Part shown: positions 1 through 42,336 of the stretch, in pieces
Layout: the number at the start of each line of letters is the position of its first letter
Position numbering within the stretch: position 1 is the stretch's first letter
NCBI GenBank assembly: GCA_913054475.1
Contig: CAJXJF010000008.1
Location: forward strand, 1-42,336
Direction of reading: 5' to 3'
Length of the DNA: 42,336 nt
Origin: an uncultured Nitratifractor sp.
GTDB taxonomy: Bacteria > Campylobacterota > Campylobacteria > Campylobacterales > Sulfurovaceae
Position numbers and translations under genes: made by a program
The notes under the pieces: generated by a model
Database searches by the model: none
The model's input: the letters and a program-made list of their open reading frames with translations, nothing else
Told to the model about the DNA's origin: nothing

Positions 1-137
1 GCAATGCCCTCGAGCAGATAAGGCAAAAGAGATACTACGAAAAGTATATGGATAGAGGCAAGAGGATATATCTTGTGGGGATAAATTTCGATGAAGAGCA
101 GAGGAATATAGCCCACTTCGAATGGGATGAGCTTTGA
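1..137 (+). CDS. C-terminal end of a DUF1703-type PD-(D/E)XK nuclease-like protein (5' truncated by the window)
   Basis: The reading frame from base 3 is open to TGA at 135-137 and encodes about 44 residues. It includes NALEQIRQKRYYEKY followed by KRIYLVGINFDEEQRNI. This 'ALEQIxxKxYxxKY ... IYxxGxxFdxexRNI' ending is typical of the C-terminus of the AAA-ATPase-like proteins with a PD-(D/E)XK domain (DUF1703, PF08011), which are common, often multicopy genes of unclear function in Bacteroidetes and Campylobacterota. Only the tail is present, so neither the ATPase half nor the catalytic residues can be checked. It converges on murB 34 bases away. Family assignment is by recognition of the tail only. 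Confidence 0.7.
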   Translation, partial: NALEQIRQKRYYEKYMDRGKRIYLVGINFDEEQRNIAHFEWDEL

Positions 138-171
138 AGAGGGGAGACTGAAGTCCCTGTTGTAATCGCTC

Positions 172-948
172 TTAGAGTATCTCTATCTCCTCTTCAAGTT
201 TTATGCCGAAGCTTTCATATACTCTCTCTTTTGCCATATCTATCAAAAAGATGGCATCATCGAAACTGCCGCCTCCGAGATTCACGAGAAAATTGGCATG
301 TATCGGACTCCATGCCATACCGCCCTTCCTATAGCCTTTGAGACCTACACTCTCTATCAATCTGCCGGCATAGTCTCCCGGCGGGTTTTTAAAAACCGAA
401 CCGGCACTCGGTTCGAGAGGCTGATTCTTTCTGTATGCCTTCAGCCTCTCCATCAAAGCATGGTCGAAACCTTCCGATATAAAAAAGCGTACAGCCGTCA
501 CCGCCGCAGGAAGTCTGCTGAAACGATAGCCGTGCTCTATCTGTGAAGCCTTCACCCACTCTCCCCCTATTCTCAACTCCTCTATGAGAGAAAATATCTC
601 ATACTCTTTTACGCCGGCATTCATGGCGGTCATCCCCCCTACCGTGCCGGGGAGTTTGGCCATAAATTCAAAACCCCCTATATCGTGACGCTTTGCATAG
701 GAGAGAAGTCTTCCCGAAAGTACGGAGGCACCTACAAGCAGCGACTCACCCTCTCTTACGATATAGTCGAAATTTTTGGAGAGCTTTGCAAGGGGAGGCG
801 GTGTCGGTGAGAGCAGGATATTGTTGGCCGCACCCACGAAAAAATCATCGGCTTCAATCTCCTCTTCTTGCTCTATCATCTTCAAATCCACCCTCTGCCC
901 TATTCCGATACTGCTAAAAAGTGAAAAATCTACCGTTTTTATATACAA
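172..948 (-). CDS. murB: UDP-N-acetylenolpyruvoylglucosamine reductase MurB
   Basis: MurB is the FAD- and NADPH-dependent enzyme that reduces UDP-GlcNAc-enolpyruvate to UDP-MurNAc in cytoplasmic peptidoglycan precursor synthesis. The 258-residue product has the FAD-domain stretches FVGAANNILLS and LPGTVGGMTAMNAG, the YRFSRLP segment, the active-site SAGSVFKNP motif, and ends EEEIEIL with the expected C-terminal Glu. It is short compared with the ~340-residue E. coli enzyme but matches the compact MurB of Campylobacter. The start is TTG at 948-946: an in-frame stop (the mqnD stop) lies only 9 bases upstream, and the next Met would delete the conserved FSSIGIG segment. It follows mqnD closely and is presumably cotranscribed. 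Confidence 0.93.
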   Translation of the reverse strand: MYIKTVDFSLFSSIGIGQRVDLKMIEQEEEIEADDFFVGAANNILLSPTPPPLAKLSKNFDYIVREGESLLVGASVLSGRLLSYAKRHDIGGFEFMAKLPGTVGGMTAMNAGVKEYEIFSLIEELRIGGEWVKASQIEHGYRFSRLPAAVTAVRFFISEGFDHALMERLKAYRKNQPLEPSAGSVFKNPPGDYAGRLIESVGLKGYRKGGMAWSPIHANFLVNLGGGSFDDAIFLIDMAKERVYESFGIKLEEEIEIL

Positions 949-957
949 AAGCGCAAC

Positions 958-1818
958 CTACATCTCTCTATATTTCATATACTCACGGGGAATCAGCATA
1001 TCCCCGGTAGAGGGCGGACAACTCCACGCTCCCTCTTCATAACCTATGGCGAAGAGCCTGTCTAGAGCCTTTATCTGTATGGGCGAGAGTTCCACCGACT
1101 CCTCGGAAGCGTACATCCGCAGATACTTCTGCAGCAACTCATCGGAAATTCTAACAAGTTCATCGTTTTCAAGTCTTCTGCAGAGCTCCTCTTTCCGTTC
1201 GTTTGCAACCCTCACCCCCTCTATGAGTATATCCTCTATCTCTATCGCACGAGTCAGAGGAATAGTGCGCCTGATAGCCATACCGCCCAGAGGAAGAGGC
1301 AGTTCATCTCCGGCCAAATCTCTCCATATATCCCATATCTCAGCCTCGGTCTCGAGCGATTCGTCATAATCGAGTATAGATTCATGTATCAATACTCCGG
1401 CATCCACCTCACCATCGACTACAGCCTTCTCTATATCGAGAAAATTCATATATTGCACTCTCGCTTCTGGATAGCGGATTTTAAAAAGCATGGCGTTGGT
1501 GGTATATTTGCCCGAGAGCGCCACTTTGAAGTTTCGTTTGAGTCTTTTGCCTCTCTTTTTGACCAGTTTGGGTCCGTACCCTTCTCCAAAACTGACGGCG
1601 GTACGCAAAAGAGCGTAATCGTCCATGATGAGAGGATAGACGCCGAAACTTACGGCGCTCACATCGTAGGTGCCTCTCAGCGCCTCCACATTCAGAGTCT
1701 CTATATCCAGAGCTCTGTTTTCGAAACTGTACTCCCCTGTATCTATCCATCCCAAGGCGATGGCATAATACATAAATATATCATCGGCATCGGGAGAGTG
1801 GGCCAATCTTATCTTCAT
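958..1818 (-). CDS. mqnD: 1,4-dihydroxy-6-naphthoate synthase MqnD (futalosine menaquinone pathway)
   Basis: MqnD belongs to the MqnA/MqnD periplasmic-binding-protein fold. It converts cyclic dehypoxanthinylfutalosine to 1,4-dihydroxy-6-naphthoate for menaquinone, the main respiratory quinone of Campylobacterota. The product starts MKIRLAHSPDADDIFMYYA, has VLIHES (candidate catalytic His) and the MqnD-like LPLPLGGMAIRR segment, which favours MqnD over MqnA. An upstream ATG at 1857 is in frame, but the ATG at 1818 has the better ribosome site (AAAGAGGATAGAG just before it) and puts the conserved N-terminus at residue 1, giving 286 residues. murB follows after 9 bases. The divergent recA promoter lies upstream. 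Confidence 0.88.
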   Translation of the reverse strand: MKIRLAHSPDADDIFMYYAIALGWIDTGEYSFENRALDIETLNVEALRGTYDVSAVSFGVYPLIMDDYALLRTAVSFGEGYGPKLVKKRGKRLKRNFKVALSGKYTTNAMLFKIRYPEARVQYMNFLDIEKAVVDGEVDAGVLIHESILDYDESLETEAEIWDIWRDLAGDELPLPLGGMAIRRTIPLTRAIEIEDILIEGVRVANERKEELCRRLENDELVRISDELLQKYLRMYASEESVELSPIQIKALDRLFAIGYEEGAWSCPPSTGDMLIPREYMKYREM

Positions 1819-1909
1819 CTCTATCCTCTTTCGGGAACTTTTTGAAATTCTATCCAAAAAGAGGAGATTTCAATCCGACATATTCACTGCCGATTTATAC
1901 TAATGCTGT

Positions 1910-1915
1910 TAAAAT
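1910..1915 (+). promoter_or_regulatory. Candidate -10 box of recA
   Basis: TAAAAT lies in the 126-base gap between the mqnD start and recA, about 30 bases before the recA ATG. No good -35 hexamer is visible, which is usual for sigma70 promoters in Campylobacterota. I saw no clear SOS box. Confidence 0.4.
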
Positions 1916-1944
1916 GGCGAAAAAGAGAGAAAAAGAGGTAGATA

Positions 1945-2991
1945 ATGTCCATGGATCCACAAAAACGCAAAGCGTTGGAGATGGCTATAAAGCAGATCGA
2001 CAAAACTTTCGGCAAAGGTACCCTGATGAGACTCGGGGACAAAGAGATAGAGCCCATTGCGGCAATCAGCACAGGTTCTCTGGGACTCGATATGGCTCTG
2101 GGTATAGGAGGGATACCACAAGGAAGAATCATAGAGATTTACGGGCCGGAATCTTCCGGGAAAACCACTCTGGCTCTTCAGAGTATCGCATCGGCTCAGA
2201 AAGATGGCAAAATATGCGCCTTCATAGATGCCGAGCACGCTCTGGATGTGCTATATGCGAAAAATCTCGGAGTGGATATAGACAATCTTCTCGTCTCACA
2301 ACCCGATTTCGGTGAACAGGCACTCGATATTCTCGAAACGGTAGCCAGAAGCGGTGCCGTGGACCTAGTGGTGATAGATTCGGTAGCCGCACTCACCCCC
2401 AAAAGCGAAATAGAGGGAGACATGGGAGATACCCATGTAGGACTTCAAGCCAGACTTATGTCCCAGGCCCTCAGGAAGCTCACCGGAATTCTTCACAAGA
2501 TGAACACCACGGTCATCTTCATAAACCAGATAAGAATGAAGATAGGCATGATGGGATACGGCTCTCCCGAAACCACTACCGGCGGAAACGCTCTGAAGTT
2601 CTATGCATCCGTCAGAGTAGATGTACGCCGTATAGCGACGCTCAAACAGGGAGAGTCGCAGATAGGAAACAGGGTGAAGGCCAAAGTCGTCAAAAACAAG
2701 GTGGCACCCCCGTTCAGACAGGCGGAGTTCGACATCATGTTCGGAGAGGGCATATCTCAGGAGGGTGAGCTCATAGACTACGGTGTCAAACTCGACATAA
2801 TAGACAAATCGGGCTCCTGGTACAGTTACGGAGCACAGAAGCTCGGGCAGGGCAAGGAGAACGCCAAACAGGCCCTGAAAGAGAACGAAACTCTCAGAGC
2901 GGAGATAGAGAGCAAGATAAAAGAGGCTCTCGGTTTCACAGAAGTGCTTGGTATGGACGAAGAAGAGATCGCCGGAAGTGACGAGCTTTAA
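1945..2991 (+). CDS. recA: Recombinase RecA
   Basis: RecA forms ATP-dependent filaments on single-stranded DNA for homologous recombination and SOS induction. The 348-residue product has Walker A GPESSGKT at residues 67-74, the Walker B region [13 protein letters not shown], the L1/L2 DNA-binding loop region around [20 protein letters not shown], and an acidic C-terminal tail ([13 protein letters not shown]), all normal for the family. The start has a good ribosome site (AGAGGTAG, 7 bases upstream); an in-frame Met at residue 3 is a less likely start. The order recA-eno-small coiled-coil membrane gene is the same as in Campylobacter. Confidence 0.98.
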
Positions 2992-3011
2992 AAATATAAA
3001 AACTTTTACGA

Positions 3012-3017
3012 TAAAAT
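3012..3017 (+). promoter_or_regulatory. Candidate -10 box of eno
   Basis: TAAAAT (in GATAAAAT) lies 20 bases after the recA stop and about 65 bases before the eno start. It suggests eno has its own promoter besides read-through from recA. No convincing -35 box is visible. Confidence 0.3.
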
Positions 3018-3044
3018 AGAGACTCGTGGAAACAGACTGCCTAA

Positions 3045-4352
<1,308 letters not shown>

Positions 4353-4365
4353 GGGGAATCGGCAG

Positions 4366-4617
4366 ATGCATACCCGGCACGAAGATATCGAAGATTGGTT
4401 CGGCTTTTCGCTGAAGCATCTGATATTGATTCTGCTGGGCATAACCCTTTTCGGAATATATATCGGAATACTCTTCTACGGAGAGAACTCTCTTGCCGCC
4501 CTCGAAGAGCTGAAAAGAGAGAAGAGCAGACTCGAAAAAGAGGCGGTATATCTGAGAAACGACAACCAGCGACTGCAAAAGAGATACTTCGAACTTCTAC
4601 AGCTCACCGGCGATTAG
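4366..4617 (+). CDS. FtsB/DivIC-like septum formation initiator protein
   Basis: This 83-residue bitopic protein has a short cytoplasmic N-terminus, one transmembrane helix (about residues 17-39, LKHLILILLGITLFGIYIG), then a predicted periplasmic coiled coil (about 42-78, EELKREKSRLEKEAVYLRND). That is the architecture of FtsB/DivIC, which joins FtsL and FtsQ to activate FtsWI at the division site. The coiled coil keeps the xLRNDNxxLxxR pattern common in the family. It lies immediately downstream of eno, as in Campylobacter. E. coli ftsB is also near eno, which supports the call. Sequence similarity in such short coiled coils is weak, so no gene symbol is given. Confidence 0.75.
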   Translation: MHTRHEDIEDWFGFSLKHLILILLGITLFGIYIGILFYGENSLAALEELKREKSRLEKEAVYLRNDNQRLQKRYFELLQLTGD

Positions 4618-4638
4618 AGTGAAATCCGTCCATTCCCA

Positions 4639-5580
4639 TTAAGATTTCGTTTTGGCAAGGCGGGCCAATCTGTTTAGGGCGTCTTTGTAGATAGGTTCGT
4701 CTATGAACCCATATTTTTCGTGCATGAATCCGTTGATGCCTTTGGCGCCGGACTCTTCGAAGAGTCTGCAAATCTCTTCGGCATCGGCTATCTCTTCCTC
4801 CGAAGCTCCGAAAATTTCGTTGGCTATCTCCACCTGTGCCGGCCCCATACAGGCTTTGGAGCGAAACCCCATCCTCTTTTCTATTTCGCACCACTCACGG
4901 AAGACTTCCGTCTCTCTATAGCGCTGAAACATGAAGGAGACAGCTTCCAGACCGGCAATACGGGCATTCAGGAGGAAGCTGCCCAGAATATGCATGACGA
5001 GAGGATTATCGGTCTCCAGAAGGGTATGGGGGAGGTCGAGGTCGGCGAGGAGGTCGAGTATTCCCAGGTTGACGGTCGTGAATCTCTCATCTATATCTCC
5101 CCAGTGTGAAAAATCTCTGAAAGCCTCTCTGGTTTCGAGTGATATATGCAACTCCTTCCCTTTTGGCAAAAGGCTCAACGCCCTGGCGATATCTTCCCGC
5201 CTTCTCACCTTCGAAACTCTTATGGCATCATATCCATAATCGTTCAGATACGCTATCTCCTCTTCACCCCCCTCTCCCATCGGATTGACTCTGACTACGA
5301 TAAGGGAGTTTCTGCTTTCAAGGTGCGAGAGGAAAAGTGCACAGTTGACAAGCGCTTCTCTCTTTCTCTCCGGCGCGATGGCATCTTCGAGATTGAGTGT
5401 AACGACATCGGCCTGCAACTCGTCCAATCTGTTGAGATGTTTCAAATTCAGTGGATTGAGCATCATATTCGACCGCCTCAGCGAGTGTGTCAGCTCAGGA
5501 GGCACTCTCCCGGGCAGCGCTCTCTCTTCTCTCTCGCGCAAACTCATATTCTCATATATCTCGTCTTTTCCAAATACCAT
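4639..5580 (-). CDS. HpcH/HpaI aldolase/citrate lyase (CitE-like) family protein
   Basis: The 313-residue product belongs to the TIM-barrel CitE/malyl-CoA lyase family: RRSNMMLNPLN near the N-terminus, then ADVVTLNLEDAIAPERK (the family's LEDAV/I metal- and CoA-site block), VVRVNP with the conserved Arg, ISLETREAF for the usual E(T/S) strand, and a C-terminal segment AKGINGFMHEKYGFID. Members cleave or condense acyl-CoA thioesters with a Mg2+ ion; the substrate cannot be read from sequence. The first ~35 residues are a charged extension not typical of CitE, but the start is backed by AGAAGGAGT 6 bases upstream. No citD/citF or CoA-transferase gene is adjacent, so a citrate lyase complex is not indicated. 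Confidence 0.8.
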   Translation of the reverse strand: MVFGKDEIYENMSLREREERALPGRVPPELTHSLRRSNMMLNPLNLKHLNRLDELQADVVTLNLEDAIAPERKREALVNCALFLSHLESRNSLIVVRVNPMGEGGEEEIAYLNDYGYDAIRVSKVRRREDIARALSLLPKGKELHISLETREAFRDFSHWGDIDERFTTVNLGILDLLADLDLPHTLLETDNPLVMHILGSFLLNARIAGLEAVSFMFQRYRETEVFREWCEIEKRMGFRSKACMGPAQVEIANEIFGASEEEIADAEEICRLFEESGAKGINGFMHEKYGFIDEPIYKDALNRLARLAKTKS

Positions 5581-5765
5581 CGAAACTCCTTCTATTCATA
5601 TCATCGGGGCTCATAGCATCCGCCGCGAGATATCCCGATCCCGACCCTTGAGCAAAGTTTCATCCAAGCTCTCGATAGTCGCTCGGGTGGAATATCGACA
5701 GTATACACAATTTCGGGCCTTTGGGTAAAATTGCCGGATACAAGAACAGACAAAAGGATCCGCAG

Positions 5766-6341
5766 GTGGAAAGATTTTTTAGGCGACTGGGCATATTGGC
5801 GGAGTATCTTCTTGTAATACTTTTCATAGTTTTCGAAGAGCTCATATGGGATAAGATAGCCGAACCGATCTACGAATATATACACTCTCTCGAAATTCCG
5901 GGCAGAGTCGAAAAGTTCATCACGGTGCATGCAAATCGCTATCTCATAGTACTCGTCTTCATCTCTCTCTTCGCCATGGCTGAAGGAGTGGGAGTTATCG
6001 CGGGAGTCATGATGCTCAAGGGTTATATCCTCCCGGGTATCGCGATATACACCCTGAAGATTCCCATGGCCGCCTTTACCTTCTGGCTATTTAGAATCAG
6101 CAGAGAAAAACTTCTCTCTTTCGGCTGGTTCGCGAAAATGTACGACTATACTACAGCCCTCATGCAGAGGATGAAGGATCTGGATATCTACAAATCTACG
6201 ATGGAAAGCATAAAAAAGAGCAAAGAGCAGATCCTGCTCTTTATGGGGAGGATAAAAGAGGAGTGGATGGACGCAGATGGGGAGAGTTTCAAAAGACTCA
6301 AGAAGATCTACAGATTTTTCAAGAGGGAATTAAGAAGATAG
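5766..6341 (+). CDS. Unknown inner-membrane protein with two to three hydrophobic segments
   Basis: I do not recognise a functional family. From GTG at 5766 the product is 191 residues: a short basic N-terminus (VERFFRRLG), a hydrophobic helix (about residues 7-28, ILAEYLLVILFIVFEELIW), a second hydrophobic region (about 57-107) rich in Ala and Gly (FAMAEGVGVIAGVMMLKG), and a charged C-terminal half likely to be helical and cytoplasmic (RMKDLDIYKSTMESIKKSKE). The frame is open back to a TTG at 5721, but the GTG is preceded by AAAAGGAT at proper spacing whereas the TTG has no ribosome site. It stands alone between a divergent gene and amtB. Similar unannotated membrane proteins occur in other Campylobacterota, from memory only. 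Confidence 0.65.
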   Translation: MERFFRRLGILAEYLLVILFIVFEELIWDKIAEPIYEYIHSLEIPGRVEKFITVHANRYLIVLVFISLFAMAEGVGVIAGVMMLKGYILPGIAIYTLKIPMAAFTFWLFRISREKLLSFGWFAKMYDYTTALMQRMKDLDIYKSTMESIKKSKEQILLFMGRIKEEWMDADGESFKRLKKIYRFFKRELRR

Positions 6342-6420
6342 CGCAATCTTGGTCAATCATAGAGAGAGGATATATGACTATATTTTAGGCAACTCGTAAT
6401 ACAAAATAGATTCATTTTTA

Positions 6421-6429
6421 TGCTAACAT
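6421..6429 (+). promoter_or_regulatory. Candidate extended -10 promoter of amtB-glnK
   Basis: TGCTAACAT (TGn followed by TAACAT) lies about 35 bases before the amtB start in an AT-rich gap. I looked for a sigma54 -24/-12 element (TGGC-N7-TTGC) in 6342-6445, which would be usual for nitrogen regulation elsewhere, and saw none convincing. Confidence 0.3.
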
Positions 6430-6463
6430 ATTATCATTAAAAGAGATGACAAAGGATATATGG

Positions 6464-7726
6464 ATGAGAACGAAACTTTTGACACTGCTCTTCGCCCTTA
6501 TGCCCATTACGGCCTTCGGGGCCGAAAATGGTATCGACAGAGGCGATACGGCATGGATGATTATCGCTACAGCCCTCGTCATGCTGATGACACCGGCCGG
6601 ATTGGCACTCTTCTACGGAGGTTTGACCAGAAGGAAGAATGTGCTCAACACTATCGGGATGACTCTTATAGCATTCGCGGTAGGTACGCTTGTATGGGTG
6701 GTCGCCGGCTACTCCATAGCCTTCGGAAGCGGAGATATCATCGGCACCGGAAAAATCATGCTCGCAGGTATCACCGACAAGAGTATCAACGGTACGATTC
6801 CCGAACTTCTCTTCGTAGCCTTTCAGGGCACCTTCGCCGCGATAGCGGTGGCGATAGCGAGCGGTTCGATGATAGAGAGGGTCAAATTCTCCACCTTCGC
6901 CATCTTCTCCGCTCTCTGGATTCTGGCCGTATATGCCCCCGTTGCCCACTGGGCGTGGGGCGGCGGAGAACTGCTCGACTTCGGCGAGATGGATTTCGCC
7001 GGCGGTACCGTGGTACATATAAACGCCGGTGTAGCTGGTTTCGTAGTGGCTATGATACTCGGCAAGAGAAGAGACCTAGGAAAAGCGGCCATCAAGCCAT
7101 TCTCTCCCATTCTTGTCGTACTCGGTTCTGCCCTACTCTGGTTCGGATGGTTCGGATTCAACGCAGGTAGTGAAGTGGCGGCTGACGGTGTGGCGGCAAA
7201 CGCTTTTCTCGTAAGCAATGTTGCGGCTTCTCTCGGAGTTATGGGATGGCTTGCGGTAGAATATATCTTCTATAGAAAAGCTACACTCGTAGGTGGGGCT
7301 TCTGGAGCGGTTTCGGGACTGGTAGCCATAACTCCGGCATCGGGAAGTGCGGGATTGACAGGAGCCATAATCATAGGTCTCGTCGGAGGAGCCCTCGGTG
7401 CCTACGCTGTCTCCAGACTCAAACACAAATTCAGAGTCGACGACTCTTTGGATGCCTTCTGGGTACATGGCTTGGTAGGGATATGGGGCTCCATAGCCAC
7501 CGCTATCTTCATAGCTCCCTATCTCATGCCGCAGGACTACTCCATGACTTCACAGCTCGTAGCACAGCTCAAAGCGGTAGCGGCAACCATACTCTATAGC
7601 GCTGTTGTAACAGCTATAGTCTTCTATATAGCTTCGGCTCTTACAGGAGGTGCAAGAGTGGATGACGAGACAGAACTCATAGGTCTGGACGAAGCGCTAC
7701 ATGGTGAAGATGCCATTAATCTCTGA
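6464..7726 (+). CDS. amtB: Ammonium transporter AmtB
   Basis: This trimeric inner-membrane channel imports ammonium. After a cleavable-looking signal (MRTKLLTLLFALMPITAFGA) come about 11 hydrophobic helices. Visible signatures are GLALFYGGL, the pore-gate region VAFQGTFAAI, MDFAGGTVVHINAG (the conserved Asp and first pore His), and DAFWVHGLVGIWGS (second pore His). The C-terminal tail ELIGLDEALHGEDAI is the region that docks PII proteins. The frame opens at 6446, but the ATG at 6464 has AAAGGA 7 bases upstream and gives a normal signal sequence, so I choose it (420 residues). glnK follows after 26 bases; the order amtB-glnK is the reverse of the more common glnK-amtB. Confidence 0.95.
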   Translation: MRTKLLTLLFALMPITAFGAENGIDRGDTAWMIIATALVMLMTPAGLALFYGGLTRRKNVLNTIGMTLIAFAVGTLVWVVAGYSIAFGSGDIIGTGKIMLAGITDKSINGTIPELLFVAFQGTFAAIAVAIASGSMIERVKFSTFAIFSALWILAVYAPVAHWAWGGGELLDFGEMDFAGGTVVHINAGVAGFVVAMILGKRRDLGKAAIKPFSPILVVLGSALLWFGWFGFNAGSEVAADGVAANAFLVSNVAASLGVMGWLAVEYIFYRKATLVGGASGAVSGLVAITPASGSAGLTGAIIIGLVGGALGAYAVSRLKHKFRVDDSLDAFWVHGLVGIWGSIATAIFIAPYLMPQDYSMTSQLVAQLKAVAATILYSAVVTAIVFYIASALTGGARVDDETELIGLDEALHGEDAINL

Positions 7727-7752
7727 GAATGACGATAGGAAGAAGATAGCTT

Positions 7753-8094
7753 ATGAAAAAGATAGAAGCGCTTATCAAACCTTTCAAACTCGAAGAGGTC
7801 AGGGAAGCGCTCATAGAAGTGGGAATCGAAGGTATGACGGTAACGGAGGTCGAAGCCTATGGACAGCGACAGGCGGACAGCAATCTATATAGATATGCGG
7901 AGTATGTGGTGGATTTCATACCTATGGTGAAGATAGAGGTGCTCGTCGGCAACGACGAATATCTACAAAAGGCTCTCGAGAGTATAGAAAAGGCGGCCGG
8001 AATCGGCAAGATAGAAGATGAAAAGATCTTCGTATCGAGTATAGAGCATCTATTTCGTATCCGTACGGGAGAAAGGGATGAGGAGGCTCTGTAG
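7753..8094 (+). CDS. glnK: PII-family nitrogen regulatory protein (GlnK-like, divergent ligand loops)
   Basis: PII trimers sense ATP/ADP and 2-oxoglutarate and block AmtB by inserting the T-loop. The 113-residue product starts MKKIEALIKPFKL and ends with RIRTGERDEEAL, both family-typical, and keeps T-loop Arg47 and the uridylylatable Tyr51 (LYRYAEY). It departs from consensus where ligands bind: the T-loop base reads EAYGQRQADSN, placing Arg where the 2-oxoglutarate/Mg2+ ligand Gln39 is expected, and the B-loop reads GKIEDEKIF instead of GKIGDGKIF. One residue is also inserted between the T- and B-loops. A good ribosome site (AGGAAGAAG) precedes the ATG. The adjacent amtB makes AmtB the likely partner; the nucleotide and 2-oxoglutarate response is uncertain. 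Confidence 0.93.
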   Translation: MKKIEALIKPFKLEEVREALIEVGIEGMTVTEVEAYGQRQADSNLYRYAEYVVDFIPMVKIEVLVGNDEYLQKALESIEKAAGIGKIEDEKIFVSSIEHLFRIRTGERDEEAL

Positions 8095-8109
8095 GGGGGC
8101 AAAAGAGAA

Positions 8110-8130
8110 GAAGAGCTCGGCTCACTCTTC
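8110..8130. terminator. Weak hairpin between converging glnK and the polysaccharide operon
   Basis: GAAGAG (8110-8115) can pair with CTCTTC (8125-8130) around a 9-base loop. On the minus strand it is followed by the T-rich TTCTCTTTTG, so it may terminate the polysaccharide operon. The six-pair stem is modest. Confidence 0.35.
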
Positions 8131-8141
8131 GCGAAAAAATC

Positions 8142-9263
8142 CTATCTTGGCAAGCTGATTTCGAAATGCCATTTGCCTCCTCTCTCAAAGGGCGACATCA
8201 AGTCCACCCTCCTACCCTCCAGCAGATCGACGAGAGCGGGCAGGTCACGCTCCAGTACGGAAGTGTAACTCTGCCCCTCCCAGACGAAGAGCATGGGCAA
8301 AAGTAGATTCAAAACGAAGAGCGAGAGTATGAAGAGTCGCGGTATGCCCAAGAGCAAAGAGCGGTTCATGAATATCCAGTATATTGTGGAGGGAAAGAGT
8401 ATCAAAGCCGCCACTCTACTCTCGTCCGCCACGCTCATGACGAAGAGGAAAGCCACCGCCGAAGCGGCGATGAGCGGATAGAGCTTTCTGTAGTATAGCA
8501 ATATCATCGGCCAAGCAAGAGCGAAAATGGAGTAGAGTATAGCTACATACGACTCTCTCCAGTACCCGATATGGGCATCGAGATAGTCTCTCATTATTCT
8601 GGCTCTATCCATCACTATATCGATACCGTTGAGATGTAGCCATATCGCGAGAAGTATCTTGCCGGCCACTACAGCAAGAAGTATCCGGCCTACACTTTTG
8701 AGCTCCTCGAAATCGCGCCCGCCAATAGCTATGGAGCCAAGGAGAAGAGCGAAGGCGGCCACCCCCTGCGAAGCGTGCTGCATACCGAGTAAAACGGCGA
8801 AAAATATCCCAAAAGCGTTGCGATAGTTGATTGTGGATAGGAAGAGAAGCATAAGAGTCATCCCATCCATACCTACCCAGTAGAGAGAGTAGGAAAATAC
8901 TGGAAAAAGTGTCGGCACAAGTATGATGAAGAGTCTCTTTTCCTCTTCGTCGGCGTAATATCGGTAGAGCCACACGCCAAAGAGCGCGATGAAGAGGAGA
9001 GTCGTAAGCAGAGTGAAGAGAAGATATGCACCCAAACCCTCTCCACCGACGAGATTGAAGAGCAGAGGCTCGAGGTAGTTTTCGTAGAGATAGTCCGGGT
9101 CACTGCCCGATAGCGGTTTGTGCATGAGATTGGCAGAAACGAGATACTGATTGAATATATTTGGCATATACCATATCCCGCCCTTGTACACGATGGCGGC
9201 AAAGAGCAGAATCACGAAGAGCAGAGCTGTGATTTTGGACGACACTCTCTCTATCGCCTTCAA
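8142..9263 (-). CDS. Polytopic membrane protein, last gene of the polysaccharide operon (possible GT-C-type transferase)
   Basis: The product (about 373 residues) has roughly nine to ten hydrophobic helices separated by short loops. The first periplasmic loop holds acidic residues (KPLSGSDPDYLYENYLEP), and another loop reads PVFSYSLYWVGMDG. This architecture resembles integral-membrane glycosyltransferases of the GT-C fold or O-antigen membrane proteins, but I see no diagnostic motif, so the function is open. Start: the preceding glycosyltransferase stops at 9260, and a TTG at 9263 overlaps that stop (TTGA); a GTG at 9245 is an alternative. An ATG at 9341 would overlap the upstream gene by 80 bases and is less likely. 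It is translationally coupled to the operon. Confidence 0.7.
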   Translation of the reverse strand: MKAIERVSSKITALLFVILLFAAIVYKGGIWYMPNIFNQYLVSANLMHKPLSGSDPDYLYENYLEPLLFNLVGGEGLGAYLLFTLLTTLLFIALFGVWLYRYYADEEEKRLFIILVPTLFPVFSYSLYWVGMDGMTLMLLFLSTINYRNAFGIFFAVLLGMQHASQGVAAFALLLGSIAIGGRDFEELKSVGRILLAVVAGKILLAIWLHLNGIDIVMDRARIMRDYLDAHIGYWRESYVAILYSIFALAWPMILLYYRKLYPLIAASAVAFLFVMSVADESRVAALILFPSTIYWIFMNRSLLLGIPRLFILSLFVLNLLLPMLFVWEGQSYTSVLERDLPALVDLLEGRRVDLMSPFERGGKWHFEISLPR

Positions 9264-12200
9264 GCTCCGTTCTCCATGAGAGAAATCAGGATATTGTATA
9301 GCCTTTTGCCGATACGGTCGTAGCGGTGCGCCTCTCTCCATCTATCGGCCTCTTCTAGGACCTTCGACGCCTTCTCGTCCATACGCTCCATCGAGCTCAG
9401 TATCTCCTCTATCCCGTCGGCCAGACTCCGGGCATCTGTTCCGGGAAGCCTGAAGACCGCTCCCCGAAGGTCGTCGAAAATATTCAGAGGGGTCACCGCA
9501 ACCGGAGCATTGGCCGCCAATGCGTACCTGACAGCCGCACTCGAAGACTCTCCGCTCTCCTGATAGGGGAAGAGCACCAAAGAGGCGCCGGAGAGCCTCT
9601 TTAGAGTCTCTCTCTCGGGTAGAAACTCATCCACGACCCTTACATACTCTCCAAGTCCCAGACTCTCTACCATCGTACGCAGAGTATCCAGAACTTCACG
9701 GGAAATATCCAGAGGATAGCGCGCGTTCATCATTTCGAGTCTGAAAGCCAATCCTCTCTTGCGCAGAATATGGGCGGCCTCCAGAAGCTGGGGCAGACCT
9801 TTGTGAGGGAGAGCGAAACCGTAACTCATCAGAAGAGGAACTTCGGCCGCTGCCCTCTTGGGAGCGTCGAAGAGCGGAATACCGTGCGGGAAGAGAGTCA
9901 CATTCTCCACGAGTCCCAGACTCTTGAGTCTGTTCATATCGTTGGGAGTATGTACCAGTATCCTCTCGCACTCTTTCAATTCCGGGAGAAGCTCTTGCAG
10001 TCTCTTGTGGGGGGTGAGAGGGGAATCGGTGGTGGAGTGCATCATCAGGACTCTGACGATTCCCTCTCTGCGCAGAAAGGCCAGGAGCTCTGCAAATGCC
10101 CGAAAGCCGAAAAAGCCGTAGTTGAACTGTATAACCACAATCTGCATACCCGACTCGGCTATTCTGCGTTTCAGGAGAGAGAGGTCGCAGTCGTCCCCCA
10201 CACTCCAGCACCTTCGCACCTCCGGACCGTCTTCGGCCGTCGGCTCATCGCTGTATGCCGCGAATATCATGGGTCTTTGAGGCATAGAGGCTATCAGCTG
10301 TGCCGAATAGTCGGCTATACCGCAACGGCTGTTCCAGCTGCTCACCCATCCCGTTTTGCCCGGCTGCGGGGGAAAAGGTTTAGGAAGAGCGGATGCCGCT
10401 TCTATCAATCTGCGGCTGCACTCTACCCAGCGAAACTTCTCGAGCAGTCTCTCTCTGCCCTTCATCGACCTGCGCTTCCTCTCCTGAGCGTCCATCCGTA
10501 CGAGCTCTTTGAGCAAGGCCGTCAGATGCTCCTGTCGGGGTTCGGCCCAAACCGAATCGAATAGACGGAAGTGGGTATCGGCATAGGCGAAATCGTAATC
10601 TACGAGCCAGGCTGTCTCATCGTCGCAAAAGTCTCTCTGACCTCCCCATGCGCTCGTAAGCACCGCGAGACCGCTGAGCATGGCTTCGGCTATCGGGAGG
10701 CCGAAACCCTCGGCTCTGCTGGGAGCCGCCAGTATGTCACACTCCAGATAGAGCCTCTTGAGCTCCTCTTCGCGAAGATCTTTCTTGATCAGAAAGATAT
10801 GGGGAGGCCTCTTGATACCCCGTGTCGCCTCCTCTATCCAGCTCTCTATCTCGTTGTGAGGATTGTCGAATGTCTTTATTATCAGAGTTACATCGTCCTC
10901 GGCACTGAAAGCCTCGACATAGGCACGAAGCAGACAATCCACCCCTTTGCGCGGAAAACAGGAGGAGACATGGAGTATCTTCACCTTCGGCAGATTTCGA
11001 GGGAGTATCTCCTCTTTCGAAGCCTGCACCCTCTCCCAGTGGTCCACACCGCAGCCCGAGACGCTCACGGGTACGGTCACACCGTGGTCTATGAGTATCT
11101 TCCTCACATGTGTAGAGAGCGTAGTGACGGCATCGAGAGAGTCGTTGAACTCATCCACCCACTCCAACGGGAAACCCGACTCCTCCCAGGCGTAGTGGTG
11201 GAGCATATTGACATAGGCGCTCATATCCTCCACCTTCGGAGGGTAGAGATTGCGACTGACTACATCCGCAGAGGCGTGTTGCATACTCCGTGAAGCCCTG
11301 TAGAGCCGTGCCAAATCTGGATTTCTTCTCAGAAAATCCCTGTCGGCTTCGAAACTCCCCCCACCCTCTCTCGAATGAAGAGAGACCTCGACACCCAGAG
11401 AGAGCATGGCTCTGGCACTCTCGCGATTGAGCAGTGCCAGAGAATAGCTGCTATCAAAAGGCCCCTCGATTCTCCACTTCAGCGGGCTCCTCCTGCGAAG
11501 AGGCTCTCCGAGAATATCCGCTTCGTTTCTCACCGCCGCCCGAAGCGCCCCCGCGAGCGACCTGCGCGAGGGAGCCTCCATCGCTTCGCTCTCGAGAATC
11601 ATCGCCCTGTCGTATGGGGGCATATGCCCACTGCGCATCTTCGTACGAGGAGTGGACTCCAGCAACGCCGCAAGCGCCCTTTGCGCACTCCGATGCCACG
11701 AAAATTCGGCCGCCCGCTCCAAGCCGTGCTTTACGATACTCTCTTTGAAGCTCTCATCCAGAAGTACCCTGGCCATCTTCTGCGACATCTCCTCCACACT
11801 GTATGGGTCGAAGAGCATATCCTGCCTCCCCACCACCTCCGGCATACTGCTTCTGTCGGAGACTATCGTGGGCACGGCACAGCTCATAGCCTCCAGAGGC
11901 GGCAGTCCGAAACCTTCGTGAAAGGATGGGAATACGAAGAGAGAAGCTCCCCTGTAGAGCTCGAGCATCTCTTCGTCGCTCACATAGCCGGTGAATATCA
12001 CTCTCCCGCTCAGGCGAAGCTCTCCGATACGCCTTTGGAGCCTCCCGAGCTTTTCGAGTGGAATACGACTCAGCAGTACGAGGGAATATCTCTCTATGAG
12101 CTCCCTGGGAAGCAGGGCGTAGGCCTCTATCAGACCTTCGAAATTCTTTCTCTTCTCATAGGCGCTCGCAAGCATGATATACGCTCCCTCTATCCCGAAA

Positions 12201-12847
12201 CGCTCCAGCACACAGCTGCGCACAGCAGCCGGCCTGAAACGCTCCGATACGGCCGAGGAGACAACTCTCAGGGGCGGCGCCTCCTTCCCGAGATATATCT
12301 TGGCTTCCCGTGCCGCGGATTCCGATATGCAAAGTAGCAGATCGGCCCTCTTGAGATACTCCAGCTTGCGCATATACCATCTCTTCATCGGCTCCCACGC
12401 AAGAAACTTTTCGGGATACAGAAGAGGTATCAGGTCGTAGAAGATTACGGCGGTGGGCATCTCTCTCCACTCGCCTATGGAGATTACACTGTTATCCTCG
12501 ACACCTTCGAAGAGGGATGTTATCAATACCCAGTCCGGATCGATTTTGTGTATGAACTCTTCTCTCAGTTTTTCCGATACCGACAGATTCCACCCATCCT
12601 CCGAGGAGAGGACGGAGCATGGGGCCACGGCGGAAAAAACGGCCATCTTCTCCCGCGCGACTAATTGGGAAAACTCCTCCATAATCTCGTATGCGCCCAT
12701 ATTTTGGGCACCGTTGAAGAGTAGATAGATATCGTGCTCTTCGGCCGCGATGGAGAGAAAAGCCCTGACAAAAGAGCGCGTATAGCTGCCGATTCCCCTA
12801 TAACGGCTCATACTCTGCAGCCCCTGCATATCGATGACGATTCTCAT
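9260..12847 (-). CDS. Three-domain GT4-family glycosyltransferase (WbdA-like polymerase candidate)
   Basis: This 1195-residue cytoplasmic protein is three GT-B/GT4 glycosyltransferases in tandem. Module 1 (about residues 1-390) has RGIGSYTRSF and the donor-site motif HEGFGLPPLEAM near residue 311. Module 2 (about 455-790) has HVSSCFPRKGVD and AEGFGLPIAEAM near 712. Module 3 (about 810-1190) starts WNSRCGIADYSAQL and has ESGESSSAAVRYAL near 1100, where the second Glu of the EX7E motif is replaced. Fused mannosyltransferases such as E. coli WbdA polymerise O8/O9a mannans, and the manC-wzm-wzt context makes a similar role plausible; sugar and linkage cannot be read. The ATG at 12847 begins MRIVIDMQGLQS, 13 bases after the upstream stop; the frame is open further upstream, inside the previous gene. 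Confidence 0.88.
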   Translation of the reverse strand: MRIVIDMQGLQSMSRYRGIGSYTRSFVRAFLSIAAEEHDIYLLFNGAQNMGAYEIMEEFSQLVAREKMAVFSAVAPCSVLSSEDGWNLSVSEKLREEFIHKIDPDWVLITSLFEGVEDNSVISIGEWREMPTAVIFYDLIPLLYPEKFLAWEPMKRWYMRKLEYLKRADLLLCISESAAREAKIYLGKEAPPLRVVSSAVSERFRPAAVRSCVLERFGIEGAYIMLASAYEKRKNFEGLIEAYALLPRELIERYSLVLLSRIPLEKLGRLQRRIGELRLSGRVIFTGYVSDEEMLELYRGASLFVFPSFHEGFGLPPLEAMSCAVPTIVSDRSSMPEVVGRQDMLFDPYSVEEMSQKMARVLLDESFKESIVKHGLERAAEFSWHRSAQRALAALLESTPRTKMRSGHMPPYDRAMILESEAMEAPSRRSLAGALRAAVRNEADILGEPLRRRSPLKWRIEGPFDSSYSLALLNRESARAMLSLGVEVSLHSREGGGSFEADRDFLRRNPDLARLYRASRSMQHASADVVSRNLYPPKVEDMSAYVNMLHHYAWEESGFPLEWVDEFNDSLDAVTTLSTHVRKILIDHGVTVPVSVSGCGVDHWERVQASKEEILPRNLPKVKILHVSSCFPRKGVDCLLRAYVEAFSAEDDVTLIIKTFDNPHNEIESWIEEATRGIKRPPHIFLIKKDLREEELKRLYLECDILAAPSRAEGFGLPIAEAMLSGLAVLTSAWGGQRDFCDDETAWLVDYDFAYADTHFRLFDSVWAEPRQEHLTALLKELVRMDAQERKRRSMKGRERLLEKFRWVECSRRLIEAASALPKPFPPQPGKTGWVSSWNSRCGIADYSAQLIASMPQRPMIFAAYSDEPTAEDGPEVRRCWSVGDDCDLSLLKRRIAESGMQIVVIQFNYGFFGFRAFAELLAFLRREGIVRVLMMHSTTDSPLTPHKRLQELLPELKECERILVHTPNDMNRLKSLGLVENVTLFPHGIPLFDAPKRAAAEVPLLMSYGFALPHKGLPQLLEAAHILRKRGLAFRLEMMNARYPLDISREVLDTLRTMVESLGLGEYVRVVDEFLPERETLKRLSGASLVLFPYQESGESSSAAVRYALAANAPVAVTPLNIFDDLRGAVFRLPGTDARSLADGIEEILSSMERMDEKASKVLEEADRWREAHRYDRIGKRLYNILISLMENGA

Positions 12848-12860
12848 GGCGACACTCTTT

Positions 12861-15692
12861 TCAGTCGATTTCGCATACTTTTGCAAAGAGTTCGTAGAGC
12901 CTTCGGGCACTCTCTCTCCAGCTTATCCAGGGCATTGCTTCGCTTCGCGGATGCTCTCCCCTTTCGTAGGCCTCCAGCCATTTCAGAATCTCGTGTGCAA
13001 GCTTCTCGCTGCTGAGCGTATCTTCGAAATAGGCGGCATGCTCTGCGGCAAGCTCTCTGAATATGGGTCTGTCTCTGACGAGAATCGGCAGGGAGTGGTG
13101 GGCCGCCTCTATGAGCGGGATACCGAAACCTTCATCTTCCGAAGGGAAGAGAAGAGCCGTAGAGGATTCGTAGAGCCTCTGCAGCAGTGTATCGTCCACA
13201 CTCTCGAGCCAATCGAAGAGAGGCTCTCTCTCCCGAGCCTCCCTCATGGCCTTCACCGTGCGGGGAATGTTTCTTCTCGCTTCATCGGGCAATCCTATCC
13301 AACCCTCTTTGCCTACGACGAGCAGTGCCACCTCGTGCCCCTCTCTCCATAGCTTCCCGAAAGCTTCGAGAGCCTGCAGATGCCCCTTTCTCGGCTCCAC
13401 CGTCCCCACCATCAGGAATGTGGGCCTCTCTCTCATCTTCGAAAGCACACTCTCATCCTCTCCGCTCTCATGCAGAGGGGCGGAAGCGGCGATATCGGCC
13501 CCGAGATATACGGACTCTATGAGAGGTAGAGCCTCCGAAGGTATATCGAAGAGCTCATCTATCCATCTGCGGGTAATTTCGGCTCCCGTTTTCGAAGTAG
13601 CGACGAGGAGGTCAGCATTTTCACTTATCACCTTCAGCCACTCTATATGCTCTTCGCGGGTTCCTTCGGGAAAGAAGTGGGGAAAGTCTATCGGAAGCAG
13701 GTCGTGTATCGTGAAAGAGACCAGCACTCCCCTGGCTCTCCACTTCTCGTATATACCTGCCCTGGCCGCCTCTATCACTCCGCTTCTGTAGAGATCGACT
13801 CCGTAGAATATATCTCCGGTTTCGATCTCCACTCTCCTATCCTCCATACCCACCGGCATACCCAGAATCCTGCAGCAGTAATCAGAAGCGTAGCGATAGT
13901 GCGCGGCACCGTCGAAACTCAGATATACCGGCTCCACCCTCACACTTTCGGGTACGACTCTCATGAGCTGCAACAGCTGGGCTCTGACGACTCTCTGTAC
14001 TCCCGTTCTGAGATCCTCATCGACGAGAGTGGAGACATCTACGAGTATCTGTCTCTGTCTCGGAGCCGATATCCATAATCTATCCAGGAGTGGCTGCAGC
14101 TCCTCTCTCTGCGGGGCTATAGAGCCGCAGAGACTCTCCACGGGGCTATAGAACTCCTCTATCGCATCCGCATATAGCGAAGCGCAATAGGCGGGGTCGT
14201 GCATTTTGCGAAGATAGCTCTTGCCCTTTGCAGCCAACTCTCTTCTCCTCTCCTCATCTGCGCTCAGAGTTTCGAGAGCCTCTATGAGTTGACTGTCGCC
14301 AAAGTCGTCGTCGAGCTTCCATAGGATATCTGCGGGCAGCTCGGCCATGGAACCGTTCGCGTTGACCACCACCGCCGCTTCATGGTTGAGAGCGTCGAGC
14401 ACCGTCCCTGAGGTTTCGCCTCTGGAGAGTGTTCTTAGTTGTACCGCAATATCGGCAGCCTGCAGATAGAGTCTGAATCTATCCATCTCCATCCATCCGG
14501 TTATCTCCACTCTCTGCGAAACCCCATACTCCGACGCCCTCTTCTCGAGCTCTCTGCAGTAGTGTGGGTCACTGCGATTGCCGACGAAGATGAGACGGAC
14601 ATTTCGATTCTCGTGAAGTGAAGATGCGATAAAGGCGTCGAGAACTCTGTGGGAGAGTTTGGTTTTGTTGATATGCCCGAAGCTGCATATCACGATCTCA
14701 TCTTCCCGTAGGCCCAACTCCCTCTTCGCCGCCTCTTTTTCACACCGCTCCTCACTCTCCCTCATATGGGGTATCACTCTCCAAGGAGGCGACGGTTCGC
14801 TCAGATACCACTCCCGGGTGAGACTCCGGGCATATTCGGAGTGCGTCACTATCCCCAGAGAGCTCTGCAAAACTTCCATATTGACCGGATATGCGAAAGA
14901 GAGCTCCTCGTAGTTCTTTTTGTCGAAATAGTTCGCAAGAGGTATATAGCCGTGGCTCTGGAAAAGTTTGGCAGCCCAGAATCTCCTCTCCTGCAGTTTA
15001 AACTCCCTATACTTCACCAGACCGCTGAGATAGAAGTCGTGCAGTACACATATGCCCGGATACTCGAGTATCGCTCTATAGATATATATATGGTAGTGAC
15101 TGTTCCCCATATGGTAGAGTATCCTATCGAACTCCGAGGCCCTTTTTCGGAACTCTTCGTAGGATATCAGCCCGAAGCTCACTCCTGCATACTCTCTGCA
15201 GGCATCCATATTGTCGTTGTCGGCCACGAGCGTAATCTCGTAGTGTTTCGCCAGATATGGCAAAAGTTCTGCGCTATATGTGGCTATTCCGCTTCTCGCC
15301 GGCTCGAAGGGAGAGAAGTAAGCCAGTCTCTTCCTCTCCGCCCCTCTCTCTCTTCTCCTTACCGCTGCGTGCCTTCGGGCAAGAGTTACGGAGTCACCAT
15401 CGGCCGATATATGTATATATCTCTTCGCCTGCACTCTCTCGAGAATGAAGTCGGACACTTTCGCATATGCTCCAGCGGAAGCGAAATCACTCTCTCCTGC
15501 GAGATCCACCACTCTGTAGCAGGGAATCATCCCCCTCAGGAGACGGCGCAAAGCAATCAGCACAGGGCTCTGCATATCCTTGCAAAATACCCATAGCTCA
15601 TCCTTCCCGTAGCGCCCGATTCTCCGTCTCAGACTCTCCTTCCCGGGCAGATGGGTACTCTCGAGACCTTCGAGGAGAAATACCCTTTTCAC
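12861..15692 (-). CDS. Two-domain GT4-family glycosyltransferase with an unassigned N-terminal region
   Basis: The 943-residue product has about 120 N-terminal residues I cannot assign, then two GT4 modules. Module A (about 120-530) begins LAYFSPFEPARSGIATYSAE and carries RGETSGTVLDALNHE near residue 426. Module B (about 560-940) begins QILVDVSTLVDEDLRTGVQR, has FLMVGTVEPRKGH, and carries the canonical EDEGFGIPLIEA donor motif near 854. It likely adds linker or repeat-unit sugars at the cytoplasmic face. The start is GTG at 15692: it overlaps the previous stop as GTGA and has a strong ribosome site (AGAGGAGACAAG); an ATG at 15719 lacks one. It is translationally coupled to both neighbours. 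Confidence 0.87.
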   Translation of the reverse strand: MKRVFLLEGLESTHLPGKESLRRRIGRYGKDELWVFCKDMQSPVLIALRRLLRGMIPCYRVVDLAGESDFASAGAYAKVSDFILERVQAKRYIHISADGDSVTLARRHAAVRRRERGAERKRLAYFSPFEPARSGIATYSAELLPYLAKHYEITLVADNDNMDACREYAGVSFGLISYEEFRKRASEFDRILYHMGNSHYHIYIYRAILEYPGICVLHDFYLSGLVKYREFKLQERRFWAAKLFQSHGYIPLANYFDKKNYEELSFAYPVNMEVLQSSLGIVTHSEYARSLTREWYLSEPSPPWRVIPHMRESEERCEKEAAKRELGLREDEIVICSFGHINKTKLSHRVLDAFIASSLHENRNVRLIFVGNRSDPHYCRELEKRASEYGVSQRVEITGWMEMDRFRLYLQAADIAVQLRTLSRGETSGTVLDALNHEAAVVVNANGSMAELPADILWKLDDDFGDSQLIEALETLSADEERRRELAAKGKSYLRKMHDPAYCASLYADAIEEFYSPVESLCGSIAPQREELQPLLDRLWISAPRQRQILVDVSTLVDEDLRTGVQRVVRAQLLQLMRVVPESVRVEPVYLSFDGAAHYRYASDYCCRILGMPVGMEDRRVEIETGDIFYGVDLYRSGVIEAARAGIYEKWRARGVLVSFTIHDLLPIDFPHFFPEGTREEHIEWLKVISENADLLVATSKTGAEITRRWIDELFDIPSEALPLIESVYLGADIAASAPLHESGEDESVLSKMRERPTFLMVGTVEPRKGHLQALEAFGKLWREGHEVALLVVGKEGWIGLPDEARRNIPRTVKAMREAREREPLFDWLESVDDTLLQRLYESSTALLFPSEDEGFGIPLIEAAHHSLPILVRDRPIFRELAAEHAAYFEDTLSSEKLAHEILKWLEAYERGEHPRSEAMPWISWRESARRLYELFAKVCEID

Positions 15693-16891
15693 CTTGTCTC
15701 CTCTTTTGACGATATACACAGACCTCCGGGGACTCTTCTAAGCTCTTGCGAGGGCAGAATCTCCACTCTCTCTTCCTTCTGCAGACTCTCCTCTCTCTCC
15801 TGTACGGGCTCCTCCCGCTCCACCGCGGCGCTTGTACCCCCCTTTTTAGCATCGAAACCTATGAATCTACCTGCAAATGCAAGCAGTTTGCGCAAAATGC
15901 GTTTTATACATCTCTTTGGGATTGTACAGCCAGAAGAGACTCTGTTCATCTCCTCCATATTCAGCGTAAGCCCATGAACCGCCTGCGCAAGGCCGTGAAC
16001 GGTCTGAGAAAGGCCGTGATGACTCGTAGAGAGGTCATATACGAAATCTCTCAAATGAGCACTCTCCTTTTCGATTTTATCGATATGCATACTCAAAATC
16101 TTCAATTCAGCACCGAGATATGAGAGCTCTTTTGTTTTTATCTCCTTCAAATCCTTTACACTACTGTGCATCTGCTCTATCCTCTCTCTCATATCGTCGA
16201 TATGTTTGTCGAAAGAGAGAAGTCTATATTCGAATTTGGAAACGAAATCCTCAAATGTCGTACCATACTCTCCGGCGTGAGTATCGAAATTTTCAACAGC
16301 GACACAGGAGCCGTTTTTCGTAGCTACCGCGGCATATCTTCTGCTCGCCCCGTCCAAAACATGCAGAATATCTCCATATCTCTGGAAGGAGAGAGATTCA
16401 TTCTCATCCACCCGCACGAAAGAGACCTGCGGGAAGCCCGAATACTCCAGCATGAAGCCAAGAAGCTGCATCGGTACGGGCCGCATATCCAGAGGCTCCC
16501 TGTATATATAGTCCGTAGAGAGTCTGATATTTTCCGGATTCGGCGCATCCACTATGAGCAGACCCGTATCGCACAAAGCCTCTTTCGCAGCTGCAAGCAG
16601 CTTCAGAAGCTTTTGTCTATCGACTCCGCCCGCCACGCCGAATATCGTCACGGCCATATATGCCGAACTCTGCAAAGTTCTCTTCTCTTCGAAGCGCTCA
16701 TACTCTATCGAAGAGGCATCCAGCATATCACACCAGATGGCGGGAGCCTCCCCCATGAGAAGGACTCTCTTCTCTTCGCAGGAACGCAATAGGGGCTCCA
16801 GGAAGGAGAAATATCGCCCATATCTTCGCTTCTCATACTCCGCATCGGGAGGGAATCTGCGTCTGTACGACTCTATGAAATCATCCAACAT
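15689..16891 (-). CDS. Methyltransferase-like protein with coiled coil: candidate WbdD-type chain terminator/ruler
   Basis: Residues about 40-190 look like a class I SAM methyltransferase as found in O-antigen clusters: LLIVDAPNPENIR near 115 and a MQLLGFMLEYSGF-like block follow the family's 'ETPNPEN ... PPELLRFLAEAAGF' pattern. The SAM-binding motif I is degenerate (RVLLMGEAPAIW, no GxGxG). Residues about 215-320 form a long predicted coiled coil, including three consecutive heptads (HGLSQTV, HGLAQAV, HGLTLNM). It is followed by a basic amphipathic segment (RCIKRILRKLLAFAGRFIGF) and a charged tail. Methyltransferase, coiled coil and amphipathic anchor occur in the same order in E. coli WbdD, which caps O8/O9a chains and sets their length, but sequence identity is not apparent. 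It overlaps wzt by 11 bases. Confidence 0.72.
   Translation of the reverse strand: MLDDFIESYRRRFPPDAEYEKRRYGRYFSFLEPLLRSCEEKRVLLMGEAPAIWCDMLDASSIEYERFEEKRTLQSSAYMAVTIFGVAGGVDRQKLLKLLAAAKEALCDTGLLIVDAPNPENIRLSTDYIYREPLDMRPVPMQLLGFMLEYSGFPQVSFVRVDENESLSFQRYGDILHVLDGASRRYAAVATKNGSCVAVENFDTHAGEYGTTFEDFVSKFEYRLLSFDKHIDDMRERIEQMHSSVKDLKEIKTKELSYLGAELKILSMHIDKIEKESAHLRDFVYDLSTSHHGLSQTVHGLAQAVHGLTLNMEEMNRVSSGCTIPKRCIKRILRKLLAFAGRFIGFDAKKGGTSAAVEREEPVQEREESLQKEERVEILPSQELRRVPGGLCISSKEETR
15972..16034 (-). repeat. Three imperfect 21-bp tandem repeats encoding coiled-coil heptads
   Basis: Units at 15972-15992, 15993-16013 and 16014-16034 are each 21 bases; on the plus strand the first two begin CCATGAACCGCC and CCGTGAACGGTC and all end in a purine-rich AAGG/GAGG. 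They lie in frame inside the coiled coil of the methyltransferase-like protein and encode H-G-L-x-x-x-V heptads. Confidence 0.75.
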
Positions 16892-18137
16892 CTTCTATCT
16901 CCAATTCGGGCGGTAGCCACGCCACACCGATAAAACCATTCTTGTCCACATTGACCACTTCGAAAATGAGTGCGTTGTCCAGCCAGAAGTAGTTCCCCGC
17001 CACATGGCTCGAACCGGCATGTGCGGAGGTATTGAAGGAGTAGGAGCCCGGCCCCAGATTCATGTCGAAACTGAAGCGATACTCCAGCACTCTGCCCACT
17101 TCGGGCCTGAGCAGGACTCTCTCCATAAAGAAAGTGTTCGTACCAAAGACCGCCTGTCCGACACGGTCTTTTATCATATATCCGAGGACCAGTTCATCGA
17201 CCTCTTCCACAAGCTCGATGACTATTTTCAGAGTCACCCTCTCGCCTACGGAGACAATCTCTATCTCCTCCTCTTTTCGATTGTATAGCGCTATCTTTCT
17301 GAGCTTCACTCTCATATCGCCCGAGAGTGTGGCTATCCGTCCATCTTCGGTACGAATCTGCTCTATAGCGATACCCTCCTCTTCCTCCTCCTCTTTGACG
17401 GCGATGAGGGCATTGTAGTAGTCCAGCACCTCTTCCGGAGCCCCATCTTTGAGAATCTGCCCCTTTTCCAGAAGAATGGCCCTGTCGCATACGGCCTGTA
17501 TCGCGGCTTTGTCGTGAGATACTATCAGCAAAGAGCTTCCCATCTCCCGAAACTCTCTTATACGCTTGAAACTTTTGTGCTGAAAGTAGCTGTCTCCCAC
17601 CGACAGAGCCTCGTCGACTATCAATATATCGGGTCTCCACGCAGTGGCGACGGCAAAGGCCACACGCATCTGCATACCGCTGCTATATACCCTCACCGGT
17701 TCGTCGAAGTACTCTCCAATCTCGGCGAAACTCTCTATTTCATCGATCTTCTCGGCAATCTGCTCGGGAGTGAAGCCCATCAAACCGGCGGAGTGATAGA
17801 CATTCTGCCTTCCGCTAAGATCGGGATGAAAGCCCATTCCAAGCTCCAGTATGGCCGAAACCCTGCCGGCTATCTGTACGAAACCCTCCGAAGGGTTCAG
17901 GGTACCGGTGATGATCTTCAGGAGTGTACTCTTGCCCGCTCCGTTTCTACCGACAATACCTATGGCTTCGCCGCGGGAAATCGTGAAATTTATACCCTGC
18001 AGTACTCTGTGTACCTCCACAGGCTTTATCCCAAGACCGGCTATCGCTCCTATCCTGTGCCATTCGCTGCTGTAACGCCTGAAGACCTTGCTGAGGCTCT
18101 CTACTCTCAAAACCGCCATATTCGCATCAAAGGACAT
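16881..18137 (-). CDS. wzt: ABC transporter ATP-binding protein Wzt with C-terminal carbohydrate-binding domain
   Basis: Wzt powers export of undecaprenyl-linked polysaccharide through Wzm. The 418-residue product has an N-terminal ATPase with Walker A GRNGAGKST, the signature VYSSGMQMR and Walker B PDILIVDEALSVGD, followed by a ~150-residue beta-rich C-terminal region (about 265-415) containing FSFDMNLGPGSYSF and VAGNYFWLDNAL. These are typical of the Wzt C-terminal domain that recognises modified chain ends in O8/O9a-type systems. The length, well beyond ~250-residue KpsT/RfbE-type ATPases, supports that domain. The start at 18137 overlaps wzm by 11 bases and has AGAGGAGATAACCG before it, better than the Met at residue 7. 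Confidence 0.93.
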   Translation of the reverse strand: MSFDANMAVLRVESLSKVFRRYSSEWHRIGAIAGLGIKPVEVHRVLQGINFTISRGEAIGIVGRNGAGKSTLLKIITGTLNPSEGFVQIAGRVSAILELGMGFHPDLSGRQNVYHSAGLMGFTPEQIAEKIDEIESFAEIGEYFDEPVRVYSSGMQMRVAFAVATAWRPDILIVDEALSVGDSYFQHKSFKRIREFREMGSSLLIVSHDKAAIQAVCDRAILLEKGQILKDGAPEEVLDYYNALIAVKEEEEEEGIAIEQIRTEDGRIATLSGDMRVKLRKIALYNRKEEEIEIVSVGERVTLKIVIELVEEVDELVLGYMIKDRVGQAVFGTNTFFMERVLLRPEVGRVLEYRFSFDMNLGPGSYSFNTSAHAGSSHVAGNYFWLDNALIFEVVNVDKNGFIGVAWLPPELEIEDVG

Positions 18138-18921
18138 CGGTTATCTCCTCTTTGGCTCTGAGGAAAAGCCACATACCCGCACCTAGCATGAAAAGTCCAA
18201 AGAGTGCGGGATAGAGCATCGGCAAAATATCGGGACTTCGTTCATAGACCAGTACGCTCTGAAAACCCTCCACAATAGAGCTAAGAGGGTTTAGGTGGAG
18301 CAGAAATCTATATTTCTGGGGTACTATATCTATAGTATAGACGATAGGTGTGAGCCAGAACCAGAACTGAAGAACAATCGTCAAAACCTGCCCGATATCC
18401 CTTACGAATACATTCAGTATGCCAAGTGTCAACCCTATACCCACGGTCAGCACGAGAGTGATCGATATCAACGGAACGAGCCATAGAATATATCTGAAGG
18501 GGAAGTGTCCCAGAAAAGCGAAAACCAAGTACATCGCCAGCAGAAGCAGAGTGAAGTTGACCATCGAAGAGCCTATCGAGACGAGAGGAAGAGCCAGCTT
18601 GGGAAAGGCTAGCTTTTTAAGCAGATTCGCATTCTCTATAAAAACGGTCAGCAGTCTGCCCAAAAGCTCGGCGAAGAGGTTCCATACCACCATCCCTGAG
18701 AGCAGATAGATGGGATAGGCGTATTGGGAATCGACGCCGGGCAGTTTGGCCTGCATCACCTGCGAAAGTACAAGAGCGTATATGAGCACCTGTGCCAGTG
18801 GATGGAGTACTATCCATGCCGCTCCGAGCCGGCTTCTTATGAAACGGGTCCTGAATTCGTTCTTTACGGAACCTACGATGAAATGTCTGTAGTTCCAGAG
18901 TGAGAGCAGCAATCTCTTCAT
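18127..18921 (-). CDS. wzm: ABC-2 type polysaccharide export permease Wzm
   Basis: Wzm forms the membrane channel that moves lipid-linked O-polysaccharide or a similar glycan to the periplasmic face. The 264-residue protein has the family's cytoplasmic N-terminus (YRHFIVGSVKNEFRTRF), then RSRLGAAWIVLHPLAQ, six predicted helices, and the conserved NVFVRDIGQVLTIVLQFWFW and TPIVY region. The ATG overlaps the manC stop as ATGA, and the 3' end overlaps wzt by 11 bases, so production is coupled in the order manC-wzm-wzt. The family assignment is secure; the exported glycan is unknown. Confidence 0.93.
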   Translation of the reverse strand: MKRLLLSLWNYRHFIVGSVKNEFRTRFIRSRLGAAWIVLHPLAQVLIYALVLSQVMQAKLPGVDSQYAYPIYLLSGMVVWNLFAELLGRLLTVFIENANLLKKLAFPKLALPLVSIGSSMVNFTLLLLAMYLVFAFLGHFPFRYILWLVPLISITLVLTVGIGLTLGILNVFVRDIGQVLTIVLQFWFWLTPIVYTIDIVPQKYRFLLHLNPLSSIVEGFQSVLVYERSPDILPMLYPALFGLFMLGAGMWLFLRAKEEITDVL

Positions 18922-20297
18922 CGTTCACGCTTGTAGTCGTCTTCTATTCGCACGATATCGTCCTCTCCAGTATACTCTCCAACCTGTGCCTCTACGAGTA
19001 CCAGAGTTATCTTGCCCGGATTTTCGAGCCTGTGGAGCTCTCCCATGGGGATATAGACCGACTCGTTGGCTCTGACTATCTTCTCATCCTCACCCACTCT
19101 CACGAGTGCCGTACCGCTGACGACTATCCAGTGTTCGCTTCTATGGTAGTGCTTCTGCAGGCTCAGCCTTTTACCGGGTTTTACCTCTATCCTCTTGATT
19201 TTGTATCTGTCGGCCTCTTCGAGAACGGTATACGAACCCCAGGGACGATATGCCGTCATGTGGATATGTGGAAGCTGACTCCCCTCCTCTCTGAGTCTGG
19301 CGACCACATCCTTTATCTTCTGCGAACTCCCCTTTTTCCCTACAAGAAGCGCATCTGGAGTATCGACCACAATCAAATCCTCCACATCCAGCAGTGCAAC
19401 GACTCTCTGCGTACCGTAGAAAAAGTTGTTCGTGGCATCTATCGTGATGAGCTTGTCGTTTACGCTATTTCCGTTTTCATCCTTTTCGAAGACACTCTCG
19501 AGCGCATCGAAGCTCCCCAGGTCGTTCCAGCCGAAATTGCCTGCAATCACTTTGATTCCAGAGCTCTTCTCCATCACCGCATAATCTATACTCTCTTCGG
19601 GTATGGAGAGCATACTCTGCATATCTATCCTCCCTACGGAGCCATCCTTCCTGGCACTCTCCCATGCACTCGAAGCGGCCTCGTATATCTCGGGAGCGTA
19701 CTTTCTAGCCTCTTCGAGTATGGTCGAGACCTTGAAACAGAACATACCGCTGTTCCAGTAGTAGTTACCGCGTTCCAGATACTCCACGGCTCTCTCTCTG
19801 TCGGGCTTTTCGTGAAAGGCTTTTACATCCTCTCCTTCGGCCTCTATATAGCCATAACCCGTCTCCGGTGCCGTAGGCTCTATTCCAAAGGTGACTATAT
19901 AGCCCTCTTCGGCCAGCTTCGAAGCCCTCTTTACACACTCTTTGTAACTCTCTTCATCCTCTATCACATGGTCCGACGGTGTAACCAGAACTATGTCGTC
20001 ATCCTCCAGAGACAAAGCGGCCAGTATGATTGCCGGTGCCGTATTTCTACCGATAGGCTCGAGAAGAAAAGAGGAGCCCTTCTGCGCTCCTGTCTCTTCG
20101 AGCTGATCATAAGCCATGAAGTAGTGTTCGGTATTCGAGACAATCACTCTTTTGGAGCAGAGTTTCATATTTCTCTCTACACTCTTTTGAAAGAGCGATC
20201 TATGCGAAAAAATTTTTGCGAACTGTTTCGGAAGGAGCCTTCTGCTCAGAGGCCACAATCTGGTACCGCTCCCTCCGCACAAAATAATATTCACCAT
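18918..20297 (-). CDS. manC: Mannose-1-phosphate guanylyltransferase / mannose-6-phosphate isomerase (type II PMI)
   Basis: The 459-residue product is a bifunctional GDP-mannose supply enzyme. Residues about 1-280 are a nucleotidyltransferase starting ILCGGSGTRLWPLSR with LPKQF, then TPSDHVI and FHEKPDRE. The C-terminal cupin domain (about 345-455) has RPWGSYTVLEEADRYKIKRI, the metal-site QKHYHRSEHWIVVSG and a PxGxxHRLENPG-like segment (PMGELHRLENPGKI). As first gene of the operon it points to GDP-mannose, or a sugar derived from it, as donor for the fused glycosyltransferases downstream. No gmd/fcl-type gene for fucose derivatives is in the window, so mannose itself is the simplest reading (inference). 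Confidence 0.96.
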   Translation of the reverse strand: MVNIILCGGSGTRLWPLSRRLLPKQFAKIFSHRSLFQKSVERNMKLCSKRVIVSNTEHYFMAYDQLEETGAQKGSSFLLEPIGRNTAPAIILAALSLEDDDIVLVTPSDHVIEDEESYKECVKRASKLAEEGYIVTFGIEPTAPETGYGYIEAEGEDVKAFHEKPDRERAVEYLERGNYYWNSGMFCFKVSTILEEARKYAPEIYEAASSAWESARKDGSVGRIDMQSMLSIPEESIDYAVMEKSSGIKVIAGNFGWNDLGSFDALESVFEKDENGNSVNDKLITIDATNNFFYGTQRVVALLDVEDLIVVDTPDALLVGKKGSSQKIKDVVARLREEGSQLPHIHMTAYRPWGSYTVLEEADRYKIKRIEVKPGKRLSLQKHYHRSEHWIVVSGTALVRVGEDEKIVRANESVYIPMGELHRLENPGKITLVLVEAQVGEYTGEDDIVRIEDDYKRER

Positions 20298-20351
20298 ATC
20301 TATCTACCCTTCATAGAATTATTTTATTCACTACTTCCATTTTCGAATTTA

Positions 20352-20357
20352 ATTATA
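20352..20357 (-). promoter_or_regulatory. Candidate -10 box for the manC polysaccharide operon
   Basis: On the minus strand TATAAT (context TTGGATATAATTAAAT) lies about 55 bases before the manC ATG, in an AT-rich stretch with T-tracts upstream and no clear -35 box. It is the only strong promoter I see before the seven coupled genes. The 213-base gap 20298-20510 otherwise holds the pilin terminator candidate. Confidence 0.5.
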
Positions 20358-20448
20358 TCCAAGAAGAGTTAAAAAACTTTCAAACAAACAAGACAATATA
20401 CTGAAGATAAATGAAGTTAATAACTTTTGAAAGAAAAGAGATTGAAGC

Positions 20449-20470
20449 CAAGCCGAAAAGCTCCGGCTTG
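20449..20470 (-). terminator. Candidate terminator hairpin after the pilin gene
   Basis: On the minus strand CAAGCCG-GAGCTTTT-CGGCTTG forms a perfect seven-pair stem with an eight-base loop, about 40 bases after the pilin stop. The tract after it (GCTTCAATCTCTTTTCTTTC) is T-rich but not a clean U-run. It also separates pilin transcription from the manC operon. Confidence 0.5.
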
Positions 20471-20510
20471 ACAAAAGCGTATCATCCTCTTTCGAGCGGT
20501 GTTGCGCACC

Positions 20511-20897
20511 TTAGCCTTTGTAGTTGACGTGTGTACCACCGAACGATTTGGTACCGTTCATATCTTTGGCTTCAACTGCCTCTTTTACATTTGCACAATA
20601 GTCACTAGATTTAACATTATCTACAGTGACATTACCATCAGTACTACTACTTCCAAGATTAACAGCATAACATTTTAGGGCGTTACAAGCAGCAGTAGAG
20701 TTGTCCTCCGTACCGCTGGAAGTATAAGATGTACCAACATCATTAATACAGGTAGCAAGGTTGTTTAGCTCTGTAGAGACTTTTGCGTCATCTCTTGTTG
20801 CGGCAAGTTTAGGAATTGCAACAGCAGCCAAAATACCGATTATGACGATAACGAAGATCAATTCGATCATCGTGAAACCGCTTCTCATGCTTTTCAT
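20511..20897 (-). CDS. Type IV pilin / type II secretion pseudopilin-like protein
   Basis: The 128-residue product has a class III prepilin signal: MKSMRSG cleaved before FTMIELIFVIVIIGILAAVA, with Glu at mature position 5 and a hydrophobic helix ending AAVAIPKL. The globular part is rich in Ser, Thr, Asn and Asp and holds four Cys (residues 50, 71, 76, 101), enough for two disulfides after export. A strong ribosome site (AAGGAG) precedes the ATG. The coding sequence is visibly AT-richer than its neighbours, as is common for surface-exposed pilins. No prepilin peptidase, ATPase or secretin gene is nearby, so pilus and secretion roles cannot be told apart. Confidence 0.85.
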   Translation of the reverse strand: MKSMRSGFTMIELIFVIVIIGILAAVAIPKLAATRDDAKVSTELNNLATCINDVGTSYTSSGTEDNSTAACNALKCYAVNLGSSSTDGNVTVDNVKSSDYCANVKEAVEAKDMNGTKSFGGTHVNYKG

Positions 20898-20941
20898 GAG
20901 TTACTCCTTATAATTTGATTTCGGGATTCATCCCTACCGTT

Positions 20942-20947
20942 AGTATA
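20942..20947 (-). promoter_or_regulatory. Candidate -10 box of the pilin gene
   Basis: TATACT on the minus strand lies about 45 bases before the pilin ATG, preceded about 17 bases upstream by a T-rich stretch (TTTTTA). The 155-base gap to rimP also contains a small inverted repeat, AGAGC-N6-GCTCT, at 20990-21005 that may mark the end of the rimP transcript; no clean U-run follows it. Confidence 0.45.
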
Positions 20948-21052
20948 GGCCATTAACCCTTAAATAAAAATAAAATAGCCATTTTTTCGAGAGCTAAACC
21001 GCTCTATTTTAATAGAAAGACTCCAATTCATCTATTTTGTAACTATGGGAGC

Positions 21053-21481
21053 TTACCAGTCGAAGCAGGTTCTGGCTTTTTTTATCTCGCAATAGTCGAT
21101 ATCCACTCTCTCTCCATCTCTATCTATGGAGATACCGTTTTCGTCGGCACAAAGGATATCGCCTTTGAGTTTCTCACCGTTTCTCAGTTTGACTCTCACC
21201 TTCTCGCCTATCGATTTCATGAAGTGGGAAGCCTTTTTCAGCTCCCTCTCTATACCGGGAGAGCTTACCTCCAGATAGTAGGCCTCCTGCATAGGGGGGT
21301 GCACATCCAGAAAGGGAGAGAGTTCGACGGATATATCTGCACAGAGTTCGAGATCGACTCCCCCCTCTTTCGTTATATAGACACGGAAAATCCTGTTTCC
21401 GTTCTCACTGACAATTTCACTGTCGTAATATTCGGCTCCATGCATCCGCACTATCGACGCTATCTTCTCTTCGAGATTCAT
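21053..21481 (-). CDS. rimP: Ribosome maturation factor RimP
   Basis: RimP assists 30S subunit assembly. The 142-residue protein has the N-terminal alpha/beta domain with the conserved YYLEVSSPGIERELK block (E-V-S-S-P-G), followed by a C-terminal Sm-like beta domain (KVRVKLRNGEKLKGDIL). It lies directly after rbfA; its ATG overlaps the rbfA stop by four bases. The infB-rbfA-rimP order is conserved in Campylobacterota. Confidence 0.94.
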   Translation of the reverse strand: MNLEEKIASIVRMHGAEYYDSEIVSENGNRIFRVYITKEGGVDLELCADISVELSPFLDVHPPMQEAYYLEVSSPGIERELKKASHFMKSIGEKVRVKLRNGEKLKGDILCADENGISIDRDGERVDIDYCEIKKARTCFDW

Positions 21482-21831
21482 GACTTACCCTCTACTATCT
21501 TGAAAAGTTCGTCCATCCTATTTATTCTCTCCATCTGATCGTCGAAATAGAAGGTAAAATTCGGAGCCCTATACCACCCTTCGCTCTCTCTGACATAGGT
21601 CTTGAGAAAAGCGGATACTTTTCTGAGTTTTTTCAGAATCTCACCCTTTTCATCCTCTTGTAGTCCTGTCGGATCGAGATAGACTTTCGCATCGTATCTG
21701 CCCCGTGAACATAGCACCTCGGTAACACACAAAGCGTTTATCGCCGGATCGTCCAGTTTGCCCAGCGCTTCGGGCAGGACCTCTCTCAGCGCAGTCTCCG
21801 TACGCTTTCTTTTGATCTCGGAAGGGTTCAT
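21478..21831 (-). CDS. rbfA: 30S ribosome-binding factor RbfA
   Basis: RbfA is a KH-fold factor needed for late 16S rRNA processing and cold adaptation. The 117-residue product shows the KH-like pattern with [17 protein letters not shown] and DAKVYLDP, and a C-terminal [19 protein letters not shown] matching the family's 'R..P.l.F..D' ending. It is translationally coupled to both infB (four-base overlap) and rimP (four-base overlap). Confidence 0.93.
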
Positions 21832-24470
21832 AGTGACGCTTGTTCCTCCACCTCTTTGAAGGTCTCGACCACATCACCCTCTTTGATATCGTTGAAGTTT
21901 TCGAGCATCAAACCGCACTCATATCCGGCTCTTACCTCTTTGACATCTTCACTGAAACGCTTGAGAGAACTTATCCTGCTCGTATATATAACTACGCCGT
22001 TTCTTATTAGTCTGGCTCCTGCATTTCGTTCTATCGTACCGTCAGTAACCATACATCCGGCGATGGTGCCTATCTTCGCCACGATGAAGGTCTCTCTCAC
22101 CTCCGCCTGTCCGGTCACCTCTTCCGTAATCACCGGACTCATCAAACCACCCAGCAACGCCTTGACATCATCTATCAGGTCGTAGATGACGGAGTATGTT
22201 TTTATCTCGACACCGAGATCCCTCGCACTGTTCTTGACATTTCCGGTGGGTCTTACATTGAAGCCTACGATAATGGCGTTTTCACTCGCATCTGCAAGTA
22301 CCACATCGCTCTCCGTTATGCCGCCGACTCCTTCGTGGATAACATCCACTTTTACCTCTTCGTTTCTCAGTTCGGCAAGGGCCGATTTGATCGCTTCGAG
22401 AGAACCTTTTACATCCGCTTTTATGATTAGAGGAAGCTTCTTGATCTTTCCTTCGGCAATGAGAGAGCCCAATTCGTCTATGGAGACCTTCGTACTCTTG
22501 GAGAGCTCTTTGACTCTGGAGTACTCCTTTCTCTTCGATGCCAGATCTCTCGCCTCTTTCTCGTCTTTCATAGCCACGAGAACCTCTCCGGCATTGGGCA
22601 CTTCGTGCAGCCCTACGAGGGCGGCCGGAGTACTCGGCCCGATACTCTTGCTCCTGCTTCCATCATCGAGAATCATCGTTCTAACCCGTCCGAAGGTGGT
22701 ACCTACTATCACATTGTCCCCCACCTTGAGGGTGCCGTCCTTGACGATGATGTTCGCAACCGGTCCGAAACCTTTTTCGACCGAACTCTCTATCACTATC
22801 GCCTTGGCCCTCTTCGTGGGATCGGCCGTAAGCTCCATCATTTCGGCCTGAAGGAGAATCGTCTCCAGCAGATCGTCGATACCCTCTCCCGTATGCGCAG
22901 ATACGGGCACGAACTCATACTCTCCACCCCAATCGACGGGCAATATCCCGATCTCTGCGAGCTGGGACTTGACATTGTCTATATTGGCCGAGGGCTTGTC
23001 TATCTTGTTGACAGCGATTATTATCGGTACTCCTGCGGCTTTGGCGTGGGATATGGACTCTTTGGTCTGAGGCATCACACCATCGTCGGCCGCCACCACG
23101 ATAATGGCTATGTCGGTCGCCTGAGCTCCTCTGGCTCTCATCTCGGTAAATGCGGAGTGTCCCGGTGTATCTATGAATGTAATCTTCTCTCCATTCTTCT
23201 CTACCTGATATGCTCCTACATGCTGTGTAATACCGCCAGCCTCCCTAGCGGCCACTCTGGTGGAGCGAATCTTGTCGAGCAGAGATGTCTTACCATGGTC
23301 GACATGTCCCATTATGGTGATTACGGGCGGTCTATGCTCCTGTACTTCGGAAGGTTCAGAATCGTACACGCTCACATAATCCAGCTCGTCGAGAGGGTTG
23401 ATAGTCTCTACCTGTACATCGAACTCTTCGGCGAGGATCTCTATCGAATCCTTGTCGAGGAAGTCGTTCTTCGTAACCATAGTCCCCAAGGAGAAGAGTA
23501 CCTTTACCACTTCACCCACACTTTTGCCAACCTTCTGTGCAAACTCATATACACGGACATCTTCCGGAATCTTTACCACACTTACCTTTTCACTGCTTAT
23601 ATTCTGATTTTTATACTTCTTGCGCTTTGCGCCTCTTTTTATGGGGCGGTTGTGCTGAGGGGTGAAGCCTCTGCTACTTCGTACACCTGCCGCGGCTCTC
23701 TTTTTGGCCTCTTCCCTTCTGCGCTGCTCCTGTCTCTGCTGCTCTTCGTAGATATTCTTGTCGGAAAAGTCAAGCAGTACCACCTCCTGCTCTTCGAAAA
23801 GTTCGATACTTCCTCCAAGATCTCTGTCTCCGAGAATTTCGAGCTTCTCACCTGTCGATTTCGCCTCGGCCGGACTCTTCCTCTTCTTCTTTTTGGGAGT
23901 GCTACTCTGGGGAGAGACAGGCATGGATATCTTCTTCTCCTGCTTTTTGAGCACAGGCTTGTCCGGTTTGGCCTTCTTGACTATGGTGATACCTTTTCTA
24001 AGAGGAGCTTTTCTCGGAGCTTTTCTCAACTCTCCTCTCTTCTCGTCACTCTTCGCCGTGGCGGTGATGCCTTTTCTCATGGTGGGAGCTTTTCTCTCGG
24101 GCTTCTTCTGCTGAGGCACAGATATATCGTCCGCCTCTTTCTCCGTCTCCGGCGATTCCGCTTTTTCGGAGCTCTCGAGCTTCGCTTTGGCAGCTTCGTC
24201 ACCACTTGAGTGTGCAGCTCTTTTTTCTGTGCTCTTCTTCTCTTCAGCAGCCTTTTTCTCTTTGCTCCTGTTCTCTTCTTTGCCGGAAGAGAGGGATGAG
24301 GGTAGTTTTCCGCTCATGGCATACTCCATCAGAATACCGGCCTCTTCAGGAGTGACCGTACTATTGGCAGCCTTTACATTGAAACCTATCTCTCTCGCCT
24401 TGTTTATCATCTCGCTGTTGGACATTCCGGCTTCTTCCGCAATCTCCTGGATTTTTATCTTTTCATCCAT
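21828..24470 (-). CDS. infB: Translation initiation factor IF-2
   Basis: IF-2 is the GTPase that brings fMet-tRNA to the 30S subunit and drives subunit joining. The 880-residue protein has an N-terminal IF2_N helix domain ([20 protein letters not shown]), a long Lys/Glu-rich low-complexity linker (about 60-280), a second N-terminal-type domain (about 295-345), then the G domain with [17 protein letters not shown] and NKIDKP, and the beta-barrel and C-terminal domains ending in the fMet-tRNA-binding region. The start overlaps ylxR by eight bases. Length and domain order are normal. Confidence 0.97.
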
Positions 24471-24702
24471 TCCTGTCTAACTCCTTTAGCATCGCTTTGA
24501 ATTCCGCCTCGTCGAGACGATATCGTTTGGATATTTTTTTTATCTGTCTGTTTTCGGTACTACAAGCGTGACAAAGGTACATACTCCGTCCACTCCCACT
24601 ATATGGCACCATCCTGCCCTCGGTATGCTGTATTCTGATTAATCGACTCTGAAGCTCTCTTTTTCTGCAGGCAATACACATTCGAATAGGATACTTTTTC
24701 AT
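24463..24702 (-). CDS. ylxR: YlxR-family RNA-binding protein (DUF448)
   Basis: This 79-residue basic protein has the YlxR pattern: [18 protein letters not shown] (the RxCxxC motif), a glycine-rich turn [13 protein letters not shown], and a helical C-terminus. YlxR proteins bind RNA; in Firmicutes a member modulates RNase P. The cysteine pairs (CIAC and CHAC) could bind a metal. It lies between thrB and infB and overlaps infB by eight bases, a position conserved in many bacteria. Confidence 0.9.
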
Positions 24703-24722
24703 CAGAAATTATAGCAGAATAT

Positions 24723-25604
24723 TCAGTATTTTCCAATAACACCGTAATTGTCCAATTCGCAGTTAAAAACTCTAAACTGCGGAAATCTGTCGGAGAGTCT
24801 CTTCTCTATCTTGGGGGCGTCATCTTCGTAACAGAGGGTGAAGAAGGTCGAACCGCTCCCCGAGAGCGTACTCATCAGTGCTCCGCTATCGAGAGCCAAT
24901 TTCTGTACCGCGAAGAGTTCCGGCATCATTTTCATTCGTCTCTCCTGGTGAATTCTGTCTTTGGACGCTATTCTCAGTAGATCCCACGACTCACTCATGA
25001 AGAGTGCCGTCATATATGCGGCCCTAGAGAGAGAAAAGACCATCTCCTCTTTGCTGTAATGTTTCGGGAGTACATTTCTCGATTTGCTCGTGGAGATGGT
25101 TCTGTCGGGAATAACGAGTACAGCTCTCAGATAGGAGGGGAGTCTTCGCTTTTTGCTATATATTCTGTCACCCTCGATACAGGCCACATTGAAGCCTCCC
25201 ATGACAGCAGGGGTGATATTGTCGGGATGGTGCTCATATCTCAGAGAGCTGTTTAGAATACGCCTTTTGTTGTATTTTATTCCCGCTGCCACATGGGCTG
25301 CGGTAATGGCCGCCACGATTACGGCCGAAGAGCTTCCCAGACCTCTGGATATGGGGATTCTGTTGGTAAATTCGAATCTGAAAGTATTCTGCTTGCCGGT
25401 CAGTTTTTTATACTGCTCGTTGAAAATATGCAGGAAAAGGCTGTTCCTTTTGATTTTGGGATTTTTGCAGCCCTCACCATGTGTAGAGAGGCTTAGAAAT
25501 CGAGATGGTTTTATCACTATCTCGTTTCTCAGATTTATGGCAAGTCCCAGAGTGTCGAATCCTGGACCGAGATTCGCGCTTGTAGCCGGTACACTTATCA
25601 GCAA
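24723..25604 (-). CDS. thrB: Homoserine kinase ThrB
   Basis: ThrB phosphorylates homoserine in threonine biosynthesis. The 293-residue GHMP-kinase has the N-terminal PATSANLGPGFDTLG, the ATP-binding glycine loop PISRGLGSSSAVIVAAI and the C-terminal LSGSGSTFFTL motif. The start is TTG at 25604-25602, 11 bases after the tsaB stop, with AAAAAGG upstream and no ATG that would keep the conserved N-terminus. It sits in the lpxC-tsaB-thrB-ylxR-infB order seen in Campylobacter. Confidence 0.95.
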   Translation of the reverse strand: MLISVPATSANLGPGFDTLGLAINLRNEIVIKPSRFLSLSTHGEGCKNPKIKRNSLFLHIFNEQYKKLTGKQNTFRFEFTNRIPISRGLGSSSAVIVAAITAAHVAAGIKYNKRRILNSSLRYEHHPDNITPAVMGGFNVACIEGDRIYSKKRRLPSYLRAVLVIPDRTISTSKSRNVLPKHYSKEEMVFSLSRAAYMTALFMSESWDLLRIASKDRIHQERRMKMMPELFAVQKLALDSGALMSTLSGSGSTFFTLCYEDDAPKIEKRLSDRFPQFRVFNCELDNYGVIGKY

Positions 25605-25615
25605 AGAAAACCTTT

Positions 25616-26086
25616 TTATACGGCGGGGATTCTATAGTCGGGAAGGTTGCTCTCTTCTATCGATATCTCATCGATGGATTCGGGCATATCGAACCTCTCC
25701 TCCACTTCCCCTTCGAGTTTTTTCGTTATTATAGTCTCTTTTTCTTTGACGAAATAGAGAGAGCCCATCGCTTTTATCGGGGCCCCTCCGTTGAGTTCGA
25801 AAGCCGAGCATGCCCTCAGAGGAATATTCTCCAACAACTCCACCGTCTTCAGAGCTATATAGGCGAGTTTTACCCCCATTCTGCTACCCGGACCGTTTAC
25901 ATAGACTATTTCACCAACCTCATACTTTTCGAGTACAGAGAGCATCGCTTCGACAAGTATTTCGGAGACATAACCATCTATCTTTCTATGTTCGACGAGA
26001 AGAGCGTCACTTCCGTAGATACCTATCTCTACGGGAGAGGAGAGAGGGTTGACTACAATAGTCGTCTTAGGCGAAGCTTTTCGCAT
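25616..26086 (-). CDS. tsaB: TsaB-like tRNA threonylcarbamoyladenosine protein (short form)
   Basis: TsaB is the non-catalytic partner of TsaD in t6A37 tRNA modification. The 156-residue product keeps the family's first strand block (IVVNPLSSPVEIGIYG), the central region ILVEAMLSVLEKYEV, and VNGPGSRMGVKLAYIALKT, which corresponds to the conserved 'GPGSFTGVRIG' segment but is degenerate (RM for FT). It lacks most of the C-terminal half of the ~230-residue E. coli TsaB. A short TsaB-like gene at this position between lpxC and thrB is known in Campylobacter. The ATG overlaps the lpxC end by 20 bases. Confidence 0.75.
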   Translation of the reverse strand: MRKASPKTTIVVNPLSSPVEIGIYGSDALLVEHRKIDGYVSEILVEAMLSVLEKYEVGEIVYVNGPGSRMGVKLAYIALKTVELLENIPLRACSAFELNGGAPIKAMGSLYFVKEKETIITKKLEGEVEERFDMPESIDEISIEESNLPDYRIPAV

Positions 26087-26951
26087 ACTGGGTATCCGTC
26101 AACTTCTCGAACGACACTATCTCGTAGTTTGCGCTTTGTGCGAAGAGAGCCTTGGTCAATTCGTGATTGAGTGCATGACTGCCGGCAAAGGAGCTGTAAC
26201 GGCCCAGAATATTGTAGCCCGTCACCATCATATCCCCCATGGCGTCCAGAATCTTGTGTCTGACGAATTCGTCGGGAAATCTCAACCCCTCTTTATTGAG
26301 TACTTTTCTCTCGTCCAGTCCTATCGCATTTTCAAGACTCGCTCCAAGCGCCAGATTCTGGCTCTGAAGATACTGTATATCCTTCGCGAATCCGAATGTT
26401 CTGGCTCTGGCTATCTCATCGATATAGGCTCCAGTAGAGAAGGTGAAAGAGTAGTTCTGTCTTCTGATGGCCGGATGTTCGAAATATATTTCGAAATCGA
26501 AAAGCGCCTCGTCGCAAGGGTCGAGACGCACATACTTCCCGCCCGACCTGACCTCCACGCTCTTTTTGACCCTGACAATCTTTTTCGGAGCATCCAGTCT
26601 CCTCAGGCCAGCCTCTTCGAGCAACAGACAGAAGGATATCGAACTACCGTCCATTATAGGCATCTCGTTGCCTTCGAGTATGACTCTCAGATTGTCTATA
26701 CCGTAGGCATAGAGTGCCGAAAGAAAGTGTTCTATCGTGGATATGTAGCCTTCGGCATCTCCGATAACAGTCGCCATCCTAGTATCCAATACCGATTCCG
26801 GAGACAACTGAATTGTCTTGGCGAGGTCGCTTCGATAGAAAAGTATGCCGCTCCCGGCATCCATAGGCTCTATCCGCAATCTGACGGATTCACCCTTGTG
26901 CAGACCTATACCCACCACCTCTACGGTTTTCTCAACGGTTCTTTGATACAT
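26067..26951 (-). CDS. lpxC: UDP-3-O-acyl-N-acetylglucosamine deacetylase LpxC
   Basis: LpxC is the Zn-dependent deacetylase committing lipid A synthesis. The 294-residue protein has STIEHFLSAL (zinc His75), RHKILDAMGD (zinc His232 and Asp236) and SHALNHELTKAL (catalytic His259), as well as the N-terminal GIGLHKG block. It starts the cluster running to rimP. The ribosome site GAGGGTGAAGA precedes the ATG. Its presence confirms a Gram-negative, lipid A-bearing envelope, to which the polysaccharide of the nearby operon could be attached. Confidence 0.97.
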   Translation of the reverse strand: MYQRTVEKTVEVVGIGLHKGESVRLRIEPMDAGSGILFYRSDLAKTIQLSPESVLDTRMATVIGDAEGYISTIEHFLSALYAYGIDNLRVILEGNEMPIMDGSSISFCLLLEEAGLRRLDAPKKIVRVKKSVEVRSGGKYVRLDPCDEALFDFEIYFEHPAIRRQNYSFTFSTGAYIDEIARARTFGFAKDIQYLQSQNLALGASLENAIGLDERKVLNKEGLRFPDEFVRHKILDAMGDMMVTGYNILGRYSSFAGSHALNHELTKALFAQSANYEIVSFEKLTDTQYAKSFA

Positions 26952-27007
26952 TCTTCACCCTCTCTCTACTATAACGCAACAGCACAGCTCTTCACTCTCT
27001 ATGGCCA

Positions 27008-27013
27008 ATTATA
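27008..27013 (-). promoter_or_regulatory. Candidate -10 box for the lpxC-to-rimP cluster
   Basis: TATAAT on the minus strand lies in the 83-base gap between the M23 peptidase gene and lpxC, about 57 bases before the lpxC ATG. No clear -35 box. Confidence 0.45.
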
Positions 27014-27034
27014 CCCTTTTTCCGAGGAAAATAG

Positions 27035-28432
27035 TCATCTGTTTCCTATAACTCTACGTGCTTGGGCAAAGACCTGGTCTATATGGCTCTTTATCCAGTT
27101 CTGTTTCATCCAGTCCATCGGCCAGACCTCCACCCCCTGAACCAAAATGCCGAAATGGAGATGATCACCCAGCGCAAGACCCGTCTTGCCAGTTTTGGCT
27201 ATTATCTTTCCGCCCTCTATCTTCTCTCCTTCTCGTACAAGTATGGAAGAGCAATGACCATAAAGCGTATAGAGACCGAAACCGTGATCTATGATGGGCA
27301 TATTCCCGTAGATTCCATCATAGTCCGCAAATACCACTTTACCCGGATTGGAGCTGTAGATGGGGGCATGAGAAGTACTTGCCAGATCGTAGCCCAGATG
27401 CCACGACCTAGAAACCTCTCTTTTTCTATCCCTGTAGTAATAGTGCCTCTCGTCTCCGAAAAAGGCCACCACCTTGGCCCGCTTGAGAGGGTAGAAGGCT
27501 TTCAGTTTCCATTTTCCGAAATCTACAGGCTCGACTCTGGAAGCATATTTGTGAATCAGACTTTCGTTTCTTTTCCTCATATCCTCGTTTACTGCCCTAA
27601 ATCTACGCAGGCTGCCGAGATTTTTCGGTATCTCTGCATCGGTGGAGGCCACTTCGGCTATTTTGCCTCTGAGGAATCTGTCGCTAAGACCTATCCATGA
27701 TACACGATATTTTTTCGGAATAAGCTCGAACGGCACCTCTACCACTCTTCTGTTGCCAGCTTTGTCTTCGGCTATCACTTTCGCGGAAAAGTTGTTCACT
27801 CTAAATGGCCATGCAAGCAGTGTAGCGTAGAAACCTTTTTTTATATAGGGGAGAACCTCGAAGCGTCTGCCTCCAGCCTCGACATATACATCTTTGAGAT
27901 TTTTGTCGCTGGCCTGGAAAATCACCAGTGCACTTCCACCCCTGACTATGCTGGGGCTGTTGGCCACTATACCTACAAGCGGCATCTGCCTATCCACCGT
28001 AACTTCTATACTCTTTTTGGCGGAGTTGCCTCTGAGTAGATTCCACATACTTGTATCATTCACGAGCACCGTCATGGTCCAGTTGTCTCTTTTCGTATCG
28101 AGGCTGCTATGCTCTGGGATATCTACGGAGATGAGAGCCTCTTTTTTGGCTATGGTAAAAGTACCCGAGCTCACCACCACATCTCTCTCTCCGTCACTCA
28201 ATGTCACCTGATAACTCTTCAGACCGCTATCGTCTTCGAGCCTGACGGAAATGGGCTGCCCACTGCTTTTGCTCCAAAAGACTCTATCGGGCAGAGTTAT
28301 GGAGGGTGGATTTCTCTCGAATTTCGGAGAGAAATATATAAAACCGGCACCCGCTGCAACAAGCATTATCAAAAACATGAGTAGAGGCGCTTTCGACCTT
28401 TTTCTCCTGCCATATACATATCTTCTTCCCAT
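27035..28432 (-). CDS. Membrane-anchored M23-family zinc metallopeptidase (peptidoglycan endopeptidase)
   Basis: The 465-residue product has a basic cytoplasmic start (MGRRYVYGRRKRSKAP), one transmembrane anchor (about residues 16-34), a long periplasmic beta-rich region (about 40-310), and a C-terminal LytM/M23 domain. The zinc site is visible as HLGYDLA (HxxxD) and HLHFG (HxH), with GHCSS preceding it, so the enzyme looks active. Such proteins cut peptide cross-links of peptidoglycan in growth, division or shape control (Csd/Pgp proteins in the helical relatives). In Campylobacter an M23 gene also lies next to lpxC. The ATG directly abuts the stop of the DHH gene. Confidence 0.9.
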   Translation of the reverse strand: MGRRYVYGRRKRSKAPLLMFLIMLVAAGAGFIYFSPKFERNPPSITLPDRVFWSKSSGQPISVRLEDDSGLKSYQVTLSDGERDVVVSSGTFTIAKKEALISVDIPEHSSLDTKRDNWTMTVLVNDTSMWNLLRGNSAKKSIEVTVDRQMPLVGIVANSPSIVRGGSALVIFQASDKNLKDVYVEAGGRRFEVLPYIKKGFYATLLAWPFRVNNFSAKVIAEDKAGNRRVVEVPFELIPKKYRVSWIGLSDRFLRGKIAEVASTDAEIPKNLGSLRRFRAVNEDMRKRNESLIHKYASRVEPVDFGKWKLKAFYPLKRAKVVAFFGDERHYYYRDRKREVSRSWHLGYDLASTSHAPIYSSNPGKVVFADYDGIYGNMPIIDHGFGLYTLYGHCSSILVREGEKIEGGKIIAKTGKTGLALGDHLHFGILVQGVEVWPMDWMKQNWIKSHIDQVFAQARRVIGNR

Positions 28433-29416
28433 CTATTCAAACTCCTTTTTTAGTACTCTTTCCATATCGGAAAGAAGTCTCTTTTCAATATCTCTACACT
28501 CATCTGGTGCCAGCGCAAATCCCGCCGCGACCCTATGTCCTCCACCTCCGTATTTCTCGGAGACAACACTTATATCGACACCTTTGGACCTCATCGAAAT
28601 CCTGCATTCGTTTTTTCGTCGCACAAGCGCAAGCCCTATTTCGACACTTGCCAGAGAGCAGGCCGTATCGGCTATACCTTCCAGGTCGGAATATTCGGCT
28701 CCACACTCCTGCATATCCTTTTCATCCAAAACGACAAGGGCCACCCTCCCCTCCAGGCGGAGTCGCAGATACTCAAGAGCTCTGCCGAGAATTCTCATGG
28801 ACGCCAGAGAGCGACGCTTCGTCAGATTCCGGGCGACCAGATATGGATCGCACCCCTCCTCTATCAGTCCTGCAGCCACGAGGAAGGTCTCTCTCCCCAC
28901 ACTGCTGGTAGTGAAACTTTTCGTATCCGCAAGCAGTGCGGCATAAAACGCCGTCGACGACTCTCTATCCAGACCGTATAGCGCTTGCAAAAGAGCCGCG
29001 GCAAGCACGGAACTCGATGCCGCCTCCGGAGCGACGATATTCAAATGGGCGAACATCGTGTTGCCGGGATGGTGGTCTATATTGACCAGGGTACGCATAG
29101 AGATATCATCCAGCCCCAATCGCTCTGGACTTCTACAGTTGCAGCTAATAAGCAGCGAATCGGAGTAGCTGATCCTCTTTCCGATTTTGTCGAAACCGAC
29201 TACGAAGTCCATGCACCTGGGAAGATTTCCGGAGAGATTCACCACCTCGACCTTCCATCCCTCTCTTGCGAGTATATGTGCTATCCCCAGAGAAGTTCCT
29301 ATGGCGCCAAGGTCGGGATTTATGCAGGATACGACCGTGATCCTGCGATACCCGGAGATAAGCTGTGCGAAGCTTTTTCTCTCCTTCTCTCCAACGATGG
29401 AATCGTATTCGAACAT
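28433..29416 (-). CDS. DHH/DHHA1 phosphoesterase-family protein with degenerate metal site
   Basis: The 327-residue product has the fold of NrnA-type DHH phosphoesterases, which degrade short oligonucleotides, pAp or c-di-AMP products: a DHH domain (about 1-190) with NIDHHPGN, motif IV LLADTKSFTTSS, and a C-terminal DHHA1 domain with YGGGGHRVAAGF. Three usual metal ligands differ: motif I reads SCINPDLGAIGT where family members have H-x-x-P-D-x-D, and motif II reads ISCNCRSPERLG where D is expected. Catalysis as in NrnA is therefore doubtful. The ATG at 29416 overlaps the nadC stop by one base (TGATG); the more upstream ATG (29449) would overlap nadC by 34 bases. Confidence 0.85.
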   Translation of the reverse strand: MFEYDSIVGEKERKSFAQLISGYRRITVVSCINPDLGAIGTSLGIAHILAREGWKVEVVNLSGNLPRCMDFVVGFDKIGKRISYSDSLLISCNCRSPERLGLDDISMRTLVNIDHHPGNTMFAHLNIVAPEAASSSVLAAALLQALYGLDRESSTAFYAALLADTKSFTTSSVGRETFLVAAGLIEEGCDPYLVARNLTKRRSLASMRILGRALEYLRLRLEGRVALVVLDEKDMQECGAEYSDLEGIADTACSLASVEIGLALVRRKNECRISMRSKGVDISVVSEKYGGGGHRVAAGFALAPDECRDIEKRLLSDMERVLKKEFE

Positions 29417-30255
29417 CAACCCATCACTCGCATGGAGAGGTCGGGCCATCTAGCCTGATGTATGATACTTCCCGAACTTATGGCGTCAACCCCGCTCTCG
29501 GCTATCTCTTCGATGTTTTCGAGTGTGATATTTCCACTCGCTTCGAGCAGGATGTGGGGATAGAAGCTCTCCCTGTACTTCACCACCTCCACTATCTCCT
29601 CTATACTCATATTGTCACACATCACGATATCCGCTCCTGCCTTCATAGCCTTTTTCACCATCTCCATATCTTCACACTCGATCTCCACCTTGGAGGTGAA
29701 GGGTATTTTTCTGCGCATCTCCTTCATGAAGGCATCGAGGTCCTCTATAATCCCCAGATGGGTATCTTTGAGCATCAGACAGTCATCCAGCCCCATCCTG
29801 TGATTGACTCCGCCGCCACAGCGTACGGCATACTTCTCGAACTCTCTAAGCATAGGTCTTGTCTTTCTCGTATCGAGCAAAATACAGTCGTACTGCGCTA
29901 TCTTATCCACATAGCTTCTCGTCATCGTGGCTATACCGGAAGCGTGCAGTACGATATCGAGTATGCTCCTCTCCAGTGAGAGCAGAGAGCGGGAGTCCTC
30001 ACAATAGAGCTCGAAAATCTTTTTACCTCTTTCAAACGGCTCTCCATCCCGAATCATCCACTCTATATCGATATTGAATATCGCTCCCAGGACTTCGAGA
30101 TACTCTCTGCCCGCAAAAATACCATCACTTTTGGCCACTACATAGGCTCTCACCGGCCTGGACTCTCCTATACGGGCGAAAAGGTCTCCCCTCCCGACAT
30201 CCTCGGCCACGAGAGCCCTCACAAAATCCTCTTTCAGCATCTGAACGGCTTTCAT
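29416..30255 (-). CDS. nadC: Nicotinate-nucleotide pyrophosphorylase (carboxylating) NadC
   Basis: NadC converts quinolinate and PRPP to nicotinate mononucleotide in de novo NAD synthesis. The 279-residue protein has the N-terminal EDVGRGDLF, the substrate-binding LLDTRKTRPMLREFEKYAV, the CGGGVNHRMGLDD block, and the phosphate-binding C-terminal part (EASGNITLENI, SGVDAISSGSI). A strong ribosome site (AAAGGATAGAGTT) precedes the ATG. nadA lies 31 bases upstream, so the two steps from iminoaspartate are coexpressed. Confidence 0.97.
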   Translation of the reverse strand: MKAVQMLKEDFVRALVAEDVGRGDLFARIGESRPVRAYVVAKSDGIFAGREYLEVLGAIFNIDIEWMIRDGEPFERGKKIFELYCEDSRSLLSLERSILDIVLHASGIATMTRSYVDKIAQYDCILLDTRKTRPMLREFEKYAVRCGGGVNHRMGLDDCLMLKDTHLGIIEDLDAFMKEMRRKIPFTSKVEIECEDMEMVKKAMKAGADIVMCDNMSIEEIVEVVKYRESFYPHILLEASGNITLENIEEIAESGVDAISSGSIIHQARWPDLSMRVMG

Positions 30256-30286
30256 AACTCTCTATCCTTTCAATAGCGTAACGGCT

Positions 30287-31282
30287 TCATATCGCCAACA
30301 TTCTCTCCAGCGCCTCTCTCGCATAGTGTACCGTCTCTTCGTCAACGAAAATTTCATTGATGGGTTCACCATCTTCTATAGACTTCAGAGTACGATAGAG
30401 ATCCTCGATGGTGGTTTCATTCATGGTCGGACACTCCGGCTTGGTCGAAGAGAGTATATATGTATTTTTGGGACGGAGCCTGTGTACCATATTGTATTCC
30501 GTTCCAACCGCCACCTTCTGCTCTTCGTCCAGCCCCTTTATATACTCTATCAACTGTGAAGTGGAACCCGTGAAGTCCGCTATCTCCGTAATCGAAGGAT
30601 CACACTCCGGGTGTACGGCTATCTTTATTCCGGGATATCTGCGCCTGTAGAACTCCACATCCGATACGGTGAAGAGCTGATGAACGGAACAAAATCCGTC
30701 GAAACAGATAATATCGGCATCTTTCGGTTCACACCCCTCCTCTCCTATGACACAGGACTTGACTCCCATCTGCCTGGCAACATTCTGCCCTAGGCATCTA
30801 TCCGGTACGAAAAGTATCTTCTTTCCGCTGGATAGTGCCTTCTCGATTATAACGGGAGCGTTCGAACTCGTACAGACCATCCCGCCCATTCTTCCGACTT
30901 TGGCCTTGATATCCACATCCGAGTTGATATAGGTTATGGGCATGATATCCTCTCTATCTATCCCGTGCCGCACCATAAAATCCACACTGTCGTCGAAATA
31001 GCTGCTGTCTATCATTCTCGCCATCGAACAGCACGCCACTTTCGGCATGAGTACCCTCTTGTGAGGCGCTATGACCTTCACACTCTGCCCCATGAAGCCC
31101 ACACCGCAAAATACGACCCACTCCTTTTCATCCTGCTGGCACTTTCTGGCAAGCTCGAGGCTGTCACCCTTGATGTCTGCAAGTTCGAAAACCTCGTCTC
31201 TCTGATAGTAGTGCACCGCAACGGTCACATCAAGCTCACTCTTGAGCCTCTCGATCTCTTTTCGATAGTCGATATCGTCCAT
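30287..31282 (-). CDS. nadA: Quinolinate synthase NadA
   Basis: NadA condenses iminoaspartate with DHAP to quinolinate using an oxygen-labile [4Fe-4S] cluster. The 331-residue protein shows AVHYYQRDEVFELAD, the GDSLELA block, and the three cluster-cysteine regions (VACCSMARM, FDGFCSVHQLF and KPECPTMNETT) plus MVCTSSNAP. Which of the several Cys bind the cluster is from family knowledge. It is the first gene of a run nadA-nadC-DHH-M23. Confidence 0.96.
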   Translation of the reverse strand: MDDIDYRKEIERLKSELDVTVAVHYYQRDEVFELADIKGDSLELARKCQQDEKEWVVFCGVGFMGQSVKVIAPHKRVLMPKVACCSMARMIDSSYFDDSVDFMVRHGIDREDIMPITYINSDVDIKAKVGRMGGMVCTSSNAPVIIEKALSSGKKILFVPDRCLGQNVARQMGVKSCVIGEEGCEPKDADIICFDGFCSVHQLFTVSDVEFYRRRYPGIKIAVHPECDPSITEIADFTGSTSQLIEYIKGLDEEQKVAVGTEYNMVHRLRPKNTYILSSTKPECPTMNETTIEDLYRTLKSIEDGEPINEIFVDEETVHYAREALERMLAI

Positions 31283-31307
31283 CCCAACCCCACTTCTGCA
31301 ATTTGAT

Positions 31308-31313
31308 TATAAT
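31308..31313 (-). promoter_or_regulatory. Candidate -10 box of nadA
   Basis: TATAAT on the minus strand, about 26 bases before the nadA ATG, within the 95-base divergent gap shared with plsY. The same stretch reads TATAAT on the plus strand too (31310-31315). Confidence 0.45.
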
Positions 31314-31339
31314 TTTTGTGAAAGTAGCATAATTTTGGT

Positions 31340-31345
31340 TAAAAT
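31340..31345 (+). promoter_or_regulatory. Candidate -10 box of plsY-folB
   Basis: TAAAAT (context GGTTAAAATATCGG) lies 32 bases before the plsY ATG. No clear -35 box. Confidence 0.4.
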
Positions 31346-31377
31346 ATCGGTAAATAATCTAAGCGAATGGAAGCATA

Positions 31378-32007
31378 ATGGAACTTTTTACATATATGAA
31401 TATCCAACTCTATCTCGCCGCATATCTGATCGGAGGCATTCCCTTTGGCTATCTGCTGGCGAAATATATAGGCGGAGTCAATGTCATGGAGGAGGGTAGC
31501 GGCAATATAGGTGCCACGAATGTTCTTCGCGTCCTCAAGAGCAGAAATCCAGCGCTGGCGAAAAAACTCGGGGCGGCCACACTGCTGCTTGATGCCCTCA
31601 AGGGTGTGGTCGTCACCCTCGCCGCGATGTTGCTTGGAGCATCGCCCTCGGTAGTCTGGATGGTCGCTCTGCTCTCCGTCATAGGGCACTGTTTCACACC
31701 TTTTCTCAATTTCGAGGGGGGCAAGGGGGTAGCCACCGGTTTCGGGGTTCTGCTGCTGCTGCTGCCCATACCGGCATCGATAGCCTTCGCGGTATGGTTC
31801 GCATCGGCCAAGCTCCTGAAAATCTCCTCTCTCTCCTCTCTCATCGCGCTCTTCGTTCTGATTGTGGCTTCCTATATACTCTATCCAGAAGGAATTCCCT
31901 CAATCGCTTCGCACTCACCTCTGCTGATAATATCTTTCATTATATTTTACAAACATATCCCCAACCTCCTCAGACTCATACGAAAAGAGGAGGAGAGAGT
32001 AGTTTGA
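31378..32007 (+). CDS. plsY: Acyl-phosphate:glycerol-3-phosphate acyltransferase PlsY
   Basis: PlsY uses acyl-phosphate (from PlsX) to make lysophosphatidic acid at the inner membrane. The 209-residue protein has several hydrophobic helices and the three family motifs: EGSGNIGATNVLR, the IGHCFTPFLNFEGGKGVATG block with the glycine-rich acyl-phosphate site, and the C-terminal helix with YKHIPNLLRLIRKEEER. It is followed at once by folB, whose TTG overlaps the plsY stop. Confidence 0.95.
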   Translation: MELFTYMNIQLYLAAYLIGGIPFGYLLAKYIGGVNVMEEGSGNIGATNVLRVLKSRNPALAKKLGAATLLLDALKGVVVTLAAMLLGASPSVVWMVALLSVIGHCFTPFLNFEGGKGVATGFGVLLLLLPIPASIAFAVWFASAKLLKISSLSSLIALFVLIVASYILYPEGIPSIASHSPLLIISFIIFYKHIPNLLRLIRKEEERVV

Positions 32008-32330
32008 AGATAGATATCGAAGCTCTCTCTTTCGAAGCCATCATCGGCATACTCGAAGAGGAGAGGCTCTCCCCGCAGAAAGTGGAGATCGATATCTCTC
32101 TGCTCTACAGATATGCCGATGGCAAGTTCATAGACTATGCGGAAGTCTGCAGATTGACGAAAGAGCATATAGTCCAAGAGTCCTACGGATTGCTTGAAGA
32201 TGCTCTTATCGGAATCGAAAGGCTCTTGAAAACGAAATTTCCAAATATCGACAGACTCCGTATCTCCATCCGCAAACCCGATATCCTCTCGGAGTGTACG
32301 GTTTCACTCTCGCAAGAGTGGATATACTGA
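32004..32330 (+). CDS. folB: Dihydroneopterin aldolase FolB
   Basis: FolB cleaves 7,8-dihydroneopterin in folate synthesis. From TTG at 32004 the product is 108 residues, beginning LKIDIEALSFEAIIGILEEER, which matches the family's IGVxxxER start with the active-site Glu. It ends with SIRKPDILSECTVSLSQEW, where the Lys of '(S/R)KP' is catalytic. The TTG overlaps the plsY TGA (TTGA) and has the strong ribosome site AGAGGAGGAGAGAG upstream. The frame is open well upstream inside plsY, but without homology. Confidence 0.85.
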   Translation: MKIDIEALSFEAIIGILEEERLSPQKVEIDISLLYRYADGKFIDYAEVCRLTKEHIVQESYGLLEDALIGIERLLKTKFPNIDRLRISIRKPDILSECTVSLSQEWIY

Positions 32331-32405
32331 CTCTTCATCATATCCGATTTTTCACCGTTTTTCCTCGATAGATTGTCCTTTGACTCCCCAAAGCCTCCCT
32401 TTTTG

Positions 32406-32414
32406 TGATATAAT
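32406..32414 (+). promoter_or_regulatory. Extended -10 promoter of the hsrA-type regulator
   Basis: TGATATAAT, a perfect TGn-TATAAT extended -10, lies 35 bases before the regulator ATG. A TTGACT further upstream is 23 bases away, too far to be its -35 partner. Confidence 0.6.
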
Positions 32415-32449
32415 TAAAAAAATCTTAAATTGAGTAAAGGCACACAAAG

Positions 32450-33121
32450 ATGAGAATATTGATTATAGAAGATGAAGTGACACTTAGCAAGACATTGGCC
32501 GAAGGTCTGAAAGAGTACGGATATCAAAACGATATAGCGGAAAACCTCAACGACGGCAGATACTATCTGGACATCCGCAACTACGATCTGGTTCTGATGG
32601 ACTGGATGCTGCCCGATGGTAACGGTATAGAGCTCATTCCCGAAATCAAGGAGAAGCGCTCCAAGACGGCTGTTATCGTACTTTCGGCCAGAGATGACAA
32701 AGAGAGTGAGATCGAAGCTCTCAAGGCCGGAGCGGACGACTACATCAAAAAACCTTTCGATTTCGAAATTCTGCTTATGCGAATCGAAGCCAAGCTCAGA
32801 TTTGGCGGAAGCAATATCATAGAGATTGACGAGCTCGTCATCAACCCCGAAGAGGAGAAGATAATCTACAACGGAGAGGTGATAGAGCTGAAGGGGAAAC
32901 CTTTCGAGGTCCTGACACATCTTGCCATGCATAAGGATCAGATAGTATCCAAGGAGCAGCTTCTGGATGCAATCTGGGAAGAGCCCGAACTGGTGACCCC
33001 CAATGTGATAGAGGTGGCCATAAATCAGATAAGACAGAAGATGGACAAACCTCTTGGTATAACCACGATAGAGACGGTACGAAGACGGGGTTACAGATTT
33101 TGCTTCCCTCGAAAAGCATAA
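32450..33121 (+). CDS. hsrA: HsrA/CosR-type OmpR-family response regulator with intact phospho-acceptor site
   Basis: The 223-residue protein has a receiver domain (1-115) and a winged-helix DNA-binding domain (about 125-220). The second half, including EVLTHLA, IVSKEQLLDAIWEEPE, TPNVIEVAINQIRQKMDKP and ETVRRRGYRF, is almost the sequence I recall for H. pylori HsrA (HP1043) and C. jejuni CosR, essential regulators of redox and oxidative-stress genes. Those orthologues have a degenerate receiver and act without phosphorylation. Here the receiver is canonical: Glu7/Asp8, Asp51 (LVLMDWMLPDGNG), Ser79 and Lys101. The next gene is a histidine kinase overlapping by 22 bases, so a true two-component pair is likely. 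Confidence 0.9.
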   Translation: MRILIIEDEVTLSKTLAEGLKEYGYQNDIAENLNDGRYYLDIRNYDLVLMDWMLPDGNGIELIPEIKEKRSKTAVIVLSARDDKESEIEALKAGADDYIKKPFDFEILLMRIEAKLRFGGSNIIEIDELVINPEEEKIIYNGEVIELKGKPFEVLTHLAMHKDQIVSKEQLLDAIWEEPELVTPNVIEVAINQIRQKMDKPLGITTIETVRRRGYRFCFPRKA

Positions 33122-34389
33122 GAGTCAATTTTCTCATCAAACTCAGTACCGCAATGGCGGTGCTGATCCTCTTTTTTTCCCTAATACTCTACAAATATAT
33201 CAGTTACGATATAGATAGGGAGATGGAGAATTCGCTCTTTAGACAATCGCAATACCTTTTCGCCAAATACGACGATCTGGAAAAGGCGCTTCTGACCCAA
33301 GAGAGCATATTGAAAAAGACTCTCGATATAGAGGCCAAAATAGAGTACTCTCCCGATGCCAACTATCGCCCCCCATATACGAAGAGGATGAAAGAGGGGA
33401 AGAGATATTTCATCGTAGCCTATTTCCCCTACGATTTCAGCAGACAGAAATATCTCGTTCTCAAAAAGGATATCACCCAACAGATGAAGATGAAGGAGAG
33501 TATGCTTAGAAGTATCATCCTGCTAAACGGTATAACGATGGCCATCATCATCCTGTATGCCTTCATCATATCCCGCATGCTCCTCTCACCCATACGCTAC
33601 TTTTCGGACCAAATAGCCAAAATGAACGAAAATATCCTCGAGCCGCTCGAACTTTGGCGCATACCTGTGGAGTTCTATCCTCTTGGTAAATCCGTCAACC
33701 AGCTGCTGGCGAGAATCAGCACTTTTTTGAAATACAAGAAGGAGCTCTTCATAGGAGCCGCTCATGAGATGAAGACACCGCTGGCTGTCATGCGGGCCAA
33801 AAATCAGCTCGCCCTCATAAAAAAGGAGAAGAGTATCGAAGATATGGAAAAAGCTCTCAGGGACTCTATAGCCTCCATAGACCAGATGAATCGTACAGTC
33901 ACATCGATTCTCGAGTTTGGTAGAGCGGAGGGAGCCCAGTTTGAAAAGGCGGTGGAGACAGATATAATCTCCTTTATCGGGGAGAAGGCGAAAGATTACG
34001 CTCTACTTGCCCGAAACGATGGCAAAAGGCTCAAAGTAAACCTCCATCCGGCAAAACTGCATATCAGAATCCAGCCTCTTCTACTCACTCAGATATTGCA
34101 GAATCTGATTCAAAACGCTCTACGATTCTCTCCAGAAGGAGCGGTTATAAAGATAAACAGCCACATCAAAAACGACACTTTCATTCTAAGCATAAGAGAC
34201 GAAGGTCCAGGAGTGGATGAGTCGGCGGATCTCTTTTCTCCCTTCAAGCGAAGCAGAAACTCACCGGGAACGGGGCTGGGACTCTTTCTCGTCAAGAGTG
34301 CCGCCGACGCTCTTGGGGCTACCGTCACCCTCAAAAACAGAAAAGACAAAAAAGGAGCGGTCGCCACACTTCGCCTTCCCCTCGAATAA
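33100..34389 (+). CDS. Sensor histidine kinase, partner of the HsrA-type regulator
   Basis: The 429-residue protein has two transmembrane helices (about 12-32 and 140-162) enclosing a ~105-residue periplasmic sensor region, a HAMP-like linker, and a HisKA dimerisation helix with the phospho-acceptor His222 (GAAHEMKTPLAVMRAK). The HATPase domain shows the N box LTQILQNLIQNALRFSPEG, G1 RDEGPGVDE, and G2 GTGLGLFLVKSAADALGA. All catalytic boxes look intact. The sensor region resembles nothing I know, so the signal is open. The start is TTG at 33100 inside the end of the regulator gene with GGGGTT upstream; the next Met (residue 19) would cut the first membrane helix. Confidence 0.88.
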   Translation: MLPSKSIRVNFLIKLSTAMAVLILFFSLILYKYISYDIDREMENSLFRQSQYLFAKYDDLEKALLTQESILKKTLDIEAKIEYSPDANYRPPYTKRMKEGKRYFIVAYFPYDFSRQKYLVLKKDITQQMKMKESMLRSIILLNGITMAIIILYAFIISRMLLSPIRYFSDQIAKMNENILEPLELWRIPVEFYPLGKSVNQLLARISTFLKYKKELFIGAAHEMKTPLAVMRAKNQLALIKKEKSIEDMEKALRDSIASIDQMNRTVTSILEFGRAEGAQFEKAVETDIISFIGEKAKDYALLARNDGKRLKVNLHPAKLHIRIQPLLLTQILQNLIQNALRFSPEGAVIKINSHIKNDTFILSIRDEGPGVDESADLFSPFKRSRNSPGTGLGLFLVKSAADALGATVTLKNRKDKKGAVATLRLPLE

Positions 34390-34569
34390 TGAGACTACGC
34401 AAGCCCAAAAGGGATTCTGCCGACACCGATGGGACAAGAGAAGGGAAAGTATCGAGGAGAAGCTGCAAGAAGTTGACAAAATTTTCTATCCTGATTGACA
34501 ATTTTGCCGATATGCCGACTCTACCTTTTTGTGAAAAAGCGTTTCAAAACAAAAAATATTTTTTAAAGG
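34390..34569. other. AT-rich intergenic region upstream of the cd1 gene
   Basis: This is the first part of the 303-base gap between the kinase gene and the cd1 gene. It has no convincing gene. It holds two TTGACA-like direct repeats (TTGACAAAATTTT and TTGACAATTTTG) about 22 bases apart and an A/T tract (AAAAAATATTTTTTAAA) just upstream of the FNR-like palindrome that could act as an UP element. A short open frame from 34389 shows no similarity or ribosome site. Confidence 0.5.
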
Positions 34570-34611
34570 TTGATAAAAATCATATTTCTAAAAGTTACTA
34601 TTTGCTAAAAT
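34570..34611 (+). promoter_or_regulatory. Predicted FNR/CRP-family class II promoter of the cd1-cytochrome operon
   Basis: TTGAT-AAAA-ATCAT at 34570-34583 matches the FNR consensus TTGAT-N4-ATCAA at nine of ten positions. An extended -10 box, TGCTAAAAT, lies at 34603-34611. If transcription starts about seven bases after the -10 (near 34618), the palindrome centre is at about -41.5, the spacing of class II FNR-activated promoters. A/T tracts lie upstream. Confidence 0.6.
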
Positions 34612-34630
34612 CCAGAAAGTGCTGGAGGTG

Positions 34631-34646
34631 CCGGAGTTCGCTCCGG
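34631..34646 (+). other. UUCG-loop hairpin in the cd1 mRNA leader
   Basis: CCGGAG-TTCG-CTCCGG is a perfect six-pair stem closed by a UUCG loop, in the predicted 75-base untranslated leader. It lies close to the predicted mRNA 5' end, where such hairpins often protect transcripts. It is not followed by a U-run, so it does not look like a terminator. Confidence 0.65.
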
Positions 34647-34692
34647 TCGGTTCGATAAAAAACATCTTAATAATCAAGCAAAAGGAGAAGAG

Positions 34693-36402
34693 ATGAGAAT
34701 AGGAACTGTACTTAGTTATGCAGCGGCAGTATCTCTTGCTATGACGGTAGCAAATGCAGGTACATCCAAAATGAATTTCGGAAAAATGTACGAAAAAGAG
34801 TGTCAGGGCTGCCACGGACCCATCCACCAAGGTGGTGTCGGTCTGGATCTCAGGCCCAAGGCCCTGAAGAAGAAAAACAAGCAGATGCTCGTTGATACAA
34901 TATTAAACGGCAGACCTGGTACTGCCATGCCCTCATGGAAGCACACATTCAGCAGAGACGATGCCGCAGGCATGGTCGATTGGTTGATGAATTGGAAAAA
35001 CACCGTAGAGCTCAAACTCTCGCTCAAAGATGTCAAAAAGACATGGAAGAAGCTTGCAGACAGAGAAGCTCTCTTCAAGAAATATCCCTCTCCTGTCGAT
35101 GTGAAGGATGTGAAAGATATCGTATTCGCTACAGAGCGTGATGCCTCTTTGGTTGACTTCATCGATGGTACTACGGGCAAGGTTCTCTCCAGACACAAGG
35201 CGGGATTTGCTGTCCATGTTACCGTGACCAACAAGAGAATGCCCAGATATGCATACTCCATCAGCCGCTCTGGTAGATTGACAATGTTCGATCTCAATGC
35301 TCCTGGTCAGCCTGCCATAGCCAGCGTTCAGGTCGGTCAAGAGTCCAGAGGTCTGGCTGTCTCTCCCGACGGTAAATATGTAATGGCCGGTAACTATAAC
35401 CCTGGTGGAGCCGTGCTCTGTGATGCCAAGACTCTCGAGCCTCTGAAAGTCTTCCCCACTTCCAGCGTTATCGATCCCGACGGAAATATTGGACCCAGCC
35501 GTGTAGCATACATAGCCGATACTCCTTACGCTCCCTACTTCTCGTTTGCACTCAAAGATGGCGGACATGTGTATATTGTAGACTATAGCAAGCCGGACTT
35601 CCCGATCGTTGGGGATATTCCCAATATCGGTAAAATTCTCCACGACGCATTCGAGAACGAAGGCAAGCAGGTCGGTAGATTCGTATATGTCGCTTCTCAG
35701 GGTAGTGACCTCATGGGTGTAATTGACCTCAAAACCAAAAAACTCGCCGCTAAGGTCTATACAGGACCCGGCACCAAGCCTCACCCCGGTCAGGGAAGCT
35801 CTTGGTACAACAAAGAGTATGGTCAGCTCAATGCAACAAACAGCATGAATGTGGGTGATGTCGTTATCTGGAATATGAAGAACGAAGTTGTAGCTCATGT
35901 TCCTACGGCAGGCGGCGGACTCTTCGTAGGTACCAGCAAAGATACTCCGTATCTCTGGTCCGACTGTGTACTTGGTGGTAGCGCCAACTACAACAAGGTC
36001 TATCTCATCAATAAGCAGACTCTCAAAACCGACAGAATCATCGAAGTCGGCAAGAAGGAGGGTCACCTCATAGATGCACATACAGGAAAAATACTCCAAA
36101 CTTGGGATGCCACTCAGTATAAAAACGCTGGTGCCAAAGAGATGGATTCCAAACTCTCCAAAGAGAAGATCCTCACCTATACAGCCAAACCCGGCAAGAA
36201 AGTGGCCAAGCCCGTACAGCCCAGACTGTTGCACGCAGAGCCTGCAAATCACGGCAAGTGGACATTCATCTCCGAGTGGACGACTGGAAGAATCGGTGTC
36301 TATAAGTCCGATACAGGCGAGTTCGTCAAATATATCTACAACCTGACCACTCCTACCTTTACATATTCTGTAGAGCATCGTCAGGAAGTTCCGGGAGCAT
36401 AA
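34693..36402 (+). CDS. nirS: Cytochrome cd1-type protein, probable NO-forming nitrite reductase (NirS)
   Basis: The 569-residue periplasmic protein has a signal peptide (cut after MTVANA), a c-type haem domain with CQGCH at 37-41 and a candidate axial Met in GTAMPSWK, then the eight-bladed d1 propeller. Residues that bind haem d1 and act on nitrite in NirS are all found: His175 (GFAVHV), His317 (ILHDAF) and His364 (KPHPGQG). The C-terminal part includes a Lys-rich insertion (about 475-505) before LLHAEPANHGKWTF. NirS reduces nitrite to NO in denitrification; related NirN/NirF take part in d1 synthesis, but a c-haem plus both active-site His favours reductase. No d1-synthesis genes are in the window. 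A strong ribosome site (AAAAGGAGAAGAG) suggests high expression. Confidence 0.85.
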   Translation: MRIGTVLSYAAAVSLAMTVANAGTSKMNFGKMYEKECQGCHGPIHQGGVGLDLRPKALKKKNKQMLVDTILNGRPGTAMPSWKHTFSRDDAAGMVDWLMNWKNTVELKLSLKDVKKTWKKLADREALFKKYPSPVDVKDVKDIVFATERDASLVDFIDGTTGKVLSRHKAGFAVHVTVTNKRMPRYAYSISRSGRLTMFDLNAPGQPAIASVQVGQESRGLAVSPDGKYVMAGNYNPGGAVLCDAKTLEPLKVFPTSSVIDPDGNIGPSRVAYIADTPYAPYFSFALKDGGHVYIVDYSKPDFPIVGDIPNIGKILHDAFENEGKQVGRFVYVASQGSDLMGVIDLKTKKLAAKVYTGPGTKPHPGQGSSWYNKEYGQLNATNSMNVGDVVIWNMKNEVVAHVPTAGGGLFVGTSKDTPYLWSDCVLGGSANYNKVYLINKQTLKTDRIIEVGKKEGHLIDAHTGKILQTWDATQYKNAGAKEMDSKLSKEKILTYTAKPGKKVAKPVQPRLLHAEPANHGKWTFISEWTTGRIGVYKSDTGEFVKYIYNLTTPTFTYSVEHRQEVPGA

Positions 36403-36439
36403 TCCCAACCTTTTTGTATCTCCCCCTCGGGGGGGTACG

Positions 36440-36473
36440 GTTTATCGAGAAAATCGAGGTTTTTTCGATAAAC
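36440..36473 (+). other. Long intercistronic hairpin between nirS-type gene and pentaheme cytochrome gene
   Basis: A 14-base arm (36440-36453, starting GTTTATCGAGAAAA) pairs with 36460-36473 (TTTTTTCGATAAAC) around the loop TCGAGG, with one G-T pair. It ends three bases before the ribosome site of the next gene. A short GC hairpin (CCCCC/GGGGG around 36422-36436) precedes it. Confidence 0.7.
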
Positions 36474-36485
36474 TGTGAGGGTAAA

Positions 36486-37598
36486 ATGAGAATAGTCTTG
36501 ATTCTTCTGCTTCTTGCCATACAAGGTGTGCAAGCTGCCGAATATAAAAGTAACAAATCTTGCAAAGAGTGTCACGAAAAGATATATGATGAATATAGAA
36601 TGTCCGCACACTCGAAGGGTTTCTTTACAGATGAACTACATAGAGAGGTTGCCCTAAAAGCATCTCCAAAGAGATACGAATGCGCCGTGTGTCACATGCC
36701 TGCAGCTAACAATATGAGCGATATTCTAAGTGGTAATGCCTTTCCCGACCCTTCGAATGTAACGCATACCGATGCCGTATCCTGCTACTTCTGCCATACT
36801 ATAGCCTATGTCAAAGAGTCTCACAAATTCAATATAAACCTACCGGCAAAACAGGCCGAAGGATACAAACCTTCACTTTTTGGCTCTCTCAAAGATCCAG
36901 ATCACAACGACAAGCACTCTGCCCTACACAGCCCCATCTATCGTGCAAACGCCTGCAAGGGGTGCCATTCCCACAAACTCAACGACTTCAACACTACCAT
37001 ATTTGAAGCGATGAAGCCTGGAGAGGATAGCAAAGAGTGTATAAAGTGCCATATGCCTATGCTCCCCGGGGGAGTAGAAAAGCTCAATCACAAGAACAGA
37101 ACGGAGCATATGAGTCACAGATTCCCGGGCATAAGAGATGAAAATTTCAGAAAAAAGGGTGTCGATATAGCAGTTACAAGCAAGGCTAATACGATTATGG
37201 TGACACTCGTAAACAAAATGCCACATCCCTTGATTATACAACCGGCAAGAGCCAAATATCTGAGAGTCTCAGTTCTTAGAGGCGACAAAAAGATATGGTC
37301 GAACTACAAGAACTCTCCCGAAGAGGATAGAAAGAGCTACTTCGCCTATATCTTCAAAAAAAATGGCAAAAGAATCAATATCCCCGCCACTGCGACTGAA
37401 ACCATCGCTCACAATCTGCCTGCAAAAGGGAGTCTGAAGCTCGAATATAGAGTTCCCTCTCTCGAGAGTGGAGATATAGTGAAGGTCGAGCTCATACTCA
37501 GACTGGCAAAAAGAGACTGCTCCAAGGTGGTAACGCTCAAAGAGTATATATGGACAGAAGAGCAGATTATCAAGAGTGTCGAGTATAAGGTGCCCTAA
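36486..37598 (+). CDS. Pentaheme c-type cytochrome (cytochrome c554-like)
   Basis: The 370-residue periplasmic protein has a signal peptide (MRIVLILLLLAIQGVQA) and five CXXCH sites at residues 26-30, 66-70, 100-104, 157-161 and 185-189 (CKECH, CAVCH, CYFCH, CKGCH, CIKCH), with additional His residues (for example SAHSKGFF) able to be distal ligands. The C-terminal ~170 residues lack haem motifs and look beta-rich. Spacing resembles the cytochrome c554 family. Being directly downstream of the cd1 gene, it may deliver electrons to it or act on a nitrogen oxide itself; this is inference. The frame opens at 36414, but the ATG at 36486 has GAGGG upstream and starts the signal peptide. Its end overlaps ftsW on the other strand. 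Confidence 0.87.
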   Translation: MRIVLILLLLAIQGVQAAEYKSNKSCKECHEKIYDEYRMSAHSKGFFTDELHREVALKASPKRYECAVCHMPAANNMSDILSGNAFPDPSNVTHTDAVSCYFCHTIAYVKESHKFNINLPAKQAEGYKPSLFGSLKDPDHNDKHSALHSPIYRANACKGCHSHKLNDFNTTIFEAMKPGEDSKECIKCHMPMLPGGVEKLNHKNRTEHMSHRFPGIRDENFRKKGVDIAVTSKANTIMVTLVNKMPHPLIIQPARAKYLRVSVLRGDKKIWSNYKNSPEEDRKSYFAYIFKKNGKRINIPATATETIAHNLPAKGSLKLEYRVPSLESGDIVKVELILRLAKRDCSKVVTLKEYIWTEEQIIKSVEYKVP

Positions 37599-38835
37599 GA
37601 TCCTCTGCACTCTTTTTATCCTCCTTTGCAGCTCTCTGCCTGTCACTGTCTGAATCTGTTTTACTCAAACCCTTGTCAGCCTTTTTGGAAATCATGAGAA
37701 CCATACCGATACTTATGCAGTTCGCGATTATCTGCGAACCTCCGTAGCTGAGAAAAGGTACCGCTATGCCCTTGATTGGCGTTATGCCCGAAATGCCGTA
37801 ACTATTTATGATAAATGCAAAAACGATAGTCAATGCCACACCGACCGTAAAAAGATAATAGTCGGATCTTTGCAATCTCGATGCTATGATGAAGAGACGA
37901 GCGATGATAAAGAGAGTGAGCGAAGTAACGAGAAAGAGTCCGATGTAGCCAAGCTCTTCACTCAGCCCAGAAAGAATGAAATCCGTATGTACCTCACTCA
38001 GATAGCCGAGCTTGAACTGCCCGTCGCCCAATCCTTGACCGAAATAACCTCCATTACATATCGAATTTAGAGAATTGGATATCTGATAGGGCTCTTTGAC
38101 TTCCGGCACTCGAAGATAGGAAACCCACTCGGAAGGGAAAAAGCCCAAAAAACCATCTTGAACAGTTGACCACCAACTTCTGATTCTTTGAACCCTATGA
38201 GGTGCTGCCAATATAAGAACTACGACAGCCAATAGACCCAGAACTATAAAAAAAGCGAAAAGTTTCAAACTCCTTCCCGCCATAATAAAAAGAAATAGCA
38301 AAGTAATCGCTATAAGCACGGTCTGTCCGAGATCTTTTTGAAATATGGCTATCATTACGATTGCGACCCCAAGTACGAAAAGATACGGTGCTATAATCTT
38401 CAACTCGTCGGATAGAGGCAGTTTTCCATGATGGATCACCCTTCGCGAAAAACTCCAGGCTATAAAAAAGACAAAACCTATCTTGAAAAACTCCACAGGC
38501 GCTATGGATATAAATCCTATATGTATCCAACGCTTGGCACCCAAAACCGACTTTACCAGTGATTCGGGCATAAAGGGCATGAACAACATCGCGATAAACG
38601 AGACGATAAAAATCGTAAATCCTATCGGCAAGAACCACCTATCGGGATCGATTCCACTAAGCAGATAGATTGCGCCAACTCCCACTATAACGGCAATGAG
38701 CTGTTTGGTGAAAAAATGAAAATCTCCATAACCATAATAGAGTACAGTAAAAGTCGATAGGGAGTAGGTCGCAATCAAAGATATGGTTAGCAATGCCATA
38801 ACTGCTATAAAGAGAGCTTTGTCAGTCATCTTCAC
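37570..38835 (-). CDS. ftsW: FtsW/RodA-family peptidoglycan glycosyltransferase, probably FtsW
   Basis: SEDS proteins polymerise lipid II glycan strands with a partner class B PBP. The 421-residue product has about ten transmembrane helices and family blocks LGAKRWIHIG, SIAPVEFFKIG, QKDLGQTVLIA, the long periplasmic loop SLNSICNGGYFGQGLGDG with FKLGYLSEVHTDFILS, and PFLSYGGSQIIANC. The divergent neighbour is an FtsI-type PBP, which favours FtsW over RodA. A charged cytoplasmic tail of ~40 residues ends the protein. The last 29 bases overlap the end of the pentaheme cytochrome gene. Confidence 0.88.
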   Translation of the reverse strand: MKMTDKALFIAVMALLTISLIATYSLSTFTVLYYGYGDFHFFTKQLIAVIVGVGAIYLLSGIDPDRWFLPIGFTIFIVSFIAMLFMPFMPESLVKSVLGAKRWIHIGFISIAPVEFFKIGFVFFIAWSFSRRVIHHGKLPLSDELKIIAPYLFVLGVAIVMIAIFQKDLGQTVLIAITLLFLFIMAGRSLKLFAFFIVLGLLAVVVLILAAPHRVQRIRSWWSTVQDGFLGFFPSEWVSYLRVPEVKEPYQISNSLNSICNGGYFGQGLGDGQFKLGYLSEVHTDFILSGLSEELGYIGLFLVTSLTLFIIARLFIIASRLQRSDYYLFTVGVALTIVFAFIINSYGISGITPIKGIAVPFLSYGGSQIIANCISIGMVLMISKKADKGLSKTDSDSDRQRAAKEDKKSAEDLRAPYTRHS

Positions 38836-38869
38836 TTCTTTTTTTATTAATTAGTATGAATAGAGTGCA

Positions 38870-38875
38870 ATTATA
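38870..38875 (-). promoter_or_regulatory. Candidate -10 box of ftsW
   Basis: TATAAT on the minus strand, about 35 bases before the ftsW ATG in the 96-base divergent gap. Confidence 0.45.
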
Positions 38876-38898
38876 TTCTAATTGAAGATAGAATCCAC

Positions 38899-38904
38899 TA
38901 AAAT
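38899..38904 (+). promoter_or_regulatory. Candidate -10 box of the ftsI-like gene
   Basis: TAAAAT (context CCACTAAAATTG) lies 27 bases before the start of the penicillin-binding protein gene. Confidence 0.35.
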
Positions 38905-38931
38905 TGTAAAAAAATTTAGGTCGGGAAGAGT

Positions 38932-41025
38932 ATGGAAGCCAAAGAGTTCAGGAGAAAGAGGGTTATCAAATTGCTAACACTGTTTTCAATAATTTTCCTG
39001 CTTATGGGTATCTTCCTGAATTCAGTCTATGAAACTCTCTCATCTAAGAGGAAGTTGCCTTCTCATAGCTCTACACACTATGAGCGCGCACTAAGAGGAG
39101 CCATCATATCGGCAGACGGCTTTACACTTAGTCGTTCGGAGAAAATCTATAGTGCAAGCATATACTACAAAAGTATAAAACCACAGAAGATGCCGCTATT
39201 TGTCAAACTCTTTTCCATATATAGTAAGATTGACGAAAAAACGGTGAAAAAGAAAATGATGGAAGGCAAAAGACGACAGGAGAAGATGAAAAAGAGAACC
39301 GTCAGGGTCACCCTATCGAGAAATATAGATGCCGAGACAGCTGTATTCCTGAAGACACTCTCTAGGAAACTGATGAAGCTGGGTGTCTTCAGAAGAGTGG
39401 CCAACTCCAGAGGCGAAGATGTACTATATGGACTGGATATAAGAGAAAACGGGGAAAAGAGAATATTTCCCCTCAAAGACACGCTCTCTCCCATCCTTGG
39501 ATACACTAGGACTCTCGAGAGTAAACGATATTTCAGAAACATCGGCATAAAAGGGCTCGAAAGAAGATATGAAAAATATCTCGCAGATATAAAAGACGGC
39601 TATATCAAGGGGATGAGAGATGTCTCCGGTACAATTGTAAGAAATCGTTCGAGCATAAGGGTTTTTAGAAGAGACGGCTACTCTCTACATCTAAATATAT
39701 CTCTCGACCTGCAAAGATACACGGAAAAAATCGTTGATAAAATGAAAAAGATTACAGAGGCCTCCGAGATAGTAGCGGCCGTCATGGAGAGCTCTACGGG
39801 TAAGATTATAGCGCTTTGCAGCAGCGAAAGATACGATCCATCGAATATAGGCAAAGATGAGATATACAAGCTGATTCCAAAAGTGTCGGAATATGCCTAT
39901 GAGCCCGGTTCGGTTATGAAACCCGTAACTCTCTCCATCGCTATGGAGCTTGGCAAAGTGAAGCCAAAAAGCTGGTTTGATACGCAAAATGGAAGAATGG
40001 CAATCAGCAGACGATTCACAATAACGGATGACGAACCCTTCGACTCTCTGACAGCCGAAGATATTATAGTGCATTCATCCAATATCGGTATAACGAAAAT
40101 CGGGTGGAAACTCAACGGCAGAGAGATGCACAGTGGTCTCATGCGCTTTGGTTTCTCCAAAGCCAGCGGAATAGATCTCTATAGAGAGTCAAAAGGACTA
40201 ATCAGATCCGCCAAGCTTCTGGAAAATAAAGTCAACAAAGCGACCCAATCCTATGGCTACGGTATGAAAGCCACATTCATACAGCTTCTAAGAGCCTATG
40301 GCGCTTTCAACAACGATGGAATCATTCTGAAACCTTCCGTGGTGGACTATCTTGAATCTGCAGATGGAAAGAGATATAGGCTCAACGATAGAGACAGCAA
40401 ATCGAGGGCGATAAGTGCGAAGACTGCACATAGTATCAAAAAGATACTCAAAAAAGTCGTAAACGAGGGGACGGGAAAAGCGGCTATCTTTCATGGTCTC
40501 GAGATTGGTGGAAAGACGGGAACCGCCCATATAGCGGAACATAACAAATATTCCAAAAAATACAACAGCTCGTTTTTCGGTTTTGCGAACGACAAGAGGG
40601 GCAAGCGCTATACAATCGGCGTCCTCGTAATAGAGCCGAAAAATTTTCAATACCACTTCGCATCCAGCTCTGCCGTACCGACTTTCAGGAAGATTGTAGA
40701 GAGTATGGTCACCCTAGGATACCTCGAACCAGAGATGACCAAGAGGGAGCAAAGTATGATGAAAGAGCAAGAGAAAATCAGGCAAAAAACCATTCAGAAG
40801 ATAAGGAGAGAGAGAAAGAGAAAGATCAAGAAAGAGTTGAAGAGACATAGAGAGGAGATAAAAAAACAGTATAGGAAAAAGAGTAAGCCCGACACAAAGA
40901 GTTATCACAAAAACTATACCGACACTCCGCAAAGGAGAATAAAGAGCTCCCCGCTACCGCCAAAGAGCGAAAAGAGAGTCACCCCTCCCCCCACCACTGC
41001 GACTTCGATGCCGGATCTCTTCTAA
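38932..41025 (+). CDS. ftsI: Class B penicillin-binding protein (FtsI/PBP3-like) with basic C-terminal extension
   Basis: This transpeptidase cross-links septal peptidoglycan with its SEDS partner. The 697-residue protein has a short basic N-terminus, one membrane anchor (about 14-33), a dimerisation domain (about 50-265), and a transpeptidase domain with catalytic SVMK (Ser327), SSN (382-384) and KTG (528-530). After the catalytic domain (to about residue 600) comes a ~95-residue tail very rich in Lys, Arg and Glu (for example IRRERKRKIKKELKRH), then a Pro/Thr-rich stretch ending MPDLF, absent from E. coli FtsI. The ribosome site GGGAAGAG precedes the ATG. FtsI rather than PBP2 is chosen from the sequence style and the divergent ftsW. 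Confidence 0.86.
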   Translation: MEAKEFRRKRVIKLLTLFSIIFLLMGIFLNSVYETLSSKRKLPSHSSTHYERALRGAIISADGFTLSRSEKIYSASIYYKSIKPQKMPLFVKLFSIYSKIDEKTVKKKMMEGKRRQEKMKKRTVRVTLSRNIDAETAVFLKTLSRKLMKLGVFRRVANSRGEDVLYGLDIRENGEKRIFPLKDTLSPILGYTRTLESKRYFRNIGIKGLERRYEKYLADIKDGYIKGMRDVSGTIVRNRSSIRVFRRDGYSLHLNISLDLQRYTEKIVDKMKKITEASEIVAAVMESSTGKIIALCSSERYDPSNIGKDEIYKLIPKVSEYAYEPGSVMKPVTLSIAMELGKVKPKSWFDTQNGRMAISRRFTITDDEPFDSLTAEDIIVHSSNIGITKIGWKLNGREMHSGLMRFGFSKASGIDLYRESKGLIRSAKLLENKVNKATQSYGYGMKATFIQLLRAYGAFNNDGIILKPSVVDYLESADGKRYRLNDRDSKSRAISAKTAHSIKKILKKVVNEGTGKAAIFHGLEIGGKTGTAHIAEHNKYSKKYNSSFFGFANDKRGKRYTIGVLVIEPKNFQYHFASSSAVPTFRKIVESMVTLGYLEPEMTKREQSMMKEQEKIRQKTIQKIRRERKRKIKKELKRHREEIKKQYRKKSKPDTKSYHKNYTDTPQRRIKSSPLPPKSEKRVTPPPTTATSMPDLF

Positions 41026-41047
41026 ACAAGCGCTATACAAGCTGGCA

Positions 41048-42097
41048 TCAGGCTTTGCCTTTGGCATTCTGAATCGAGTGGATATATCTGTAGTCGATCT
41101 TTATCCACTTTTCTTTGGGTAGATGCGCGGCGAGCCTCTCGAGCATATTTTCGAAATCGTCAAATAGATAGTTCGCCATAGAGCCTGGAATCGGGTTTAT
41201 CTCATTGAGCACGACTCTTCCCTCGTGAATGAAGAAATCACATCTGATGATACTCCCTTCGAAGAGGGGTTCGTATATTTTTTTGAAAGACTCTTCCAAG
41301 GCACTCTTTATAGAGTTGTCGATTGCAGCCTCGCTTACTCTGCTATCTCTCGAAAAATCCATATATTTCTTCTCAAAATCCAGAAATTCCTCCTTTTGGG
41401 GCTCTTCGACTATAGATAGCTCCCATACCGATGTTTTACATCCGGCAATGTTGTACTCAGCTATCCCCTCCACGAAGGGTTCGATCAGAACTTCGCTATC
41501 GAACTCGAACGCCACATCGAGCGCATAGTCCAACTCGGAGTCGCTGTGAACGATACTCACCCCTATCGAACTTCCCAGATGTACAGGCTTTACAATGACA
41601 GGATAGTCGAACTCTATTTCCCTACTCCCATTTCTCTCGAGCACTGTATAGGGAAGCGTATCGATACCCAGAGAGTGAGCGAAACATTTGCTCAATCTTT
41701 TGCTATAACTCAAAACGGAGGCCTCGATTCCGGGTCCGATATAGGGGATCTCATAAAAATCGAGAATCGATGCCATCTTGCCATCTTCACCGTCTCTGCC
41801 ATGTATCAGATTGAGTACGACTCCCGTATCGATTTTACTTTTTTTATTACCAAGAAGACCCGTATAATAGAAAAATCCACCTTTTTCGATATGAAGCACT
41901 CTACTCTCTCTATATCCACCAGAGCTGAAATAGCTTGATTTCATCTTTTCCGCCTCTATGAGATAAAACTCTCTCTCAGCAGAAACGAATATGAATTTCA
42001 GATTGTGAGTCGATAATATCTTTTTCAGCGTAATGGCGCTTACGATACTTATCTCATGCTCGAAACTGGAAGCACCGAAGAGAATTGTCAGATTCAT
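41048..42097 (-). CDS. ddl: D-alanine--D-alanine ligase
   Basis: Ddl makes the D-Ala-D-Ala dipeptide for peptidoglycan. The 349-residue ATP-grasp protein starts NLTILFGASSFEHEISIVSA, has LIHGRDGEDGKMASILD and PYIGPG in the substrate region, VKPVHLGSSIGVSIV in the ATP-grasp part, and the Mg-binding NEINPIPGSM near the C-terminus. Length and motif order are normal. It converges on the ftsI-like gene with 22 bases between stops. In Campylobacter ddl follows ruvA; no ruvA end is recognisable in the 239 bases upstream here. Confidence 0.95.
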   Translation of the reverse strand: MNLTILFGASSFEHEISIVSAITLKKILSTHNLKFIFVSAEREFYLIEAEKMKSSYFSSGGYRESRVLHIEKGGFFYYTGLLGNKKSKIDTGVVLNLIHGRDGEDGKMASILDFYEIPYIGPGIEASVLSYSKRLSKCFAHSLGIDTLPYTVLERNGSREIEFDYPVIVKPVHLGSSIGVSIVHSDSELDYALDVAFEFDSEVLIEPFVEGIAEYNIAGCKTSVWELSIVEEPQKEEFLDFEKKYMDFSRDSRVSEAAIDNSIKSALEESFKKIYEPLFEGSIIRCDFFIHEGRVVLNEINPIPGSMANYLFDDFENMLERLAAHLPKEKWIKIDYRYIHSIQNAKGKA

Positions 42098-42163
42098 TTA
42101 TACCCTTTTCTTGAGTGATATGAAAAATATCTGTAATTCTATCCAAATAAAGGAGGTAATAGA

Positions 42164-42184
42164 ATGTCCGACCTATCGCAGTGA
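42164..42184 (+). other. Six-codon mini-ORF behind a near-perfect Shine-Dalgarno
   Basis: AAAGGAGGT, complementary to the 16S rRNA 3' end, sits a few bases before ATG, and the frame reads MSDLSQ then TGA. It may be a leader peptide, a remnant, or chance. The rest of 42098-42336 holds no convincing gene on either strand, except short open ends running off the window and a minus-strand TATAAT at 42270-42275 that could drive ddl. Confidence 0.25.
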
Positions 42185-42336
42185 CAACTTAAATTACAGG
42201 GAGACAAAAACTCCTACTCCAGATAGAAAGACTCTCCCACTCCCACCCCTTCTCGATAAAACGCATAGGATTATAACGCCCCAATAGCTACACCCACTCA
42301 CAATAGAGCAGCCTGAATCCCTGAAATATCACCACT

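Follow-up and report, generated by a model that had tools for sequence, protein, structure and literature searches.

The window analysed here, a stretch of 42,336 nucleotides that makes up all of contig 8 in a 1.74-Mb draft genome, carries a gene for a divergent cytochrome cd1 followed by one for a pentaheme c-type cytochrome. In our judgement these genes probably encode a periplasmic denitrification unit, predicted from sequence, in which the cd1 protein would reduce nitrite to NO, the pentaheme protein would serve as a frequent but optional electron-transfer partner, and haem d1 would be completed without NirN. The features concerned are:

32450..34389, + strand: OmpR-type response regulator and sensor kinase, directly upstream of the pair
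34570..34583, + strand: FNR/NnrR-like palindrome TTGATAAAAATCAT, some 110 nt ahead of the cd1 start
34693..36402, + strand: cd1 gene, 569 aa, with signal peptide, c-type haem domain and d1 propeller
36109..36207, + strand: Lys-rich loop, cd1 residues about 473-505
36403..36485, + strand: intercistronic region between the cd1 and pentaheme genes, with an RNA hairpin of high stability (-36 kcal/mol)
36486..37598, + strand: pentaheme c-type cytochrome with five CXXCH motifs and a C-terminal Ig-like beta-sandwich, PHC / penta-haem c552 family

An earlier note on this DNA had proposed a two-gene unit of a cd1 protein and a five-haem cytochrome, and both genes are real, as seen from their domain matches and the five CXXCH motifs. 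The cd1 protein matches the Pfam families Cytochrome_CBB3 (PF13442) at residues 31-98 and Cytochrom_D1 (PF02239) at 139-560 (E 1.7e-54). Its haem-c motif is C37-x2-C40-H41, with Met79 as candidate axial ligand, and the ligands in the d1 propeller are the proximal His175 and the distal His317 and His364. Residues were compared in a set of 46 proteins and numbered as in Pseudomonas aeruginosa NirS from a HMMER alignment. The equivalents of R156, H182, R198, R225, Y245, H327, H369 and F425 are kept in all 13 clade members aligned, so that the active-site histidines ascribed to this NirS-type protein are indeed all present. At the H327 position NirN has Asp or Glu and NirF has Phe or Tyr, whereas the window protein has His317, which gives the clade a NirS-type distal pocket. 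One departure is found at Arg372 (PHPGR, after the second distal His), which is replaced by Gln in 13/13 clade members. Of 12 aligned NirS, 11 have this arginine; since Ruegeria NirS also lacks it in the same alignment, it is not strictly NirS-defining.

Relatives that share 62-91% identity with the window cd1 make up one close-knit Campylobacterota clade, which includes Sulfurovum, Hydrogenimonas and Arcobacter caeni; the nearest named relatives come from Nitratifractor and further metagenome genomes of Campylobacterota. In one Hydrogenimonas locus (L122) the cd1 ORF is split. Identity to ordinary NirS is 24-30%. In the 46-protein alignment, members of the new clade are 24-27% identical to P. 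mandelii NirS, compared to 47-49% for the canonical Campylobacterota NirS, and the distance from the clade to NirS is as great as that from NirS to NirN. The closest solved relatives are P. pantotrophus NirS (140 bits), NirN (126) and NirF (77). In a tree rooted on NirF the clade is supported at 100/100 and lies outside a NirS plus NirN group (96/90). By the AU test, a single clade of the new type with NirS is not rejected (p 0.145), and grouping with NirN is marginally rejected (p 0.0385). The NirS from beyond Campylobacterota in this tree are seven plasmid records. In view of the long branches and the sparse outside sampling, the claim is limited to this: on sequence, the cd1 clade is a separate lineage, nested in none of NirS, NirN and NirF. 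The phylogeny proposed in the earlier note thus places the protein outside the NirN and NirF clades.

A haloarchaeal d1 protein lacking the c domain was considered as the clade's sister and set aside; it is 32% identical in the d1 part, its branches are long, and its placement is unsure. It is encoded, unannotated and in two frames, on a Natrinema plasmid (L149 7979-9127 region), and its likeness to the new clade equals that of any NirS (32%).

It is very improbable that the cd1 protein is a NirN- or NirF-like biosynthesis protein and no nitrite reductase. Its distance from NirS, as large as that of NirN, would fit such a role. In Foldseek searches the AlphaFold model (pLDDT 72, moderate quality) matched structures of both NirS and NirN (E near 1e-30), NirS 1aof and 1nir among them, and the top single match was NirN, by a small margin. 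Yet the acidic residue that replaces distal His327 in NirN is absent, the architecture of NirF, a lone d1 propeller with no c haem, is not that of this protein, which has a c-haem domain, and NirF is encoded by a separate gene in the same genome. The AU test disfavours the NirN grouping, clade members fill the nirS slot behind norCB, and the genome yielded no second NO-forming nitrite reductase. The low identity to NirS, the Arg372 to Gln change and the position beside NirS in the tree count against the nitrite-reductase reading, as does the lack of a norB match in the window's genome. Since the d1-site residues are kept, relatives carry it in norCB/d1 operons and d1 genes are present in the genome, the window cd1 is most likely an NO-forming nitrite reductase.

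The gene order in most relatives, with variations and in many genera, is norC-norB-cd1-(pentaheme)-nirC-nirJ-nirF-nirE; some operons run cd1-nirC-nirJ directly, with no pentaheme gene between. Genomes of the same phylum with canonical NirS have norC-norB-nirS-nirN-nirC-nirJ-nirF-nirE. The pair in the window's genome is separated from the nir genes and lies behind the two-component system, whose genes occupy the spot held by norC-norB in most relatives; a functional tie between that system and the pair is putative. The earlier note saw the pentaheme gene in place of d1-synthesis genes. That is true of contig 8 only: nirC-nirF-nirJ-nirE are on contig 5, and contig 18 has one NirDL-GH fusion, in divergent orientation to the nap operon, so that the genes for d1 synthesis, which the note had proposed to look for, were located elsewhere in the genome. 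Nor does the pentaheme gene replace them in most relatives, where nirC/J/F/E come directly after the pair. The fusion (L063 7842-8882) joins NirD/L and NirG/H parts in one 346-aa protein.

Nap and NosZ are also present in the window's genome, and its only Cytochrom_D1 proteins are the cd1 and NirF. No Cu nitrite reductase was found in it above the profile cut-off, a weak match being the cupredoxin part of NosZ. NorB was not found in this genome, a draft in which assembly gaps are possible, and is present in 12/12 congeners searched. Contig 11 has a haem-copper subunit I with a CuA-less subunit II (G000:C11:30807-32465; L183 1420-3081, with 781-1416), a candidate gNOR-like pair; gNOR has been listed for Sulfurovum and Sulfurimonas (PMC8756737). 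The loss of norCB was considered as a sign of another function and dismissed. Relatives with NorB also carry the gNOR-like pair, which is therefore not a dedicated NorB replacement. Together, the NirS d1-site residues and the synteny with norCB and d1-synthesis genes lend good support to the nitrite-to-NO module that had been proposed, as predicted from sequence.

The Lys-rich insertion noted near residues 475-505 is real, at about 473-505. The loop is some 35 residues longer than the same loop of canonical NirS, from which the insertion is absent; inside the clade it is variable, common to most members and shorter in Arcobacteraceae. A role as docking site for the cytochrome was rejected: loci without the cytochrome keep the same loop of 55-59 residues, and G062 has the cytochrome without the insertion. 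Loop length thus does not track the cytochrome, and the idea that the insertion marks a special substrate or partner finds no support. For the related suggestion that the cd1 variant acts on another nitrogen or sulfur substrate, no supporting evidence was found. We regard it as highly unlikely that the enzyme's main substrate is oxygen, hydroxylamine, NO or a sulfur oxyanion and that the pentaheme protein is a special donor for it; the Arg372 to Gln change close to the active site and the additional loop, clade-wide or nearly so, and the sulfur-oxidising hosts would suit such an activity, but the remaining listed d1-site residues agree with NirS, synteny is with norCB and d1 genes, and canonical NirS replaces the new type within genera.

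The pentaheme ORF at its full extent spans 36414-37598 and holds all five CXXCH motifs. Its true start is likely the ATG at 36486 (370 aa) and not the TTG at 36414, since the former is common to relatives in an alignment with 22 of them and is followed by a signal peptide, judged by eye. The protein has a profile match to penta-haem c552 (E 3e-20), and the best structural match of its model (pLDDT 81) in Foldseek is Thermochromatium tepidum penta-haem c552 (E 7e-18, TM 0.69). With five CXXCH motifs, an Ig-like domain and the 5ze8 fold, it belongs to the PHC / penta-haem c552 family. That match makes it likely, on sequence grounds, an electron-transfer cytochrome. Eight histidines outside the motifs are invariant among the aligned members (42, 52, 113, 144, 163, 208, 211 and 247), which would be enough for bis-His ligation of all five haems and fits electron transfer better than catalysis. 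No Pfam match to NrfA was found in 23 pentaheme members, which have five plain CXXCH and no CXXCK catalytic haem motif.

Among the 80 closest relatives, 68 loci have enough downstream sequence, and in 47 of these, from several genera and with varied flanks, the pentaheme gene comes right after cd1. Phylum-wide it lies within 2 kb of cd1 in about 20 of the 51 genomes with the new type (one copy broken), which indicates a frequent but dispensable partner and no essential donor. The supposed co-occurrence of the two genes therefore holds for close loci and weakens across the phylum, and an electron wire of the enzyme's own is plausible from the family assignment but not obligatory. Weaker paralogues (25-40%) are found elsewhere, canonical genomes included, and never adjoin canonical nirS. 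In G001 the pentaheme gene is split (G001:C44:168845-169108). It is hardly probable that the two genes came to adjoin by chance or decay and do not work together: the locus in the window's genome has lost norCB, the partner is absent from many relatives and the G001 copy is in pieces, but the order is kept in those 47/68 loci, with their varied flanks. The hairpin was tried as a signature of the pair and rejected; most relatives have a stable one behind the cd1 coding sequence, whether or not a pentaheme gene comes next, and hairpins are found behind canonical nirS too.

It has been established that NirF and NirC make dihydro-d1, which NirN turns into d1 (PMC13168839). The distribution of NirN was followed in 397 Campylobacterota genomes, with tallies of NirN and cd1 types counted by hand from tables. 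The new cd1 is present in 51 and canonical NirS in 24; the two co-occur in a single genome (G394) and so replace each other. NirN orthologues (47-100% identity) occur in 25 genomes, namely all 23 that have canonical NirS alone and two in which NirS was not detected, and in none of the 51 with the new type. Two genera switch type, g2 (G013 canonical, G023 new) and g18 (G043, G228, G307 and G348 canonical; G321 and G345 new), and the NirN rule holds in both, indicating that shared ancestry alone is not a sufficient explanation. As NirN never accompanies the new type, the latter must finish d1 otherwise or by itself, and we infer that the clade completes haem d1 without NirN.

The pentaheme cytochrome could be an accessory of d1 maturation, standing in for NirN as electron acceptor for dihydro-haem d1 oxidation. 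It occupies the exact nirN slot of the canonical norCB-nirS-nirN-nirCJFE operon, and NirN is missing from 51/51 new-type genomes. We think this unlikely, since about 30 of these genomes have no neighbouring pentaheme gene and likewise no NirN, some operons pass directly from cd1 to nirC-nirJ, and the pentaheme protein has no d1 propeller. A bolder proposal, possible though doubtful, is that the new type is a third kind of cytochrome cd1, which would oxidise dihydro-haem d1 itself and then reduce nitrite, with the pentaheme protein as optional conduit. Such a self-maturing cd1, if true, would explain the missing NirN, including in the genera with switched types.

In the preferred reading, that of a nitrite-reducing unit, haem d1 would be built by the genome's NirE, NirDL-GH fusion, NirJ, NirF and NirC, and the last oxidation, NirN's step elsewhere, would proceed without that protein. 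The divergent cytochrome cd1 would then reduce nitrite to NO at haem d1 with electrons arriving via its own c haem, and in species with the pentaheme gene its product would pass electrons to cd1 or buffer them. Sequence, residues, synteny and the presence or absence of genes are what is shown directly; from these we infer that the enzyme reduces nitrite, which way the electrons run and that the last step needs no NirN.

Further cd1-like proteins were seen in the survey. G394, home to a new-type cd1 as well as a canonical-like NirS (L175), also encodes a 985-aa protein (L174 2833-5790) whose large N-terminal part holds two CXXCH and which ends in a d1 propeller, with 33% identity to the window cd1. 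Another family with c haem and propeller (L176 4621-6237, L177 57-1742) occurs in canonical-NirS genomes; both distal His are present, with Asp in place of R198 and Pro in place of R225.

With respect to regulation, besides the palindrome ahead of cd1 the same genome has a perfect TTGAT-N4-ATCAA between napA and nirDL-GH (L063 7718) and a one-mismatch FNR-like box about 100 nt before nosZ (L184 10607), out of five FNR-like sites in about 120 kb scanned. This suggests that cd1, nap/nirDL-GH and nosZ may be under common FNR/NnrR-type control. Boxes before norC in relatives were at chance level (2/41 vs 1.8 expected) and were discounted.

The divergent type is about twice as frequent as canonical NirS in the phylum, and its carriers include many lineages of vents and sulfidic habitats. 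With its 24-30% identity, it may escape primers for canonical nirS or tight profiles. The all-or-none NirN pattern within genera is a natural experiment on the finishing and loading of haem d1, and the pentaheme partner offers an alternative, open to test, to the monohaem or azurin donors that serve known cd1 enzymes.

According to its main text, a recent phylogeny in which NirN served as the external and NirF as the internal outgroup has a NirS clade 3 (Campylobacterales) of sulfur and hydrogen oxidisers (Pold et al., 2024; PMC10999283). The cd1 clade is probably this clade 3, matched by taxon range and not by sequences; the deep position is also compatible. That main text is silent on a pentaheme partner and on NirN being confined to canonical genomes. 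No report of a pentaheme partner for cd1 was found in the openly accessible literature. Both the NirN exclusion and the partner thus appear to be new descriptions, of an enzyme clade probably already known.

The window cd1 resembles NirS of P. aeruginosa and P. pantotrophus in the order of c and d1 domains, fold, proximal His182, both distal His, the conserved R156, R198, R225, Y245 and F425, and linkage to norCB and d1-synthesis genes. It differs in its 24-30% identity, the Arg372 to Gln change, the Lys-rich loop, its own tree branch, the lack of NirN in new-type genomes (0/51) and the pentaheme cytochrome that often adjoins it. With NirN, the dihydro-haem d1 dehydrogenase (PDB 6rtd), it shares overall fold and domain order, but NirN carries Asp or Glu where NirS and the new clade have distal His327. 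The PHC family includes Geobacter ExtKL and cable-bacteria sPHC, and T. tepidum c552 is related to it; a tie of c552 to an archaeal cytochrome nanowire has been proposed (PMC11976967). Like T. tepidum c552 (PDB 5ze8) and the PHC family, the window partner carries an Ig-like domain behind its five haem motifs; unlike c552, to which it is 19% identical in the structural alignment, it is tied to a nitrite reductase operon.
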